This document shows positions 1 to 64,000 of a DNA stretch of 64,000 nt, piece after piece. This DNA comes from Nitrospira japonica. Lineage in GTDB: Bacteria > Nitrospirota > Nitrospiria > Nitrospirales > Nitrospiraceae. Under the pieces are notes generated by a model. It searched no databases, was not told the origin of the DNA, and saw only the letters and a program-made list of their open reading frames with translations. The DNA lies in NCBI RefSeq assembly GCF_900169565.1, contig NZ_LT828648.1:558001-622000 (forward strand). The letters run 5' to 3'. Numbering within the stretch: position 1 is the first letter of the stretch; every line of letters starts with the position of its first letter. The position numbers and the translations under genes were made by a program.

Positions 1-1
1 C

Positions 2-856
2 CTCACCTCGCGCCATTTACGGGAGCGGCTCTTCAAGGAGCTGGAAACCAACGTCTCGCTTCGCGTGCAGGAAACCGACAGCGCCGACCGCTTTCTCGTC
101 GCCGGGCGCGGGGAATTGCATCTCGGGGTCTTGATCGAGCAGATGCGCAGAGAAGGATACGAATTACAGGTCAGCCAACCCGAGGTCATTCTTCACCGCG
201 ATGGGGGCAAGGTGACCGAGCCTTACGAAGAGCTGACGATCCAGGTGCCGGAAACTTACCAGGGCGCGGTCATCGAAGAAGTGGGTAAGCGCCGGGGCGA
301 GATGCGCCACATGCGGCTGGTGCATTCCGACGCCGGGCCGAGCGAAATGCATCTCGAATATCACATTCCCACCCGCGGCATCATGGGATTGAAGAACATT
401 CTCCTCGCCAAGACGCGAGGCACGGTGATCATGCATCACGTGTTCAAGTCCTACGAAGCGGCGGACGAACAAGACTTGCTCATTACGCCCCATGGATCGC
501 TCTGCGCCTTCGAAGACGGAGTCAGCACCGCCTACGCCCTGTTCATGACACAGGAACGCGGCGTGATGTTCATCGGCCCCGGTGTCGAGGTGTACCGCGG
601 AATGGTCGTCGGCGAGAACAGCCGTGACGAAGATCTCGACGTCAACGTCTGCAAGGAGAAGCATCTCTCGAATATGCGGGCCTCCGGATCGGACGAGGCC
701 TTGATCCTGACGCCCCCCAGGGAAATGTCGCTGGAGTTCGCCCTGGAGTACATCGGGCAGGATGAATTGGTCGAGGTCACGCCTCAGAACCTTCGTATCC
801 GAAAACGGTTGCTGAACCCCGAAGATCGCCGCAAGGCCCGTAAGGCCGGAAAATGA
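2..856 (+). CDS. typA: TypA/BipA ribosome-associated GTPase, C-terminal part
   Basis: Only the C-terminal ~284 residues lie in the window; the reading frame is open from base 2, so the gene starts upstream. TypA/BipA is a translational GTPase of the EF-G type that binds the 70S ribosome and helps ribosome assembly and stress adaptation. The visible part opens with LTSRHLRERLFKELETN, matching the family in the domain III region. It continues through the elongation-factor-like domain V (GKRRGEMRHM, FRIPTRGIMG-type segment HIPTRGIMGLKN) and the BipA-specific C-terminal domain (GVSTAYALFMTQERGVMFIGP, VCKEKHLSNMRASGSDEA). The GTPase domain is not in view. The next gene begins 40 bp downstream on the same strand. 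Confidence 0.95.
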   Translation, partial: LTSRHLRERLFKELETNVSLRVQETDSADRFLVAGRGELHLGVLIEQMRREGYELQVSQPEVILHRDGGKVTEPYEELTIQVPETYQGAVIEEVGKRRGEMRHMRLVHSDAGPSEMHLEYHIPTRGIMGLKNILLAKTRGTVIMHHVFKSYEAADEQDLLITPHGSLCAFEDGVSTAYALFMTQERGVMFIGPGVEVYRGMVVGENSRDEDLDVNVCKEKHLSNMRASGSDEALILTPPREMSLEFALEYIGQDELVEVTPQNLRIRKRLLNPEDRRKARKAGK

Positions 857-896
857 TCCGGCCGGCGGATCGTCACCCCTCACCGGACCTCTCCGC

Positions 897-1646
897 ATGA
901 GAATCAAGAAGAAAGGCCCCAAACCTTCTTCAAAGCGCCCCCCGCTCTATTTCGTCGGCTATCGAGGCAGCGTCCCCGGCATCGAAGAACTCAAGACCTG
1001 GTACGACCTGGAATATCACGGCCCCCTATCCGTCAAACCCGAAGAGGACGCGCCGGAATCCTGGCGTCTCAGCCATGGGCCCTGGACCGCCCATGTCGTC
1101 ATCCCCCTTCCGGCCACCCATCAGGCCGGGCTCAAGGACCAACTGGCATGGGAGCATGAATCGATGGGAGTGGTCGCCCCGTCGATCACGTCGCCGCGCG
1201 AGATGCCGGATTCGGTCCTCTTCGCCGCCCGGGTGGCCCGCGGGCTGACGCTTCTGACCCAGGGCACCGCTCACGATCCGGCGACCCGACAATACTTGAA
1301 TCCGTCGGACTGGAAAGATCGCACCCTCGTGGAATTCGTCATCGACGACCATGTCACGATCGCCCAGGACGACGAAGCCAGGCCGGACCATACGTGGTGG
1401 TACACGCTGGGACTCGCCAAGTTCGGGATGGACGAACTGGAAACCTTTCGGCCGAAGGGACTTTCCGACCAGCGCTCCAATGAGCTGCTCGCGGAATCCG
1501 CCCATGAAATGATTCGGATCGGCGTCTCCCCGAAAGTCGGCACGGCATTTCACCTGCCGATGATCGGACGCACCATTAGGGTCACCAACCATCGCACCGC
1601 GGCGCCGACCGGACGCATGCAGAGCTTTCGCGAGATCACGGTCTAA
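897..1646 (+). CDS. Hypothetical protein (249 aa)
   Basis: I do not recognise a family. The protein is soluble, with a basic N-terminus ([16 protein letters not shown]) and no signal peptide or membrane segment. It is rich in Trp ([37 protein letters not shown]) and ends in a basic tail. It sits 40 bp after typA on the same strand and could be co-transcribed. Codon use and GC content match the neighbours, and the minus-strand alternatives look like shadows. I can infer no function. Confidence 0.7.
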
Positions 1647-1704
1647 GGCCCTGGAACATAAGCGAGTCACGGCGCCGGCTGGATCGGCTAGGCCTTCAGG
1701 GCCG

Positions 1705-1734
1705 TTGACAAGCTTTCAAAGGGCACGGTACAAA
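1705..1734 (+). promoter_or_regulatory. Candidate sigma-70 promoter for the peroxiredoxin gene
   Basis: A perfect -35 hexamer TTGACA (1705-1710) is followed after 18 bp by TACAAA (1729-1734), which matches the -10 consensus at 4 of 6 positions. It lies about 200 bp before the peroxiredoxin start codon, so the mRNA would have a long leader. Inferred from sequence only. Confidence 0.4.
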
Positions 1735-1935
1735 AGCCGAAGGTCGGATAGAGGATCCTTCCCGAAGGCCTCTAAACCAAGAGTCAACTCTCTACAACAA
1801 CAGAATGCCGGAACGGGCCGGACCGCCGGTCCCGGACAGTGGAGACGCGGGTCAGTCTCTGTGCCGCGTGTCACCGCTGGGCGACGGGGCCACATCACCG
1901 GCCGGCAGTTTGACATTCGCAAAGGAGGACTTCTG

Positions 1936-2406
1936 ATGAGCGACGTAGCCCCCGAAATCAAGGTTGGAGATACGGCCCCGGATTTCAACCTCAAGGACCA
2001 GGACCAGAAGGACGTGAAGCTCAGCGACTTCCGCGGCAAGAAAAACGTGGTGCTCGCGTTCTATCCGCTGGACTGGAGCCCCGTGTGCCAGGGTGAGAAC
2101 AAGTGCCTGACGGACGATTTCCCCAAGTTCCAGAACGCGAACGCCGAGTTGTTCGGCGTCAGCTGCGACAGCTTCTTCTCGCACAAGGCTTGGGCCGATT
2201 CGATGGACCTCAAGCACCGGCTGCTCTCGGACGTCCATCGCACCACGGCGAAAGCCTACGGTCTGTACTTCGAGCCGTTGAACTGCTCCAAGCGGGCGAC
2301 GGTGATCGTGGACAAGAACGGCAAGGTCGCCTATGTGAAAGTGCAGGAGATCAAGGTTGCGCGCGAGGACAAGGACATTCTCGCCGAGTTGGCAAAGCTC
2401 AGCTAA
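1936..2406 (+). CDS. Peroxiredoxin, AhpC/TSA family
   Basis: A thiol peroxidase of 156 residues that would reduce hydrogen peroxide and organic hydroperoxides in the cytoplasm. The peroxidatic motif is [14 protein letters not shown], with the usual Pro and Cys of the PxxxT/S-C region. A second Cys follows five residues later (CQGENKC), and a third sits at [12 protein letters not shown]. Length and thioredoxin fold order fit the family. The ATG at 1936 was chosen over an upstream in-frame start because AAAGGAGGA lies 6 bp before it. A thioredoxin-like gene follows 61 bp later and could be a reductant. CX5C differs from the CX4C of PrxQ/BCP, so the resolving mechanism is open. Confidence 0.9.
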
Positions 2407-2467
2407 TAGTGGATCCGTCGAGGCGGGGAGCTTGCGCTCCCGCCTCGACCCACCTGTCGGATCACCC

Positions 2468-2803
2468 ATGTCTGGAACAGTTCTCGACGTCAGCGACGAA
2501 AACTACAAGGACTTCGTAAACGGCCCCGGCTCGGTGGTCGCGTATGGTCTGGCGACCTGCGAACCTTGCAAGACCTACGATCCGATCCTGGAAGAGATCG
2601 CCGCGCGCTTTCCGACCGTCAAAGTCGGCAAGGCCAAAATGCACGTGCCTGGCCGGTGCCGAGAAATCAAGAAAACCCACGTCTTCGAGACCTATCCCAC
2701 GACTCATTTGTTTGCCAACGGCAAGCTGCTCCTGACTCGCGAAGGAGTCATCGAGCCGGCCGAACTCGCCGCCTTGATCTCGGACCATCTGCTTCCGTCA
2801 TAA
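2468..2803 (+). CDS. Thioredoxin-like protein with CEPC active site
   Basis: A 111-residue thioredoxin-fold protein. The redox motif CEPC sits at about residues 31-34 (YGLATCEPCKTYDP), and the cis-Pro loop is ETYPTTHLFANGK. It lacks a signal peptide, so it should act in the cytoplasm. Its position directly after a peroxiredoxin suggests that it supplies electrons to that enzyme or to a similar partner; this is inference from context. The longer upstream frame overlaps the peroxiredoxin gene and was not used. Confidence 0.85.
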   Translation: MSGTVLDVSDENYKDFVNGPGSVVAYGLATCEPCKTYDPILEEIAARFPTVKVGKAKMHVPGRCREIKKTHVFETYPTTHLFANGKLLLTREGVIEPAELAALISDHLLPS

Positions 2804-2903
2804 GTCCGGGAAGCTTGGCAGGGTACAAACCCGCCACTTTCTTGACTCAATACCGTCATATAGTAATGTCGAAGCACGGCCTCGTTGCGCCGACATTTCC
2901 TCT

Positions 2904-4409
2904 ATGTCATCCAGCGAACATCCACGATACGACGCCCGTGCGCTGCTGAACTCGCAACCGGTCAGCGTGGCGGTCATCAACCCGGCGACCTATCGCGTTG
3001 AATTTCAGAATGAGACGGGCCTCAAGACGTTCGGCGATATCGCCGGCAAGGTCTGCTACGAGAAGATTGCCTCGTGCGTCTCCCCTTGTTCCTTTTGCCG
3101 CATGTCGGAGGCCCTGGCCACCGACTCGGTCGTCTCCCAGGAAGTGGCCCTGCCGGGCGACAAGCATCTCCTGATCCATTGGTCGAAAGTTGCGGCGGCC
3201 GATGGACCCACTCACGTGATCGAGACGATCGTCGACATCACCGAACACAAGCGAACCGAGCATGCCCTGCGCCAGTCGCAGAAGTTGGAGGCCGTGGGAC
3301 GGCTGGCCGGCGGGATCGCGCATGATTTCAACAACCTCATGATGGTGGTCATCGGGCATGCCCATCGCGTCCTGCAGCAGCTCGGCGGACACCCGGCGCG
3401 GCAGGAACTGGAACGGATCAGCCAGGCCGGCATGCGGGCGGCAGCCTTGACGAAGAAGCTCCTGACCTTCAGCCGGCAGCAAGTGTTCGAGCCGAAGGAA
3501 CTTCCCGTCAACCAAGTGATCCGTGAGATGGAAGATATTCTCCGGCAATTAATCGGGGAACAGATTCAGACCGTCGTCGTTCTCCACCCCCATACGGGGC
3601 ATGCGCTCGTCGACCCCGTGCAACTCGGGCAGGTGGTCATGAACCTAGTCTTGAACGCCCGCGATGCGATGCCGGACGGAGGCTTGCTCAACATCGAAAC
3701 CGACAATGCCGAATTGGACGAGGAGTTCGCCCGGCTGCATCCCGGGGCCAGACGGGGCTCCTATGTCAAAATCGTGGTACGGGACGCGGGATGCGGCATG
3801 AGCGCCGAGACGATGTCCCGTATTTTCGAGCCGTTCTTCACGACGAAAGGGCCGGACAAAGGGACCGGCCTGGGGTTGGCCACGGCGTACGGCATCGTGA
3901 AGCAAAGTCAGGGGTATATCGAGGTCACGAGCGAGCTGGGGCGCGGCTCCCGGTTTTGCGTCTATTTCCCGCGTGTCGGGCAGCCGGTCATGGAGGCCCC
4001 GCCGCAGAAAAAAGAGACGCATGCGTCCGCGGCCCAGGAAATGATTCTGGTGGTGGAAGACGAGGAAAGCATCCGAAAACTCGTCGCGGCCATTCTGCAG
4101 GATCAGGGATATCACGTGCTGTCGGCCGTCGACGGCATCGAAGCGCTGCAGCGGTTGCAGACGTTGAAAGGTCGCTGCGACCTGATCATCACCGACGTGA
4201 TCATGCCCAGGATGAAGAGCGCCGCCTTCGTCGAAGGCGTGAAGGCCATGAGGCCGGAAACCAGAGTGCTGTATATGTCCGGTTATGCGGGCGACACGTT
4301 GCAGGTCAACGGCGTCGCCGAGGGTGTCCCGTTCCTTCAGAAGCCGTTCCTGCCCAATACGCTCATCGAGAAGGTCCACGAACTCCTGCAAGCCGGCGCG
4401 GCGCGCTGA
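2904..4409 (+). CDS. Hybrid sensor histidine kinase / response regulator (PAS-HisKA-HATPase-REC)
   Basis: A cytoplasmic two-component sensor of 501 residues with no membrane segments. A PAS-like domain covers roughly residues 15-115 and carries a Cys cluster (KVCYEKIASCVSPCSFCRM) of the kind seen in many PAS domains. The phospho-acceptor H-box is GRLAGGIAHDFNNLM at about 130-145. HATPase_c boxes are visible as VLNARDAMPDGG (N), GCGM (G1), FEPFFTTK (F) and GTGLGL (G2). A C-terminal receiver domain follows from about 375 (LVVEDEESIRK, phospho-Asp in IITDVIMPRM, KPF). The protein is a stand-alone NtrB-like kinase fused to its receiver. No DNA-binding partner is adjacent, so its target is unknown. 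Confidence 0.92.
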   Translation: MSSSEHPRYDARALLNSQPVSVAVINPATYRVEFQNETGLKTFGDIAGKVCYEKIASCVSPCSFCRMSEALATDSVVSQEVALPGDKHLLIHWSKVAAADGPTHVIETIVDITEHKRTEHALRQSQKLEAVGRLAGGIAHDFNNLMMVVIGHAHRVLQQLGGHPARQELERISQAGMRAAALTKKLLTFSRQQVFEPKELPVNQVIREMEDILRQLIGEQIQTVVVLHPHTGHALVDPVQLGQVVMNLVLNARDAMPDGGLLNIETDNAELDEEFARLHPGARRGSYVKIVVRDAGCGMSAETMSRIFEPFFTTKGPDKGTGLGLATAYGIVKQSQGYIEVTSELGRGSRFCVYFPRVGQPVMEAPPQKKETHASAAQEMILVVEDEESIRKLVAAILQDQGYHVLSAVDGIEALQRLQTLKGRCDLIITDVIMPRMKSAAFVEGVKAMRPETRVLYMSGYAGDTLQVNGVAEGVPFLQKPFLPNTLIEKVHELLQAGAAR

Positions 4410-4527
4410 AATTGGCCCGCTCGAACCGGAGGCTTACCCCCGGTTCGTTGACAGGCGCGGCAGCGGTCGTTTACACGGCAACTCCCATCTCGAACGACGT
4501 TCCTCACTCTTGTTCGATATCCGCAAG

Positions 4528-5940
4528 CTACAGGGACCTCAGGAAGTTCAGCAGATGCTGTTTGTCGATCTCGTTGAGCCGATTGAACTGGGCGATCACC
4601 TGATTGGCTTCCGACGCGGCATACTGACCGTTGCCGCCACTGGCGTGGGCCTGAATGGCCTCCAGCAGGTCCTTCGTCCGGCCGTCGTGCAGGAAGAAGA
4701 CGCGTTTGCCGAGCCCCCAGAGCGGTGCCGTACGGAACTCGTCGCCCCGTGCCGCCCCTTGGCTGACGTCGTCGGCCAGCCCGGTGCCCATGTTGTGCAG
4801 GACCAAATCGGAGTAGAGATTGGCCTCCTTGTTCCTCAAGGAGGCCACGACTGCTTTTCCGGTGTGCAGCGTCGGCGTATGACAGAACGCGCACCCCGTG
4901 TCGCCGAACAGCTTGCGCCCCCGGGTCACCGTGTCCGTATCAGCCGCCGGAGTCGGGGCGGCGAGCAGCCGCATGAAGACGGCGAACTTGACGACGTCGC
5001 TCGGGACCTCGATCGGATCGAGCGCCTCATAGTGGGTCGAGCTTTCGGGCGTCGCGTTGAAGTAGCAGGACTTCAATTCCTCCCGCTCGTGGGGAAACAG
5101 GTCGTTCGTGATGCCTTGTTCGACGTTGTAGGCCTCTCCCGAGAAGACTTCGAGTGATTTGTTCTGGGCTTTCCAGCCGAATCGCGTGATTGTGCCGTCG
5201 TTGCCGCTCGTGTTCGGATGTCCCGTCGTCCGATTCGCACGTCCTACGATACCCAACGATTGTTTCGTGGGACTATTCGCCGCGATGTTGGCGAGAATCG
5301 TGTCGTCATCGATCGCCTCGATCAATCCGGACCCAAACAGCGGGGTCGGGATGCGAAAGATGACGTTGCGGGCCGCGACGGCGGTGCGAAAGTCCGGCTG
5401 AGGCAGACTGCAGCCCGCCGCGTCGTGGCGGCCGGTGATGGTGAACAGCGCTTGCACGCCTCCGTCGGGAGTGCCGCCGGGTCCCAACTTGAATCGGGCT
5501 TCTCGAATCGGCCCGTCGCGCTTGATGAAGGACGGGATTTCGTTCACGGCGCCTTCTTTCTTGGCGACGTCGACTTGAGGGTTCACCGCGGGGCTGCTGC
5601 CGCCCACATCGGGATTCGAGTGGCACCCCGCACAACTGTCCAGGTTGAAGCGCGGGCCGAGCCCCGCTTCCGTGTTGGCAATCGTGCCTTGTACGGATTG
5701 AACTTCCTGAAATACCGCCCGGGAATTGGAAAACAGCCGCTGCTCCAACGCAGTCAGGCCGGAAAGCATTTGTCCCGAACCGGCCGGCCCGGTTCGCACG
5801 CCCGGATCCCGGGCGGTGATCCGCGCGGTTTGAGAATGCCCGTCTTGCAAAAGAAACCCGGCAGAGACGGAAACCATCACGACCGAGATTGCCAGCAACC
5901 GCGTCCACTGTGGTGTAGGAGATAGCATAGATCCCTCCAT
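4528..5940 (-). CDS. Di-haem oxidoreductase, DUF1111 family
   Basis: A periplasmic di-haem protein of 470 residues. A Sec signal (LAISVVMVSVSAGFLLQ) leads into a mature part with two c-type haem sites: CAGCHSNP near residue 103 and CAFCHTPT near residue 355. The family is annotated as thiol oxidoreductase or di-haem oxidoreductase and is related to MauG/CcpA peroxidases, but its substrate is not established. A second possible start (MLSPTPQW) lies four codons later and fits a signal peptide equally well. It is convergent with the histidine kinase gene, and no partner gene is adjacent. Confidence 0.85.
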   Translation of the reverse strand: MEGSMLSPTPQWTRLLAISVVMVSVSAGFLLQDGHSQTARITARDPGVRTGPAGSGQMLSGLTALEQRLFSNSRAVFQEVQSVQGTIANTEAGLGPRFNLDSCAGCHSNPDVGGSSPAVNPQVDVAKKEGAVNEIPSFIKRDGPIREARFKLGPGGTPDGGVQALFTITGRHDAAGCSLPQPDFRTAVAARNVIFRIPTPLFGSGLIEAIDDDTILANIAANSPTKQSLGIVGRANRTTGHPNTSGNDGTITRFGWKAQNKSLEVFSGEAYNVEQGITNDLFPHEREELKSCYFNATPESSTHYEALDPIEVPSDVVKFAVFMRLLAAPTPAADTDTVTRGRKLFGDTGCAFCHTPTLHTGKAVVASLRNKEANLYSDLVLHNMGTGLADDVSQGAARGDEFRTAPLWGLGKRVFFLHDGRTKDLLEAIQAHASGGNGQYAASEANQVIAQFNRLNEIDKQHLLNFLRSL

Positions 5941-6187
5941 GAAGTTGGGCCGCCCTCCGTCAAGATGGCGCCGGCGAGGACGCAGAGCATAATGCGTACC
6001 GTCTCAGCGGAACGCCGGAGAAACTTGTCTATCTGCCTGCAAGATCAATTACTCTCCTCGCGAGCGGGCCTCGCGTTGGACGTGCCGACTCTTGAAGGTT
6101 TGTCGGTCCAGACCTACAGAAAGTCAGCGGACAATGTGACGCGAAGACGCACCGTTCGCGTACGTGCCGATGACGCGATGGGCTGGA

Positions 6188-6940
6188 TTATGCCGAGCAA
6201 CTGAAGGAAAGATCGCGGGAGTGGACGACCTGCAGATGGGCAAGTTTGCCGGATGGAATGCGCGACACGAGGGATGTCCAGATGAATTCGACGAGCGACT
6301 GACCGGTCACGGACGTTCGTCCGAAGACGTCGCGGAGATCCCGGCAGTCCAACTTTGCAAGGACGTGCTCCTGCACCAATAGATTCAGCGCCGCGATGTC
6401 GACGACCATTCCGGTCTTGGGATCGATGGGCCCTTGAACCGTCACGAAACAATCCCACTGCCGGCCTTGATGGCCTTCCTGCACGGCGGTGAAAGAGTAG
6501 CGCCGCGTGACGCCGGCGATATCCAACCCGCCGGCTGCGGTGATTTCCGCAAAGAGATCCTCATCCTCATAGAGCCGGATGGCATGCAGCGTACCGATGT
6601 CGGATTGAGGCTCGAGCTTGGTCCACAGCACCCGCGCCAGGTTCTCCGACGTCGGAATCCGGTCGGTGAAGTAGGACATGTCGAGATTGAGATTCTTGTG
6701 ATCGAACTCCTCGATCATACCCAGCAACACGCGTTTGAGATCGAAGAGGTTGATGACCATCCCGGTCTGGGGGTCCACGCCGCCCGACACGGTGACTTCG
6801 AGCATGTAGTTGTGGCCGTGGGCGGGAGGATTGTAGCAGCGCCCGAACACCGCGCGATTCTTGGCCTCGTCCCATTCAGGCCGGAAATACCGGTGTGCGG
6901 CCGCGAATTCGATTCGTTTTGTCAAAAGAACGGGGGCCAT
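6188..6940 (-). CDS. Tandem 6-pyruvoyl-tetrahydropterin synthase / QueD-like protein
   Basis: A 250-residue protein built from two PTPS-type halves. The first half has the full active site: zinc ligands H16 (FAAAHRYF), H41 and H43 (PPAHGHNY), and catalytic C35 (FGRCYNPP). It also has the pterin-side segments DHKNLN and PTSENLA. The second half, from about residue 125, repeats the scaffold (YSFTAVQEG, GPIDPKTGMVVDIAAL, VTGQSLVEFIW) but has lost the HGHNY box, so it is probably not catalytic. A normal QueD is about 120 residues. The likely role is pterin chemistry leading to queuosine or tetrahydropterins. It is the last gene of a minus-strand run with DUF3501 and an Fe-S reductase. Confidence 0.82.
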   Translation of the reverse strand: MAPVLLTKRIEFAAAHRYFRPEWDEAKNRAVFGRCYNPPAHGHNYMLEVTVSGGVDPQTGMVINLFDLKRVLLGMIEEFDHKNLNLDMSYFTDRIPTSENLARVLWTKLEPQSDIGTLHAIRLYEDEDLFAEITAAGGLDIAGVTRRYSFTAVQEGHQGRQWDCFVTVQGPIDPKTGMVVDIAALNLLVQEHVLAKLDCRDLRDVFGRTSVTGQSLVEFIWTSLVSRIPSGKLAHLQVVHSRDLSFSCSA

Positions 6941-6941
6941 A

Positions 6942-7002
6942 GTGTTGAATCGTGAGTTGTTCTGTTCTTAGTCTCACCTGGATCCGACGTAAAATTCAAC
7001 AC
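6942..7002. repeat. Intergenic inverted repeat (9-bp arms)
   Basis: GTGTTGAAT at 6942-6950 is answered by ATTCAACAC at 6994-7002 in the short gap between the DUF3501 gene and the PTPS gene. The 43-nt loop is too long for a typical terminator. It could be an mRNA hairpin or a binding site within the operon. Confidence 0.35.
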
Positions 7003-7008
7003 CCAACA

Positions 7009-7599
7009 CTACAAACCTTCACGCAAATCCGACAGCCATTCTTCCCGCAGAGTGCCGGGGGCGGGCACGTCCATCCGATATCCGTTGTGGTCGACCGTGA
7101 GGCTGACCGTTTGATGCAAGTCCGCAAAGGCGCGCTTCAATTGGTCCGACGGCCGGAACCGCACGAAGTGCACGGCGCTGATCTTGGATTCGTGACTATG
7201 ACCGCCTTCAAAGATTCCGAACGCCTGCTCCTGTCCGCTCCCGATCGCCACCTTGTCGCCGTGGTCCAACCCCATGAATCGATCGAGCCATTCCTTCATC
7301 CTCGCGTCCTCGGTGATTTCGATCAAGAGGGTGGCGCTGAGTTCTCCCGGTAAAGGCAACAGCTCGTTGTAGACGTCCAACTCGTCCTGGACCTTGCGTG
7401 GATCGAGAATCCGCTCCACGCGGATCATTTCCTGGATCTGGAATTTGAGCGTCTCACGGTTCTCGAACACCAGCGTGATGATCGGCCCCAGGGCAATTCG
7501 CCGACGCCGCTTGAGTTCGATGATACCGGCTCGAAACCGCTCCCGCTGCCGCTCATACTCCTCGATGGAGAGAAGATCTTCTTGGATCAACCGTTTCAC
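7009..7599 (-). CDS. DUF3501 family protein
   Basis: A 196-residue soluble protein that I recognise as DUF3501 (SIEEYERQRERFRAGIIELKRRRRIALG near the N-terminus; FRPSDQLKRAFADL and VDHNGYRMDVPAP later). The family has no established biochemical role, but it is commonly encoded beside rubrerythrin and a GlpC-like Fe-S protein, exactly as here. Its start overlaps the stop of the upstream Fe-S gene by 4 bp, so the two are probably translationally coupled. Confidence 0.8.
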   Translation of the reverse strand: MKRLIQEDLLSIEEYERQRERFRAGIIELKRRRRIALGPIITLVFENRETLKFQIQEMIRVERILDPRKVQDELDVYNELLPLPGELSATLLIEITEDARMKEWLDRFMGLDHGDKVAIGSGQEQAFGIFEGGHSHESKISAVHFVRFRPSDQLKRAFADLHQTVSLTVDHNGYRMDVPAPGTLREEWLSDLREGL

Positions 7600-8870
7600 T
7601 TCGGCAACCCATAGGCGTCACGGACGATCTGGATCGGGTGGAGCGACGCAGTCCCTCCCACATGGGCCGACGCGCCGGCCTGATCCAGCTGCAGCCCCGC
7701 CAGAGGACAGTCGGAGGCCACCAGGTCGGAGGGGTTCTTTTCGATGGCGCGCACGGCCTTGGCGGCGATGGTCATGGACAGCGGAAAAAATTCTGTCTTG
7801 GCCGACCAGGTCCCGTCATGTCCCGAACACTTTTCGATGACCTCTACCTGCGCGCCGGCACATTCCATCAGGTCCTTGGATTTGAAACCGATGTTCTGGT
7901 CCCGCAAATGGCAGGGCACCTGGTAGGCAACCCGTCCCGGTTTCCGCATAAAATCGGTCGCCAACTGGCCGTCCTTTTTCATTTTCATCAGATATTCGCA
8001 GACGTCGAACGTCCGCTCGGCCACCCGCTTCGTCTTGTCGTCGGCGACCACTCCCGGATACTCCCGCTTGAGCATGAGGCTGCAGCTGACGGTCGGCACC
8101 ACCACGTCGTACCCCTGCGCGACCCAGGGATAGAGCGAATCCACATTCGCTCGTGCCGCGACTCCGATCGCCCGGTCGTCACCCAGGTCGAAGCTCGGCA
8201 TGCCGCAGCAACGCTGCTCCGGCAACACCACTTCCACCCCGTTCTTCTCGAGCACCTGCACCGTCGCCTTGCCCACGTCCGTCGCCTGGTAATTCACCAG
8301 GCAGCTCGAAAACAGCGCGACTTTTCTGACCGGATTGCTCCCCTTCATCGGTGTCCCCCGCCGGCCGAACCAGGCGGGAAACGTCTCACGCGAGAAATGT
8401 AGCACGCGCCGCTCGCGATGGACGCCGAGCACGAGTTCGAGCAGGCGACGGACCAGTCTGTTTTCCAGGAAGCGGTTCGTCAGGGGAGCCGTCAGACTTC
8501 CCAGCCGTCCGATCACGTCGGTCATGATCAAGAGGCGGTCGCGCCAGCGGACGCCTCTCTCGGCCGCCAGCCGCTTCTTCCACAGCACCATCAGCAGGGG
8601 AAAGTCGAGATCGTATTGATGCGGCGGCGTGTAGGGGCAATGGTTGAAACAGAGTTTGCAGTAGTAACACTCGTCGACCACCCGGTGGTGATCGGCCGGC
8701 GTCAGCTTGGCGACGTCGCCCTCATAGACGTCGATGCGGTCTAGCAACGTGTTGAAGGAGGGACAGAGATTGAAGCAGCGGCGGCAGCCCTCGCATATCT
8801 CATAAATTCTGAGCGTTTCCCGGTCCAATTGGACCGGATCGACAGGATTGATGAGGCTGAGGCCTTTCAT
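7596..8870 (-). CDS. GlpC/HdrD-like Fe-S oxidoreductase (two 4Fe-4S sites plus CCG domain)
   Basis: A 424-residue electron-transfer subunit resembling anaerobic glycerol-3-phosphate dehydrogenase subunit C and heterodisulfide reductase HdrD. Two ferredoxin-type clusters are visible near the N-terminus: CEGCRRCFNLCP at about 27-38 and CYYCKLCFNHCP at about 68-79. The CCG (Cys-rich) domain follows, with CCGMPSFDLGD near 220 and a second Cys-rich unit later (CSGHDGTW, ASDCPLAG). No GlpA or GlpB is present, so it is not a classical Glp complex. The neighbours (rubrerythrin upstream, DUF3501 downstream) point to peroxide or redox defence. Start MKGLSLINPVDP. Confidence 0.85.
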   Translation of the reverse strand: MKGLSLINPVDPVQLDRETLRIYEICEGCRRCFNLCPSFNTLLDRIDVYEGDVAKLTPADHHRVVDECYYCKLCFNHCPYTPPHQYDLDFPLLMVLWKKRLAAERGVRWRDRLLIMTDVIGRLGSLTAPLTNRFLENRLVRRLLELVLGVHRERRVLHFSRETFPAWFGRRGTPMKGSNPVRKVALFSSCLVNYQATDVGKATVQVLEKNGVEVVLPEQRCCGMPSFDLGDDRAIGVAARANVDSLYPWVAQGYDVVVPTVSCSLMLKREYPGVVADDKTKRVAERTFDVCEYLMKMKKDGQLATDFMRKPGRVAYQVPCHLRDQNIGFKSKDLMECAGAQVEVIEKCSGHDGTWSAKTEFFPLSMTIAAKAVRAIEKNPSDLVASDCPLAGLQLDQAGASAHVGGTASLHPIQIVRDAYGLPK

Positions 8871-8969
8871 GGACGCACAGGCGGGTCTCTGGTCAACGCC
8901 CCGCCGTCACCGCAGGCCCCTATGGTGGGCACCGCGGTGAACCCGGTGGTTGAATGCCCAGGCACTCGT

Positions 8970-9395
8970 TCAGCCTTTGAGGCTGTCGAGGCCCTTTTGG
9001 AATCGATTCGCGTGCGACCGTTCGGCTTTGGCCAAGGTTTCGAACCATTCGGCCAACTCGGCGAAGCCTTCATCCCGAGCCGTCTTCGCCATGCCGGGAT
9101 ACATCTGCGTGTATTCGTAGGTCTCCCCTTCGATGGCCGACTTCAGATTGGCCTCGGTATTGCCGATGGCCACGCCGGTGGCCGGGTCGCCTACTTCCTT
9201 CAAGAAGTCCAGATGCCCGAACGCATGGCCGGTCTCCGCTTCCGACGTGTCGCGAAACAAGCCGCCGACGTCAGGGTAGCCTTCGATATCGGCCCGTCGC
9301 GCGAAATACAGATAGCGCCGGTTGGCCTGCGATTCTCCCGCGAATGCATGTTTGAGATTGTCGTGACTCTTGGTCCCCTTCAAACTGTTCCCCAT
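8970..9395 (-). CDS. Rubrerythrin family di-iron protein
   Basis: A 141-residue ferritin-like protein with the rubrerythrin di-iron ligands: [13 protein letters not shown] (ExxxxR/H region), [11 protein letters not shown] (ExxH), [14 protein letters not shown], and [10 protein letters not shown] (ExxH). The C-terminal rubredoxin domain is absent, so this is the short erythrin-like form. The role is reduction of hydrogen peroxide using electrons from a partner, plausibly the Fe-S protein encoded 99 bp downstream on the same strand. A GGAGG-type ribosome site precedes the ATG. Confidence 0.88.
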
Positions 9396-9516
9396 TGCCC
9401 AGCCTCCTTATCCGATCGAGGGACGCCTGTCGCGCCCTACCGCCAAATCTACAAATAGATGCTCATGGATGCTCGATGACGACCGCGCATAAGATAACGC
9501 AGCCATCCGTGCAGGA

Positions 9517-10098
9517 TCAACGGCTTTTCAGGCCCGCATTTGAAGCCGCGCGATACGACGGTAATTCGTCCTTCATGGCCGCCAATGGGGGGTATTGCCG
9601 GTCCTTGGCGGATAAAATCGGATCGCTGATCGGCCAGGAGATCGCCAGCGCCGGATCGTTCCAGAGCACCCCGCGTTCATGCCGTGGCGAATAGTAGTCC
9701 GTGCATTTGTACAAGAAGATGGCGGTCTCGCTCGTCACGCAGAAGCCGTGCGCGCACCCGGGTGGCACATAGATCTGCCGCAGGTTCCCATCGGACAATT
9801 CGAGGCCGTACCAGCGTCCGAAGGTGGGGGACCCGACGCGGATGTCGACCACCACGTCGTAGACGCTTCCCTCCAGCGCCATGATCAGCTTGCCCTGCGC
9901 GTGGGGTTCCTGGAAATGCAGGCCCCGCAACGTCCCCCGTACCGAACGGGAGAGATTGTCCTGAACGAATGACTCGGCGAGTCCGGCGTCCCGATAACGC
10001 TGGACCTGATAGGTTTCGGCAAAGAACCCCCGGTGGTCGCGAAGGACCGTCGGCTCGAGCAGCAGCACGCCGGGAATATCGATGGTGGTTACGCGCAT
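9517..10098 (-). CDS. rfbC: dTDP-4-dehydrorhamnose 3,5-epimerase
   Basis: A cupin-fold epimerase of 193 residues acting in dTDP-L-rhamnose synthesis. Visible signatures are FAETYQVQRYRDAG, FVQDNLSRS, RGLHFQ with the catalytic His, VVVDIRVGSPTFG with the Asp, and YVPPGCAHGF. Length fits the family. The other rml genes (rfbA, B, D) are not in the window. A hypothetical gene lies 65 bp upstream on the same strand. Confidence 0.93.
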   Translation of the reverse strand: MRVTTIDIPGVLLLEPTVLRDHRGFFAETYQVQRYRDAGLAESFVQDNLSRSVRGTLRGLHFQEPHAQGKLIMALEGSVYDVVVDIRVGSPTFGRWYGLELSDGNLRQIYVPPGCAHGFCVTSETAIFLYKCTDYYSPRHERGVLWNDPALAISWPISDPILSAKDRQYPPLAAMKDELPSYRAASNAGLKSR

Positions 10099-10163
10099 GG
10101 GAAGGGACCTTTATCGCGTGTTGGATTGGTGTGTGCCGGACTCATTCTGTCGATCTTGCGGCG

Positions 10164-10583
10164 TCAGCGACGGTCCGCAGCCGGTGGATCTCCCGGGGGA
10201 TCGACGATGTCCGGACGCTCAGGGTACAATTGGCCGAGCCGCTCGATCAGCGGTTTCGCGGCGGGGGTACTGTCCCGGCTCGGCTCGCTCACCGGATTGT
10301 CCCATTCCAGTCTGGTGATTCCGGCCTCCAAGAGGAGCGACCGGATGGTCGTGAGGCAGGCATCGAGCGTTAATTCCGTGCCTTCCCGCAAATCGAGCAC
10401 CCGTAGCTTCGGGTCCTGCGGCGGAGGGCCGGCATTGATCAGGGTCCAGCAGCGATCGAAGATCGCCCGGCGGACCGGATCCGGCACGTTGATCGTCTGG
10501 ACGTCGGACGTGCAGAGGGCGGAGACGAACAGTACGAATTGCAGATCCGGCATACCGGGCTGCTGGACATCCAACGACGGCAT
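10164..10583 (-). CDS. Hypothetical protein (about 139 aa)
   Basis: No recognised family. A compact acidic protein with a hydrophobic N-terminal strand (MPDLQFVLFVSALC) and a conserved-looking core (INVPDPVRRAIFDRCWTLI, KLRVLDLREGTELTL), ending in a Pro-rich tail. The frame is open far upstream, but that part lies antisense to the ThiS/MoaD-like gene and looks like a shadow. I therefore chose the ATG at 10583, with another at 10553 possible. It is divergent from the ThiS-like gene and upstream of rfbC. Confidence 0.5.
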   Translation of the reverse strand: MPSLDVQQPGMPDLQFVLFVSALCTSDVQTINVPDPVRRAIFDRCWTLINAGPPPQDPKLRVLDLREGTELTLDACLTTIRSLLLEAGITRLEWDNPVSEPSRDSTPAAKPLIERLGQLYPERPDIVDPPGDPPAADRR

Positions 10584-10652
10584 GGCGTCGGCATTATCGG
10601 CGGCACGACGGACGGAGTCAACGCCGCCACCGGGAAGGAGCATGCGAGAGAC

Positions 10653-10928
10653 ATGGTGACGATCGAGCTGTTGGGACAGCTGCAGACGGTGGACGGAGAA
10701 CGGGATGTGGCCGTCGAACTCACCGCGCCCGTCTCGGTGCGGCAAGTGATTCAACGGCAGGGCATACAGCTGCGTCACTTGCTGCAGCTGATCCGGGAGA
10801 AGAAGGTCCTGGTGACGATCAACAAAAAGATCGCCAGCGACGACTCGCTGGTTCACGACGGCGACGCCATCCGGCTGGTCGGTCACGACGGATTCGGCGG
10901 CAGCGGCCTCGGCCCCACCCATTCCTGA
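10653..10928 (+). CDS. ThiS/MoaD-like beta-grasp protein
   Basis: A 91-residue ubiquitin-fold protein resembling sulfur carriers (LLGQLQTVDG, APVSVRQVIQRQG, VLVTINKKIASDDSLVHDGDAIRLV). Sulfur carriers of this kind normally end in an exposed Gly-Gly that is adenylated and thiocarboxylated. Here the only GG lies in DGFGGSGLGPTHS, nine residues before the end. It would need trimming, or the protein is not a carrier. AAGGAG lies 12 bp before the ATG. No E1-like activating enzyme is adjacent. Confidence 0.65.
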   Translation: MVTIELLGQLQTVDGERDVAVELTAPVSVRQVIQRQGIQLRHLLQLIREKKVLVTINKKIASDDSLVHDGDAIRLVGHDGFGGSGLGPTHS

Positions 10929-11034
10929 AATCAGTCGAGCGTGCGGGGCCGACGCGTACGTTTTTCGGTACGCGGAGGCCTCAAGCGAGGCGAGAACGCC
11001 GCTGGAATGCCTTTTCAACAGCCTGCCAAAAGGA

Positions 11035-11066
11035 AGGGGCCGGCGCCCTATAGGGAGCCGGCCCCT
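11035..11066 (-). terminator. Rho-independent terminator of the HU gene
   Basis: The 10-bp perfect inverted repeat AGGGGCCGGC (11035-11044) / GCCGGCCCCT (11057-11066) lies 47 bp after the HU stop codon. Read on the minus strand, the stem is followed by TCCTTTTGG, a weak U-rich tail. Strong stem, imperfect tail. Confidence 0.75.
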
Positions 11067-11113
11067 GTTCTCCTGCCCGAGATCAGGCCAGATGAGATCC
11101 GAGCGATCGAGTA

Positions 11114-11401
11114 TTACTTCTTGCCGAGGATGGAATCCTTCGCTACCTTGGCCACGCGGAACTTGACCACGCGCTTGGCCGGAATCTTGATTTCCTCGCC
11201 GGTCTGAGGATTGCGGCCGATGCGTGCCTTCCGATTGGCCAGCTTGAGCTTGCCGATGCCGGGAACGGTGAACACGTTCTTCGCCTCGCGATAGGCCAAG
11301 GCGGCAAAATCGTCCAGCAACTGAACGGCAGCCTTCTTGGTCAGCCCGGACTTCTGGGCCAGGTGATCGGCGATCTGAGACTTGGTCATTGACTTAGCCA
11401 T
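11114..11401 (-). CDS. HU family DNA-binding protein
   Basis: A 95-residue nucleoid protein of the HU/IHF fold. It has an N-terminal helix pair (MTKSQIADHLAQKSGLTKKA), the beta-saddle (FTVPGIGKLKLANRKARIGRNPQTGEEI) with the intercalating-Pro region RNPQTGEEIKIPA, and the C-terminal helix FRVAKVAKDSIL. A strong ribosome site AAGGAGG precedes the ATG. It is monocistronic, with its own terminator. HU bends DNA and would also assist integrases of the nearby island. Confidence 0.95.
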   Translation of the reverse strand: MAKSMTKSQIADHLAQKSGLTKKAAVQLLDDFAALAYREAKNVFTVPGIGKLKLANRKARIGRNPQTGEEIKIPAKRVVKFRVAKVAKDSILGKK

Positions 11402-11686
11402 GCGAGCAACCTCCTTAGGACGAAAAGTGGTGGACTGTGAATCGCCTCTCTTGACTTCGCTTGGACTCGAAAAAAGTGTGGCAGACGAATCGTCGTGACA
11501 CGTTCAAGCGGCGAAAACCTGCGGGAGTCTATCCAAGCGTCCGTTGGCTGTCAACGGAAAAACACGCTCCAGACGTAGGGAAACACCGCCAGCTCCCTCT
11601 TGCAGTTTCGAGACCAAGCGTCGTAGAGTACGGCATACGGCACAGAGAAACGGCCGCGATCCCCGACACATTATTGAGGAATTCCG

Positions 11687-12250
11687 ATGGGTAAAGAGCT
11701 TCCCATTCTTCCGGCCTCGGCGCAACCGGCACAGGCCGCCTCGACTGAAAAATTCCTCTATTCACGGGTATTTTGTCAGAAAGAAAATTCGCCTCCCCTG
11801 CGGCTTCTGCTCGAATTCTTGAAATCGCGGGGACAACTTCCCATCACGCCGCCGGAAGTAGACGAAGCCGCGCTGGACGAATGGGCCTGGGTCCAAGTGT
11901 CCCTAGGATACGATAAGGCCAGAAAACCGATTCACGTCTTCTGTTTCAGAGACCGTGGCACCTACAAAGAGGCCTTCGAACAGGACCGCGATCAATTTCT
12001 GGAAGTGCTGACCGCTCACGACAACTTGGAAGCCTCGCTGGTGGCGGAGACCCTCAGGCGATCCCGTTTCGTGCTGACCACGCGGATGGATCAGGCGGAC
12101 ATCACGGACGAAGGATACGATTTCAACGGCTGGATTCTTGAGTTCTATCAGGAAAACTGCAACGGAATCGTCGAAGTCGACGACCAGGGATTCTTTTCCC
12201 CCAAGGGCGAACTGATCGTCGATCTCGCCCCCATGTCCGAAGAAGAATAG
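11687..12250 (+). CDS. Hypothetical protein (187 aa)
   Basis: No family recognised. A soluble, acidic protein with a Pro/Ala-rich start and the segments PLRLLLEFLKSRGQLPITPPEVDEAALDEW and LEASLVAETLRRSRFVLTTRMDQADITDEGYDFNGWILEFYQENC, ending in an acidic tail. GAGGA lies 6 bp before the ATG. It is divergent from HU across a 285-bp gap that must hold both promoters, though I see no clear hexamers there. Confidence 0.7.
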   Translation: MGKELPILPASAQPAQAASTEKFLYSRVFCQKENSPPLRLLLEFLKSRGQLPITPPEVDEAALDEWAWVQVSLGYDKARKPIHVFCFRDRGTYKEAFEQDRDQFLEVLTAHDNLEASLVAETLRRSRFVLTTRMDQADITDEGYDFNGWILEFYQENCNGIVEVDDQGFFSPKGELIVDLAPMSEEE

Positions 12251-12279
12251 TTCCTCGCCTCGCGTCGGTCCCGAACGCC

Positions 12280-12975
12280 GTGCCACCAGGCTACCGCATG
12301 TCGCCGAAATCCATGCGTGGACAGACGATTCCGAACGATCCTCTACGGGCCACGCATTCAACGCGACTCCAGCGCCAGACCGACGGCTGGTTTCAGCGGG
12401 CTGAAGCCGCCCTGCTCGGAGCGGTCCCATGTCGGGCCGGCTGTTCCCATTGTTGTATTGGTCCGTTCCCCATCACAGTGCTCGACGTCCAGGCGCTCCA
12501 TGAAGGACTCGCGCGGCTCGAACCGCATGACCGCGAAGAGATTCAGCGGAACGCCGCCGAACAAACAGCCGTGCTCGAGCAGGCTGCCCCCTCGTTGAAA
12601 CAGGCGCCCTTCGTCGATCAATTCGCCGACGCCGAAACCGATCGGTTGGTCACGCTTCTAGAGGATGCTCCCTGCCCTGCCTTGAGTGCCGAAGGCCTCT
12701 GTCGTGTCTATGATCATCGGCCGCTGACCTGCCGGTCCATGGGGATTCCCGTCGTAGAACCAACTGGGACGTTCGGCGCCTGCGCCGTTCAGACCTTTGT
12801 CCCGATTCGCCGCCTCCCTGCATCCCTTCGGGAAGAGGAAGAAACGCTCGCCGCACAAGAGGCCGTGGCCCTGCACCAGATCCGGCTCTCATCGCCGACG
12901 CCGGGAGAAGAAGTGCTCCTGCCTTACGGATTTCTGCCGAGCCTCCACACGATTGCCGGCCGCTCCCGCACCTAG
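12280..12975 (+). CDS. YkgJ-type cysteine-cluster protein
   Basis: A 231-residue protein with the CxxxCxxCC pattern of the YkgJ / Fe-S-oxidoreductase-like zinc- or Fe-S-cluster family (PCRAGCSHCCIGPFPIT at about 45-61). Later Cys are in CPALSAEGLCRVYDHRPLTCRSMGIP and FGACAV. The function of the family is not established; metal binding is assumed from the cysteines. It lies 29 bp after the preceding gene on the same strand and directly before the two tRNA genes. Confidence 0.82.
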   Translation: MPPGYRMSPKSMRGQTIPNDPLRATHSTRLQRQTDGWFQRAEAALLGAVPCRAGCSHCCIGPFPITVLDVQALHEGLARLEPHDREEIQRNAAEQTAVLEQAAPSLKQAPFVDQFADAETDRLVTLLEDAPCPALSAEGLCRVYDHRPLTCRSMGIPVVEPTGTFGACAVQTFVPIRRLPASLREEEETLAAQEAVALHQIRLSSPTPGEEVLLPYGFLPSLHTIAGRSRT

Positions 12976-13024
12976 ACACCCTTCAAACCGCTATGCTATG
13001 GTGGGTTTCTTGTGTCTTGCGGGA

Positions 13025-13101
13025 GCGCCTGTAGCTCAGCTGGATAGAGCATCAGCCTCCGGAGCTGAGGGCCACAGGTTCAAATCCTGTCAGGCGCACC
13101 A
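13025..13101 (+). tRNA. tRNA-Arg (CCG)
   Basis: Acceptor arms GCGCCTG and CAGGCGC pair fully, followed by discriminator A and an encoded CCA. The anticodon stem TCAGC/GCTGA encloses loop CTCCGGA, giving anticodon CCG. The T-arm GGTTCAAATCC is standard. Confidence 0.95.
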
Positions 13102-13215
13102 TCCCTCGCTCGACCGCTTCGAAGTTCTGACGCCACTCGTGGCGACAGCGGGCATCGGCGGCGGCGGGCGAACGCCCGGACACAGTTCGGCGACAATTGA
13201 ATATCGAATCCGGTG

Positions 13216-13291
<76 letters not shown>

Positions 13292-13305
13292 AATCAATCA
13301 ACAGC

Positions 13306-14508
13306 TTAGGTGGGTAAACTCGTCGCCGCTTCGCGAGAAGCGGTGGCTGGTGTTATTACAGTGTTAGCGGCATCCAACACGTTCACCCGATGCACCTCTC
13401 CGCTCGGAATCCATCTCGCGTAATACTTCAGCGTGATCGTCGGCTTAGTATGTCCCAATTGGTGGCTGACATAGAGCAATGGGACATTCGACGATAGGAG
13501 TAAGGACGCGAAGGTATGTCGGAGATCGTACACTCGGAATCTCGGCAAGCCTGCAGCGTCTAGCACCCGGTGAAACGCTCTCACGACATGGCTCTCATCC
13601 AGAAGGCCTCCTGAAAGAGACGGGAAGAGCCAATCCGATGCCTTCCCCCGAGCAATGTCCTCAGCCCGTAGGTGCGTGAGGTAAGACTCCAGCTCGGCCA
13701 GTATCCCATCCGACAAATCCACCCATCGTGATTCACCGGTTTTGGTACTCTTGATCTGCCCCTCCAGCGTTGCCGACCGCTCCACTCGTACCCGGCGCCC
13801 CACGAAATCGATATCGCCAGGCTGTAATGCTCGTCCCTCACTGGGGCGGAGACCTGTCTTAAGGTACGTGCGGAATAGCATGGTATAGGAACGGGACAGC
13901 GATTGGCTTTCCTCCAACTCATCAAGTTTCGTTTCAAATGCTTCTTTCTGCTGCCAGGTCAGCGGATCCACGTCAGGAGCTATTGTTTGCCCTGCGCGAC
14001 GCTTTCGCCTTTGACCAAGTAGCGGGTTCACGGCGATGACCCCTTCCTCCGCCGCATCGGTCAGCATTGACGAGAGAACAGCCCGAATAATGCGTGTCGT
14101 ATCAGCCGAGCATCCTGCCTGCTGCTTAACATTCAGCATGGCCCTCACATTGGCCCAGCCAAGTGCAGCGACAGCTTGTCCTCCTAAAGCGGGCTCAATG
14201 TACAGTCTCACGATCTGACTGTAACTGGAATGGGTTCTGGCGGCTAAATTCACCTTTGAACTTTTCAACCACCGCTGACAATAGTCCCTGACGGTGATGG
14301 GCACAGTTGGGACTTCCGTGCTCATCCCCTGCAGCAACTTCGTCTTGATGATGGCTTCCTGTTTCCGCGCCTCCTCCTTGTTCTTGCATCCAACCTTCCA
14401 CCGCTTGAGCTTACCTACCGACAAGTTTGGCGCGAGCCTAAGCGTCTTCCCGTCAACGAGGACTGGAAATTCAACATAATAACTATCCTTCCGTTTGGTC
14501 AGTCCCAT
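13306..14508 (-). CDS. Tyrosine recombinase / integrase of the island
   Basis: A 400-residue phage-type integrase. It has an N-terminal arm-binding part (MGLTKRKDSYYVEF), a SAM-like core-binding domain around 70-175, and a catalytic domain. Catalytic signatures are Arg in TGLRPSEGRAL, Lys-strand STKTGESRWVDL, YDLRHTFASLLL (the box HxxR with Tyr in the first place, a common phage variant), HQLGH, and the nucleophile in KYYARW. It ends 15 bp from attL and reads toward the tRNA, the usual layout. It should excise and insert the island at the tRNA-Lys repeat. The preceding XRE gene stops only 4 bp upstream. Confidence 0.95.
   Translation of the reverse strand: MGLTKRKDSYYVEFPVLVDGKTLRLAPNLSVGKLKRWKVGCKNKEEARKQEAIIKTKLLQGMSTEVPTVPITVRDYCQRWLKSSKVNLAARTHSSYSQIVRLYIEPALGGQAVAALGWANVRAMLNVKQQAGCSADTTRIIRAVLSSMLTDAAEEGVIAVNPLLGQRRKRRAGQTIAPDVDPLTWQQKEAFETKLDELEESQSLSRSYTMLFRTYLKTGLRPSEGRALQPGDIDFVGRRVRVERSATLEGQIKSTKTGESRWVDLSDGILAELESYLTHLRAEDIARGKASDWLFPSLSGGLLDESHVVRAFHRVLDAAGLPRFRVYDLRHTFASLLLSSNVPLLYVSHQLGHTKPTITLKYYARWIPSGEVHRVNVLDAANTVITPATASREAATSLPT
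13347..13370. promoter_or_regulatory. Candidate integrase arm-type sites, left end
   Basis: Two GTGTT cores at 13350 and 13361, exactly 11 bp apart, lie 56 bp inside attL within the end of the integrase gene. The 24-bp segment matches the right-end segment 33519-33542 at 20 of 24 positions. The equal spacing and presence at both ends suggest integrase arm binding; inferred. Confidence 0.5.
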
Positions 14509-14512
14509 TGGA

Positions 14513-14725
14513 CTACCTCCCCTTCTGCGGCCGCTGTAGCGGGCCGACTAATTGGTTAAGAGTGATCCGTAACGCCTGACACAGCTTGATGACCGTCGAG
14601 AGTTGCGGGTCCAGCCTGCCGTTCTCCAGCTTCACGATGGAGACATAGTGCACACCTGACCGCTCCGCCAGGCTCCGTACGCTCAAGCCCCGCTTCTCTC
14701 GCCAAGATTTCAACTGTGTCTGCAT
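14513..14725 (-). CDS. XRE-family transcriptional regulator
   Basis: A 70-residue Cro/CI-type helix-turn-helix protein (LKSWREKRGLSVRSLAERSGVHYVSIVKLENG), almost only the DNA-binding domain. The frame opens further upstream, but the ATG at 14725 gives the canonical XRE start MQTQLKSWREK. A perfect palindrome lies 10 bp before it. It sits between the excisionase-like gene and the integrase gene, so it probably controls the island's integration module and its own synthesis. Confidence 0.82.
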   Translation of the reverse strand: MQTQLKSWREKRGLSVRSLAERSGVHYVSIVKLENGRLDPQLSTVIKLCQALRITLNQLVGPLQRPQKGR

Positions 14726-14734
14726 AAACAGAAT

Positions 14735-14752
14735 GGTAGCTGTATAGCTACC
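14735..14752. promoter_or_regulatory. Palindromic operator upstream of the XRE gene
   Basis: GGTAGCTGTATAGCTACC: 7-bp arms around a 4-bp centre, ending 10 bp before the XRE start codon and lying between it and the stop of the upstream gene. Two-fold symmetry and position fit binding of an XRE dimer, probably autoregulation. Binding is inferred. Confidence 0.6.
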
Positions 14753-14757
14753 GATAA

Positions 14758-14988
14758 TCAAGAGGCTAGAACCTGGAAGGGTCGATGCACTTTGACGGAC
14801 TTCGACGCGATCCATTTGTCTATTTCCACTCGATCGAACTTGGTGAGACGCCCCAATTTGATATGAGGAATGCGCCGTTTGCTGACCATCGCATATAAGG
14901 TATGGACGGACAGCCCGGTATACACCGCGACATCCTGAATGGAGAGCAGCCGCCGTGTGATGGGCGTTGTCTCAGCTGTCAGAGCCAT
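14758..14988 (-). CDS. Excisionase-type helix-turn-helix protein
   Basis: A 76-residue winged-helix protein of the excisionase / MerR-like group (LLSIQDVAVYTGLSVHTLYAMVSKRRIPHIKLGRLTKFDRVEIDKWI). Such proteins direct integrase toward excision or act as AlpA-like activators. It overlaps the end of the preceding gene by 17 bp and precedes XRE and int, consistent with a recombination-directionality role. Confidence 0.82.
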   Translation of the reverse strand: MALTAETTPITRRLLSIQDVAVYTGLSVHTLYAMVSKRRIPHIKLGRLTKFDRVEIDKWIASKSVKVHRPFQVLAS

Positions 14989-15475
14989 CCGTCTCGTTTC
15001 CTGAGTGATCGACCAACGATCCGGTCACGGTGATTGGTGCATTGACGACCGGTGGGGGTGTGCGGTTGATCGTGATCGTCACCGCCGTATCTTGCTCAAT
15101 GTGTTGCTTGGGGCCGTAGAGCTTCGGTCGGCGCCGTTCGAGCATCCAGAGCCAATAGCGGACTTCCTCTCTCCCGCGCGCGAGGCCAAGCACATCGGAG
15201 GCGTTCACCATCCGATCTTTCGCCTGAATCGCGTTCTCGACGAGGTAATCCGTCACCATCTGCCCGAACTCCGTATCCCCATGTCCCGCTAAGGCCCACT
15301 TCTCCAGCCGTTGGCGGACCGCTTCATCGGTGACGCCGTAACTCTGTCCGATCAACTTGAGCGATTCGCCGGCACGATACCGGGCGGCAATCGCGGCCAG
15401 GTCATCAGCTGGAATCCGACCCGGCTTCACGGGGGCGTTCTCAGGGTTGGGGTGTGTCACGATCTCAGATGCCAT
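14972..15475 (-). CDS. Terminase-small-subunit-like HTH protein
   Basis: A 167-residue protein with an N-terminal homeodomain-like HTH (DLAAIAARYRAGESLKLIGQSYGVTDEAVRQRLEKW) and a C-terminal section with LARGREEVRYWLWMLERRRPKLYGPKQHIEQ. The W.LERR.P..YG.K pattern is what I associate with phage terminase small subunits and related packaging HTH proteins. No large terminase is present. If the call is right, it would recognise packaging sites or redirect a helper phage. It could also be a plain regulator. Confidence 0.5.
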   Translation of the reverse strand: MASEIVTHPNPENAPVKPGRIPADDLAAIAARYRAGESLKLIGQSYGVTDEAVRQRLEKWALAGHGDTEFGQMVTDYLVENAIQAKDRMVNASDVLGLARGREEVRYWLWMLERRRPKLYGPKQHIEQDTAVTITINRTPPPVVNAPITVTGSLVDHSGNETDGSDS

Positions 15476-15487
15476 GCGTGCTCCTTC

Positions 15488-15757
15488 TCAGCACCAGACT
15501 GGGTACGCTTCGATGCGCTCTTTAATCCCGCCGTCCACTTTGGCTTGGATGCGAGCCACGTGGAGCCGCCAGATATCCTCATTCTTTTTCACGTACGCCC
15601 AGGTACACCGTCCGATGTCCCACTCAATTTCAAGCCATTGCACGTCACCCTGTTGCAGCGGGCTGACGAGGTACATCAGCCGGATTATTCGGCCGTTCCA
15701 CACGCTGGGAAGCCCAGGCTTCTCAGGTTCTGGAAACTCAAACCAGTGCTTAGTCAT
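15488..15757 (-). CDS. Hypothetical protein (89 aa)
   Basis: No family recognised. A Trp-rich small protein (MTKHWFEFPEPEKPG, VQWLEIEWDIGRCTWAYVKKNEDIWRL). It overlaps the end of the PAPS-reductase-like gene by 4 bp, so it is probably co-translated with it within the replication/packaging module. Confidence 0.6.
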   Translation of the reverse strand: MTKHWFEFPEPEKPGLPSVWNGRIIRLMYLVSPLQQGDVQWLEIEWDIGRCTWAYVKKNEDIWRLHVARIQAKVDGGIKERIEAYPVWC

Positions 15758-16521
15758 GCGAGGCTCTCCACAATGGGAGCGGCCGGGGGCTCAGGAACTG
15801 GGAGTCCTAAGGCGTCTTGAATAGCCGAATAGAGGGCGTTATTGCGGATGGCGTACTGCGCGTATCGCTCTGGGTAGTGCTCACGCAACCAGGGGATGAA
15901 TTCCGTCGTTTCTTGGACAAAGGCCGTACAGTCGAAGCAGTCGAGGGAAGAACTCTGGGGCACGGCGTAGTAGTGGGCCGGGACTTCCATGACCGTCTCG
16001 AGGTAGTCGAGCACGTCCTGCTCACTCCAATCGTGAATGGGGCAGAGTTGGGTCATCTCCTCGAACGGCATAACCGCCTGTGTCATGGCGTTCTTGTGTT
16101 CGTCCGCGCGGGATCCGCTGACGAGATGCGTGACGCTCAGTGAGATGGCTTTGTCCCAGAGCGGCTTGTTGACGTTCTCAAAATGGCACTGGCGATAACT
16201 CTGAATCGTGACAGGCTTCCTGCCAGTGAATTGCTGGCCGAAGGAGGTGTAATCGATCGGGACGACATCGGCGGGAATGCCTTCACGGGCGTTCTGCCCC
16301 TTCCGGTCGGTCCGCACGACATGCATGGGAACGAGGGCGCGCGCGTAGGTGACGCACTCGAGGGTCTCCGGCAGGGTGAAGCCGGTATCCACAAAAATGG
16401 CAAAGCTGAGCCGGTCGCGAAGGAGATGCAGACAGGCCATGCTGTCTTTCCCGCCGGAGAAGGCCAGGCCAATGACGGCGGATTCCGGGATCTGGTTGAC
16501 GGATTCGTGAAGGGGCTTCAT
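15754..16521 (-). CDS. PAPS-reductase-family PP-loop protein (phage type)
   Basis: A 255-residue adenine-nucleotide alpha-hydrolase-fold protein. The PP-loop SGGKDSMACLHLL (about 23-35) binds ATP or a nucleotide. Later boxes are VDTGFTLPETLE, GSRADEHKN and CPIHDWSEQDVLDYL, with Cys at CFDCTAF. Cellular PAPS reductases end in a Cys-containing catalytic tail that is not evident here. Similar proteins occur in many phages and islands next to replication genes and in DNA-modification settings such as DndC, but the substrate is unknown. Overlaps of 4 bp on both sides place it inside the replication operon. Confidence 0.8.
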   Translation of the reverse strand: MKPLHESVNQIPESAVIGLAFSGGKDSMACLHLLRDRLSFAIFVDTGFTLPETLECVTYARALVPMHVVRTDRKGQNAREGIPADVVPIDYTSFGQQFTGRKPVTIQSYRQCHFENVNKPLWDKAISLSVTHLVSGSRADEHKNAMTQAVMPFEEMTQLCPIHDWSEQDVLDYLETVMEVPAHYYAVPQSSSLDCFDCTAFVQETTEFIPWLREHYPERYAQYAIRNNALYSAIQDALGLPVPEPPAAPIVESLA

Positions 16522-17841
16522 GCGGTGCCCTCGGGGAGGTCTTTGAACTCCGCGTATCGGGCGATGAATCGCACCTTCCGATCTCCAATCGGGCCGTTCC
16601 GGTGTTTCCGAACCAAAACTTCCGCCAGGCCCTTCTCGTCCGTGTCGGGGACATAGACTTCATGGCGATAGAGGAAAATGACGATATCGGCGTCTTGTTC
16701 GATGGCGCCGGAATCGCGCAAGTCCGCCAGGATCGGCCGGCGATCGGGCCGCGATTCACAGGCGCGGGAAAGTTGTGACAGGACGAGGACCGGCACGTTC
16801 AGCTCCTTGGCCAGCATCTTGAGGCGGCGAGAGGCTTCCGCGATGCCTCGTTGGTAGAGCGCAGCGTCCGGGATCTGCAGGAGCTGTAGATAGTCCACAA
16901 TGAGCAGGTCGAGGCCCTGAGAGGCCTGTAAGTGTCGGGCCTGACTGACGACGCGTTCGATGCTCAGGTCTGAGGCGTCATTGATCCACATCGGGAGTCC
17001 GGCCAGGTGTTGCGTGGTCTCGGCGAAGTGCCACCAGCCTTGTGGGGTCAGGGTACCGGTCTTGAGCGCGTGGAGATCGAGCGGGGCGCCCATCCCGTGC
17101 AAGCGGAGGCCGATTTGCAACCGCGACATCTCCAGGGAGAAGAATCCGACTTTGAACCCCGCTCGAGCCGCCGCTAACGCGGAGCCCAGCACGAACGCGG
17201 TTTTTCCCATGCTCGGTCTGGCCGCAATGACGACCGAGTCGGACCGATGCCACCCGCCGAGTAGGGTATCGAGGTCGGCGAAGCCGGTGGGGATCCCGAT
17301 CACGGCCTCGTGCCCCTTGTGCATGCGATCGACATAGTTGGCGGTGTCAAATGCCACTTGCTGGAGCGCGCACCACTCGGCCTCCTCTCGCCCGGTCATA
17401 ATCTGACGGACGCCCCGTTCTACCGTCTGGAGCAGGCCGTCAATCGCCTGTTTGTCATAAGCCTGCCGGCTGAGCGAATCGGTGAACGAGATCAGTCGTC
17501 GTCGGATCGCGTGGTCGGCAACGATGCGGCAGTGATGCGCAATATTCGAGGCGGAGGCCACGGTGGTCAGCAATTCGGCGAGGCCCCCGCGTCCGCCGAT
17601 GGCCGTCATATGGCCGGCCCGATCGAGGTGATTGCCAAGACTCAGCAAGTCCAGCGCCGTACCGGCTGCGGCGAGGTCCAGCATGGCCTGAAAGATGCGC
17701 TGATGCCGGCTATCGTAGAAGTCTTGAGTGCGCAAGCTTTCCTGTGCGGTGCTCAGGGCCGTCGGCTCGATTAAGATGGCGCCTAGCACGGCTTGTTCCG
17801 CCTCAAGGTCGTGCGGCTGCATCCGAAGCTGCTCGTCGGTG

Positions 17842-17849
<8 letters not shown>
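16518..17849 (-). CDS. Replicative DNA helicase, DnaB family
   Basis: A 443-residue hexameric helicase of the DnaB type. The N-terminal domain is recognisable from QPHDLEAEQAVLGAILIEP. The RecA-like core has Walker A AARPSMGKTAF (about 210-220), Walker B LLIVDYLQLL, and the H4 region SQLSRACESRPDRRPILADLRDSGAIEQDADIVIFLYR. Phage and satellite elements encode their own helicase or a loader. Here it follows the putative initiator gene with an 8-bp overlap, like the O-P order in lambda-type elements. Confidence 0.94.
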
Positions 17850-18783
<934 letters not shown>

Positions 18784-18784
18784 C

Positions 18785-19000
18785 TTACTTTGTCGCCTCC
18801 TGGAGTTCGGACAGCGCAGCTAGTGAATGATGTGCGGCCGCCAGAAGGCTCCGATGTGGATGCGAGGGGCTAGCAGGCGGCCGGGGCATGTTCCGATATT
18901 CCTGCTCGAGGAACTCAATTAACTTGGGCAGCATGGCGGTGAAGCGATCCGAGAGGAGCGCTGGCTTGTGCTGGGATCGAGGTTCAGATATAGTTCGCAT
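18785..19000 (-). CDS. Small hypothetical protein (71 aa)
   Basis: No family recognised. Short, with a helical middle (LLSDRFTAMLPKLIEFLEQEYRN) and a Pro/His-rich section. Its stop is 2 bp from the start of the initiator gene, so it is probably in the same operon. Confidence 0.5.
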   Translation of the reverse strand: MRTISEPRSQHKPALLSDRFTAMLPKLIEFLEQEYRNMPRPPASPSHPHRSLLAAAHHSLAALSELQEATK

Positions 19001-19061
19001 GCCGTTTCCTTCCTGTATTGAACCGCCGCGGAGGTCGCACTCCCGGCGGTTGTTAGTTACT

Positions 19062-19286
19062 TCACTTCAAAATCTGTCGTAGGTCTCCGACTCTCCAGGC
19101 GGTCACTCGAGCGGAGAGCTTGTGCGGACGTGGAATATGTCCGTCCCGCACACGACGCCAAATGGTTGAGCTTGAGCACGCAAAGAGAAGTTCAACGATG
19201 GGCTGGCGTACGTGGGCGCTATTCGGCAATCGATCGAAGTGTGCGAAAACTTCGGGAAGCGGTTGGGCGGTGTGCTGTGGTGACAT
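19062..19286 (-). CDS. AlpA-like DNA-binding regulator
   Basis: A 74-residue protein with an AlpA/excisionase-type winged helix (LLFACSSSTIWRRVRDGHIPRPHKLSARVTAWRVGDLRQIL). AlpA-like activators are typical at the head of replication operons in prophage-like islands and satellites. Here it is the first gene of the minus-strand module ending in integrase. Confidence 0.75.
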   Translation of the reverse strand: MSPQHTAQPLPEVFAHFDRLPNSAHVRQPIVELLFACSSSTIWRRVRDGHIPRPHKLSARVTAWRVGDLRQILK

Positions 19287-19352
19287 GTCGTGGTGCCTCC
19301 TGGATCACACCTTGCCACGAGCGACATGTTACGCACAGGAAGAATAATTGAT

Positions 19353-20003
19353 TTATTTTTCGTGAAGCTTCATGGCCTTATCATATCGTCGGCGGACGTA
19401 TTCCCGCACAAGAGTATCCGTAATGTCCTTATTATTTGGAGACCCGTGAACTTTAATGGCTCCTTCCGCAGCTTTCTCAAGGCTGAGCCTCGGATTCTGG
19501 TAACGGGCGCACATCATGGAGAATAGCAGGCCATTGATGGCATTTTTTCGAATCGCTTGCCTCACAGGATTGCCGGCCTTCGGCTTGGATTTCAAACCAA
19601 AGGCCTCATCAAGAGACAAAGTTCCGTCGGAATTTACATATTTCGAAAAAGACGCAACCACGTATTCTAGGGTTTCGGCATCGGGAAGAGCGCCAAAGGC
19701 CAATGCTTGGAAGCAAAACTTAATTCGGTCAAGGGGTGTCCCATCGCACAACTTCGTCCCGAAGCGATTGAACCATTGCTGCCGCGAGGTGCCCTGCACT
19801 GCCTGTACAAGATGTTCGAGATCATCTAAGACTAAGCGTGGAGCGGAGGTTGCAAGGGATTTGCTTCGCGAAATATGGCGTCGCGTCTGAAAACTAATTT
19901 TGCATTCTGGTGGATCGGTATAAGAAATGGGATTCATGAGCGAAGAGGGGGGATGGTCCGTAACTTCACTTGGCGGTATGCTCGGCTTCTTGCGTTTCGG
20001 CAT
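19353..20003 (-). CDS. Hypothetical protein (216 aa)
   Basis: No family recognised. Basic, Pro-rich N-terminus (MPKRKKPSIPPSEV), followed by an all-helical-looking body (LDDLEHLVQAVQGTSRQQWFNRFG, CFQALAFGALPDAETLEYVVASFSKY). The ATG at 20003 has AGGAGG 6 bp before it and is preferred over a longer start. Codon use is more A/T-rich than the backbone, as in the next gene upstream. Confidence 0.65.
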   Translation of the reverse strand: MPKRKKPSIPPSEVTDHPPSSLMNPISYTDPPECKISFQTRRHISRSKSLATSAPRLVLDDLEHLVQAVQGTSRQQWFNRFGTKLCDGTPLDRIKFCFQALAFGALPDAETLEYVVASFSKYVNSDGTLSLDEAFGLKSKPKAGNPVRQAIRKNAINGLLFSMMCARYQNPRLSLEKAAEGAIKVHGSPNNKDITDTLVREYVRRRYDKAMKLHEK

Positions 20004-20204
20004 TTCCCCTCCTGCAGGGCCCTGATAGTGGGAAGGCGGCACCAGCGTCAGGAACGCTGGCCGGTCAGGTGATCAATCCTGGCCGTTGCCGCCAAAGATA
20101 CTTAGCTAGTTTTGCGCCATCCGATAGAGCAGACCTTGCCCCCTTATACGTCCAAAGGCATACACAGAACAGAAAAGCCCAAAATGGTGAGGAAGAAAAC
20201 ATAA

Positions 20205-21035
20205 TCATTTCCCATGGTAACTTTTTGCACATTCCTTTGGTCGCCCCTGGCGCCGCTTTTTTTCATGTTCTCCCCACTCCCACGACAAACAGCCAATATG
20301 TTCCTCGTTGAATGCTCCCTTCATTGTTAACTTAACGATGACCTGAAGAGGCGTTTTCCCTGTTTCTATTTCCTGCGGCGTTATCTTTGGAATATCCACA
20401 GGGAGTTCAAACGGATGGTGCCGCAGATTTGGATGTAAGATAAACTGGTTAGTGTTCTTCTCAAAGAATTCATCCTTGCCCAGATAGACCGTTGTCTCTG
20501 TTGATACAACCGTTATCTGTGCAGCGCCTGCATTAACCAGAGGGAAAAGAATAAGACTTCCATTTTTCTCTCCCTGGAGAATTGGCGGGGTAGCAAGATC
20601 CACTAAAGGCAAAGACGAGGTCTCAGCCAAACGCAGTTTGTTCTGGAGAATCTGCACTTCATTGGACTTACCCTCCAGATCGTGGATTAACGTATCCTTT
20701 TCATGTCTCAATATCGTTAGTTCTGTCGTTGCAGTTGTCTTGAAATCTTTGAGATCGCGAATCTCACTATCCTTTTGTCCGATGTGTTTCTGCATGGTTG
20801 TTATTTCTGCCCTATAATCTGGAGCTTGCTTATTTAGTTCGTATTGATCTTTCCAAGCCAAAAAGCAGGCCCAAAATACCAAGAGGCATAGTAGTGCTGT
20901 GTAAACCTTGATCGATACTTCCCGCTGAAGGACGTATTTTTCAAACAACGCAACTAAGACCATTAGGACACATCCACCCAAGAGCTGAAGCCAATGGTCG
21001 AAAACTGAGAAAATGAAATCCCCAAATTCTGCCAT
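20205..21035 (-). CDS. Membrane-anchored coiled-coil protein (276 aa)
   Basis: No known family. Two N-terminal hydrophobic segments (WLQLLGGCVLMVLVALFEKYV, VYTALLCLLVFWACFLAW) are followed by a long predicted coiled coil (about 75-135, heptad-like, rich in K/E/L: MQKHIGQKDSEIRDLKDF) and a beta-rich C-terminal domain. The topology suggests an inner-membrane anchor with a cytoplasmic or periplasmic rod and sensor-like end. It is A+T-rich relative to the flanks, indicating recent acquisition. Function unknown. Confidence 0.7.
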   Translation of the reverse strand: MAEFGDFIFSVFDHWLQLLGGCVLMVLVALFEKYVLQREVSIKVYTALLCLLVFWACFLAWKDQYELNKQAPDYRAEITTMQKHIGQKDSEIRDLKDFKTTATTELTILRHEKDTLIHDLEGKSNEVQILQNKLRLAETSSLPLVDLATPPILQGEKNGSLILFPLVNAGAAQITVVSTETTVYLGKDEFFEKNTNQFILHPNLRHHPFELPVDIPKITPQEIETGKTPLQVIVKLTMKGAFNEEHIGCLSWEWGEHEKKRRQGRPKECAKSYHGK

Positions 21036-21121
21036 TCTTCACCCCCTTGTTGAGAGAGGGCGATATTACCCGAGTGCATCCCGCGTTTCCTTATTGCATG
21101 TATTTGGAAAGCAGCCATTGA

Positions 21122-22267
21122 TCATCCGGGCCAATCGGTAGCGGGATCCCGCTGTGTCTGCGGCGGCGCTGGTGGCATCTCTACGGGCTCGGCTGACGGC
21201 TGAGGTTCCCGCCGGGTGCGTGGCCTCGTGGGTCGTGGGCCTGCCGTGGGTGGTGGGGTCATGTTGTGGAGATTCATAATCGTGTCGGCTTGGGCATCGA
21301 CGGCCGACCGGACGCTATTCACATCGAGTCGTGCATAGATGTGCACGTGTTGTAAATCGCTATGTCCTAAGGCCTTGGCAATGACCGATGAGCTCGTCCC
21401 ACCCATCGCCAAGTAGCTTGCAAATGTTCTTCTCAAATCGTGGATCGTGCAGTCTGGTAGATGGGCGCGGGTCCGGATGCGCTTCCAGGTATTAAAGACA
21501 TACATTTCCTTCCAGCGACCCAAGTTATGGGGCGCTTCAAATACCCACGTGTTGAGACGGGGCAATCGATCGAGAAACGGAATCAGGGTCCTCGGGAGTG
21601 GCGTCGTTTGGGGCTTGCGATTCTTCACCGTGCCGGCCGGCTTATGCCAGAGCCCGTTGACCAGATCCAGGTCCTTCCACTGCATGCGTTGCAGTTCTCC
21701 TTTGCGACAGCCGGTCAGCAGGACCGTCAGGAAGAAGGCCCGTATATCGTCCGGTTCCTGATTCAGGACGACCAGCAGACGGCGGAGCTCCTCACCGGGC
21801 TGGACAAAACGAGTCCGAAATTGCCTCGGGGGCTTGGGAATGCGGGACGCGGGATTCTGGCCGGACCAGACGCCCCAATCGATCGCTTTGTAAAAGATCG
21901 CCGTGATGAGTTTGAGCGACATGCGAGCGACCGTGGGGGAATGTTTGGCGAGTTCTGTTGAGAAATGCAGCAAGACATTGCGGGTGATCAGCTCAGGTTT
22001 GAGCGGCACCAGCGGACCGAAGTGTTTGTTGAGCCGACAGTCAATGACAAGGCGGGTAGCCTCGGCGAAATTCACCATGTGGTAGCGCCGGTAGAGTTCG
22101 ATCCATTCTCGAAAGCACCACGTCGCCTTGCACCGCCGCCAGAGCTCAGCGTCATCCGGCTCGGGAAAGCGATGGCCGGCCAGACAGGCGGTTTCGTATG
22201 CCTCCTGTATCGTATTCAGCGCGGGAAGCGTGGCCTCCATTGGTTCATCCAGTAGGTGCGCGTGCAT
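21122..22267 (-). CDS. Second tyrosine recombinase
   Basis: A 381-residue tyrosine recombinase different from the one at the left end. Catalytic signatures are Arg in LTGCRKGELQRMQW, KNRKPQTTPLP, HDLRRTFASYLAMGG (HxxR), ALGHSDLQHV, and Tyr in HIYARLD. The C-terminal 60 residues are a Pro/Arg-rich tail (PPPTAGPRPTRPRTRRE) not needed for catalysis. It lies about 8 kb inside the island with no obvious repeat of its own, so it may mark a nested or fused element. Translation may start at the internal MEATLP instead. Confidence 0.93.
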   Translation of the reverse strand: MHAHLLDEPMEATLPALNTIQEAYETACLAGHRFPEPDDAELWRRCKATWCFREWIELYRRYHMVNFAEATRLVIDCRLNKHFGPLVPLKPELITRNVLLHFSTELAKHSPTVARMSLKLITAIFYKAIDWGVWSGQNPASRIPKPPRQFRTRFVQPGEELRRLLVVLNQEPDDIRAFFLTVLLTGCRKGELQRMQWKDLDLVNGLWHKPAGTVKNRKPQTTPLPRTLIPFLDRLPRLNTWVFEAPHNLGRWKEMYVFNTWKRIRTRAHLPDCTIHDLRRTFASYLAMGGTSSSVIAKALGHSDLQHVHIYARLDVNSVRSAVDAQADTIMNLHNMTPPPTAGPRPTRPRTRREPQPSAEPVEMPPAPPQTQRDPATDWPG

Positions 22268-22279
22268 AGTGTTCCTCCT

Positions 22280-22465
22280 TCACAGACCCGCCGTGGGCTT
22301 TGGTCGTCGGGCCTCAATAAGCAAGCGTTCCAAGCGGCCCAACTCGACGGCGCCTCTTCCGATCTTCGATTGCAGCCGAAACCCTCTCCCGCCCACCATG
22401 CGGCCGTTGATCTTGACCATCCGCCCGTGGTCGTTACTGGGACTGCGAAATTGGCGAAAGTTCAT
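22280..22465 (-). CDS. Small basic hypothetical protein (61 aa)
   Basis: No family recognised; Arg/Gly-rich (MVKINGRMVGGRGFRL). Its ATG overlaps the stop of the upstream gene in an ATGA arrangement, and the second recombinase gene follows 13 bp later, so it is probably translated in the same operon. Confidence 0.5.
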   Translation of the reverse strand: MNFRQFRSPSNDHGRMVKINGRMVGGRGFRLQSKIGRGAVELGRLERLLIEARRPKPTAGL

Positions 22466-22854
22466 GCGGCGACCCCGTTGGCTCTTGCCTTCCTCCTAGC
22501 CGCGACCTGCGGCAATGGTTCAGCATTATTGAAGGCCTCGCAGGCACCCTGAATGAGGACGTGGATCGTGGAAGACTCTTCAAGTTCTGAGAGCACCTCC
22601 TCAAGACACACCCGCACCTGATCCGCAGGAATAGGTTCGCTTCCTTTCGCGGCCGTCAGCAGCAGGCCCAGCTGACTGACCACTTGTTGCAGAATGTCAC
22701 TGGCGAGGTTCGCTTCACGAGCCAGCTCTGCGACGCCCGTGCTCCCATCGCGGCCGTCCTCGATGATTCCATTAGGCCAGGCGTAGACGATACGCCCCTG
22801 CAATTTCAGCTCAGCTTCGCCATAGTTTTTCCTGACAACAGCTACATTTCCCAT
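22462..22854 (-). CDS. Hypothetical protein (130 aa)
   Basis: No family recognised. Helical, acidic centre (GVAELAREANLASDILQQVVSQLGLLLTAAKG, QVRVCLEEVLSELEESSTIHVLIQGACEAF), basic tail. A GGAGGG-type ribosome site precedes the ATG. It lies between the small ribbon-helix-helix gene and the recombinase on one strand. Confidence 0.6.
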   Translation of the reverse strand: MGNVAVVRKNYGEAELKLQGRIVYAWPNGIIEDGRDGSTGVAELAREANLASDILQQVVSQLGLLLTAAKGSEPIPADQVRVCLEEVLSELEESSTIHVLIQGACEAFNNAEPLPQVAARRKARANGVAA

Positions 22855-22880
22855 GGTGCCCCCTCCTGGTTGGTTGTGAA

Positions 22881-23021
22881 CTACGCTGCCCGCTTTCCAC
22901 TGAAATGATTTTCCAGTAGAAACCTGATAAGCCCCGATGCGGTGGTGCCTTGCCGACGTTCGGCGTCTAGCTTGGCTTTAAGTTTTGCTGGGATTTGAAT
23001 CACGATGCGGTCCATCTTCAT
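22881..23021 (-). CDS. Ribbon-helix-helix protein (46 aa)
   Basis: A very short CopG/Arc-type regulator: MKMDRIVIQIPAKLKAKLDA forms the beta strand and first helix, and TTASGLIRFLLENHF the second helix. GGAGGT lies 5 bp before the ATG. It is divergent from another RHH-like gene at 23200, and tandem 10-bp repeats lie in the shared gap. RHH dimers bind such repeats; it probably represses its own promoter and that of the recombinase operon downstream. Confidence 0.75.
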   Translation of the reverse strand: MKMDRIVIQIPAKLKAKLDAERRQGTTASGLIRFLLENHFSGKRAA

Positions 23022-23076
23022 GGTAACCTCCGTAAGCACTGCGATAGAGCGTGCTAACGTCTAATGTAACATACTC

Positions 23077-23096
23077 TAGCAAGTGATAGCAAGTGC
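23077..23096. promoter_or_regulatory. Tandem 10-bp repeat, candidate RHH operator
   Basis: TAGCAAGTGA followed directly by TAGCAAGTGC, about 55 bp before the 46-residue RHH gene. One helical turn between the repeats is the classic spacing for cooperative RHH dimer binding. A separate short inverted repeat, GGTGTG-N4-CACACC at 23153-23168, lies nearer the divergent gene. Confidence 0.5.
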
Positions 23097-23199
23097 TGTT
23101 TGCAAGAGAATGAGGAGTTGTGAAAACAGTGTTAAACGCGGTAAACAGGTGAGGTGTGGTGTCACACCATGCCCTACAATGAAGGACATTGTCTGACAT

Positions 23200-23388
23200 A
23201 TGGCCCCCAAGACAAACCCCGATAAGCCTGCTCATCTAAACGTTCGCGATATTCCACGGGAAACGCTTTTCCGCCTCAAAATGGCGGCCGCTGCCGAGCA
23301 GAAGACTGTTAAGGATCTCGTCCTGGAGCTGGTGCACGAAAAGATTCAGGAGTTGGAGCGTAAGGGGTTGCTGCCGAGGCTCAAGTAA
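23200..23388 (+). CDS. Ribbon-helix-helix-like small protein (62 aa)
   Basis: HLNVRDIPRETLFRLKMAAAAEQKTVKDLVLELVHEKIQEL has the strand-helix-helix layout of Arc/FitA-type antitoxins and regulators. No toxin gene follows directly; the next gene encodes an unrelated 76-residue protein. It shares a divergent promoter region with the minus-strand RHH gene. Confidence 0.65.
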   Translation: MAPKTNPDKPAHLNVRDIPRETLFRLKMAAAAEQKTVKDLVLELVHEKIQELERKGLLPRLK

Positions 23389-23464
23389 GCGGTAACAGGT
23401 TCCTTTAGTCTGGGGGAGACTCTGCAGTCTCCCACCATTCGTCAATCAGATGGGAGAGGTAGCC

Positions 23465-23695
23465 ATGCCGAGAGAAGACATTCAGATCGACCTTAGCCCA
23501 ACTGCTGGGAAAACGTTCGGTATCTTGAGTCCTTCCATGATGGAGGCCTTCGAGCCATACGCGGACTTTGTGAACGCTCTCCATGCGGAAGGCCGCATCA
23601 CAGACGAGGAACTTGATGCCCTTCACCTTCAACTCGACGCCAGACTTGATGGTATGACGGAAGAGATGGAACGACGGTTGAACAAAGTGCACTGA
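23465..23695 (+). CDS. Small hypothetical protein (76 aa)
   Basis: No family recognised. Acidic and helical (MMEAFEPYADFVNALHAEGRITDEELDALHLQLDARLDGM). The ATG at 23465 is preceded by GGAGAGG and preferred over one five codons upstream. It follows the RHH-like gene by 76 bp on the same strand. Confidence 0.6.
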   Translation: MPREDIQIDLSPTAGKTFGILSPSMMEAFEPYADFVNALHAEGRITDEELDALHLQLDARLDGMTEEMERRLNKVH

Positions 23696-23866
23696 AAGAG
23701 TCGGTCGAAGGTAAACCGATCCTCAGAAGCTCGGATTCAGTGATTGGAGAGGAAGTGGCTTCGACCGAAGAGGAAGCGGCCTATCACCAAGCCCGAGGGA
23801 GAACAGAAGGGAGTTCTTCTATCTAGAATCCCCCTATTCCCCCTCATGCTGGCCAAGTGTTGAGCG

Positions 23867-24445
23867 TTATTTCTTCTGCTTCGTGAACTTCGTCCCTTCG
23901 AGCGACAGGTTGTACATGAGGCCTTTTTGACCTAACACAAAGGCGACGATCGGATCCTTCATATTGTTGGTATCGATCGTTCCCCCCGCGCCGAGGGTCA
24001 CGAGTGAGACGGAGCCGTCCACTCCGGCCTTCCACCCCTCGCCATCATGGAATTTCTTCATCGCAGCTTCATCAAGAAACACGAGATAGACAGTCTTAAC
24101 CTCTCCTCCCAACTGCAGTCCAAACGAACCCTGCAACATGCTGTAGTAATCGACCGTCTTGCCTTTGACTCGGAATGCGCCTTCTCCATACTCTCCGCCA
24201 AACCCCGCGCCACCTTTGATGACCTTGGGGAACACCAGCATGCCTTTACTGCTCTCGATGAAGGCTTTGCCGCCTTTGACCTCCTGTTCGAATTTCACGA
24301 TGGCTTCGTCCGCCCCAGCGTCGATTTCTTTTGCCGAAGCCGCCGACGCCGGGCCAGCGAGCCATGCGTTCAATAACAGCGCGGAGCCTGCCACCATAGC
24401 CACGAGCTGCAGGTCCCGAGAAATTGATCCCCTCATAATCATCAC
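23867..24445 (-). CDS. YSC84/SYLF-domain protein, secreted
   Basis: A 192-residue exported protein. The signal peptide (LVAMVAGSALLLNAWLAGPASAASA) precedes a SYLF (YSC84) domain: FIESSKGMLVFPKVIKGGAGFGGEYGEGAF, YYSMLQGSFGLQLGGEVKTVYLVFLDEAAM and AGVDGSVSLVTLGAGG. SYLF domains bind lipids; bacterial members are periplasmic or outer-membrane proteins of uncertain role. A second, more distant SYLF protein is encoded at 40428-41006. Confidence 0.88.
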   Translation of the reverse strand: MMIMRGSISRDLQLVAMVAGSALLLNAWLAGPASAASAKEIDAGADEAIVKFEQEVKGGKAFIESSKGMLVFPKVIKGGAGFGGEYGEGAFRVKGKTVDYYSMLQGSFGLQLGGEVKTVYLVFLDEAAMKKFHDGEGWKAGVDGSVSLVTLGAGGTIDTNNMKDPIVAFVLGQKGLMYNLSLEGTKFTKQKK

Positions 24446-24810
24446 TCCTTTCTTTGTGAGCCAGGCTTCGCCAGGCTGGCTCGGTAAAGTAGTACTAACG
24501 CTAGGCGGGGAACTCTATGTGATTTTCCTGACCATCGAAACTGTCAGAACTGACAGGGCCGAACAGGTCTAGCACAGAATATGCGCATTTTCGTGCGATG
24601 GTTAGACAGATTGACATTAGAATGGGATGGGCTTATAGGTTCCGCGCATGGCTAGCTTCTCAATGCAGAAGTGGTCATCTTCCGTTCAGACTGGTGTGTT
24701 CGCACTTCTCAAGCTTCACCTCGGTGTTTCAACTTGGCCGAGCGCATCTGGACTCATCACGTGTTCTTCGATGAGAACGAAACAGAGCCACATAGGCACA
24801 GCAAGAAGGA
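24446..24810. other. Non-coding divergent region between SYLF and Cys-rich genes
   Basis: A 370-bp gap serving two divergent genes. It contains one clear sigma-70-type promoter (24611-24639). The open frame that crosses it toward the Cys-rich gene has no coding character. I see nothing else in it. Confidence 0.5.
24611..24639 (+). promoter_or_regulatory. Strong sigma-70-type promoter
   Basis: TTGACA (24611-24616), a 17-bp spacer, then TATAGG (24634-24639). The ideal spacing and perfect -35 make it the best promoter-like sequence I saw in the window. It would drive the Cys-rich protein gene, leaving a leader of about 175 nt. Confidence 0.6.
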
Positions 24811-24818
24811 GGCTGAGC

Positions 24819-25433
24819 ATGCAAGTGACGATGATGCTTCTCGCGATAGTTCTGCTGTCTTTCGTTCCGACGGTCACGCCGGCCCATGCTCAGGCCGTCG
24901 CGCCGCAGTGCGTCGATGAGGTGGAGACACATTGCGGGCATATTGAGCCTGGTAACCTGCGCATCCAGCAGTGTTTTGAAGCCAACATCAATAAGTTCTC
25001 ATCCTTGTGCCAGACGGAGCTATCGGAGGGGAAAGCTGATGCCGCGGCCGGAGTCGCACGAGCCAGGAAGAACAAGGGCGCGCCACAGGTCGATGCGATC
25101 ACGCTTACCAACGATGCCATCGTAGAATTGACGGATGCCCCGGGTGTTGGGAGACGGACGACCGTCGACCTCGATAAGCGTTGGGGGGCGGATGTGTCGG
25201 TCATCGCCAGCGCGACAGAGAAGTTGCAGCGTGCATTGACCGAGGCGAAATCCGGCGGCAATGCCCGAGCCGTTCACCTCTTGGAGATGGCGGTGGATTT
25301 CGGCAAGGGAAGCATGCACAAGGAGGCGCGCCTGAAGGCGCAAGGGGCGCTGCTGAATCTGTGCCAAGCGGCCAAGAAGACGGAAGCGCCCTGCGACACC
25401 GTGCCGAAGTATGGCGCGTACGTCGCTCCGTAG
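24819..25433 (+). CDS. Secreted Cys-rich-repeat protein
   Basis: A 204-residue exported protein with signal peptide LAIVLLSFVPTVTPAHAQA. The mature N-terminus has a GLG1-type cysteine-rich repeat (CVDEVETHCGHIEPGNLRIQQCFEANINKFSSLCQTEL: four Cys in the CxxD...C...C...C order). The rest is helical with an Ala/Lys-rich C-terminus and two more Cys. The ATG at 24819 is chosen because AAGGAGG precedes it and the signal peptide then starts correctly. Function unknown; probably periplasmic. Confidence 0.78.
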   Translation: MQVTMMLLAIVLLSFVPTVTPAHAQAVAPQCVDEVETHCGHIEPGNLRIQQCFEANINKFSSLCQTELSEGKADAAAGVARARKNKGAPQVDAITLTNDAIVELTDAPGVGRRTTVDLDKRWGADVSVIASATEKLQRALTEAKSGGNARAVHLLEMAVDFGKGSMHKEARLKAQGALLNLCQAAKKTEAPCDTVPKYGAYVAP

Positions 25434-25784
25434 CCGAGGGGAGTCGCGCGGCGACACTGACGCTTGTCAGGAGCATTCCCATTGCGAGTATGCCTTGCGG
25501 GGCGCCGCGAAGCGGAACGAAGAGGGTTACGACCTCTATCAGGTAGGGCCCACTTTCGAGAGGAAGTGGGCTCTTTGTTTGTTCCGTCTTTGTCTGATCG
25601 CTCCTCACGGTCCATCCTGCGTAGCTCTGTCATCGTCAGCACGGATTCATCCGACAGGTGGTGGCCGAGAAGCAGATCCCTGTTCGGGTGTAAGAAGCGC
25701 CTGAAAAGGCGAGGATCACCATAGCGTTCTGTTCTCTTACATGGCTGCAGCATAGGTAAACATAATGGCGGGCCGTTACGCGAA
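25434..25784. other. Intergenic region with terminator
   Basis: Between the Cys-rich protein and lipoprotein genes. Apart from the terminator at 25545-25580 I see no gene; short frames across it overlap in ways typical of chance. Confidence 0.5.
25545..25580 (+). terminator. Rho-independent terminator after the Cys-rich gene
   Basis: AGGGCCCACTT (25545-25555) pairs with AAGTGGGCTCT (25564-25574) with one G-T wobble and an 8-nt loop, followed by TTGTTTGTT. Confidence 0.8.
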
Positions 25785-26588
25785 ATGACTCTGACGCAGA
25801 ATCGCTTCATAGGGGACCCGGCGGGCTTGGCTCTCTTGCGTATAGCTCTCATCCTGATTGTGATGCTTACGGCTGGATGCTCCAGCTCCGGGTATGGATG
25901 GCATGTCCGTACAAATTCCAGTCCCCCTTCTCCAACATTCAATCGGGCGGTGTTCACACAGGGATCTGTTGCGATATTCGGCGCTCTGGCCCCGCCTCGA
26001 CTGCTTGGCAGTGAGACGGGCTTAGATACCATCCTGGCGCAAGTTCTCAAAACCGTTGCACCAAGCTTGAAGGTCATCACCCAGCAGGAAGTGGCTAGCC
26101 TCATTAATAGGAACGATCTCGCCAACGAGTACGCACGGATGAGAAACGAGGCGCTACAGAGTCATCTTTTGGACGGCGGAACGCTCAAGAAGTTGGGGAC
26201 GGCAATCGGCACACGCTATGTCTTTCAACCCAAACTGATTGAGTTCATGCAGATTATGAAGGATCGATGGGAGATGCCCCCGATTGCCTTGAAGGTATCC
26301 CGTATTCGTTCGAGTATCATGCGACTCTCACTGCAATTATGGGATATGCAGACGGGAGAGCTGCTCTGGGCCTCAACCGCTGAGGCAAGCCTGGAGAGTG
26401 AAGCCGTTGGCCAGGACCCGATCTATTTCGAGGATGATGCACGAGTGACCATGGGCAGCATGCTCGCAGACTTCACAAGCGGCCAGACCACATCGTCCTA
26501 CGGGCCACTGAACGGCTTAATCGATCAGTTGATCCAATTCCCACAGCCTGAAAAACATAAAAACACCGACAATACAGAGCCACGTTAA
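25785..26588 (+). CDS. Putative lipoprotein (267 aa)
   Basis: A signal peptide with lipobox LTAGC (LALLRIALILIVMLTAGCSSSG) indicates a lipid-anchored envelope protein. The body (LLGSETGLDTILAQVLKTVAPSLKVITQQEVASLIN, GTAIGTRYVFQPKLIEF, LSLQLWDMQTGELLWASTAEASLESE) resembles proteins that assess a regulon of envelope lipoproteins with a TolB-like N-terminal fold, but I cannot name the family. Monocistronic after a terminator. Confidence 0.7.
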   Translation: MTLTQNRFIGDPAGLALLRIALILIVMLTAGCSSSGYGWHVRTNSSPPSPTFNRAVFTQGSVAIFGALAPPRLLGSETGLDTILAQVLKTVAPSLKVITQQEVASLINRNDLANEYARMRNEALQSHLLDGGTLKKLGTAIGTRYVFQPKLIEFMQIMKDRWEMPPIALKVSRIRSSIMRLSLQLWDMQTGELLWASTAEASLESEAVGQDPIYFEDDARVTMGSMLADFTSGQTTSSYGPLNGLIDQLIQFPQPEKHKNTDNTEPR

Positions 26589-26638
26589 TGCCTCAACTGC
26601 GTCCTCCTCTCACTTGCCCTCCGCACCTGGTATATGGG

Positions 26639-26709
26639 CATGCTCTTAACTGGACGTTAGCCTGCTAAATAGAATATTCGCTCACATTGCTAATCAAATA
26701 GCGTGTGAG
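26639..26709 (+). repeat. Copy of the 3' end of a DUF3309 gene, inside the island
   Basis: About 71 bp closely matching 38856-38927, including the last ~10 codons of the DUF3309 gene, its stop TAAATAG and the following CTCACA...TGTGAG inverted repeat. No start or 5' part is present here. This is a duplicated scrap with no coding ability of its own. Confidence 0.75.
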
Positions 26710-26724
26710 AGGGTCGCGGTGTTT

Positions 26725-26967
26725 TCAATGCGACTCTTTCGCAATGGCAATTTTCGTCGCGCGTGAAATAATCGTATCGCAATCGGCTGAGGTCACTGAA
26801 CAGGCCATGAGCACCCGTCGTCGAAGATCCTTCGCGTCTTCGAGTGTCTCCGGATCGGTTTGAAGACAGTATCTGAAGCAGAGCACTGCCACTGCGATAT
26901 GCTGATCCACACTCAGCTCGCCCATGACCAGATGATCAAAATCGAATGTGCTCTCGGAAAAGTCCAT
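26725..26967 (-). CDS. Hypothetical protein (80 aa)
   Basis: No family recognised. An acidic helical protein with three Cys (VAVLCFRYCLQTDPETLEDAKDLRRRVLMACSV). Stands alone between the lipoprotein and two small plus-strand genes. Moderate coding evidence only. Confidence 0.5.
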   Translation of the reverse strand: MDFSESTFDFDHLVMGELSVDQHIAVAVLCFRYCLQTDPETLEDAKDLRRRVLMACSVTSADCDTIISRATKIAIAKESH

Positions 26968-27093
26968 TCAATCCGTATAGCAGTTGCTTCCAGTGATTCC
27001 CTCCTGGGGTTCCGCCTAGTTTCTTCCCGTTGTGTACCTTGGTGAAATGCGCCCTGATCCGATAGGGCGAGCGTGTCGCAGTGGGGGCACTCG

Positions 27094-27327
27094 ATGAAAT
27101 CCGTGGTCTATGAGGGCTATACCATCAAGTCCTTCCCGCAGCAGCACCTGAAGTCTGGCCAGTGGAAAATTAGTCTCGATATCTTCTGGGAAGCACACGG
27201 CGTGACCACGGTGAAATGCTTCACGGCGGAGACGCACTATGCGACGGAAGAGGATGCCGATCTCAACGGCAGCACTTACGGCCAAGACATTATTGACGGA
27301 AAGGTGCCCGGACTCTCGGTCGATTGA
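27094..27327 (+). CDS. Conserved small hypothetical protein (77 aa)
   Basis: The pattern VVYEGYTIKSFPQQHLKSGQWKISLDIFWEAHG...GQDIIDGKVPGLSVD matches a widespread short family of beta-rich proteins (Y.GY.I ... IIDGK.PG) whose role is unknown to me. The ATG at 27094 gives the family-like start. The next gene overlaps the frame end closely. Confidence 0.65.
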   Translation: MKSVVYEGYTIKSFPQQHLKSGQWKISLDIFWEAHGVTTVKCFTAETHYATEEDADLNGSTYGQDIIDGKVPGLSVD

Positions 27328-27332
27328 CAATC

Positions 27333-27650
27333 ATGATCTGGGACGACGGCATCGAGGAGCCCAAGCAAGCCGATGGGTGGTATCTCTACCGCCCGCTCCC
27401 GACAAGCACGCCGGTTCCCGTCAAAGTCAGAACCATTGGCAGGCTGAAGTATGTGGCGCAGTATGTGGGACACCCCGAAGTCGGCAACCGGCGTCTTAGG
27501 GAATGTCACGGTACCTTTCTCCGGCCGCTAGCCGTGCACGAGATCCCCTGTGCACACATGGAGACCTTGACTCTGAATGCTCTGCCCGAGTGGAAGGACT
27601 CGGAGGAATGGCTCTGTCCTCAGTGCGGCGCCGTCCTCGGGGGACTGTGA
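27333..27650 (+). CDS. Small hypothetical protein with C-terminal CPxC (105 aa)
   Basis: No family recognised. Contains HETLTLN-like spacing and ends in EEWLCPQCGAVLGGL, a single CxxC knuckle that could bind zinc together with Cys/His earlier (EIPCAHMETL). Follows the previous gene by 5 bp and is probably co-transcribed. Confidence 0.55.
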   Translation: MIWDDGIEEPKQADGWYLYRPLPTSTPVPVKVRTIGRLKYVAQYVGHPEVGNRRLRECHGTFLRPLAVHEIPCAHMETLTLNALPEWKDSEEWLCPQCGAVLGGL

Positions 27651-27749
27651 ACATCGGGACGGAGCGACATCGTCTAGCCATCTTAGTCGTGACCCTCATG
27701 CGCGAAGCGACACACGCATCAATACCCGGGCAAATCATCCCCGTGGCAC

Positions 27750-28511
27750 TTACTGTCCAAGATGGGCAAGGGCATTGCGTAACGGCGCACTGGACACCTT
27801 GATTAACCCGTCGAGCGGACGATCCATCTCCCCGATCAGAAAAATCGCCCCTGAGACCGACAGCGCACAGACGATCATGATCGCCACCACCGTGGTGTTA
27901 TTCGCACTCAGCAGACCAAAGCCCGCAAAGATGAAGGCGAGCCAGAACACCAGCACCACGAGGAAGAGCGTGGGGATGGCGCTTTCTGCTTCCACGATGA
28001 GCAGCCAGCGCATGTGGAGAAGCTCCTTGACCAGCTCCGTGGCGCGAGCCTGGAGCACGCGCTGGGCGTCCGTGCGTGGAGCGAGGTCTCGCAGCTTGGC
28101 CTGAATGTCCTCGATCCGAGCCAGCCGTTCAGGCGTATCCATCCTGGCTTGTCCGGTCCCTTCGTCCGAAAAGATGACCTCGATGGCAGAGGCGATGACG
28201 CGTTGAAGCAATTCACGGGTCTCTTTCGTCTCGGGTCCGTAGTGCGCCAGCACCCGGTCGAGCTGCACCACCCGCACGGCCATCTGCCCAACTTCGCTCT
28301 TGATCGTGTCGAACGAGGCTTTGGCTGACGCAATCATCAGGCCGAGCACGAGGGCGGCCAGCGTGGCGATGAGACCGGTCCCATGTTTCACGATACCCAT
28401 CGACTCTTCACGGAGGTGATGGCTCGGTAAGCACATTCGAATCACTAACCCCAACAGGCCGCTGACAAAGACGCACAGAAACACAATCAACGCGATAGCT
28501 AATGAACTCAT
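27750..28511 (-). CDS. DUF4239 membrane protein
   Basis: A 253-residue inner-membrane protein with two hydrophobic N-terminal segments (LAIALIVFLCVFVSGLLGLVI, GLIATLAALVLGLMIASAKASF), a helical soluble middle (about 75-175) and two C-terminal membrane segments (IPTLFLVVLVFWLAFIFAGFGLL, TTVVAIMIVCALSVSGAIFLI). This layout and the GLIATLAALVLGLM segment are characteristic of DUF4239. Role unknown. Confidence 0.82.
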   Translation of the reverse strand: MSSLAIALIVFLCVFVSGLLGLVIRMCLPSHHLREESMGIVKHGTGLIATLAALVLGLMIASAKASFDTIKSEVGQMAVRVVQLDRVLAHYGPETKETRELLQRVIASAIEVIFSDEGTGQARMDTPERLARIEDIQAKLRDLAPRTDAQRVLQARATELVKELLHMRWLLIVEAESAIPTLFLVVLVFWLAFIFAGFGLLSANNTTVVAIMIVCALSVSGAIFLIGEMDRPLDGLIKVSSAPLRNALAHLGQ

Positions 28512-28673
28512 GTGTGCACGCTACAAATGGACGACCGGTGAGGATGCTCTCATGTTAGCGCACGTTGGAACCTGTTTCGAGAGGCATGGCGAGCCAAATG
28601 CACGCATTGCCCGCACTCGGCGCTTGCAGCTCGTGCCAAGCCCTTCTTAGAATAGGCCTCCTGCGAGGTCCTC

Positions 28674-29006
28674 ATGCACTTCACCATTCGTCCCTTCCGT
28701 CGGATCCCCCTGTGCTGCCCCGTGGCCTACCAGGTTGAGCAGTTCGAAGGCTTCGGCATGGTCTGGAATGTCACCCCGATGGGCTGGCGCTTCTCCGGTG
28801 ATCTCCCCCTGCGTGTCGGTGAGGTCTGTTCGCTCACGGTGACGCTGCCCACGCACCAGGAGATTTATGTGGCCGCGGCCATTGTTCGATGGGTGCGAGC
28901 CGAGGAATATGGCGTGGAAACGTTGGTGATCGATGCGGAATCCCGGGAGGACCTTGACCAATTTCTTTCTGAATGGACAGCGGAGGCGCCGGGAGCAGAT
29001 GGGTAG
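28674..29006 (+). CDS. PilZ-domain protein
   Basis: A 110-residue single PilZ domain (RRIPLCCPVAYQ, GMVWNVTPMGWRFSGDLPLRVGEVCSLTVTLP, AAAIVRWVRAEEYGVETL). The c-di-GMP-binding RxxxR is only partly recognisable (RPFRRIP), and the D/NxSxxG motif is changed to NVTPMGW, so binding is uncertain. It precedes the nuclease gene by 21 bp. Confidence 0.72.
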   Translation: MHFTIRPFRRIPLCCPVAYQVEQFEGFGMVWNVTPMGWRFSGDLPLRVGEVCSLTVTLPTHQEIYVAAAIVRWVRAEEYGVETLVIDAESREDLDQFLSEWTAEAPGADG

Positions 29007-29027
29007 GCAGGAAAGCAGGGCTTCACA

Positions 29028-29555
29028 ATGGGCTTGAGGGCCACTGTTATCTGTGTGTTGCTCATCCTTGCCCCGGTGATCGGGTGGGCAGATTTCTCTG
29101 GCGAAGTGGTGGGCGTGCTGGACGGCGACACCATCGAAGTCATGCACCGTCAGCAGGCCGAGCGGATCCGACTCCATGGGATCGATTGTCCCGAAAAAGG
29201 GCAAGCATATGGAACGAGGGCGAAGCAGGCCGCCTCGGCGCTCGTGTTCGGGAAGGAGGTCACGCTACGCACTCATGGCATGGACAAGTACGGACGCACC
29301 ATTGCCGATGTGCTGTTGCCAGATGGCACGAACGTAAATCAGCAACTTGTGAAAGAGGGCTGGTGCTGGTGGTATCGGAAGTATGCCCACAAGGACGTGA
29401 CCCTGGAGCATTTGGAACAGGCGGCACGTGAGGCACAGTCAGGACTTTGGGCCGATCCGCAACCGGTGCCGCCGTGGGAATATCGGAAGGCTTCGCGAGG
29501 AAAGAAGCCGGCCTGGTTGGACTTGGAGCCGGAAGCCGAACTACCAGTTCAATGA
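29028..29555 (+). CDS. Thermonuclease (SNase-like) family protein, secreted
   Basis: A 175-residue exported nuclease. The signal peptide (ATVICVLLILAPVIGWA) is followed by an SNase OB-fold: GEVVGVLDGDTIEVM (Ca-binding Asp), ERIRLHGIDCPEKGQAYG (catalytic Arg/Glu), LRTHGMDKYGRTIADVLL (catalytic Arg) and LVKEGWCWWYRKYA. Common on mobile elements. Follows the PilZ gene closely. Confidence 0.9.
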   Translation: MGLRATVICVLLILAPVIGWADFSGEVVGVLDGDTIEVMHRQQAERIRLHGIDCPEKGQAYGTRAKQAASALVFGKEVTLRTHGMDKYGRTIADVLLPDGTNVNQQLVKEGWCWWYRKYAHKDVTLEHLEQAAREAQSGLWADPQPVPPWEYRKASRGKKPAWLDLEPEAELPVQ

Positions 29556-29603
29556 AGGTAGAAGGTGACACTGTCAGCAACTTGTCAATATGGAGAAACA
29601 TGC

Positions 29604-30206
29604 ATGAGTCTGAAGCGCGCGGATCCTTGCTCTCGACGGACACGTATCTGTGAACCATTGCCAAATCGTCCAGCGACACTGGAACAAATAGTCGCGCAAT
29701 ACATTTCGGCATATAGGTCGCGTGCCCAGGAGGCCCTTGATCGCATTCCAACCGGCACACCCCCGGCATCCGCCGTGGAGATTGCTGTTTGGGCCGGAAA
29801 GGCGGATCACCAACGAAGGCTCTCGCCGAAATCGCTGTCCGCATTCCAAAAGATACTGCTAGGCAAGCTCCACATCATCCAGAACTGTGCAAACTTCGAC
29901 GAACTCCATAGGAGCATGGAAGCTGACAGGGTTCATGGGGTGGGAAAACTCGCTATCTATGATATCGCGCTATTGTTAGGCCGCTATTGGGGATATCTGC
30001 CAGAGCGAGTTTATCTACACCGAGGGACCCGCCGCGGTGCAAAGGCGCTATCACCTCTGGGTGTCGATCATCGTTGCGATAGCCTAACGGTAACGGATTT
30101 CCCTACTAGCTTCCACGCGCTTCAGCCATATGAGATTGAGGATTGTCTCTGCATCTATGAAGACCACATCAAGAGAATCGTGTCTCATCTGGCGCTCAGC
30201 AAATGA
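29604..30206 (+). CDS. Hypothetical protein, first gene of DUF2971 operon (200 aa)
   Basis: No family recognised. A helical N-terminus (TLEQIVAQYISAYRSRAQEALDRIP), then GKLHIIQNCANFDELHRSMEADRVHGVGKLAIYDIALLLG, where GVGKLAIYDIALLLG resembles a helix-hairpin-helix element. It ends with FHALQPYEIEDCLCIYEDHIKRIVSHL. GGAG lies 8 bp before the ATG at 29604. Its stop overlaps the next start by 4 bp. A+T-richer than the backbone. Part of a three-gene cargo operon. Confidence 0.6.
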   Translation: MSLKRADPCSRRTRICEPLPNRPATLEQIVAQYISAYRSRAQEALDRIPTGTPPASAVEIAVWAGKADHQRRLSPKSLSAFQKILLGKLHIIQNCANFDELHRSMEADRVHGVGKLAIYDIALLLGRYWGYLPERVYLHRGTRRGAKALSPLGVDHRCDSLTVTDFPTSFHALQPYEIEDCLCIYEDHIKRIVSHLALSK

Positions 30207-30409
30207 AACGTCTAGCTTCTGAAATATACGATGCAGTTAAACTGGGAAAGTTGTTGGAGCCCTTCACCGCACAGGATGTGAAGAAGGCCTGTCCTGGATG
30301 GGCCGTAGCCACATACGGAACGTTCCTGCCGAAGCATCGGGTGGGCAATCCTGGGGGAAACACAGCGCTGTTCCGCCAGGTGGGTTCAGCCTTGTACGAG
30401 TGCCTATAG
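30203..30409 (+). CDS. Small hypothetical protein (68 aa), possible winged helix
   Basis: No named family. FTAQDVKKACPGWAVATYGTFLPKHRVGNPGGNTALFRQVG has the feel of a small winged-helix DNA-binding domain of the type encoded beside restriction or phage genes. Coupled by 4-bp overlap to the upstream gene and 2 bp from the DUF2971 gene. Confidence 0.6.
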   Translation: MKRLASEIYDAVKLGKLLEPFTAQDVKKACPGWAVATYGTFLPKHRVGNPGGNTALFRQVGSALYECL

Positions 30410-30411
30410 CC

Positions 30412-31272
30412 ATGATCAGCGAGCTTAATAGAGAATTATACGCCGCTACCACGGGGGTTCCGCTCTATCACTACACCTCCTTGGCCGGCGTGAAGGGAAT
30501 CATTGATACGGGCCTTCTCAGGGCAACTGAAATAACTTACTTAAACGATTCGACAGAAATGGCTCATACAGTCAGTCAGCTAGATCCCGAGACTTGGTTT
30601 CGTGAGGGATTTGGCAAACTCGAATCAAAGCTGTTTGTTCAGTTCCGAGAATGGATATCCCATCGACTTACAGCTGGTCACAAGCTGTATGTTGGATGTT
30701 TCACGGCCAATGGCAATCTTCTTAGCCAGTGGCGTAGTTATTGTCCCCCCACCAGGGGTGTCAACCTTGGATTCAACGGAGCAAAATTGACAGCATCAGC
30801 CTGTGACCAAGGGTGGAAGTTAGGGAAGTGCATCTACGAACAAGATAAGAAGGAAGAAATTGCAATTGAGGTTTTGAATGAGATTGAGGACCTTGCTGAG
30901 AGGAAAGGAGCAAAAGCCGGTTCCTTCCAGCATATTTTTGAAGAGCTGGAAACCCATCTCCTCGAAATTGCTGCCCTTCTTAAGCATCCAGCATTTCATG
31001 AAGAACAGGAGTGGCGAATTGTCTCCCCTGTCATTACGAATTATGTTGAGGCGGACATCGAGTATCGAGAAGGCGCATCGATGCTAATTCCTTTCATGAA
31101 ATTTGGCCTGCCACACGCACCAGATAGACGGGTAGACCTAGAGCATGTGTATCTTGGACCTACACCGAATTCGAATATTTCTATGGAATCGTTATCGAAC
31201 TATTTGTCCAAATTTGGAGCTAGCCCTAGAAATGGTGTGCAGTATTCCAATGTTCCGTATCGCACCTGGTAA
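30412..31272 (+). CDS. DUF2971 protein
   Basis: A 286-residue protein with the DUF2971 signatures LYHYTSLAGVKGIIDTGLLRATEITYLNDSTEM near the N-terminus, VGCFTANGNLLSQWRSYC in the middle, and KHPAFHEEQEWRIV later. The family is scattered, often on mobile elements, and biochemically uncharacterised as far as I know. The HYTS-type start recalls ADP-ribosyltransferase folds, but that is only an impression. The start at 30412 follows the previous stop by 2 bp. Third gene of the A+T-richer operon; a defence or toxin role is conceivable. Confidence 0.8.
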   Translation: MISELNRELYAATTGVPLYHYTSLAGVKGIIDTGLLRATEITYLNDSTEMAHTVSQLDPETWFREGFGKLESKLFVQFREWISHRLTAGHKLYVGCFTANGNLLSQWRSYCPPTRGVNLGFNGAKLTASACDQGWKLGKCIYEQDKKEEIAIEVLNEIEDLAERKGAKAGSFQHIFEELETHLLEIAALLKHPAFHEEQEWRIVSPVITNYVEADIEYREGASMLIPFMKFGLPHAPDRRVDLEHVYLGPTPNSNISMESLSNYLSKFGASPRNGVQYSNVPYRTW

Positions 31273-31467
31273 GCCGATGTTGCATTACTAATCCAGTGGT
31301 TTTGAGCAAATCCTAAGAGGTTCTGCTATGGCCCTTCATGTGCCGAGACGCAGGCAAGAAGCCTTCGGGATAGATTTACGGTGGGGCTGGAAATGGGAAA
31401 GCATTACGCCTATACTTATATACACAATAGGGGCAATGCCCGGGGGTTTGCGAAATTAGCAAGCCGG

Positions 31468-31504
31468 CTAAAGGCTCGGATGTTCTGTCCGGGCCTTTAG
31501 TTTT
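31468..31504 (-). terminator. Terminator of the DUF3800 gene
   Basis: 13-bp arms CTAAAGGCTCGGA (31468-31480) and TCCGGGCCTTTAG (31488-31500) with one mismatch-wobble and a 7-nt loop. It follows the minus-strand stop codon directly; plus-strand T-run TTTT at 31501-31504 means it could also end transcripts from the DUF2971 operon, i.e. a bidirectional terminator. Confidence 0.75.
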
Positions 31505-32309
31505 AGGAGCGCTCGAAACAGCTGTATTTGATTCCTCTCGACGAACACTCCTCTGCCGTAAAATAGCAGTCAATCAACCTACCCGCCTCCTTGAGCCTAA
31601 CAAAAGGTCCATAACTCGGTTCATAACCAGCTTTTGCCATCGGGTATAAAAGCAGATCGGCTAACTGCAGCATTGGGACTTCCTTTGTCTTCTGATGCAA
31701 CTCTCCCAGAATTATTCTCCGAAAGTCATCCGCGACAAGAGGAGTGTACCCATGTGAAGTTTGTGTGCTAAAGGGGCTCCCATTTCGTTTCAATTCTTTG
31801 AGATAGTGCTTCAGATTTCGGTCCTCTTTTTTTCCCGTACCTTCAAAAACGATCTCGAGTTTTCGACCCTGCCCATCGGAGAACTTGGCGGATCGTTCAA
31901 CCAAGATCGAAAACGCGGTCTTGCACATGAACCATAGCTGCCCTGGGTACATCTCACGATATCGCGAGACATATCCTGGGCGATGGATCACGCAGGCGAT
32001 GGCGATCCCGGGAAGCGAAACCAGGAGATGTTCGAGTTCGGATAAAAACTGATCTGCCCGCTCCATACTCCTTAGCCAAGAAAATCTGCCACGCTTTCCT
32101 CTAATACTCGATGAGTGGAGGGGATAATTGATATTCCAAGAATTGCAAAACCTCTCGTGGGCAGTTTTTAGACTTGGGATATCTTCCTCTTTAAGCAGGA
32201 AGCCGCCCAGGCCGAAGCAATCCATTCCGTCTTGCCGTCCATCCAAAACAGCTCTATCAGGGTCTCTACTTCCCGTGTCGTCAACATACAGCACATACTT
32301 ATTTGGCAT
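31503..32309 (-). CDS. DUF3800 protein
   Basis: A 268-residue protein of DUF3800 type: YVLYVDDTGSRD at the N-terminus (acidic pair), FGLGGFLLKEED, and near the end VPMLQLADLLLYPM. These acidic residues and the LQLAD.. motif suggest an RNase-H-like fold, but activity is not established. Such genes are frequent on islands and beside defence genes. Convergent with the DUF2971 operon across a shared terminator; A+T-rich. Confidence 0.8.
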   Translation of the reverse strand: MPNKYVLYVDDTGSRDPDRAVLDGRQDGMDCFGLGGFLLKEEDIPSLKTAHERFCNSWNINYPLHSSSIRGKRGRFSWLRSMERADQFLSELEHLLVSLPGIAIACVIHRPGYVSRYREMYPGQLWFMCKTAFSILVERSAKFSDGQGRKLEIVFEGTGKKEDRNLKHYLKELKRNGSPFSTQTSHGYTPLVADDFRRIILGELHQKTKEVPMLQLADLLLYPMAKAGYEPSYGPFVRLKEAGRLIDCYFTAEECSSRGIKYSCFERS

Positions 32310-32361
32310 AAGGAGGGCATTGTACTGCGGTCTTATGTGTAGGGTGAATATTAAAGTGAGG

Positions 32362-32411
32362 GGTTTCCTTTTTCAGAGAATTTAAGAAAAAGGAAGGCCG
32401 GGGGTGGCACC
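32362..32411 (+). repeat. Imperfect ~47-bp hairpin repeat, copy A
   Basis: Contains GGTTTCCTTT...GAATTT...AAAAGGA...GGGGG; CCTTTTTC pairs with GAAAAAGG. A diverged copy in the same orientation is at 33213-33259. The pair flanks the lipoprotein gene. Confidence 0.5.
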
Positions 32412-32445
32412 AGGTTGGTAGTAGCTGTAGATTGTAGTACCCCAT

Positions 32446-33036
32446 ATGAAGTTATGTATACAGATTCTACTGAGTCTTATGACCGCGATCAGCGCGGGAT
32501 GTAGCCAACATTCACCGTCAACCCCTGCTAATTCATCCGGGGCCGTTTCTCTAACTCACCAGCTCCCGAATATATGCCCTAAGCTGGGGGGGAGCTATGC
32601 GGCTATCGGGAAGGCCTCGCCTGGCTATCCCTTCTTCTATCGGGTCTATGCATGGCCTCTTTCAATGGTCCGCATGTTGGGCATTGCCGCACCTATGAAC
32701 ATTGAAAAGTTGGCGATCAAATCGGAGCTCGTCCAAAATGACAATCTCGAGTTAATTCTCTGGAAGAGCGATGGCCAGCGCGATCGCCATGTCCTCATCA
32801 CGTCGAATGATGCGGTCAGTTGCGATCAAAACGCCTTGAAAATCGTTCGGGAAAGCGATACTGAGGCTGAAGGCACACTCGGACATGTGCGCTATACACG
32901 AACCTTTTCCCGAGGAGATGACGGGAGTCTCCGAATGGACGTGAAAATCGAACCAACGACTAAACTATTATGGATAATCCCAATTAGCCAACCGGTCGAA
33001 GAGTATCAGGCGGTCTTCGACTCGTTAGAGCATTGA
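32446..33036 (+). CDS. Putative lipoprotein (196 aa)
   Basis: Signal peptide with lipobox ISAGC (LLSLMTAISAGCSQHSP). The mature region is beta-rich (KLGGSYAAIGKASPGYPFFYRVYAW, IKSELVQNDNLELILWKSDGQRDRHVLI). No family recognised. Lone gene bounded by two copies of a hairpin repeat near the right end of the island. Confidence 0.65.
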   Translation: MKLCIQILLSLMTAISAGCSQHSPSTPANSSGAVSLTHQLPNICPKLGGSYAAIGKASPGYPFFYRVYAWPLSMVRMLGIAAPMNIEKLAIKSELVQNDNLELILWKSDGQRDRHVLITSNDAVSCDQNALKIVRESDTEAEGTLGHVRYTRTFSRGDDGSLRMDVKIEPTTKLLWIIPISQPVEEYQAVFDSLEH

Positions 33037-33212
33037 CACCCGAAACGCAGCCTTCAACGGGCACAATCACCCCACTCAAAATTTCCATATGCGGGAGGGC
33101 CGCCTACCACCGGCTAGTCGTACAGCATCCTGAATGGTGAGCCGGATTGGGCAGAGATCAAGTGCTGGTCGTCTAGCTGATGTGGTACGTAACTGGGATC
33201 CCATGCCCGCCA

Positions 33213-33259
33213 GGTTTCCTTTCGTAAAGAATTTCTAAAAGAAGGACCCCGGGGGTATC
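33213..33259 (+). repeat. Imperfect ~47-bp hairpin repeat, copy B
   Basis: Diverged copy of 32362-32411: same GGTTTCCTTT start, central GAATTT and the CGGGGGT end. The stem is weaker than in copy A. Confidence 0.45.
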
Positions 33260-33510
33260 TCTCAGCACCCTCTCGCGTGAATTTACCGCTGCTCACGCTG
33301 CGTTTTAGGAAAGTAGCTCGTCATGAATACCCTAAGGGTCAGTTGGGAGAGATCGAGGCCTCTCAAGCCCATTGTGTGCGCAGGGAAGCCATTGACGGTG
33401 TGATCGGCGGAGTCAGGAGAGCCGAGGGGAATAGAGAACCGGGTAGATAGATGGCTAGGGCTGGGAGTCCTCATTGCCGTACCCCGCCTGCCGCAAAGAC
33501 CCGGGGGGGG

Positions 33511-33542
33511 GTGTTCGCCTGGTGTTAATAGGGTGTTAGCCG
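33511..33542. promoter_or_regulatory. Candidate integrase arm-type sites, right end
   Basis: Three GTGTT cores at 33511, 33522 and 33533, exactly 11 bp apart, 129 bp inside attR. The last two match the left-end pair (13347-13370) at 20 of 24 positions. Confidence 0.5.
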
Positions 33543-33670
33543 AGTCTACAAAGACGAGTGGAGCGCAACGAAGACAGACAAACAGAAACAAATGCGGTTC
33601 GTTGGTGCCGAAGCGTGGATGAGGGGCCACGCTATGTCTAACAATGACTTAGGTAGCCCCTCGATTCATC

Positions 33671-33716
33671 ACTCTTAATCAGCGGGCCGTAGGTTCGACC
33701 CCTACACGGCCCACCA
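33671..33716 (+). repeat. attR: 46-bp direct repeat of tRNA-Lys 3' half
   Basis: Exact copy of 13246-13291, ending in CCA. Only the 3' half of the tRNA is here, with no 5' half upstream, so it is not a functional tRNA gene. Confidence 0.95.
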
Positions 33717-33950
33717 TTTTTCGCGGGTTTAGAAACCACCCCCACATATCTCGTCAACGCGGGAACCGTCTCGGAACCGTGTAGCGGGACTGCCTGGACA
33801 GAACAGGACGACCGGACCCTGTCCCATTGAATAAGCGTTAAGTTCGAAGTAGCCTGATTGTAGGCGATGGGTTCGCCTCCCTCATTTATTACTGCCTGAT
33901 CCATGGCCGATAAGCGGCAATGGTTCTTTGAGAAAAGGGAGGTGAGACCG

Positions 33951-34121
33951 ATGGTACAGCGCGATACTGAGCGAAGTTTCTGTGGGGTGTTACTTCTGTT
34001 GCTGCTCGCTTCATCCGCGGGCATTGTGTCTTGTGCGCACGATCCTCAAGAGCAGGCGTTCGCATCGTCCGACGGGCACGAGACCGAGAGTCAAGATGAG
34101 CAGGCTGGTCGTTCCTTCTAG
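33951..34121 (+). CDS. Small lipoprotein (56 aa)
   Basis: MVQRDTERSFCGVLLLLLLA leads to lipobox IVSCA (SAGIVSCAHDPQE), followed by a short acidic Gln/Ser-rich tail. GGGAGGTGA lies 6 bp before the ATG. An inverted repeat follows at 34143. First gene outside the island. Function unknown. Confidence 0.65.
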   Translation: MVQRDTERSFCGVLLLLLLASSAGIVSCAHDPQEQAFASSDGHETESQDEQAGRSF

Positions 34122-34672
34122 CCTGGCGATGAAGGAGTGAACACCTGGAGAGATGACCTTAGTGCCGTCTCTCCAGGTTGGCTACCAGCAGAGGAAAACC
34201 TACCCCCACTCCGTCCCTGCTGGATGCCAATGTTGCCTGACATCCGAACAGTGGCTAATACTTACTCTGAAGGCCTGCCAAATTCCTGCCTCCTCCACCT
34301 CGGTTTATGTCAAAACGCCCGTCCAGTTGCCACCTCTAAGCTTTCTCCGGCTGGTTCTGTCCGTATCGTGTCATCAGCATTGCTCCTCCCGGTCATTGTG
34401 TCCCGTTAGCCACGGTCTCTCTTGCTCAGCATAGAGCAACCGGAATGAAATGATACAAGGCGGAGCCCCGACCGAACAGCGGCAACGCGGGGAATCTTTA
34501 CGGGGCGAAGGCCAGACGCTCAGGACAGACCGTCTGGCATTCGGACAGCTTTTCTGTAGGCCATGGCGTGAAGCTCGGAAAACACTGTAGGATTTCTTGC
34601 GAATCCCTCCTCCCCCCTAGTCGCACGGCTGTCTTTCCCAGCGTCACACACTCATCCTGCCTAGGAATTGCT
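34122..34672. other. Region without recognisable gene
   Basis: 550 bp between the small lipoprotein and the oxygenase gene. Contains a hairpin at 34143-34178 and no frame with coding character. Confidence 0.5.
34143..34178 (+). terminator. Hairpin after the small lipoprotein gene
   Basis: ACCTGGAGAGA (34143-34153) and TCTCTCCAGGT (34168-34178) pair perfectly over 11 bp. No T-run follows, so termination is possible but not certain. Confidence 0.55.
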
Positions 34673-35383
34673 CTATTTGCGGGGAGCACAGACTTGCTGC
34701 AAGGCGGCAGTGGTGATCGTACATGGCTGATGTTCGGTCATGAACCACCCGGCGATCGAGAGGCGTTTCGCCGCTCCGCACAGTTCATCAATTCGGCAGA
34801 CCCGGTGGTATCTCGGTACCGTGAACAATACCAGGGAACCCGGTTTCGGCGGGATGCAATGGGTGACGGTAAAGACTGACTGATCCCGTCGGCCTTCTCC
34901 CATATCGTAAATCACCAATTCGCCGCCCCAGTCCGGCTCCCATTCATCATGGAGATAAGTCACCATGGCGAGGCGTCTCATCGGGGTGGGCCGAAGCATC
35001 ATATCCGCAGACGCCTGGTCCTGCGCTATGTCATCGTGCGTTCGAAGACAGTCTCCGGCGGCGTAGGAGTAGTAATTAAAATTTACGTGCCGCCCCGCAA
35101 TGTTGGGAAAGGATTCAATATAGCGAGTGATGCACGAGAGGCTGAGCCGATCGAGGAGTCGGCGGCGCTGGGAATGCATTAGGTCCGCTTTCAACCAGTT
35201 GCCACAGTAGGGAAATGTTACGGCAAGTCGCGAATTGTCGCGTAGCGACGTCCAGGGCGCCTCCCGCATGGCACGTTGGAACTCTAGCCGGTCGGCGGCG
35301 GACCACACCTGATCAAGGATCAATACCTGATCCTCATGAAAGGAGAACCGCTCATCGTCGAACTGATCGAACGCCACCTGCAT
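34673..35383 (-). CDS. 2OG-Fe(II) oxygenase, prolyl-4-hydroxylase type
   Basis: A 236-residue dioxygenase that would use 2-oxoglutarate, oxygen and Fe(II). The metal triad is visible as H-x-D in CLRTHDDIAQ and distal His in VPRYHRVCRID; the 2OG Arg is in AAKRLSIAGWF. WGGELVIYD supplies the jelly-roll core strand. Substrate unknown. The open frame runs upstream to 35542, but I take MQVAFDQFDDERF at 35383 as the start because the preceding residues look non-coding. Confidence 0.75.
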   Translation of the reverse strand: MQVAFDQFDDERFSFHEDQVLILDQVWSAADRLEFQRAMREAPWTSLRDNSRLAVTFPYCGNWLKADLMHSQRRRLLDRLSLSCITRYIESFPNIAGRHVNFNYYSYAAGDCLRTHDDIAQDQASADMMLRPTPMRRLAMVTYLHDEWEPDWGGELVIYDMGEGRRDQSVFTVTHCIPPKPGSLVLFTVPRYHRVCRIDELCGAAKRLSIAGWFMTEHQPCTITTAALQQVCAPRK

Positions 35384-35674
35384 AGAGGCCCCGCAATAGA
35401 CAAACCTAGGTGCAAATCCTAGGCCTTCCCAGGATGCGGGAGGCCTGAAGCGGCGCAACGCCATTTCACGTAGACAGTGAGGAGCGTTTCTCGGGCGACA
35501 TCCTGACCGGCCGCCTGTGTGATGCAACGTAAGTTTCCGCACGGTGCTGCCTGCGCGAATTTGCTCGATTGTAGCGAACAGTGCGAGCAGAAGGGGTGCC
35601 GGCAGCTGGCGTGTTAATGATCACAGGTCGATAACTGGAGTCGATCCAGTCCTGTTCTAGAGGCCGGATTTCGG

Positions 35675-35950
35675 ATGTCGGGAGAGCGCGTGGGCTTGGC
35701 CTTAGATCGGGTTTGGGACGGTGGTGCCGGTCCACGTTCCATCACCGTGGATCACAGGACGGAATTCCAGTCCCGTGCTCTCGAGGATTGGGCCTATCGG
35801 CGCGGCGTGCAACTTCACTTCATTCGACCGGGCAAACCCGTGGAAAATGCGTTTATTGAGTCGTTCAATGGGCGGTTGCGTGACGAGTGTTTGAACGTGC
35901 ATCAGTTCGCTTCGCTCGCCGAGGCCCCAGGTTACGTGCGTCCCAGTTAA
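35675..35950 (+). pseudogene. IS3-family transposase (OrfB) fragment
   Basis: About 90 residues of the IS3 integrase core: [20 protein letters not shown] with catalytic Asp, then [20 protein letters not shown] with catalytic Glu, and [15 protein letters not shown]. It stops just where the family continues into the C-terminal SLGHLTP region. OrfA, the N-terminal half and inverted repeats are absent. A dead remnant. Confidence 0.88.
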
Positions 35951-36130
35951 TGGGCTCTATTGCATCGCAGACGGTACGGTGAAGGTGCGATTCTGATACG
36001 CAGGCAGGCCTTTCCCCTCGTGATACTCCTAACACCAGGCCAACTGTAGGTTCCCCCCAATCACTATCGCCCGGGAAAATGTCCTTCGTCACTCTCAGGG
36101 TCATTACCTTTGTGAGAACTCCAACCCAAA

Positions 36131-36402
36131 TTAGGCGATCCCTCTCTTCTTCAGTTCCTCTCGAAAGACGTGCACAATGCCCTTCAACCATTCCCGATTA
36201 GATTGCTCCGGACTTGGATCATACCTACAATACAGCTTCCACACCAGAAACCAGGCAAGCGCCCGATCATCCATTTGTTGATCCAACAGTCGAATAAGTT
36301 CTGCAATCGTCGTCTCCAATTCCGAGGAGGACACAGGCTCCAATCTTCATGAAAATAGGTCCCAAACAACATCTCAAGCATTGGAAAGTCTGTCGTACTC
36401 AT
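36131..36402 (-). pseudogene. CdiI-type immunity protein gene, frameshifted
   Basis: Two adjoining frames together resemble CdiI-type contact-dependent-inhibition immunity proteins. Frame one from ATG at 36402 gives MSTTDFPMLEMLFGTYFHEDW. The other, from about 36343, gives SSSELETTIAELIRLLD...CRYDPSPEQSNREWLKGIVHVF. The family consensus runs F..YF.EDW ... E...LL ... Y.P......YR.WL. A single-base indel near 36343 would join them. A sequencing error is possible. No CdiA toxin is nearby, so it would be an orphan immunity gene. Confidence 0.55.
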
Positions 36403-36451
36403 GGAAGCACAAATCCCATATGGATTCGATAGCCTAACAACGATCCAGCAC

Positions 36452-36700
36452 TCACTCCTCCTCAGGCCAGATGATATTCAAGACGACGTGTTTCTCTTCA
36501 ATGCCTTGCTTCCATAGTAGCTGTAGCGCTGCCCGCTTCGCGCTCATGACGCTATGTTCAAGATCTCTGTGGTCAGTGCTGGGAACCCGCTTGAAGATGC
36601 TCTCATCCTGATCGGTATCTAAGACCCCATACCACGCGTCGGCATACCAGAGACCGTCATCAGATTTATGAGGGTTGATCATGATACGCCCTCTTCTCAT
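36452..36700 (-). CDS. Hypothetical protein (82 aa)
   Basis: No family recognised; MINPHKSDDGLWYADAWYGVLDTDQDESIF is followed by a helical stretch and ends in IIWPEEE. Its ATG overlaps the stop of the upstream lipoprotein gene (ATGA). A start six codons in (MINPHK) is also possible. Confidence 0.55.
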   Translation of the reverse strand: MRRGRIMINPHKSDDGLWYADAWYGVLDTDQDESIFKRVPSTDHRDLEHSVMSAKRAALQLLWKQGIEEKHVVLNIIWPEEE

Positions 36701-36927
36701 CTCCGCTCGTAACCTTGTCGTTGATAATCACTGATGCAGTCACGCTCGCGCTCCATCGCCGCCGCTTTTGAGAACAGGCCAGACGATGTGCCGGTATAGT
36801 AGTATGGGCCGCACTGTGCAGCCTGTTGCGTTTGAGGATGAACAAGCATCACGGAATCGGTCATGCAACCGGCCAGGAGAGCGAGCATTGCCATGAGAGC
36901 GAGTCTGAGCAACTTACACGATTGCAT
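36697..36927 (-). CDS. Small conserved lipoprotein (76 aa)
   Basis: Signal peptide with lipobox LLAGC (LMAMLALLAGCMTDSVM) and a short mature part with VMLVHPQTQQAAQCGPYYYTGTSSG. I recognise the HPQTQ..QCGP pattern as a recurring small lipoprotein type of unknown role. Coupled to the next gene. Confidence 0.7.
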   Translation of the reverse strand: MQSCKLLRLALMAMLALLAGCMTDSVMLVHPQTQQAAQCGPYYYTGTSSGLFSKAAAMERERDCISDYQRQGYERR

Positions 36928-37062
36928 CCACTACCGGGCCTTTCCGTATGTCGTCATCTTCACTGGCAGTTTTGTCGTCGGGATTTCCAACGCTCCCAAG
37001 CATGGCCTAGGAACACATCTCGATTCTCCATCACAATGTCCCACCAAGTACAGCCCCTCTCA

Positions 37063-37290
37063 TCAGCCAATGCGTTCCACGTGAACTTTAAGCGACGCGT
37101 CCCATTCGTGCTCCCACTTTCTGAGCATGAGTGCATCGATTGACGACTCCGCATGTTGCATAGCCTTGCCTCCTGGCTTCAGCAGCTCCGTGAGTGCCTG
37201 CACCGTGAGTGGCGCATTCCCTTCGGAGCGGTTATTCACCAGGACATAGGCCCGCTTCTACTCTGCCACGGCTTTCTGCAGTAGGTCCAC
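37063..37290 (-). pseudogene. DUF72 gene remnant
   Basis: The minus strand encodes KEAVDLLQKAVAE, stop, KRAYVLVNNRSEGNAPLTVQ and then ALTELLKPGG, matching the C-terminal end of DUF72 proteins (YVLVNNRSEGNAPLTVQAL). There is an internal TAG at 37258-37260, and the upstream frame is broken, so only a remnant is left. Confidence 0.75.
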
Positions 37291-37398
37291 GGCCTCCTTA
37301 TCGCATCTCCGTCAGTTCCATGCAGGTCACTCGATGTTCAGTGGCCCTACTCGAGTAAGATTCATGATCTTCGCCTGCGCGATGTCACTGGTCAGAGT

Positions 37399-37437
37399 GG
37401 AGTCAGCTGGCCTGTGAAGGGTGACCGAGCTGACTCC
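37399..37437. repeat. 10-bp inverted repeat
   Basis: GGAGTCAGCT (37399-37408) and AGCTGACTCC (37428-37437) form a perfect stem with a 19-nt loop. No T-run. Possible hairpin of a lost transcription unit. Confidence 0.4.
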
Positions 37438-37672
37438 TCCCTTCCACTTAGGCAGGCAAAACTTTGAAATAGACTTTGTACGAAGCTCCTTCACCCGACA
37501 GGAGGGACCTTTCTATGTTGAAATCGATGCCGCCTCCAGTCATACGATTTTCCTGCGAATCGCATAGCGCTGGTCATGATGGGCGACTTGTGACTGCGGA
37601 ATGTCCTAGGGCATTCAAGAGGTCGTCGTATGGGACAATTGTCAAAAGGACATGTCGTGAGAATCTCGGGCG

Positions 37673-38122
37673 ATGGATATCTTTTCTTTTAAGCTTGGGT
37701 TGCTGAGTTTTTGGGGGCTGTGGTTTGCAAGCGCATGTAGTACCAACCTTTGCGACGGCTTTCGAACCTGGGGCATTTTCCATAGAACCTGGCCATTCGC
37801 CTCTGGCAACTTCAAGAACCTTACAGATGCCATTCAAGTCTGGTCGCCCCCATGGTGGCTTTCTTGGTTACTATTCTCCGCGGTCGTAAGTTGGCAGTTG
37901 TTAGCGGCCCTGTTGTTTGGATGGGCCGTCTTATCATCTCTGATGAAAGGCTCGATGGATCTCGCGATCATCAATTCCGCATTCACCGTGGCATTAGGTC
38001 TCTGGGTCGCGTTCATGCTCGTCGATGAGATCCTCAAACAGTATGACACTGAGCATAATCATATATTATTTTTCATGGCCCAGCTCCTCAGCTTCATGCC
38101 GATTTACGTGCTGCCTTCATAA
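37673..38122 (+). CDS. Membrane protein of unknown function (149 aa)
   Basis: Four hydrophobic segments (FKLGLLSFWGLWFASAC, WLSWLLFSAVVSWQLLAALLFGW, SAFTVALGLWVAFMLVDEIL, ILFFMAQLLSFMPIYVLP) with a polar loop between the first and second. No family I can name with confidence. Stands alone in the degenerate flank. Confidence 0.65.
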   Translation: MDIFSFKLGLLSFWGLWFASACSTNLCDGFRTWGIFHRTWPFASGNFKNLTDAIQVWSPPWWLSWLLFSAVVSWQLLAALLFGWAVLSSLMKGSMDLAIINSAFTVALGLWVAFMLVDEILKQYDTEHNHILFFMAQLLSFMPIYVLPS

Positions 38123-38349
38123 GCGTACCGCGCAGCCTCTTCTAGCCAGAGACAACCTGGAGCTATCATCTCATTCTCATAGCGCTGTGCTAAGCCCGTG
38201 CTACAAATCTTCAAAAACCCTCGCAATCGGCAGAATTAATCGACACAGCAGAAACCCGCCCAGAGCCACAATACAGGGAGTAAGGTTAGTCACTTCAACA
38301 GAATGAGCCTTTATAATCTCGCATCGTCGAACCAGATTTGGAGGACCTC

Positions 38350-38559
38350 ATGGATGAAAAGACTCTTACTGCTGTCTCAACTACCCTGGCGCTATTTCAA
38401 ATTCAGTTGAACGCAATCCTTCTCTTATTAGAACGGCATGTGCCTGATGGCCAGATACGGGAAGAATTCCAGCGACTGGTCAGCGAGGGGGTTCAATTTG
38501 CTGGAATGGAGACGATGCAGAGCTTTAGAGAACGGATTCGAGAAGGCATTATCCAATAG
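38350..38559 (+). CDS. Small hypothetical protein (69 aa)
   Basis: MDEKTLTAVSTTLALFQIQLN suggests a helical protein without a membrane segment. GGAGG lies 7 bp before the ATG. No family recognised. Confidence 0.5.
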   Translation: MDEKTLTAVSTTLALFQIQLNAILLLLERHVPDGQIREEFQRLVSEGVQFAGMETMQSFRERIREGIIQ

Positions 38560-38727
38560 GACATTGAAGGTATGGGTTTATAGCGAGGCATGTCACTTAG
38601 CCCCATTAGGCTGAGTTCACGTGAAATACTGGTGCTCCCACAGGGATTGTCCTAGTGGCTTCTGGCTACACATAGCTCATATTTACAGTAGTTAAACAAC
38701 TGGGTGAGGCTTCACAGGGAGGGTGGT

Positions 38728-38889
38728 ATGAACAACATTCTACTCGTCATATTGATACTGCTCCTTCTCGGAGCACTGCCGACATGGCCCTACAGTGCTA
38801 ACTGGGGATATTACCCCAGTGGTTTGCTTGGCGTGGTGCTTCTTATCGTGGTCGTCATGCTCTTAACTGGACGTTTGCCTGCTAAATAG
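38728..38889 (+). CDS. DUF3309 small membrane protein (53 aa)
   Basis: MNNILLVILILLLLGALPTW followed by PYSANWGYYPSGLLGVVLLIVVVMLLTGRLPAK is the typical DUF3309 layout: two membrane helices joined by a Trp/Gly/Tyr loop. AGGGAGGGTGGT precedes the ATG. The last third and downstream hairpin have a copy at 26639-26709. Confidence 0.82.
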   Translation: MNNILLVILILLLLGALPTWPYSANWGYYPSGLLGVVLLIVVVMLLTGRLPAK

Positions 38890-38927
38890 AATTCGCTCAC
38901 ACCTGCTAACACACATAGCGTGTGAGC
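38856..38927 (+). repeat. DUF3309 3' end and hairpin, source of copy in island
   Basis: Covers the last ~10 codons, stop and the palindrome CGCTCACAC...GTGTGAGCG (9-bp arms) that could end transcription. Matches 26639-26709 apart from a few changes and indels. Confidence 0.75.
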
Positions 38928-39054
38928 GGAAATGCTTGTGGAGGCAGAGATAACCGAACGCTACGCATCCACGTATGCCATAAAAGGAGAATTCGTGCGT
39001 ACATTTGCATTCGCAGGAGTGGGCTCTTCACATTTGTAGAGAAAGGCGGACCCC

Positions 39055-39240
39055 ATGGCCTACCTCCCTTCGGCACTGTCCTCTGTCCGTCAAGTCGTAC
39101 AGGACTATCTTCGTTCCGCCGATCACCTGATTGCTTCGCTCGTGAACGACGGCATCCCCCTCACGGAGAGAGAGCGTGAGATGGTCGAGACCTGCCTCAA
39201 AGACCTTTCCAAATTGGTCGTGCCCACGCCGAGCAGATAA
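39055..39240 (+). CDS. Small hypothetical protein (61 aa)
   Basis: LSSVRQVVQDYLRSADHLIASLVNDGIPLTEREREMVETCLKDLSKL forms an amphipathic helical protein. No family recognised. Modest coding evidence. Confidence 0.5.
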   Translation: MAYLPSALSSVRQVVQDYLRSADHLIASLVNDGIPLTEREREMVETCLKDLSKLVVPTPSR

Positions 39241-39752
39241 GATCGACGTTGGTCTGACGCTTCAACGGTTGCATGTCAGGCATCGAGAATCCACTGATTT
39301 CCCCGCTGATCGAGGAACAGCTCCCGACTCTCCATCATAACTGCCCTTCCAGATGTGCCGGCGAAGGAGAAGTAATCGGATCGGTGCTGGCGAAACTAGC
39401 CGGCCCTGCCTTCTCCTTCAGGAACCCGGTGTCTTTGCGAGCATACGGAGCGCCACGGACGATCCTCATATTTAACATAGCTTATTTGGAGTTCTGTCGG
39501 AAATCTACCTGAGCAGATTCAAGAGAACGAACCGGCAGACATCAGTGAGGATCTGGTGATGAGACATGTACCTCCTTTGGGGAAGTGCCCGGTCCCGCTT
39601 CTGGGGAATGCCGGCTAGCCACAAGACGGTTAGGCTTGAAGTAGCCGGTGCCCGAATCTCGGCGGAAAGGAGTTTCCGAAGTGTATGCACCGCTCCATCA
39701 CTAGAATTGTGACCGGCACCGTGCGGACTATCTATGGGTATGAGGCGGAACA
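39241..39752. other. Region without recognisable gene
   Basis: About 510 bp before the first LMW phosphatase gene. No frame with family resemblance, no clear hairpin or promoter. Confidence 0.5.
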
Positions 39753-40439
39753 ATGATTCTGATCGAACACTTAGAACCAACACAGACGCCCATCCGTTAC
39801 CTCATTCACAAGGTTGCGAACCTGGCGCTCATCGTCCCTCTGCAAAGACTGACGAGCTTGATCCATATTCTAAGGGCAAAAGTATTCCGGAAGTTTGCCC
39901 CGCGGACATGGAATTTAGAGGATACGATGATCGCGAACCGGCATGGTTCTGTTCAGAATCTCTTCTTCGTCTGCAAAGGGAACATTTGTCGAAGCCCGTT
40001 GGCAGAGGCGTATGTGAAGTCGAAGATCAAGGGGAAGAATCATCTGAGAGTATTTTCAGCTGGATTGAGTACTACGCCGGGTCATGCAGCAAATGCCTTA
40101 GCCGAAGCAATCGCCCGGCAATATGGCTTGACTCTTGACCAGCACAGAACCACACCGGTTAGCAGAGAGATGATTCAAGAAGCTGACCTGATTGTGGTCA
40201 TGGATTATTCGCAGCGGCAGGGCTTACTGGCGATGTACCCTGAGGCACACGGAAAGGTAGTGCTCCTCAGCAGTTTTAGCCGTGGAATCGTGACGCATAT
40301 CCCTGACCCCTATGGGGGAACCATTGAGCGCTTCGACGACTGTTACCACCTCATAAGCCGGTCGTGCGATAACCTCCTCAACTACATTGCGAGTCTGAAG
40401 TCCCCTCTCAGAGGCCATCCCGCCGGACTATTCGACTGA
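39753..40439 (+). CDS. LMW protein-tyrosine phosphatase with N-terminal extension (paralogue 1)
   Basis: A 228-residue phosphatase. The catalytic P-loop VCKGNICRSP (Cys-X5-Arg-Ser, about 75-84) and the general-acid loop DPYGG near 190 mark the LMW-PTP fold (Wzb/Etp relatives), which dephosphorylate tyrosine kinases or capsule-pathway proteins. LMW-PTPs usually begin right at the P-loop strand; here about 70 residues precede it, including a hydrophobic/basic helix (VANLALIVPLQRLTSLIHIL) that may hold it to the membrane. It overlaps the convergent SYLF gene by 12 bp. A close paralogue lies at 45330-46007. Confidence 0.88.
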   Translation: MILIEHLEPTQTPIRYLIHKVANLALIVPLQRLTSLIHILRAKVFRKFAPRTWNLEDTMIANRHGSVQNLFFVCKGNICRSPLAEAYVKSKIKGKNHLRVFSAGLSTTPGHAANALAEAIARQYGLTLDQHRTTPVSREMIQEADLIVVMDYSQRQGLLAMYPEAHGKVVLLSSFSRGIVTHIPDPYGGTIERFDDCYHLISRSCDNLLNYIASLKSPLRGHPAGLFD

Positions 40440-41006
40440 ATAGGGTCGCGCGCGCAGCACCCGGATCGTCGCCGATGCGGAGACGCAGCAATCGGTGAGC
40501 ACATAGGTGGAATATCCTTTTTCGGTGAGATCGCTTTTCCCACCCTCCCCGGCCGCACCGACGTCACCCACCTTGGCCGTGGCCTCCGCCGCGATACCTA
40601 CATGCCACCTCCCGGCAGCCGCCTCACGCAGTTTGTTGAGATCCTGAAAGATCACCACGATTCTGTTCGCCCGGACTCCCAAGCCAAACCCGAATTGCAG
40701 TTGGGTAAATTGCAGATAGGATCTCCTGTCGCTGGCTTTCTCTCTCACGAGCCCGATCCCGTCTCCCACTCCGACAAACGGCACCTTGACGGTTTTCTTT
40801 TCCGCGATGGTGTAGCCGGCCGCGTCCGCTAATTCCTGCTCCGATTGCGGGTGCTCCTTGATGAGGAGCGCCAGAGTGTCCTGTTCAAGGTGGTCGAAAT
40901 AGGCCAGTTGTTCTTCCTTGCGCCCTTTCAATCCGGCCGCACAAGACAGGATGAGCAGGGCCAAGGTCATCGTGAGCCATGTCTTGAGATGAAATGCCCG
41001 CATCAT
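40428..41006 (-). CDS. SYLF-like lipoprotein
   Basis: Signal peptide with lipobox LILSC (MTLALLILSCAAGLKG). The body has YTIAEKKTVKVPFVGVGDGIGLV, QFTQLQFGFGLGVRANRIVVIFQDLNKL and GEGGKSDLTEKGYSTYVLTDCCVSASATIRV. The order and glycine pattern fit a YSC84/SYLF-type lipid-binding protein, more diverged than 23867-24445. Probably an outer-membrane lipoprotein. Confidence 0.6.
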   Translation of the reverse strand: MMRAFHLKTWLTMTLALLILSCAAGLKGRKEEQLAYFDHLEQDTLALLIKEHPQSEQELADAAGYTIAEKKTVKVPFVGVGDGIGLVREKASDRRSYLQFTQLQFGFGLGVRANRIVVIFQDLNKLREAAAGRWHVGIAAEATAKVGDVGAAGEGGKSDLTEKGYSTYVLTDCCVSASATIRVLRARPYSVE

Positions 41007-41052
41007 GCGCGTGACGGTATCATCGCCGAAAAGGATTTACTACGATGTTCTA

Positions 41053-42366
41053 TCACGGCTCAGGATTCAGCTTCGCCGAAACCTGCTCGTACACGGTCCA
41101 TCCAAGCGATTCAAGTTCCTGCCTGGCGCGGGGTGAGGCATTCCCGGCGATCCAGAGCTCTCGCCGGGCGATACGAGGTCGACTGGGCACATGGGTCGTC
41201 AGAGCCTGCGCGACCGACGCGACGCGCGGCGTCCAAAACACATAATCGAGAGGCAGCATCACGACCAGCGTCTTATTCTTGGTATAGAGAGCCGGGACAC
41301 GCGGCAGCACCAGCAGCCGATCGACGGCGCCTACGTGCACGTGGTAGCCGCGCATCATTTCCACCAGGTGCTGGTAGAACAAGACGAGTTCCTCGGAAGG
41401 CGCTTCTTCGGCGACGGCCAGAAAGGCCTCCCGGTTATCAACCCCGGTGAGTGCGTCGAGCCCGGCGGTAATGATCGTCGCGTGTCTCGGGGAAAAATGG
41501 CCATTGAGGAAGAACCGATGGATGTCCTCCTCGCTGATACCCATGGCCAGCAATTTGGCCCGGTCCATCGCCCGCAGATCGCCCGGCGAATGGTCGCGAA
41601 CCTGTTCATCGAGATACGACGTCCAGCGAGTCGCACTGAAGCTCATCCAGAGAATGGCGGGGGCCGGCATGAACACATACCCGATCTGAGGGGCGAGATC
41701 GGCCGTGAAGGCGACCCAGGTCAATTCATTCAGTTCGTCCTGCAACCGACGATTGGACGAATAGGGATCGACTCCGAACTGAAAGGCGAGTTTTCGCTTC
41801 AGATAGGAAAATCCGATCGCCGATTTCGTCATCGAGTCTTCCTGCTCGCTCCCCTCGAACTTGCTGGCCTGTCCGGGCATGGCGAGAAACTCCAAGACCC
41901 CGCCCCCGACGCTGCTCCCGAGACGTTTAGGCTCCGTGAGCAGGATCTTCACCCCCTGCAGGGGGTGTAACAGTTGGAACTTGAGTGCATCGACGAACAC
42001 CTCCGATTGGCGCGTTTCATTGAGCTCTGCAATGGCCTGGGTTTCTATGACTCGCGTCCGAAGCATCGGCACCCCGGCGGCTGGAAATGCCCCGAATTCA
42101 GAGTTGACGACAAAATGGTACTGGACGCCATCGTTCACCACTTCGTCCTGGACTGAATGGTGCGGCCCTTTGAGCCAGGCCGGTGTGAGGATCCCCGCAG
42201 CAGAGAAGAGAGGAGGCACTTCCCATCCAAGCGGCCCCGGCGACGGGGGTGAAAGGGACTCCCGCTCTTTAGGTGCCGAACAGGCCACCAGGAGCCCACA
42301 CACTAGAGCCCACGCAAGACGGCGGGCCGCAGCGTATTGCGAGAGGGTTTGCAGCAATGTGCGCAC
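41053..42366 (-). CDS. Large hypothetical lipoprotein (437 aa)
   Basis: Lipobox LLVACS after a signal peptide (LAWALVCGLLVACSAP). The rest has no motif I know: FVVNSEFGAFPAAGVPMLRTRVIETQAIAELN, AFQFGVDPYSSNRRLQDELN, SISEEDIHRFFLNGHFSPRH-like segments. Neither membrane segments nor catalytic signatures are evident. Lone gene between SYLF and the sulfation operon. Confidence 0.7.
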   Translation of the reverse strand: MRTLLQTLSQYAAARRLAWALVCGLLVACSAPKERESLSPPSPGPLGWEVPPLFSAAGILTPAWLKGPHHSVQDEVVNDGVQYHFVVNSEFGAFPAAGVPMLRTRVIETQAIAELNETRQSEVFVDALKFQLLHPLQGVKILLTEPKRLGSSVGGGVLEFLAMPGQASKFEGSEQEDSMTKSAIGFSYLKRKLAFQFGVDPYSSNRRLQDELNELTWVAFTADLAPQIGYVFMPAPAILWMSFSATRWTSYLDEQVRDHSPGDLRAMDRAKLLAMGISEEDIHRFFLNGHFSPRHATIITAGLDALTGVDNREAFLAVAEEAPSEELVLFYQHLVEMMRGYHVHVGAVDRLLVLPRVPALYTKNKTLVVMLPLDYVFWTPRVASVAQALTTHVPSRPRIARRELWIAGNASPRARQELESLGWTVYEQVSAKLNPEP

Positions 42367-42592
42367 AGCAGAGCCTCTGTCCAGGTCGACGAATACCTAT
42401 CCGTTGAGATAGGCCATCAAGGGCATCACTCATGCTCGCTGAATTGACGTTGTGCAGTTTCTGCTACTGCGGAGAGACTTGTCAAAATGAGGCGGGGGCA
42501 GTTTCTTGGGGAGTGGCTGCTGAGTCGATGCTGATTCGTAAAGCGGTAGGTTGGTCTTCTTTACGTTCGATCAGGGATCGGCCGGTGCGTAC

Positions 42593-44389
42593 TCATGGGG
42601 ACTGACACGAAAGGGTGTTCCACCTTTTTGAATGATCCAGCAGGAAGCCTTTTGTCATCAAATACCTCATGATCTCGCGGACGTTGTCTTCCGGATCGCA
42701 GTGCGTCGTCTCAAGCGTGATGTCCGGAGCAAGGGGCTCCTCGTACAGATCGTCGATCCCGGTAAATCCTTTCAACTCACCGCGACGCGCCTTCGCATAC
42801 ATCCCCTTCGTGTCGCGTTGCTCGCACACCTCGAGCGGCGTGCTCACGAATACTTCCACGAGATGCTCCGGCCCGACCATATTACGCACTTCATCGCGTG
42901 TCGCTCTGTACGGGCTCACCGCGGCACACACGACCGCCCCGCCGTGACGAACCACTTCAGCCGCCACAAAGCCCAGGCGTCGGACGTTGGTGTCGCGGTC
43001 CTCTTTGCTGAATCCCAATCCCTTGGAAAGATGAGTGCGCACCACGTCGCCGTCGAGCACGGTGACCTGCCGTCCATGCTCGAGAAGCTGCTGCGTCAAA
43101 ATATCCGCCGTGGTCGACTTACCTGCCCCGCTCAGGCCGGTGAACCAGATACAGAATCCCCAGCGATGCTTGGGCGGATAGGTTTCAGACAGAATCGCGG
43201 CGACCTCAGGCCTCGTAAACCACGTCGGCAATGCCTTTCCATTGTTGAGATAGTCTTCCCGCACCTGCGACTCAGAGATAGTCACGGCACGCCTGGTTTT
43301 TGGCGCTCGCGATTGTTCCTCGTACCGCCACTCGTCCGGCAGGTACACAAGCTCCTGAAACGGCAGCATGGTCACCCCGATCTCGTCACTAAAACGCTCC
43401 ATCAATTCCTGAGCCTCGTACGGGGCATAGAAAGGCCTGCCGGTAGAGTGGCTCCCCGGGCTCGCGTGATCTCGATGGACGATGAAGTGGTTGGCGCCGT
43501 AATTGCGCCTGATAATGGCATGCCACAAGGCTTCCCGTGGGCCTCCGAACCGCGTGGCCAAGTCGAGCAACCCAAGAACGATTCGCTTGTGGCTGTAGTA
43601 GCGCTCGGCCATCGTCTGATACGTGCGCACGCACGTGTATTGATCGACATCGCCGGGTTTGGCCATCCCGACGATGGGGTGCAGCAACAACACTCCGTCC
43701 TTTTCCTGAACGGCGCGTTTCGTAAACTCTTCGTCCGCCCGATGCAGCGGATGTCTTGCTTGAAACGCGACGACATTCGCGTACCCCAACGAGTGCAATT
43801 TCTTCCGCGTTTGTTCCGGTGTTAAACGGATGTCCCGGAAACCGTACTGGGTCGGCAACCGCAACACCCGGATGCGACCGGATATATTGAGGCCGCCCCA
43901 CCCGGACATCTCGGCGATCATGGGATGGCGCACATCTCGCGTGCCGAATACCCGTTCGCCGACCGCCGTGCGATCCCACTCGTAAACCTCTTCGATCATC
44001 ATTGTGGCAAGAAGTTCATTCTTTTGATTTCGCAGCCCGATCTCCTTGTCCAATGCGATCGCAGCGGTCGCTTTCACCGAGAGGGTGATAGGAATCGGGA
44101 AGACTGCTCCGCCGGCCAGTCGCATCTCTTCCACGACCCCGTGATAATCCTGACTATTCATGAAACGGTTCAGCGGTGAAAAGGCACCGACCGCGAGAAG
44201 TTCGAGATCACAGAGCGCTCGGGGGGAGAGTTGGACATATGGAAGGTGGCGTGCCCGCAACGTCAACTCATCACGTTCCTCGTCCGGCACAAGCAAGTCG
44301 ACGAGCTTACCCCCGTACGGTGTGACGAGAGAGGCACACTTCACTGCGGTCTCCGCGTCGAATGCCTGCATGGTCTTCCCCCAACTCAT
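42593..44389 (-). CDS. Fused ATP sulfurylase / APS kinase
   Basis: A 598-residue bifunctional enzyme for making PAPS from sulfate and ATP in two steps. The N-terminal PUA-like domain and sulfurylase domain cover about 1-395 (VGAFSPLNRFM, LLHPIVGMAKPGDV, IRRNYGANHFIV). The APS kinase domain begins near 408 with Walker A GLSGAGKSTT, followed by DGDVVR, FSKEDRDTNVRR and AAVSPYR. The sulfurylase active-site box reads QARHPLHRAD (210-219) in place of QTRNPxHRxH, and GRDHAG reads HRDHAS (306-311), so this half may be divergent or inactive. A sulfotransferase gene ends 3 bp upstream. Confidence 0.9.
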   Translation of the reverse strand: MSWGKTMQAFDAETAVKCASLVTPYGGKLVDLLVPDEERDELTLRARHLPYVQLSPRALCDLELLAVGAFSPLNRFMNSQDYHGVVEEMRLAGGAVFPIPITLSVKATAAIALDKEIGLRNQKNELLATMMIEEVYEWDRTAVGERVFGTRDVRHPMIAEMSGWGGLNISGRIRVLRLPTQYGFRDIRLTPEQTRKKLHSLGYANVVAFQARHPLHRADEEFTKRAVQEKDGVLLLHPIVGMAKPGDVDQYTCVRTYQTMAERYYSHKRIVLGLLDLATRFGGPREALWHAIIRRNYGANHFIVHRDHASPGSHSTGRPFYAPYEAQELMERFSDEIGVTMLPFQELVYLPDEWRYEEQSRAPKTRRAVTISESQVREDYLNNGKALPTWFTRPEVAAILSETYPPKHRWGFCIWFTGLSGAGKSTTADILTQQLLEHGRQVTVLDGDVVRTHLSKGLGFSKEDRDTNVRRLGFVAAEVVRHGGAVVCAAVSPYRATRDEVRNMVGPEHLVEVFVSTPLEVCEQRDTKGMYAKARRGELKGFTGIDDLYEEPLAPDITLETTHCDPEDNVREIMRYLMTKGFLLDHSKRWNTLSCQSP

Positions 44390-44392
44390 GCG

Positions 44393-45292
44393 TTAGTCAT
44401 GCGGATAGAATTGCTTGTTGAGCGGTTCCAGTAGGGGCCGGATGGATTGGATTTCCGTGTAATGCAGATCCTTCCACTTATCCGGACGAGGCGCTGAGCC
44501 TCCCGTGGTGTATACGCGTCTCTGGATTGAATCGAGCTGTGCCGTGAAGTACTTCGATGGAGGCAATTCACAGAATTTCCAAATCGTGTCGTACTCCACG
44601 TGTGGTCTTACGAGCAGATCTTCATGTCGGACCGCAATGTATCTGCCCTGGCAGTGCTCATTCAGATCTGTCCAAGCGGTTGCATTTGCCTCCATCCATT
44701 GAAACGCGCAAATATCCACCAGCTCTTTTCCAATCCAGCGTTGCCACCCCGGCGGAACGAGGTAATGCCATCTGTTGAATGACCACGCCGCATGATCGGT
44801 CCTTGACCACACTTTCCACCCTTCCATCAATGAACTCACGGCGTCCTCGCCTCGTCGAATCACAAAAATAAACTTGGCGTCCGGAAACAGGCGTGCGAGG
44901 AACGGAATCCGCAGGCAATTTGCCGGGGTTTTTTCGACCAGCCGAATGGGGGGAGTTTTGTATGCGTCTACGATCGGGCGCTGCATGAGTTTACGCGGCA
45001 CGAACTGCCATACGGCTCGATCCTTCAGATACTCTTTGTTATGGGCCAGGGAATATAAGGCGCTCTGCACCTGGTTCCTCACCGCAGCCGAGGGACACTC
45101 CGTCACCCGATCTCCGTGTTCCGCATGTATGGGGTAGTGCTTGTACCAAACATCCTGGGCTTCGACGTAGAGGCTCCAGAGAGACGGATGGCGCGAGAGG
45201 GTTTCGAAAAGAAGCGTGGTCCCAGACCGGTTGCATCCGATGACGAAAATGGGTTGCGTGATCAATGGTGTGTCCTCTTGCGTTGGGCTCAT
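44393..45292 (-). CDS. Sulfotransferase family protein
   Basis: A 299-residue PAPS-dependent sulfotransferase. The 5'-phosphosulfate-binding loop is FVIGCNRSGTTLLFETLSRHP at about 17-37, and the 3'-phosphate-binding part is FVIRRGEDAVSSLMEGWKVW near 150. It ends with LNKQFYPHD. The ATG at 45292 (MSPTQEDTPLIT) is chosen, since upstream codons look untranslated. Substrate unknown; surface polysaccharide or lipid is plausible. It uses the product of the enzyme encoded directly downstream. Confidence 0.85.
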   Translation of the reverse strand: MSPTQEDTPLITQPIFVIGCNRSGTTLLFETLSRHPSLWSLYVEAQDVWYKHYPIHAEHGDRVTECPSAAVRNQVQSALYSLAHNKEYLKDRAVWQFVPRKLMQRPIVDAYKTPPIRLVEKTPANCLRIPFLARLFPDAKFIFVIRRGEDAVSSLMEGWKVWSRTDHAAWSFNRWHYLVPPGWQRWIGKELVDICAFQWMEANATAWTDLNEHCQGRYIAVRHEDLLVRPHVEYDTIWKFCELPPSKYFTAQLDSIQRRVYTTGGSAPRPDKWKDLHYTEIQSIRPLLEPLNKQFYPHD

Positions 45293-45329
45293 CTGCGCGG
45301 CTCCCCGGACTTCCCCTGCATCGCGAGCT

Positions 45330-46007
45330 TCAGTGCACGCTTCTCTCATGGAGCGAGGCGCTTTCAGGGATCTCGATGTAGGTGAGGAGGTTATCGCACG
45401 ATTGACTGATGAGCTGATAACAGTGGTCGAATTGCTCGAGCGTTCCGCCATAGGGGTCGGGGATATGCGTCAACACTCCGCGACGAAAACTGCTGAGGAG
45501 CGAGACCTTTCCTTGTGCCTCGGGATATGTCGCCAGCAGACTCTGCCGCTGTGAGTAATCCATGACCAGGATCAGGTCGGCTTGACGGATCAGGTCCCTG
45601 CTGATGGGTGTCGTTCTGTGCCCTTCGAGAGCTAAACCGTATTGTCGGGCAATTGTTTCGGCCACCGCGTTTGCCGTATGTCCCGGCGTGGTATCTAATC
45701 CGCCCGAGAACACTCTCAACTGATTCTTCCCCTTGAGCTTCGATTTCATGTACGCCTCCGCCAACGGGCTTCGACAAATGTTGCCCTTACAGACGAAGAA
45801 TACACTGTGAACCGGACGAGGCCGGTTTGCGATAATCGTATCGTCCTGCCTCCACATCCAGATCGCAATCCTCCTCAACACTTTGACTCTTAGAATATGG
45901 AGTAATCCGGTCAGCGCCCGCAGAGGGACGATGAGCGTGAGGTACACGACCTTTCGAATGACACGGCGCAGCACCTGATCGACTGTTTCCAAACGTTCAA
46001 TCAACAT
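45330..46007 (-). CDS. LMW protein-tyrosine phosphatase with N-terminal extension (paralogue 2)
   Basis: 225 residues; P-loop VCKGNICRSP and acid loop DPYGG as in paralogue 1, and the same ~70-residue N-terminal extension (VYLTLIVPLRALTGLLHILRV). The nucleotide sequence around the P-loop is nearly the same as at 39960-40060, so the duplication is fairly recent. It is the first gene of the run phosphatase, sulfotransferase, PAPS synthetase, suggesting control of a sulfated surface polymer. Confidence 0.88.
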   Translation of the reverse strand: MLIERLETVDQVLRRVIRKVVYLTLIVPLRALTGLLHILRVKVLRRIAIWMWRQDDTIIANRPRPVHSVFFVCKGNICRSPLAEAYMKSKLKGKNQLRVFSGGLDTTPGHTANAVAETIARQYGLALEGHRTTPISRDLIRQADLILVMDYSQRQSLLATYPEAQGKVSLLSSFRRGVLTHIPDPYGGTLEQFDHCYQLISQSCDNLLTYIEIPESASLHERSVH

Positions 46008-46339
46008 ATGGCCACCTCATAAAGATGATGCATACTTCTTTGAGCGATTGAACCGATCGAGATCTCGCACCACATGGATGACAGCGTACCGGATCCGGCT
46101 CGAATCCATGTCACGGGTTGATGAGTTCCGTGCAAACTTTTGGGAAACATATGATTACGGTTCGGTTACGGGATCGACCGGGCGTGTCAGGAGGGCAACC
46201 GGTAGGCCTGGCGTGGATTAGGAATGGCCTCGAAACACACCATTAACACTCTGGCAACCCATGGTTTACAGGCTGCGTTCACCATGAGCACGACTGTCGC
46301 AGATCAGTGGTGTGAGGTCGGAGTTCAGGCGGAGTCGTC
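46008..46339. other. Divergent non-coding region
   Basis: 332 bp upstream of both the phosphatase operon and the next plus-strand gene. I see no strong promoter hexamers or repeats. Confidence 0.45.
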
Positions 46340-46708
46340 ATGACACTTATTCGCAACGTATGCCTCGTCGTGCTTTGCGTCGTCCTGTCCGGGCTGGAGC
46401 CACATCTCGAGCAGTCTGCGTCCGCGAACGATGTCGGCATGCGAGTAGAAACAGCCCTCAGGGAGGCCGCGAAAGACGTCGATCACCGGCATCGCGAATC
46501 TACCGACCGCGCGATTCTCGACATTACCTATTTGATCGAGCAGTCCTGGAAGGCCAAAGAACACTCTCGCGATGGAGCCAGGAAGGATTATGCCGCGCAA
46601 GCGCGGGCGCTCATCGTGCGGGAAGCCAGGATGGGACACCTCGACATCGTGAAAACCGGTTCCGTGCTGAAGCTTCTGGAAGAGTTGCTGTCCGATCAAG
46701 CGGGATGA
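46340..46708 (+). CDS. Secreted hypothetical protein (122 aa)
   Basis: Signal peptide NVCLVVLCVVLSGLEPHLEQSASA; mature part helical and charged (VETALREAAKDVDHRHRESTD, ILDITYLIEQSWKAKEHSRDGARKDY). No family recognised. Converges with the CHAD gene, stops 7 bp apart. Confidence 0.65.
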   Translation: MTLIRNVCLVVLCVVLSGLEPHLEQSASANDVGMRVETALREAAKDVDHRHRESTDRAILDITYLIEQSWKAKEHSRDGARKDYAAQARALIVREARMGHLDIVKTGSVLKLLEELLSDQAG

Positions 46709-46715
46709 CGATCGG

Positions 46716-48191
46716 TCAACTCCAGGTGTGGTTGCCGCGTTTCTTCAGGCGTTTCCATCGAGACCACAACTCCGCTCGCACCTCCTGACGACGCTGTTTG
46801 GCCCGCGCGGCAAGGAGGCCTGCCGTAAAGGCAGCCTGTCGCCTGCCCTGGTATTTCAGCAGTCCTTCGACATAGCGTTCGGCTAGGACTGCGTCTTGAT
46901 GCGTACCCAGCAAGTCCTGAAATCGTGCGGCGCACTTGATAAAGCGACCTATCCCCTTCCCATCGCCGGCCTGCGCCAGTTCCGCGGCGTACCGCGCTCG
47001 TTTCGTGAGGATTCTGACGTGATGCAGTTCAGCGTTTGACGGGTTCGCATTGAGATGCCGCACGGCCTTGCGAAGCGTGCGAAACTGACGGGCCGCTGCA
47101 TCGGTGAACGTGTACTTCGGGTCGGTGACGGTCGGCGATTCAGCCGCATCGCGCAGTTTGCTGATGAACCCAAAGTATCGCGCGGTCCGCATTTCGCTCA
47201 GCAGCCTCTGGCGGGCTAGTTCTCGATCGCTCTGAAGGTGCCGCAGGAACGGTTCGAGCGGGCGGCGGTCGCGGGCTTTGAGTTGTTCGGATTCTGCCCT
47301 GAAATATTCCATTTGCACGTCCAGATTTCGCACAAGGGCAAATATGTCGCCGAGCCACTTGAGTCCGGGCAGAAGAGGTTCAGTCCAATCTGGTGAGGTC
47401 GCCTTTCGGACGGCCTTCAGGAGAGTCCGCATCCGCCTGGCCGCGACGCGTATGCGATGAACGTCGTTCATGTCCCCGCAGAGACGAACGGCGGGATCGC
47501 ACTGTTTGAGCGTATCCAGTTGACGGATCAAGCCATGACGGATGGAGTCGAGCATCGAGGCATCCCCGTCGGAGTCATCCGGCGCATGGCACGCCAGCGA
47601 CAACGCTCGAAACAATTTTGGCCTTCCATCATGGGGACGCGCTCCCGCTCCATACAGCGTTGAGGCGAGTGTTTCGATCTCCGTATCGTTTCCATGCAAG
47701 GACTCAATCTCGAGTTCCTTGAATTGTTGGATGACAGACCCTTGACGAAGGACCGACACCGAATCCAATACCACTTCTATCCGGTTACGCTTGCCATCGA
47801 GCAGGCACACTCCCGTGCGCGACGTCCGCAACTCCGCGATGGGAACCAGATGCTTCCCCTCGTGAAGCACAATCAGGGCATCGGCAAATTGGGCCGGCGG
47901 TGTCGCTGAGGATTCCCGCAATTCCAACTCTCGCCGTGCTCCATGGACGGGAGGCAATTTCATCTGCCAGACCGCCGATCCATGGTCGAGACGGCGGCGC
48001 AGGGTAATGCTCGAACGAGCCAGACAATGATCCAATGTATCGAAATAGGTGGAGGTAAACACGCGTCGAGGCAGCGGGCGTCCCGATAAGGCCGGCAGCC
48101 TGAAATCGGCTTCCACGGAAAGCTTCTTTTCCGTTTCTACCACTGACTTGAGAGGGATGACGGAAGTCGGTGGAGGCGAAACCTTGAGCAT
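46716..48191 (-). CDS. CYTH-CHAD domain protein
   Basis: A 491-residue protein. The N-terminal CYTH domain carries ExExK as ETEKK (VVETEKKLSVEADF), then YFDTLDHCLARSSITLRRR and other tunnel-facing charges; CYTH enzymes hydrolyse inorganic triphosphate. The C-terminal CHAD domain has conserved histidines: DMNDVHRIRVAARRMRTLLKAV and ELHHVRILTKRARYAAEL. CHAD domains bind polyphosphate. The ATG at 48191 (MLKVSPPPTS) is more likely than the frame's first start. Confidence 0.88.
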   Translation of the reverse strand: MLKVSPPPTSVIPLKSVVETEKKLSVEADFRLPALSGRPLPRRVFTSTYFDTLDHCLARSSITLRRRLDHGSAVWQMKLPPVHGARRELELRESSATPPAQFADALIVLHEGKHLVPIAELRTSRTGVCLLDGKRNRIEVVLDSVSVLRQGSVIQQFKELEIESLHGNDTEIETLASTLYGAGARPHDGRPKLFRALSLACHAPDDSDGDASMLDSIRHGLIRQLDTLKQCDPAVRLCGDMNDVHRIRVAARRMRTLLKAVRKATSPDWTEPLLPGLKWLGDIFALVRNLDVQMEYFRAESEQLKARDRRPLEPFLRHLQSDRELARQRLLSEMRTARYFGFISKLRDAAESPTVTDPKYTFTDAAARQFRTLRKAVRHLNANPSNAELHHVRILTKRARYAAELAQAGDGKGIGRFIKCAARFQDLLGTHQDAVLAERYVEGLLKYQGRRQAAFTAGLLAARAKQRRQEVRAELWSRWKRLKKRGNHTWS

Positions 48192-48467
48192 GGGTGAAAC
48201 CCTATTGTAGTGTCTCCGTTTAATTTTTGCAGAACGGCATGCGGCGCGCAACTGTCGTTACCCCCTGGAGAGCAGGCATAGCCAAACAGGGCGGCACCCC
48301 ATTCTCTTGGATGATTTCCTCTGCGCAATGGAGTATCCTCCGTCTACAGAAGCTGATCATTGCTTAGTGAACTCCTCTCTCGTCCGGCTCGCACATCGTT
48401 CCGACGATGGCCAACAATCCGAGCCGGCATTGGACATCAGACACAGCGCACACCAAAGGAGTGCCCC

Positions 48468-48926
48468 ATGCCTCGCTATTCATCTTTCTTGCTGGTAGTG
48501 ATCGGTGTTCTCTCTCTCAATGGCTGCGCGATGTACACGTCACCCTCCACCTATTTCGCCGATCGTTCGGCGAGAAAGGATATCGCCGCGCAAGCGAAGG
48601 ATGCGAATCAGGTCCAAACCTTGCTCAATCTGATCACGATGATGGAAACCAGCGCGAAAGGCGCGGAGGGCGGGAAGGGCTACGATCAGCCGTTCCGCGA
48701 TCTGCATAACCAATTTCATGCGTATGACAAAGAGTTCTGTTCATTGGACAAAGCAACACGGGCGAAGCCTGCCTATGATCTGGCGGTGACACACAACAAG
48801 GAGTTGTGGGCGATTTTCCTCCGTACGTGGAAGTTCAAGGACGACCAGCCTCAGCGCCAACAGCACGTTGCCCTGTTCGCCGCTGAAGTCAAAGAGTTGC
48901 GCGAGACCATTGAGGCCTTGAAGTAA
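48468..48926 (+). CDS. Small lipoprotein (152 aa)
   Basis: Lipobox LNGC in SSFLLVVIGVLSLNGCAMYTSPS. Mature protein helical and rich in Lys/Gln/Ala; AKDANQVQTLLNLITMMETSAKGAEG. AAAGGAG lies 5 bp before the ATG at 48468. No family recognised. Lies 47 bp before the haem peroxidase gene on the same strand and could be in its operon. Confidence 0.65.
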   Translation: MPRYSSFLLVVIGVLSLNGCAMYTSPSTYFADRSARKDIAAQAKDANQVQTLLNLITMMETSAKGAEGGKGYDQPFRDLHNQFHAYDKEFCSLDKATRAKPAYDLAVTHNKELWAIFLRTWKFKDDQPQRQQHVALFAAEVKELRETIEALK

Positions 48927-48973
48927 CGCCGGCCGCACGAGCGCGCTTCAGAAAACCGGACATACGGTGAGGA

Positions 48974-51958
48974 ATGAACATGATATGTCAAGCTGTCGAG
49001 CGAGCCCGTTCGCATAAAATCTTCTCCTGGTGGTTGTTTTTATTCACGCTCGCATCCGGGGGCTGCGCCTCCCTAGACCCGGGTGAATTGACCTCTTGCG
49101 TCAAATACACCTGGAGATTCCAACGGCCAATACCCGACGATCCAGCCCTGCGATTTCTCGGCAAGGTCCGGGAGGAAACCGCTCGTTGTCGCGGCGGGGA
49201 GGACGCCGTTGCGCTGAGACGCCTCCCCTGGGTGGACTGGCAGAACTATTGGGCCACGGGAGACGCGACGTCGAGGTCGTATGGCCCGGCCGGTGGGATT
49301 GGACATCTGCTGCCGAACGGACGTGGAATCGACGGAGCATTGCTCGATCTGACGTATCAACGACTGGAAATGATCAAGTTCAACCTCTTCGACAACAGCG
49401 GCACGTATGAGAAATACATGCGACTCCTGGGAGATCCAGCCGGTGTCTTTCACGACCCTTATGACGAAATGAGAGTTCCCGAAAAGACGCCATTATCCGG
49501 AACAGCCGCCAATCCCGAATATGCCAGGCTCACTGCGCACGGATTGACGGTCCATGCAGATGGGACCCAAGAGTGTCACGGCGAATTGATTCGATTCCGC
49601 GATCGGAACGGCTACTGCAACGACGTATTCAACCCGCTCATGGGCTCGACCAATCAGCCGTTGGCCCGGAACGTCCAATTCGAGGCTGCCACATTCCTCG
49701 ATCTGGATGATCAGAAGATCAGCCGCGAAACCAGGAATCGACATGACCATCGGCTCTCGCTCTACAAGCCCAACCCGCAGTTGATCAGCAGGAAGCTCTT
49801 CACTCGGGATCAGTCCACGTCGGAGAACTGCCATGAGGGACGCGGATCGGCGACCGAACCTTCGACCTGTCACTATGAGAAAGCCACCTGGTTCAACGTC
49901 CTCGCCGCGTTTTGGATTCAATTCATGACCCACGATTGGTTCTCTCATCTCGACGAAGGACGGAACTCATCGACCATGATGGGCATGGGATGCACCGAGG
50001 AACTGGCGAAGACCATCCACTGTCGCCCCGGCGATCAGACCGGTCAGGCGTTGGTCCACACCGAAGATCCGGGCACGTTTCGAATCGGGGATAAGGAGCA
50101 TCTGAAAAAGGCCCACAAAACGACGTTGAATCGGGTAACCGCATGGTGGGATGCCTCGCAAATTTATGGGTACGACGAGACCTCCACGCTGCGCGCCAAG
50201 AAGGATCCGGCCGATGCCGCCAGACTCTTGATGCGGCAGGTCGGTGAACAACCTCAGGAGAGCAGGAAACAAGAGGGATGGAAGCAGGGATACCTTCCGG
50301 TGCTCGATCAATCGGATCGGGGGCACATGAATCCGGCCTGGGAAGGCCAGGAGGCGACCGCCTTTCCGGACAACTGGTCCATCGGGCTCAGCTTCTTTCA
50401 TAACCTCTTTGCCCGCGAGCACAACAAGTTCGTGGAGGTCTTTCATCAGCAGGATCCCGAGAAAGATAGCGGATTGCGCCGGCCCGAGCATCCGGATGCT
50501 CCCGTGCCGTACAAGGATGTCACCCCCCGAGAGCTCTTCGAGATCGCGCGGCTCGTGGTGTCGGCCGAGATCGCCAAGATTCATACGATCGAATGGACCA
50601 CGCAGCTGTTGTATGACGAGCCCCTCGACAAGGGGATGAATGCGCAATGGTCCGGCCTGTTCGAAAGCTTCCCGGCCGTGGCCTCAGCCATGTCGAATTC
50701 GATGAAAGATCTGAAGAAGTCAGGAGACGTCGCAGAGGCCAATCTCAAGTATTCGGCTTACGCAGCCGGCCCCGGCATCTTTGGATTAGGTAATGCCATT
50801 CACAGCTGCTGGCACGTCTTCTTCTGTCCCGACAAATGGAACTTCACGGACCTCAACGATATCAACGGAGGCACGCACCATTTCGGATCGCCGTTCAACT
50901 TTCCCGAAGAATTCATTTCGGTGTATCGGTTGCATCCGATGCTGCCCGACTTGCTGGAATACAGAGACATGAGCCAGCCGGACCGGATCGTTCAGACAAT
51001 GCCGGTGGTGGATAGCTTCCGAAAGAAGGCGACCGGGGTCATGGAGCATACCGGCCTGGCCAACTGGGCCTTGTCGATGGGTCGGCAGCGCCTCGGCGCC
51101 CTGACGCTGATGAATCACCCGCAATTTCTCCAGAATCTGCCGATCGACGCCAACGGGGGCCGGATCGACGTGGCCGCGCTCGACATCATCCGGGACAGGG
51201 AACGAGGCATTCCGAGGTTCAATGAGTTTCGCCGGCAATACGGGCTTCGGACGTTGACGAGCTTCGACGATTTCATCGATCACAGTCTCGAGGAATCCGC
51301 GAAACACGACCCGGCCAAACAGCGAGAGCTCGATCGACAGCGAGACATGGTCGCCCGGCTCAGAGAGGTGTACGGATCGCACGTCTGCCACAAGTTCAAA
51401 CTCGTGGACGGCAAGCAAGAACCCAACAGGATTACGGATGCGCAGGTGAACGAGGACGGGACGCCGATCGATGACTGTCTGGGGGCTGCGGACGGCGCCA
51501 CGATCGACAACATCGAAGACCTCGATACCATCGTGGGCTGGCTCGCTGAACCCGTTCGGCCGCACGGCTTTGCGATCTCAGAGACGCAATTCCAGGTCTT
51601 CATTCTCAATGCGTCACGGCGGCTGTTCAGCGACCGTTTCTTTACGTCCAGTTTCCGGCCCGAATTCTACTCGCATCTGGGCGTCGAATGGGTCATGAAT
51701 AACGGGCCGGCGGGTCGATGCGTGGAACGGTCGTGGCTCTTGTTCGAGAAAGTCGATCCCTCGCCGCTCAAGTGCATCTTGCGTCGGACGATCCCCGAAT
51801 TGGAGCAAGAACTCGAACACGTGGTCAACGCGTTCGATCCATGGGCGCGCGACCGAGGGCGTTACTATGACTTGCGGTGGAAAGCGCGTGAGGGCGCGGC
51901 GTCAGACGACGCATTCGTCGAAGCAACCAATACAAGTGCGCGCGAGAATCGCAAATAA
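48974..51958 (+). CDS. Animal-type haem peroxidase (994 aa), lipoprotein
   Basis: A large PF03098-type peroxidase. The signal peptide ends in a lipobox-like SGGC (LFTLASGGCASLD), so it is probably anchored in the envelope. Family signatures: distal His in IQFMTHDWFSHLDEG, SQIYGYDETSTLRAKKD, LSFFHNLFAREHNKFVEVF, ARLVVSAEIAKIHTIEWT, proximal region NAIHSCWHVFF and EFISVYRLHPMLPDLL, then RGIPRFNEFRRQYG. Bacterial members oxidise halides, fatty acids or phenols; the substrate here is not known. Longer than most bacterial members. Confidence 0.9.
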   Translation: MNMICQAVERARSHKIFSWWLFLFTLASGGCASLDPGELTSCVKYTWRFQRPIPDDPALRFLGKVREETARCRGGEDAVALRRLPWVDWQNYWATGDATSRSYGPAGGIGHLLPNGRGIDGALLDLTYQRLEMIKFNLFDNSGTYEKYMRLLGDPAGVFHDPYDEMRVPEKTPLSGTAANPEYARLTAHGLTVHADGTQECHGELIRFRDRNGYCNDVFNPLMGSTNQPLARNVQFEAATFLDLDDQKISRETRNRHDHRLSLYKPNPQLISRKLFTRDQSTSENCHEGRGSATEPSTCHYEKATWFNVLAAFWIQFMTHDWFSHLDEGRNSSTMMGMGCTEELAKTIHCRPGDQTGQALVHTEDPGTFRIGDKEHLKKAHKTTLNRVTAWWDASQIYGYDETSTLRAKKDPADAARLLMRQVGEQPQESRKQEGWKQGYLPVLDQSDRGHMNPAWEGQEATAFPDNWSIGLSFFHNLFAREHNKFVEVFHQQDPEKDSGLRRPEHPDAPVPYKDVTPRELFEIARLVVSAEIAKIHTIEWTTQLLYDEPLDKGMNAQWSGLFESFPAVASAMSNSMKDLKKSGDVAEANLKYSAYAAGPGIFGLGNAIHSCWHVFFCPDKWNFTDLNDINGGTHHFGSPFNFPEEFISVYRLHPMLPDLLEYRDMSQPDRIVQTMPVVDSFRKKATGVMEHTGLANWALSMGRQRLGALTLMNHPQFLQNLPIDANGGRIDVAALDIIRDRERGIPRFNEFRRQYGLRTLTSFDDFIDHSLEESAKHDPAKQRELDRQRDMVARLREVYGSHVCHKFKLVDGKQEPNRITDAQVNEDGTPIDDCLGAADGATIDNIEDLDTIVGWLAEPVRPHGFAISETQFQVFILNASRRLFSDRFFTSSFRPEFYSHLGVEWVMNNGPAGRCVERSWLLFEKVDPSPLKCILRRTIPELEQELEHVVNAFDPWARDRGRYYDLRWKAREGAASDDAFVEATNTSARENRK

Positions 51959-52009
51959 TGAAGGGATGTGAGTCGGCGGAGCGACGGGCGGTGATTGAAC
52001 GGCGCGATC

Positions 52010-52399
52010 ATGATACGGATCAAACGCGTGTACAGCGAAGTCGGCTCCCGGGACGGCATGAGGATTCTCGTGGACCGGGTTTGGCCCAGGGGTATCAGTA
52101 AAGACCGGGCCCACGTCGCTGAATGGCGAAAGGACCTGGCGCCGAGCACGACGCTTCGCAAATGGTTCGGGCATGAACCGGCCAGATGGACCGAATTTCG
52201 CAGGCGGTATCGAACGGAATTAGTCCGCTCGGGAATGATGGACGAGTTGCAAAAGTTGCGGCGCCTGTCGCGAAAGAGATCGATCACCCTTGTCTATGGC
52301 GCAGCCGACGAGACGCACAACCAGGCAGCGGCCTTAATGGACTTCATCACAAAGCCGGCCGGACCGCCATCGAGAGCACCCCGCCGTCGCCGAGCATGA
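52010..52399 (+). CDS. DUF488 family protein
   Basis: A 129-residue protein of the DUF488 / YeaO type: IKRVYSEVGSRDGMRILVDRVWPRGISKDRAHVAEWRKDLAPST, KWFGHEPARWTEFRRRY, and LVYGAADETHNQAAALMDF. Role uncharacterised. Follows the peroxidase gene by 51 bp. Confidence 0.88.
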   Translation: MIRIKRVYSEVGSRDGMRILVDRVWPRGISKDRAHVAEWRKDLAPSTTLRKWFGHEPARWTEFRRRYRTELVRSGMMDELQKLRRLSRKRSITLVYGAADETHNQAAALMDFITKPAGPPSRAPRRRRA

Positions 52400-52426
52400 C
52401 TCCCGCCGCACTCATCCCCCGCATGC

Positions 52427-52915
52427 CTAAGAGTTCTGCCGGGCCATTTGTTCGAAAAATGCCTGGCCCCGCTTCTTCAATTCCTCGGGAGGCACGTCCT
52501 CTTTGTGCGTGGCAATGGTCCACTGGTGGCCGAAGGGGTCGGCCACGGTACCGGCGCGGTCGCCCCAAAACATGTCCGCCACCGGCATGATCGATTTCGC
52601 ACCCGCAGCTATCGCTTGATTGAACACTCTGTCAGCGTCTTGCACATAGAGAAACAGGCCGACCGTCGTGCCGCCGATGCTCTGGGGACCGGGGCAACCC
52701 CGTTGGGGGTTCTCCTCGCCTAGCATGACGATCGAATCTCCAATCTTGACCTCGCCATGCATCAGCTGTTTGCCGTCGGGCGTCATGAACCGGCCACGCT
52801 CCTCCGCGCCGAATGCTTTCTTGTAGAACTCCATGGCCTCCAAGCCACCGCGTATCGCAAGGTGCGGGCTGACCGTATGATAGCCCTCGGGAATCGGCCG
52901 TACTTGTGATGCCAT
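52427..52915 (-). CDS. VOC (PhnB/glyoxalase-like) family protein
   Basis: A 162-residue vicinal-oxygen-chelate fold protein: VSPHLAIRGGLEAMEFYKKAFGAEE, LMHGEVKIGDSIVMLGEE, VGLFLYVQDADRVFNQAIAAGA and FWGDRAGTVADPFGHQWTIATHKED. It fits the PhnB-like subgroup. Substrate unknown. GGGAGGG lies 6 bp before the ATG at 52915. Confidence 0.88.
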   Translation of the reverse strand: MASQVRPIPEGYHTVSPHLAIRGGLEAMEFYKKAFGAEERGRFMTPDGKQLMHGEVKIGDSIVMLGEENPQRGCPGPQSIGGTTVGLFLYVQDADRVFNQAIAAGAKSIMPVADMFWGDRAGTVADPFGHQWTIATHKEDVPPEELKKRGQAFFEQMARQNS

Positions 52916-53003
52916 GCTACCCTCCCTTAATAAGGATGTGGTGACGCCGGGATGAATTCGCCCGACGATATGCGACATCGTTCACACGCACGCACTCATG
53001 CTG

Positions 53004-55058
53004 CTAGTGCGGCACTGTTTCCAGACGCTCCAACGTTCGATGTCGCGTCTTGATCTCATCTGCCTGGCTCCCAAAGAGAGATTCTACAATCTGCAGGAAT
53101 CGTTTGTCGCATCGATGGGCCTGCACCGACTCCTTGAGCGACTGTGCCTTCCTTTCATAGGAGACATCGGACAGGATGGTGGTAGCCGCGCGCTCCATCG
53201 CGTCAATCGATGCTTGTCCTGATCGGACATACTCGCCGACGCCGAATTCCTGCACGTAGTCCATCATCAAATACTGGTCCAAGTTGTAGGGCAGACCTAT
53301 CACGGGAACGCCTGCTGCGAGCGCCTGGTAAACCGTAGTGCTTCCACCATTGCAGATGACGATGTTCGCGCGCCGGGCAGCTTCAAGGCCGGGCAAATAT
53401 TCACCAACCCATACCTGACCCGGAACGGATGCCGGTGTCGGATGTCCGGCAGTCGAAACCATGGCATTGACCCCCAAGCGCGCGAGCATTGTTAAGACGC
53501 CGGGCAGCAGCTCGCCTTTCCCTGAACTCCCCAGACTCACGTAAGCCAGCGGACGGTCCTTCGGCACGTCGTCCCACCAATCCGGCGCCGAATCATATGA
53601 CCAGAGAATCGGGCCGAGGTAGTGATGATGAGACGGACGCTTGAACGTCGGCACGAGCTCGGGCAAATCGGCATACAGGGTCTTATCTCCATCGGTGAAG
53701 CTGGACGACAGATCGTACCGGATCGCCGGCAATCCATAGTCGCGCCTGATTCTATTCAGGGCGGTCGCATGGTGAGCGAATACGATCGGCCTGAGGAGAT
53801 TGAACAACCCCTGCCCGAGACGCACTCCGAACCGATCGACGATCTCGACGTCGGGGACGACGAACCTCGGCCGTGCATAGGGGCTCCAATACGCGTTGGC
53901 GATGCTCAAATATGGAATCCCGACCACGCGGGCACTGGCCGACAGCGACAAACGAAAATCGCCCACAACCACATCGGGACCGAGTCTGGCGAGAAGCCGG
54001 AGGTCCTCTTTCACATAGCCGCGCAATTCCTCCTCGGTATACAGCGGGTCCGCTTCGATCAACCGGCGGTGGAATTGCGCGCTGCTGATGGAATGGATTG
54101 AATGAACGGGAAATGGCAACCGTCCAAACACAGATAGATATCGACGATCGCAGGCGAGATGAACGTCGTAACGACGGGGATTGAGCGTACGTGCCAAAGC
54201 CACGGTTCGAGCGATGTGTGCCAATGTCACGGATTCGGCTATGAACAATATCCGGCGACGGATGGCCCTCCGGTCGTTCCCTTTCGCAACTTGAGGACAT
54301 GCTCGCCTTGGCGGCATCGCGTGAGGCGCTTTGAAGCTCCGAACGAGGCCTGAGACATCCATACGACGGGACAGCAGCTTGCCGGCCACCATCCGAGTAA
54401 TCTGTCCGATGTCCCGTCCTTGACGAAAATGACTGTCGCGCAAGTGCCGGCCGTACTCCACCGAGATCGGCACCGAGCGGATCGGAGTTCCCAGCCGGCC
54501 TGCTTCGATCAGAATCTCGCTCTCGAAGACAAATCCCGTCTCGTGGTCGCACCGGATTCCGGCGGTGCGGAGCACGGAAGACGGATAAATACGAAATCCC
54601 GATTGACTGTCGCCGATGGGTTGCCCGGCCGCCCAGGAAATCCAAAAATTGGCCATGCGGTTGGCGGCGTACCGCTTCGGCGGAATTCGACGGGGATCGT
54701 GCAGCCGGGAGCCGATGACGACGGCCAGAGGGTCCCGCCGATGCATCGCGATCAGGGCCGGAATGTCATTCGCATCGTGTTGGCCGTCGCCATCAAGGGT
54801 GATAATCGCCGTGGCATGTTGTTCCATCGCCTGCTGCATGCCGTGCCAGAGGGCGGCGGCCTTGCCTCTATTGTGCCGATGGCGAAGCACCACGACCGGC
54901 AGGTCTTGGCAAACCGTGGCCGTGTGATCGCTCGATCCGTCGTCCACAATAATGACCCGGGACACATATTCCAACGTCCGGGCTGCCACCTCGCGAATGG
55001 TGAACGCTTCGTTATAGGCGGGAATGACCGCCACGAATTCCGACGATACGCGGCTCAT
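53004..55058 (-). CDS. Fused glycosyltransferase: GT2 N-terminal half, GT-B (GT1/28-like) C-terminal half
   Basis: A 684-residue fusion. Residues 1-240 are a GT-A family 2 enzyme of the polyprenol-phosphate / DPM1 kind (AVIPAYNEAFTIREV, IVDDGSSDHTA, TLDGDGQHDANDIP, DSQSGFRIYP). Residues ~265-660 are a GT-B fold of the UGT/MurG type (LFIAESVTLAHIARTVALARTL; C-terminal nucleotide-binding ICNGGSTTVYQALAAGVPVIGLPYNLDQ). Such a fusion is unusual. It overlaps the ketoreductase start by 4 bp as the last gene of the polyene-like cluster and may glycosylate or transfer the product; inferred. Confidence 0.85.
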   Translation of the reverse strand: MSRVSSEFVAVIPAYNEAFTIREVAARTLEYVSRVIIVDDGSSDHTATVCQDLPVVVLRHRHNRGKAAALWHGMQQAMEQHATAIITLDGDGQHDANDIPALIAMHRRDPLAVVIGSRLHDPRRIPPKRYAANRMANFWISWAAGQPIGDSQSGFRIYPSSVLRTAGIRCDHETGFVFESEILIEAGRLGTPIRSVPISVEYGRHLRDSHFRQGRDIGQITRMVAGKLLSRRMDVSGLVRSFKAPHAMPPRRACPQVAKGNDRRAIRRRILFIAESVTLAHIARTVALARTLNPRRYDVHLACDRRYLSVFGRLPFPVHSIHSISSAQFHRRLIEADPLYTEEELRGYVKEDLRLLARLGPDVVVGDFRLSLSASARVVGIPYLSIANAYWSPYARPRFVVPDVEIVDRFGVRLGQGLFNLLRPIVFAHHATALNRIRRDYGLPAIRYDLSSSFTDGDKTLYADLPELVPTFKRPSHHHYLGPILWSYDSAPDWWDDVPKDRPLAYVSLGSSGKGELLPGVLTMLARLGVNAMVSTAGHPTPASVPGQVWVGEYLPGLEAARRANIVICNGGSTTVYQALAAGVPVIGLPYNLDQYLMMDYVQEFGVGEYVRSGQASIDAMERAATTILSDVSYERKAQSLKESVQAHRCDKRFLQIVESLFGSQADEIKTRHRTLERLETVPH

Positions 55059-55783
55059 GCCATCGCTCCATTGACTGAAATAATCTGGCCGGAAATATAC
55101 GCGGCCGAGTCGGACACGAGATACGCGACAAGGCCGGCAACTTCCTGCGCAGTCCCCGCGCGCTTCATGGGGACCAGGCGGGTGATCGTGTCCTTGTCGA
55201 ACAGCTGATCGGTCGCCGGAGTGGCAATCAGCCCCGGCGCCACGGCGTTCACGGTAATCCCTCTGGATGCCACTTCGAGCGCCAGGGCCTTGGTCGCGCC
55301 ATGCAGACCGGCCTTCGCCGCCGCATAGTTGACCTGGCCGCGGTTCCCGATGAGCCCGCTGACGGACGTGATGGACACAATGCGTCCCCAGCGCATCTGC
55401 ATCATCGGGAGGAGCAACGGCTGCGTGACGTTGAAAAATCCTTTCAAAGACACATCGATGACGGTCTCCCAGTCGCTCGGCTCCATCCCGGCCAATGGCC
55501 CGTCCGAATAGATGCCCGCGTTGTTCACAATCATCTGGATGGGGCCGGCCTCCAGCAACGTCGCCAATGCGGCGGCGGTCTGCTCCCGATCGGTGACGTC
55601 GAACGCGATCGCCTCGGCGCTCCCGCCTTTGTCGCAGATGGCGTCCACCACGGTTTGCGCACGGTCCATGTGCCTGTGGCCGTGGACAATCACGTGATGA
55701 CCATCCCTGGCGAGTGCTTCGCAGACGGCTGCTCCGATGCCGCCGCTTCCGCCTGTCACGATGGCTCGTTTGATCATGGCCAT
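55055..55783 (-). CDS. 3-oxoacyl-ACP reductase (FabG-like)
   Basis: A 242-residue short-chain dehydrogenase. NADPH loop VTGGSGGIGAAV near the N-terminus, catalytic Ser in ITSVSGLIGNRG, and Tyr-xxx-Lys in VNYAAAKAGL. Reduces beta-keto groups during chain growth. Overlaps its neighbours on both sides in the cluster. Confidence 0.92.
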   Translation of the reverse strand: MAMIKRAIVTGGSGGIGAAVCEALARDGHHVIVHGHRHMDRAQTVVDAICDKGGSAEAIAFDVTDREQTAAALATLLEAGPIQMIVNNAGIYSDGPLAGMEPSDWETVIDVSLKGFFNVTQPLLLPMMQMRWGRIVSITSVSGLIGNRGQVNYAAAKAGLHGATKALALEVASRGITVNAVAPGLIATPATDQLFDKDTITRLVPMKRAGTAQEVAGLVAYLVSDSAAYISGQIISVNGAMA

Positions 55784-56235
55784 ACCCGGGACTCGCCCGG
55801 CGAGGCCTCCTTCGCCAACGGGTGTGCCATCACCACGATACGCCCGGTGAGAACCGTGGTTGAGCCTGCCGTCACGGAAATGTCATAGATGCGCCCGTGA
55901 TCGTGAGCCAACACCAGTTCCGCCCGAACCGTGAGTGGTTCGACCAGATCATCAAGCACCGCGACGTTGATGACCACGTCGCGCACCGACGCCAATACTC
56001 GGCCATCCTGTGCGGAAACCGAACCGGCGAGCAGGGACCCATGCGCGGCAACTGCCTGTGATCCATACTCAATTGCACAGAGCGCATACAGGTCTGCGCC
56101 GCACCGTAATGGATGATCAGGCCGTCGATGACTGGTCGCCCGGCACACGATCGTGTGCTCGTTCCAGCTTTCGACCGAGTCCAATAGGCACATGGCGCCC
56201 CGATGGGGAATAAGACCCTCGACCGAAGGATGCAT
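55774..56235 (-). CDS. Hotdog-fold dehydratase-like protein (ApeP-like)
   Basis: A 153-residue protein starting MHPSVEGLIPHRGAMCLLDSVESW, the typical opening of aryl-polyene 3-hydroxyacyl-ACP dehydratases with the HRG.M motif. Later CAIEYGSQAVAAHGSLLAG corresponds to the catalytic Glu helix. The frame is open farther upstream but antisense to the chain-length factor; ATG at 56235 starts 1 bp after that gene's stop. Confidence 0.82.
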   Translation of the reverse strand: MHPSVEGLIPHRGAMCLLDSVESWNEHTIVCRATSHRRPDHPLRCGADLYALCAIEYGSQAVAAHGSLLAGSVSAQDGRVLASVRDVVINVAVLDDLVEPLTVRAELVLAHDHGRIYDISVTAGSTTVLTGRIVVMAHPLAKEASPGESRVWP

Positions 56236-56236
56236 G

Positions 56237-57022
56237 TCATGCCTCGCAGGCCACGACGAGACTCTGTTCATTGGAATAGTCCAACACGATCGATTGCGGT
56301 TGCCCCGACGCCAGCACCGACAGCAACGGGAACGATCGCGCCATGGGATTGGCATGCACGGCGCGGTCGATGGCATCCGGAATTCCGGTCTGAGGCCGCG
56401 GAGACTCCAACTCGATCCACCAGCGCATGAGCGAAGCCCCATACCGCGGCGGCGCCAGAACGAATGCCACGGCCAAACTATGGGCGACGTTCCTCACGGC
56501 ACGGAGAGGCTCGGGAAACGGCAGATCGTATCCCACCAGAAGCACGGCCTCCTGCTCGATCGTCGTATGTGCGGCGGCCTCCAGCAGGCCGGCCGCGAAC
56601 GAATAATCAAAGGCACAGAGGCTGGTCGAACTCCGTCGGGACCCCGTGCCTATGCTCCAATATCCCGCCGGCGCGTTATAGACGGAGTTGTGAAATAAGG
56701 TCGGGGACACGCCGCCGGGGGATCCCGCCATCGACTCGCAGATCTTGTCGGTAATGTCTCCGTCCCCATCGGAAGACGTAAAGACGGTGGCCACCTCATC
56801 ACGAGGCAGATCACTCATCGTCAGCGCATCATCGGCCACCTTGATGGTGAGTCGTGCAGCCTCGCTACTCCTGCGGCGCTCGACGTTCGGAAGAATGTGC
56901 GGGATCGGTTTGACCGTCGGCCGAACCGTATGCGGCATGAGCCCGGTCAAGATGGAACGGGCGGCGGGCCAGTCCTCCAGTCCAGGGCCGAGGATACCGA
57001 TTCCCAACACGTCCACGTTCAT
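56237..57022 (-). CDS. Beta-ketoacyl synthase chain-length factor
   Basis: A 261-residue truncated ketosynthase-like protein. FTSSDGDGDITDKICESMA and PTLFHNSVYNAPAGYWSIGTGSRRSSTSLCAFDYSF match the CLF subgroup found with polyene ketosynthases; the active-site Cys position is not that of a functional KS, so it probably shapes the chain length as a partner of the KS encoded upstream. Start overlaps the KS stop by 4 bp (ATGA). Confidence 0.85.
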   Translation of the reverse strand: MNVDVLGIGILGPGLEDWPAARSILTGLMPHTVRPTVKPIPHILPNVERRRSSEAARLTIKVADDALTMSDLPRDEVATVFTSSDGDGDITDKICESMAGSPGGVSPTLFHNSVYNAPAGYWSIGTGSRRSSTSLCAFDYSFAAGLLEAAAHTTIEQEAVLLVGYDLPFPEPLRAVRNVAHSLAVAFVLAPPRYGASLMRWWIELESPRPQTGIPDAIDRAVHANPMARSFPLLSVLASGQPQSIVLDYSNEQSLVVACEA

Positions 57023-58209
57023 GACGAGGCCTTTCCGAACACCAAGCTGCAGTTGCAGCCGCCGAAGCCGAATGAATTGCTCACAGCTTGTCGCAGCGAT
57101 CGGCGCATCCCGATCAGCTCGATGCGGGCGCGCAATCGAGGATCGAGCACCTCCGTATTGACCGTGCCGGGAATGCGATCGTGGCGGAGGGCCAGGGCGA
57201 CAATAATGGCTTCCGTGATCCCGGCGGCGCCGAGGGTGTGGCCGGTCGCGCCTTTGGTCGAACTGCAGCTGGTTTGTCGGCCAAAGACCCGGCTCACCGC
57301 TTCGTCTTCCGCCCGATCGTTTGCCTGCGTTCCGGTTCCGTGAAGATTGACATAATCGATGTCCGAGGGCTGAAGTCCGGCACGGGAAAGCGCCTGCTCC
57401 ATGGCGAGAGCCGCGCCTTGCCCTTCGGGCTGGGGCGTCGACATATGATAGGCATCGCTGCTTTCACCATATCCAAGCAGTACGACGTCCGCTGCCGCGG
57501 GTCCAGGCCGTTCCAGCAATGCAAATCCGGCTGCTTCTCCGATGGACAAGCCGTTGCGTGCCACGTCGCAAGGTCGGCATGGCTCATCGGACAGCAGCCC
57601 CAGCGAGGCGAACCCGTACAGCGTCATGAGGCACAGGCTATCCACGCCCCCGACCACGACCGCATCACAGAGTCCGGCGTGAATCCAGCGCGCCGCGCTC
57701 GCGAACACTCTTGCGCTGGAGGCGCAGGCCGTCGAGACCGAGACGGCGGGACCCGTGAGTCCGAGATAACGCTGAACAAATTCAGTGACCGAGAAGAGGT
57801 TCTGCTGATACCGATATCGAATGACGTCCGGCAGCTTCCCGTCAGCCGTTCGCCGGCGATAGGCCAGTTCCGTCTCCAATATCCCCGACGTGGTGGTGCC
57901 GAGAACCACGCCGACTCTGGCGGAACCATATCGTTGCCGAGCCGCATTCACAGCTCGTTCAAACCCATCCTGTTGCATCCCCAACAACGCCAATCGATTG
58001 TTGCGGCAATCCCAGGCGCCGAAACTTCCCGTGATCGGCTCCTCCTCGATCCCGGCGATCCGGCCGATCCATGTCTTGACGGTCACGTCGAGAAAATCGT
58101 TGGGGCGCAGGCCGTGCCGGCTCTCACTCAGCGCATTCCAGGTGGCCTGAAGGCCCAATCCGAGTGGATTCGCCGTGGCGAGCGCGGTCATGGCAAGCGG
58201 CGGCATCAT
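57019..58209 (-). CDS. Beta-ketoacyl-ACP synthase II (FabF-like)
   Basis: About 396 residues. The catalytic triad is complete: C162 (SVSTACASSARV), H290 (VNLHGTGTQAND) and H324 (STKGATGHTLGAAG). Acts as the elongating condensing enzyme. The upstream extension of the frame is antisense-like and overlaps the exporter gene; ATGATG at 58209/58206 overlaps that gene's stop. It pairs with the chain-length factor downstream. Confidence 0.92.
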   Translation of the reverse strand: MMPPLAMTALATANPLGLGLQATWNALSESRHGLRPNDFLDVTVKTWIGRIAGIEEEPITGSFGAWDCRNNRLALLGMQQDGFERAVNAARQRYGSARVGVVLGTTTSGILETELAYRRRTADGKLPDVIRYRYQQNLFSVTEFVQRYLGLTGPAVSVSTACASSARVFASAARWIHAGLCDAVVVGGVDSLCLMTLYGFASLGLLSDEPCRPCDVARNGLSIGEAAGFALLERPGPAAADVVLLGYGESSDAYHMSTPQPEGQGAALAMEQALSRAGLQPSDIDYVNLHGTGTQANDRAEDEAVSRVFGRQTSCSSTKGATGHTLGAAGITEAIIVALALRHDRIPGTVNTEVLDPRLRARIELIGMRRSLRQAVSNSFGFGGCNCSLVFGKASS

Positions 58210-60524
58210 GCCAGGGCCTCCTGCTCGATCATCACTGCGGACAAGAAAAGAGAGAACAACGCCCCAAGACTCACCGTGGCGCCGATTGCATGCAAGACCG
58301 GCGTGCTCGAGAAGGCGAGGGTCCCGAATGCCGCTAACGTGGCAAGGATACAGACCGAAAGTGCGAGCGACGTCCGCCGGCGTTCGTCGGCGTCCCCGGT
58401 CCTTCGGTTGAAGAACAGGGCATAGTTGAGGCCGATGCCCAGCACCAGGAGCAGCGACACCAGATGAAAGAGCGTCAACCGCTCTCCTGCAAGACCGAGA
58501 GTCGTCACCGCAAGCAGGATCGCCGACAGGGCGGGCAACAATACCCGCCAGACCAGGCCGAACTGACGAAGTCCCACCCAGAGAAGAATGGCAATCGCGA
58601 ACACCCCGGCCGCCGTCAGCTTCACCGCCTCCCGACGATATCCGGCAATGACATGCCCGGTCTCTTCCTTCAGGTCCAGAAACCACAGATCCTTCGCCTC
58701 TTCCTTGAGCCGTTGCGCGACGGCCGGCGCAGACGTCACGCCCCTGAGAGGAACCAGTCCGCTCCATTCGTTACCGCTGAACACGAGCGATACACCCAAC
58801 CTGAGAGCAAGGGCCGATGACTTCAAATCCGCCAAATCGAGAAGCGGGCCGACACGGGTTGCTTCCACATCCCGTAAGAACGGTTCAAATGTCCCCTCTC
58901 GAAACGGAAGCCCGGCGACTGCCTCCCGTAAGGAGGCCTTCAAGGGCCCCGGTTCAGGCAGCAGGGCCTGTCGCCGTCTTTGCGTCGCTTCCGACGGCAG
59001 TAACGCGCTCGGCAGATCGAATCCGCTGATGATCCCATCGTGAACGAGACGGTGCAGGACGGGTTCGGCCGATTCGCTCATGGACAGTACCCGTTCGCGG
59101 GTCTCTCCCCTCATGACGACCAAGTAGCGGACGTCCGGCGCACCCAATTCAGACCGCAGTTGCTCGTCCAGAGCCTTGGCCGAGTGTGAAATGGGACTCA
59201 AGCTGGCCAGATCGTCATCCCATACCCTGTCATGATTGAACGCCAGAAAGAGCCCGGCACCGGCGATGCCGATCCATGCCACCGTTCTCAGTCGTCGCAG
59301 CCCGGCAAGCCATCGGGTCGCGTCCAGTGCCGGCGCATTCGACAGAGGAGACGTGCCGGGCGCATGCGCCAACGCGGGAATGACCCAGCGGGTGACGAGT
59401 CCGGCGGTGAAGACCCCGACCACCGTCAGTGTCCCGAGCTGTGACAGTCCGGTGAAACTGGACAGTAACATCGAGAGACCGCCAAAGACGGTGGTCAGGA
59501 TCGCCAGCCGAAGCGTGGGCCAGATACGACGCAGGGTATCCGACGGTCGTTCGTTTGGTGCGAGCTGGGTGAACAGGTAGGCCGGATAATCCACGGCTTC
59601 ACCGATCAAGGTGGCGCCGAATCCCAATGTGATGCCGTGCACGAAACCGAAGAGGAGCTGTACCGTCGCCACGCCGACGACCATTCCCGTCAACACGGGA
59701 AGCAGGCTGGTTATGACCAGCGGCACCGAACGATAGACCAGATACAGCAAGGCGGTCACCAGCGCACCCGCGATGAGAGAGAGCCGCCATGAATCATTCT
59801 GGATTGTCGCCCGTGCTTCCACGGCGAATACGGCGGGCCCGCTGAGCAGCAATCGACCGGTCTCAGGCAATTGTGCTCTGCTGAACGCGTCACGAATGGA
59901 CGCGACCGCCTGCTCTTGCCGATCCAAATCGAATGCCGGACCGATCGACTCTGCCACGAGCTGTGCCCTGTTCCCATCCCGGGAAAACCACACACCATGG
60001 AGAAGGTTCGGCGTCTCTTCCGGTGCAACAGCGGCCATGACCCGACTCACCTCGGCGGTGGGGTCGGCGGCCAGAAAGGTTTTGGTGATCGCGCCGGCCG
60101 ATGAGCCCAACATGCGTAATTGATCCTGAAGAGACGCATGCAACGATGCCGCAGTGAAATGCTCCTTGGTGATGGCCGGGCTCAACAGGTATCGATACCG
60201 CATCAATGTCTCCACTTCGGCTGAAGCGGCGGCGAGATCGCCGTTCTGGACGGAATTAAACAGGCCGTTGGACCGCAAGCGGTGCGCCATTCCACGACTG
60301 GCTTCGGCCAAGACCTCCGGCGATGCCCCTTCAAACCCCACCAGCATGAGCCTTGCCACCACCCCGTCGCGCAATTGAGCGACCACCAGCCGTTGCAGCG
60401 GATCGGCCGTCTCCGGCAGGAGTGCCGTCATGTCGGTCGTCAACTTCACTTGGCTGAGTATGCCGACCCCGACGACCAGTATGGCAATCCAGAGACCGAC
60501 TGCGATCCGCGCGCGTCCCGTCAC
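58206..60524 (-). CDS. MMPL/RND-type exporter
   Basis: A 772-residue inner-membrane transporter with two homologous halves: an N-terminal membrane helix, large periplasmic loop, then a helix bundle (LSLIAGALVTALLYLVYRSVPLVITSLLPVL, AILTTVFGGLSMLLSSFTGLSQLG), repeated in the C-terminal half (IAILLWVGLRQFGL, ALFNRRTGDADERRRTSLALS). ApeK-type transporters of this kind move polyene lipids across the membrane. Overlaps neighbours by 4 bp. Confidence 0.88.
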   Translation of the reverse strand: MTGRARIAVGLWIAILVVGVGILSQVKLTTDMTALLPETADPLQRLVVAQLRDGVVARLMLVGFEGASPEVLAEASRGMAHRLRSNGLFNSVQNGDLAAASAEVETLMRYRYLLSPAITKEHFTAASLHASLQDQLRMLGSSAGAITKTFLAADPTAEVSRVMAAVAPEETPNLLHGVWFSRDGNRAQLVAESIGPAFDLDRQEQAVASIRDAFSRAQLPETGRLLLSGPAVFAVEARATIQNDSWRLSLIAGALVTALLYLVYRSVPLVITSLLPVLTGMVVGVATVQLLFGFVHGITLGFGATLIGEAVDYPAYLFTQLAPNERPSDTLRRIWPTLRLAILTTVFGGLSMLLSSFTGLSQLGTLTVVGVFTAGLVTRWVIPALAHAPGTSPLSNAPALDATRWLAGLRRLRTVAWIGIAGAGLFLAFNHDRVWDDDLASLSPISHSAKALDEQLRSELGAPDVRYLVVMRGETRERVLSMSESAEPVLHRLVHDGIISGFDLPSALLPSEATQRRRQALLPEPGPLKASLREAVAGLPFREGTFEPFLRDVEATRVGPLLDLADLKSSALALRLGVSLVFSGNEWSGLVPLRGVTSAPAVAQRLKEEAKDLWFLDLKEETGHVIAGYRREAVKLTAAGVFAIAILLWVGLRQFGLVWRVLLPALSAILLAVTTLGLAGERLTLFHLVSLLLVLGIGLNYALFFNRRTGDADERRRTSLALSVCILATLAAFGTLAFSSTPVLHAIGATVSLGALFSLFLSAVMIEQEALA

Positions 60525-61123
60525 GACGCGGGCTCATGAATCGTCATGACCGATTGGTCTCCGCCTGTCTCGATGATTTCGACGGACGTCAAGCGACTGT
60601 CCTTTCCATGCAGGGCGATGGAGGTCAAACGGGCAGCCGCTTTCTCATCGAACGGCCGCAACGTCAACGTCCATCCCTGTCGAGAGCCGTCAATCCTCAC
60701 ATCATAAAACCGCTGCAAGGTGGCCGCGTCGCCGGCCAGGCTGGCGCGGATGGCTTCCACAAACGACCATATCAACGGATGGCTCTTGACTCGCACCCGC
60801 TTCGTCCCGTCCTTGTTCGTCAAGGTCAATTGGTCGCCCTGGACGACAAGATGTTCTTCGTAGGGCGTGAGCACGTGTTTCTCAATCCGGTCCGGGCGGG
60901 TGTAGGACAGCGTGCCGGTGAGAACCATCGGCTCCGTCAGTACGGTCAGGGTTTTCGTTTCGGTAAAGCGATCCTGCCGGGATTCGACTTGGGCCATGAG
61001 CTCCATGAGCCGCGGAACGTCCAATGGCTGCGGAGCATCGACATCGGCCTCAGCCGCGCCGCCGAGCCCAAGACTAAGGACGAGCAGGCATATCCGAATC
61101 CGTTGTTCGATCCGAGAGTTCAT
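60521..61123 (-). CDS. LolA-like outer-membrane lipoprotein-carrier family protein
   Basis: A 200-residue periplasmic protein. Signal peptide RICLLVLSLGLGGAAEA; then the LolA pattern: LMELMAQVESRQDRFTETKTLTVLTEPMVLTGTLSYTRPDRIEKHV and LTLTNKDGTKRVRV. Members in polyene clusters are thought to carry lipid product through the periplasm. ATG at 61123; the coding end overlaps the acyltransferase gene by about 50 bp. Confidence 0.82.
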   Translation of the reverse strand: MNSRIEQRIRICLLVLSLGLGGAAEADVDAPQPLDVPRLMELMAQVESRQDRFTETKTLTVLTEPMVLTGTLSYTRPDRIEKHVLTPYEEHLVVQGDQLTLTNKDGTKRVRVKSHPLIWSFVEAIRASLAGDAATLQRFYDVRIDGSRQGWTLTLRPFDEKAAARLTSIALHGKDSRLTSVEIIETGGDQSVMTIHEPAS

Positions 61124-61994
61124 AGAAATTGAACCAATTGTAGGGATAACGAAGGCAATAGTATTCCAGCCGTTTCGCATATTGTCTGACCCATTCGACC
61201 GACGCTTCGGCCCGGCGGGCGCGATCCCAATGGATTGCCTCGGCAAAAGGTTCAAACCGGATCCGATACTGCCGCCCACCCTCATAGAACCCGAAGAACA
61301 GCACGACCGGCACTTGGAGCATCCCCGCCAGGAGAAAGGGCCCCTCGGGAAACACCGTCGACGCACCGAGGAAGGAACAGTTGACGGTCTTCTCCCCGCT
61401 CAATACGCGATCCGCCAGAATGCCGACTACCTCTCCCTTGTCCAGGCACTCTTTCACTTTCAGCATGGTATCGGGTCTGCCGGGCTGGATAATCCGGTCT
61501 CTGATACCGGCGCAGAGTCCGTGGAGCACGCTGTTGAGGTTCGAGGCGGCGCCTTCGTGCATCACGACGTGAATCGGCAAGTGCCTTTCCAACAATCCTT
61601 TTGCCCGCAACACCTCAAAACTGCCGAGATGAGACCCCATCAAAATGAATCCGCACTTGCGATCGAGCAACGATTCGACGATCTCGGTCCCCTCCGTTTT
61701 CACATCAAACCACCGATGCTGCCCCGACAGAAGATAGACGCGGTCGTGAATCGTCGAGGCAAAGGTGTGATAGTGCAAAAAGATATCCGTCCATTGGACA
61801 TGTCTCCCGAGCACCCGCTCCAAATAGCGGCGGGAAATCAGGCTGGTGCCTCGTGAGAACACGACGAAGTAGAGACAAATGGGGTACAGGAGCAGACGCG
61901 ACAAGGGCCGCCCGATGCGGAGACTGAACCAGGTCAAGAGCCGCAAGAGAACCAAGCTTCCGCGTTCCGGCCGGCCCAACCATTCTTCGCTCAC
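61074..61994 (-). CDS. LpxL/HtrB-like acyltransferase
   Basis: A 306-residue membrane-bound acyltransferase: N-terminal helix (LLRLLTWFSLRIGRPLSRLLLYPICLYFVVFS), then the catalytic HxxxxD-like motif as GSHLGSFEVLRA (H-x4-E), the acceptor-site FPEGPFLLAGML, and FFGFYEGGRQYRIRF. Transfers acyl chains to a lipid or glycan carrier. Coupled to the downstream LolA gene by overlap. Confidence 0.85.
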   Translation of the reverse strand: MSEEWLGRPERGSLVLLRLLTWFSLRIGRPLSRLLLYPICLYFVVFSRGTSLISRRYLERVLGRHVQWTDIFLHYHTFASTIHDRVYLLSGQHRWFDVKTEGTEIVESLLDRKCGFILMGSHLGSFEVLRAKGLLERHLPIHVVMHEGAASNLNSVLHGLCAGIRDRIIQPGRPDTMLKVKECLDKGEVVGILADRVLSGEKTVNCSFLGASTVFPEGPFLLAGMLQVPVVLFFGFYEGGRQYRIRFEPFAEAIHWDRARRAEASVEWVRQYAKRLEYYCLRYPYNWFNFYELSDRTTDSDMPARP

Positions 61995-62314
61995 GATTGC
62001 ACGTCCGTCCTGAACGGTCGGTGACGCCGCATTGTTCCCAATGCAATAGTCTTACGATTGACGATGACGGAAAAGGCGATTTCGTCGGGACTGTGGTTCT
62101 CCACGGCGACGGCGAATCGCTCGCCGGGATGCAAGGGACCGATGAATTTGACCGCGGGCCATGAAGAAGGTCCGCTCAGCGTCCCGTAATGACGGTCAAG
62201 CGCCTCGAGCACTTTACTCAATATGAGGACACCGGGGACAATCGGATTGCCGGGAAAGTGTCCGGCCAAGGCGGGATGATCCGGATCGATACAGGCCTCT
62301 GCGATGCTCATCAT
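61991..62314 (-). CDS. Hotdog dehydratase/thioesterase-like protein (FabZ-like)
   Basis: A 107-residue hotdog protein with HFPGNPIVPGVLILSKVLEAL, the FabZ/FabA active-site segment with catalytic His and the P.P..L helix. Second hotdog protein of the cluster, the shorter one. Stop overlaps the acyltransferase start by 4 bp. Confidence 0.82.
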   Translation of the reverse strand: MMSIAEACIDPDHPALAGHFPGNPIVPGVLILSKVLEALDRHYGTLSGPSSWPAVKFIGPLHPGERFAVAVENHSPDEIAFSVIVNRKTIALGTMRRHRPFRTDVQS

Positions 62315-62317
62315 GGG

Positions 62318-63739
62318 TCACCCTCGTCTCCGCCTGGAGCGAAGAGCCATCTCTGTCGCAAAGGTCACGAGCGCGTCTTGCGGGAGTTTGCCGGTTGAAT
62401 TCCGGGGTAGTGATTCGACGAGGTGCAACGGACGTGGAAGAAACACGGGGTCGATGCACTTCCGTAATTCCGCCTGAATGGCCGACGCCCTGACACCGGG
62501 CGCCACAACGAAAGCGGTCAACCGTACGTCCGCGACAGCGGCCGTAGGCGACCGATAGAAGACCCCGTCCACGACGCCGTCGACTCGAGCCAATATCGCA
62601 TTCAGCGCCGCCAGCGAGGCGCGCTTTCCGGCAATCTTGACCAGGTCATGGCTTGGACCGTGCAAAGTGAACTGCGTTGGTTCCTGGATCGTAATCCGAT
62701 CGACCAGCCTGAGTGGCGGACCCACGTGGCCCTGACTCACCCAGGTCGCGTCCCCTTCCTGCCACAGCCGAAGTCCGGAACAGAGGGACCAGGTCTGGGA
62801 AGCAGTGGTTCGTCGCGTGCCGATGACGCCGGCTTCCGTGCATCCATACATTTCGCGGACCGGGGCGTGCCAGAGATTTTCCGCTTTTCTCGCCAGAGAA
62901 CGGGTAAGCGGCATGGTGGCCGACACAATTTCCTTCAACCCCGGCAGATCGATCTGCTGTCGTACATACGCCCGCAGATGGATAGGCGTGGTCATCAACC
63001 AGACCGGCTGATCGATGTGGCTCAATGCCCCCACGATATCGGCCGGCAACACCGGATGACCGGCGTGGACACTCCAGCCGCATTGCAAAGGCAGCATGAT
63101 GGTCGTTTCCAGGCCAAACATATGTTGTGGCGGCACGGTGCCCATCACCATCGCCGAGGAGGCATCCGACGGGCCGAATTGGTTTTTGAGCGCCTCGGCT
63201 CCCATGACCATCGCCCCCCACGTCTTCGCATGAGCCCGAGGCAGTCCGCTGCTCCCCGAGGTGAAGACCACGGCAGCGATTTGATCGGACGATATGATCG
63301 GGATCTCTTCGTCCATTCGATCGAACGTGGGGACGACGTGGTCCACACGGTATGCGGGGATGTCCTGGGGAACATCCTCGTTATCCGTGAGGATGTAGGC
63401 GTCCGGATACCGCTCTTTGAGCTGGGTGAACACGCGGGGAGCCCGGCAGGTCGGAAGCAAGCTGATGTGCCGGGACATCAATGCGGCGGCAAATCCGATG
63501 AGAAAATGATACCGGTCTTTGCAAAGATTAATGGCATGCCGCTTCGCCGGCACATACGAGGTGAGGCCCCGGACCGAAGCCAGGAAGTGCCGAACCGAAT
63601 AGGTCTCGCGGTCTCGCCGTGCGACACAATCGTCGAGACCGGCATGGGCAAGCAACGGATAGTATTCGGGAACGGCTTTGAAACGCGTGGCCCGTTTTCC
63701 GCCGACCACGCCGGTATCCGCTACGGTCATACGGCTCAT
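62318..63739 (-). CDS. AMP-dependent acyl-ACP/CoA ligase (ApeH-like)
   Basis: A 473-residue adenylating enzyme. P-loop-like motif AAVVFTSGSSGLPRAHAKTW at about 195-214, then YGCTEAGVIGTR (A5), and near the end NSTGKLPQDAL (A10 Lys). Activates an aromatic or fatty starter and loads it on the carrier protein. Start MSRMTVADTG at 63739 overlaps the carrier gene's stop by 4 bp. Confidence 0.9.
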   Translation of the reverse strand: MSRMTVADTGVVGGKRATRFKAVPEYYPLLAHAGLDDCVARRDRETYSVRHFLASVRGLTSYVPAKRHAINLCKDRYHFLIGFAAALMSRHISLLPTCRAPRVFTQLKERYPDAYILTDNEDVPQDIPAYRVDHVVPTFDRMDEEIPIISSDQIAAVVFTSGSSGLPRAHAKTWGAMVMGAEALKNQFGPSDASSAMVMGTVPPQHMFGLETTIMLPLQCGWSVHAGHPVLPADIVGALSHIDQPVWLMTTPIHLRAYVRQQIDLPGLKEIVSATMPLTRSLARKAENLWHAPVREMYGCTEAGVIGTRRTTASQTWSLCSGLRLWQEGDATWVSQGHVGPPLRLVDRITIQEPTQFTLHGPSHDLVKIAGKRASLAALNAILARVDGVVDGVFYRSPTAAVADVRLTAFVVAPGVRASAIQAELRKCIDPVFLPRPLHLVESLPRNSTGKLPQDALVTFATEMALRSRRRRG

Positions 63740-64000
63740 TTGGGCCTTTGCCGATTGATGTGTGCGGTCAGCGCCCGGATCGACGTAAAGGCGGGCCGAT
63801 CTTCCGAACGCAAGGCCACTCCATACTTCTTCGAAATGGACAGGACGATTTCCAGCATATCGATCGAATCCAATCCAAGCCCGTCTCCGAATAACGGCGC
63901 CGCCGGATCGACGTCCTTGACGTCCAGTTCCAAATGCAACGTGTCGACGATCAAACGTGCGAGATCGCTTTCGGAAATTGCATCGCATGCAGATTCCTGT
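63736..64000 (-). CDS. Acyl carrier protein, partial at the window edge
   Basis: The frame is open to the right edge, so the start codon probably lies beyond it; the TTG at 63954 would cut into the helix I region. The carrier motif GLGLDSIDMLEIVLSISKKYG supplies the phosphopantetheine Ser (DSI). About 88 residues visible. First visible gene of the cluster as transcribed. Confidence 0.85.
   Translation of the reverse strand, partial: QESACDAISESDLARLIVDTLHLELDVKDVDPAAPLFGDGLGLDSIDMLEIVLSISKKYGVALRSEDRPAFTSIRALTAHINRQRPK

Follow-up and report, generated by a model that had tools for sequence, protein, structure and literature searches.

Comparison across Nitrospira and its relatives indicates that a pair of very small genes facing each other, here named RHH46 and RHH62 after the ribbon-helix-helix (RHH) class and the length of their products in residues, is a recurring control module beside the integrases of mobile DNA. 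These two facing mini-repressors probably decide when the mobile DNA moves. The reading that we prefer, with reasonable though not high confidence, is that the pair stands at the head of a mobile-element recombination module as its regulatory part, in which RHH62 would repress the operon of RHH46 and the integrase gene (int) and RHH46 would either oppose RHH62 or assist Int. We analysed the pair in a 64,000-nucleotide stretch (the window) of the genome of Nitrospira japonica, which is a single contig of 4.08 Mb; coordinates without a genome label refer to this window.

Two small facing genes in a tRNA-Lys island

RHH46 occupies positions 22881-23021 of the minus strand, as the first gene of a recombinase operon, and its ATG at 23021 has a good ribosome-binding site, GGAGG, 5 bases ahead of it. 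The initial annotation had described this 46-residue gene as easily overlooked, and the comparison of homologues indicates that it is a true gene under purifying selection: 49 pairs of homologues with at least 80% amino acid identity have a median dN/dS of 0.054 and substitutions distributed as 248/90/725 over the three codon positions, and the differences between the window gene and that of the closest relative (G002) are distributed as 12/6/23. RHH62 lies on the plus strand (23200-23388), and both open reading frames are placed as had been annotated, facing each other across 178 bp (23022-23199).

The assignment of both proteins to the RHH class is based on evidence that is weak but consistent. 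RHH46 as a single sequence matches the Pfam model RHH_5 at E 0.0068, under the gathering score, and one of 14 family members matches RHH_1 at E <=0.01; a profile search by sequence with the family found no RHH structure. Its monomer model (mean pLDDT 80.3) has two helices, and a fold search with this model returned two weak matches, both to RHH-antitoxin entries, so that RHH46 is taken as an RHH protein more by pattern than by score. RHH62 is Arc/FitA-like, with a match to FitA-like_RHH at E 0.0041 (again under the gathering score), a model that 5 of 16 members match at E <=0.01. It also matches an Arc-like repressor in PHROG (E 6.7e-5), and its family profile finds VapB12 (7e4j) at E 4.6e-5. 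The top Foldseek matches of its monomer model (mean pLDDT 82.8), namely VapB12, ParG, Arc and PutA, are all RHH proteins; no Foldseek match has E <0.001 and the leading RHH ones have E >0.1. In the models of both proteins the two helices stand behind an N-terminal segment; the strand, formed only in the dimer, is unassigned there.

Beyond the RHH domain, RHH62 has a conserved C-terminal tail, LERKGxLPK (in the window at 23350-23385), which is nearly invariant among homologues as LE..G.LPK and is kept also in copies without RHH46. It is a possible partner-binding motif. Such a tail would suit a reading in which RHH46 and RHH62 are type II antitoxins left without a toxin and stand beside int by coincidence, as would the antitoxin identity (FitA, ParD, BrnA, RelB) of the families that they weakly match. 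In the window, however, we recognised no toxin-like gene behind RHH46 or RHH62, and among 20 neighbourhoods compared there was no recurrent gene cluster past RHH62, the recurrent neighbour being the recombinase. As an adjacent toxin was found neither in the window nor in these neighbourhoods, we rejected this reading as very improbable.

The pair lies in an island of 20.5 kb (13246-33716) with a G+C content of 0.55, against 0.61 and 0.58 outside. Repeat comparison delimits the island by an exact 46-bp repeat on the plus strand, formed by the 3' end of a tRNA-Lys gene at attL (13246-13291) and the identical 46 bp at attR (33671-33716). At attL, homology identifies a 400-residue integrase (13306-14508, minus strand), followed on the same strand by an excisionase-like helix-turn-helix (HTH) protein of 76 residues (14758-14988; phrog_66, E 2e-9) and a terminase-small-subunit-like protein (14972-15475; phrog_1482, E 5.8e-5; Sf6_terminase, E 0.002, below the cut-off). 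A DnaB-like helicase, a helicase loader and an AlpA-like protein are encoded in the interior, with the replication genes on the int strand; RHH62 is followed by a gene of 81 residues and then by cargo. No capsid or tail genes were recognised among the island proteins scanned, and the island is possibly a phage satellite or a decayed prophage with cargo. The cargo includes Ysc84, SNase, DUF2971 and DUF3800 proteins, and a phosphoadenosine phosphosulfate reductase-like gene is found at 15754-16521.

The operon headed by RHH46 continues on the minus strand with two genes for which Pfam and PHROG scans found no family (130 residues, 22462-22854; 61 residues, 22280-22465) and, 613 bp from RHH46, a second tyrosine recombinase of 381 residues (21122-22267). 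The initial annotation had linked the pair to a recombinase operon. This holds in that a recombinase is encoded in the operon of the 46-residue gene, but the enzyme is the second recombinase, which lies with the pair mid-island, and not the attachment-site integrase. We also considered the pair as regulator of the attachment integrase (13306-14508), which is not supported, given that this integrase is more than 8 kb away and has its own excisionase-like gene.

Recurrence of the pair and its association with recombinases

A search of 175 family genomes for relatives of RHH62 gave 86 matches (E <=1e-5), spread over 53 of them, and 76 of these places were examined, the other 10 being among the weaker matches. 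At 50 of the 74 loci with at least 400 bp upstream, a homologue of RHH46 lies divergently, at a distance of 102-193 bp between the two matches, and at none of the 74 does it lie on the same strand, which agrees with the initial proposal that the two regulators are linked. RHH46 was not detected nearby for the remaining 24. Where at least 3.5 kb of sequence was available upstream, 30 of 38 facing pairs have a tyrosine or serine recombinase gene at up to that distance on the strand of RHH46, compared with 3 of 13 unpaired RHH62 loci with long flanks; by our count, 22 of the 38 and 4 of the 13 also have a tRNA gene on the int side at no more than 4 kb. Among 36 recombinase-bearing pairs, 16 have an int reading frame that starts 3 bp past the RHH46 stop codon and 20 have one at a spacing of -1 to 49 bp. 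In the nearest relative, G002, there is no recombinase within 6 kb of the pair.

In wider profile searches, RHH62 was found in 76 of 269 genomes of the class and RHH46 in 75 of 395 genomes of the phylum, all of the latter within one order. A scan of a collection of 84,980 species with strict patterns gave 16 loci, all in Nitrospira, Nitrospirae or Nitrospirales metagenome-assembled genomes. Searches with tblastn found no match in 50,697 phage records for the window RHH62 or an RHH46 query, nor in 72,556 plasmids for the RHH46 query. Among viral contigs, one relative was found with the RHH62 alignment and none with the single 62-residue query.

When 14 RHH46 loci without RHH62 (L115, L138-L143 and L145-L151) were examined, each of them had, in the same place, a divergent gene of another small family (type II, with the motif ...LNDLIEEAIRDLLKKY...), whose aligned members measure 55-61 residues. 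All ten type II partners tested against Pfam match at least one RHH-type model (E <=0.0058) and two pass the RHH_3 cut-off. Judged by coordinates, 62 of 118 RHH46 matches are faced by a partner at no more than 260 bp (41 RHH62, 21 type II, none on the same strand); among the best 56 of the 118, 54 face one or the other family, and the unpaired ones are mainly one weaker match per genome. It is unusual for a facing partner to be swapped in this way, one RHH family taking the place of another. A paralogue of RHH46 outside the pairs is located at G000:C1:3433452-3433580, with about one weaker match per genome in many other genomes. This unpaired paralogue occurs in all seven genomes of the genus and is possibly a domesticated copy.

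Two elements are informative. The single-contig genome G131 has the module in a complete integrative element of very small size (L154, 6.8 kb, G131:C1:1649550 to ~1656339), bounded by exact 46-bp repeats of a tRNA-Arg end (1649550 and 1656294) and encoding an integrase, RHH46, RHH62, two primase-like proteins and proteins without family. We recognised in it no DNA-binding regulator other than RHH46 and RHH62, and no excisionase. The IMG/VR contig L116 carries a tRNA-Leu gene, an integrase, RHH46, RHH62 and a tail tape-measure protein, and therefore the module also belongs to a phage. For a further element, in G068, attR was not found nearby: the genome has three copies of the tRNA end, the nearest other one about 475 kb off.

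RHH46 could also be a recombination directionality factor (RDF, or excisionase) of RHH fold, with RHH62 as the switch repressor, so that the module would set both the transcription of int and the direction of recombination. RHH46 adjoins int, as expected for such a factor, and the two are probably coupled in translation, being 3 bp apart in 16 of 36 pairs, although two genes intervene in the window; the G131 element has no recognisable excisionase; and direct repeats one helical turn apart, such as those in the gap between the two genes, are the usual pattern of RDF sites. On the other hand, excisionase-like HTH proteins are present in the window island and some kilobases off in other elements, and the HTH_17 proteins found ~5-11 kb away in several elements weaken the argument from a missing excisionase. 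RHH46 moreover accompanies both tyrosine and serine recombinases, which would be unexpected for an Int-specific factor and argues for a transcriptional role. We regard an RDF as improbable. RHH46 may still have an accessory role for Int, because the one-turn repeats recall RDF sites such as those of Apl of phage 186, which is reported to be both an RDF and a promoter regulator (PMC7498355). A doubtful, more elaborate reading would be a self-contained excision switch specific to this order and made of RHH proteins only, with a constant RHH46 as both transcription regulator and RDF and a swappable repressor (RHH62 or type II). If this were true, elements could differ in immunity, each acquiring a specificity of its own when repressor cassette and operator are swapped together.

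Boxes and putative promoters between the two genes

The gap carries TAGCAAGTGATAGCAAGTGC at 23077-23096, composed of two tandem 10-bp copies, TAGCAAGTGA (23077-23086) and TAGCAAGTGC (23087-23096). At the first copy, CTAGCAAGTGATAG agrees, as counted by eye, with the palindrome CTATCATATGATAG of other clades in 11 of 14 bases; at the second, the relative G013 has a full palindrome, ATAGCA-AG-TGCTAT. The initial annotation had pointed out these tandem repeats, which are indeed present and, in addition, conserved along with the 62-residue gene. The sequence TAGCAAGTG occurs in the window as these two copies only, repeated at a period of 10 bp (0.12 expected), and the extended tandem pattern has one site in the genome at <=3 mismatches. 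Among the 175 family genomes the pattern is found in three, always upstream of one of the three closest 62-residue homologues, and at the two other loci bearing it RHH62 is 92% and 86% identical but RHH46 merely ~60%. It is the position of the pattern and not its count that we take as evidence, because a control with the reversed pattern had matches in 5 of the 175 genomes.

These repeats overlap a putative promoter of RHH46 and int (23064-23092, minus strand), identified by alignment with relatives and weakly matching the consensus: TTGCTA (23092-23087), a 17-bp spacer and TTACAT (23069-23064). The second tandem copy would thus be its -35 box, and over its predicted -10 box lies a near-palindrome, ATGTAACAT (23064-23072), which is conserved in G002 (as ATGTTACAT) and G013 and to which we ascribe a regulatory function tentatively. 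On the plus strand, TACAAT (23175-23180), conserved in G002, is the candidate -10 box of RHH62. A scan of the window gap for consensus promoters found none.

Another sequence to which the initial annotation had drawn attention, the palindrome GGTGTG-N4-CACACC, is present at 23153-23168, but the idea that it might be an operator had to be abandoned: an equally good inverted repeat occurs in 18% of shuffles of the gap, i.e. at chance level, and the palindrome is absent from the gaps of the two closest relatives, G002 and G013.

The 50 gaps between facing RHH46 and RHH62 genes (median 111.5 bp) have a usual order: the RHH46 start, its ribosome site, often a palindrome (e.g. CTATCATATGATAG), TGTCAA, ~7 bp, TTGAC, a box resembling TGCTAGGCT and the RHH62 start. 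Pairs of -35-like hexamers placed back to back were found in 33 of these 50 gaps, which are related sequences and not independent, compared with 8.0 expected in shuffles, and in 29 the hexamers are 6-7 bp apart; in 17 of the 50 no canonical pair was found. A palindrome equalled by no more than 5% of the gap's own shuffles (p <=0.05) is present in 21 of the 50. The tandem repeat of the window fits into this common frame. Two overlapping promoters set back to back are the likely geometry of the gap, and this suggests that the polymerase could serve one side at a time.

Boxes lying in the RHH46 promoter might be read by either protein. RHH genes are often autoregulated, and RHH46 could be an autorepressor of its own operon that reads the tandem repeat and the palindromes, with RHH62 controlling something else or forming heterodimers with RHH46. 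Apart from the position of the boxes, this would be consistent with the many loci where RHH46 adjoins int and with repeats, noted by eye, at the corresponding place in front of RHH46 homologues that face a type II partner. We consider it unlikely, as the operator sequence tracks RHH62 and not RHH46. In 42 non-redundant pairs, the half of the gap on the side of the RHH46 promoter covaries with RHH62 when RHH46 is taken into account (partial r 0.38-0.40, 0 of 1000 permutations), compared with a partial r of 0.07-0.08 for RHH46 when RHH62 is taken into account (p 0.16 and 0.07); in all 50 pairs both covariations are significant, RHH62 being the stronger (0.49 vs 0.26). Swap cases agree with this: G127 and G117 have nearly identical RHH62 proteins, different RHH46 proteins and common TGATAT half-sites, and G116 and G117 have similar RHH46 proteins, different RHH62 proteins and different sites. 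The comparative data hence point to RHH62 as the protein whose sequence tracks the repeats and palindromes. Co-inheritance of the gap with the RHH62 gene, instead of recognition, is a fair alternative, because the RHH62-proximal half of the gap behaves alike (0.28-0.36).

A proposed switch and its relation to known systems

In the model that we prefer, the pair regulates a recombination module from its head: RHH46 is the first gene of an operon ending in a site-specific recombinase, and RHH62, alone on the opposite strand, would be a dedicated repressor. We propose that RHH62 dimers, stacked on one face of the helix, bind the tandem or palindromic boxes overlapping the -35 and -10 boxes of RHH46-int, so that little Int would be made as long as the element stays integrated. 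With the -35 boxes of the back-to-back promoters ~7 bp apart, RNA polymerase could hold only one promoter at a time, and once RHH62 activity is lost transcription would flip to RHH46-int. RHH46, made together with Int, would then repress the RHH62 promoter in a Cro-like manner or assist Int on the DNA. The bistability or cross-repression put forward in the initial annotation would be a possible property of such a pair. In favour of the model, the sequences show the divergent arrangement and its recurrence, the linkage to int, the coding status of RHH46 and conserved boxes, and the covariation with RHH62, the small G131 element and the viral contig agree with it. Counting against it are the poor fit of the window promoters to the consensus and the 17 gaps without a canonical -35 pair, the covariation of the RHH62-proximal half, the 24 RHH62 homologues for which RHH46 was not detected (with a recombinase in the corresponding place at 3 of the 13 with long flanks), the 613 bp and two genes between RHH46 and the recombinase in the window, and the G002 pair.

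Such a switch would give two very small families, whose members are mostly below Pfam thresholds, a testable role in the control of integrases of mobile elements. Nitrospira and its relatives are key nitrite oxidisers of which few phages have been studied, and the DNA signature described here (facing RHH genes, back-to-back -35 boxes, int and a tRNA gene) can be used to locate such elements. The loci also offer a natural set of matched repressor-operator pairs with which to study RHH specificity and the evolution of immunity types.

An RHH pair as control box beside an integrase appears not to have been described previously: we found no description in the literature searched, which covered neither bioRxiv preprints nor most subscription papers. 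Related by class are the repressors Arc and Mnt of phage P22, RHH62 being Arc-like by PHROG. These and other RHH repressors are short proteins with operators of tandem half-sites. We know of no head-to-head pairing of P22 Arc and Mnt upstream of an integrase.

In arrangement, the module resembles the phage-inducible chromosomal islands (PICIs), which are reported to have a divergent regulator pair (Stl/Rpr and partner) with int beside one partner (PMC6092414). Both have the divergent pair near the end of an island at a tRNA gene or att site, with int in the direction of one partner, and some module-bearing islands have primase and terS genes. The window island, too, occupies an att site and has an integrase gene at one of its ends (the 46-bp repeats and the integrase at 13306-14508). 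The module differs from these islands in that it pairs two small RHH proteins, that neither a helper phage nor a master repressor is known for it, and that the partner opposite int, RHH62, does not lead the replication genes, the replication genes right of RHH62 being on the opposite strand in several islands; in the window island, xis and replication genes are not co-transcribed with RHH62 as they would be in a PICI.

With the CI/Cro-type and pR-pL switches that temperate phages use, that of Apl in phage 186 among them, the module has in common facing promoters, operators inside promoters, one-turn repeats and regulation near int. It is without the HTH fold of CI/Cro or Xis, and unlike the face-to-face promoters of phage 186 (PMC7498355) its putative promoters are divergent and back to back, with adjacent -35 boxes. 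TprA of the integrative and conjugative element PAPI-1 is likewise an Arc-like RHH regulator that an integrated element encodes, and is reported to control the pil2 operon promoter (PMC8565334); the module, by our proposal, would instead act on the int operon through a facing RHH partner. We regard the module as an RHH version of the known switch made of a divergent repressor pair and int.
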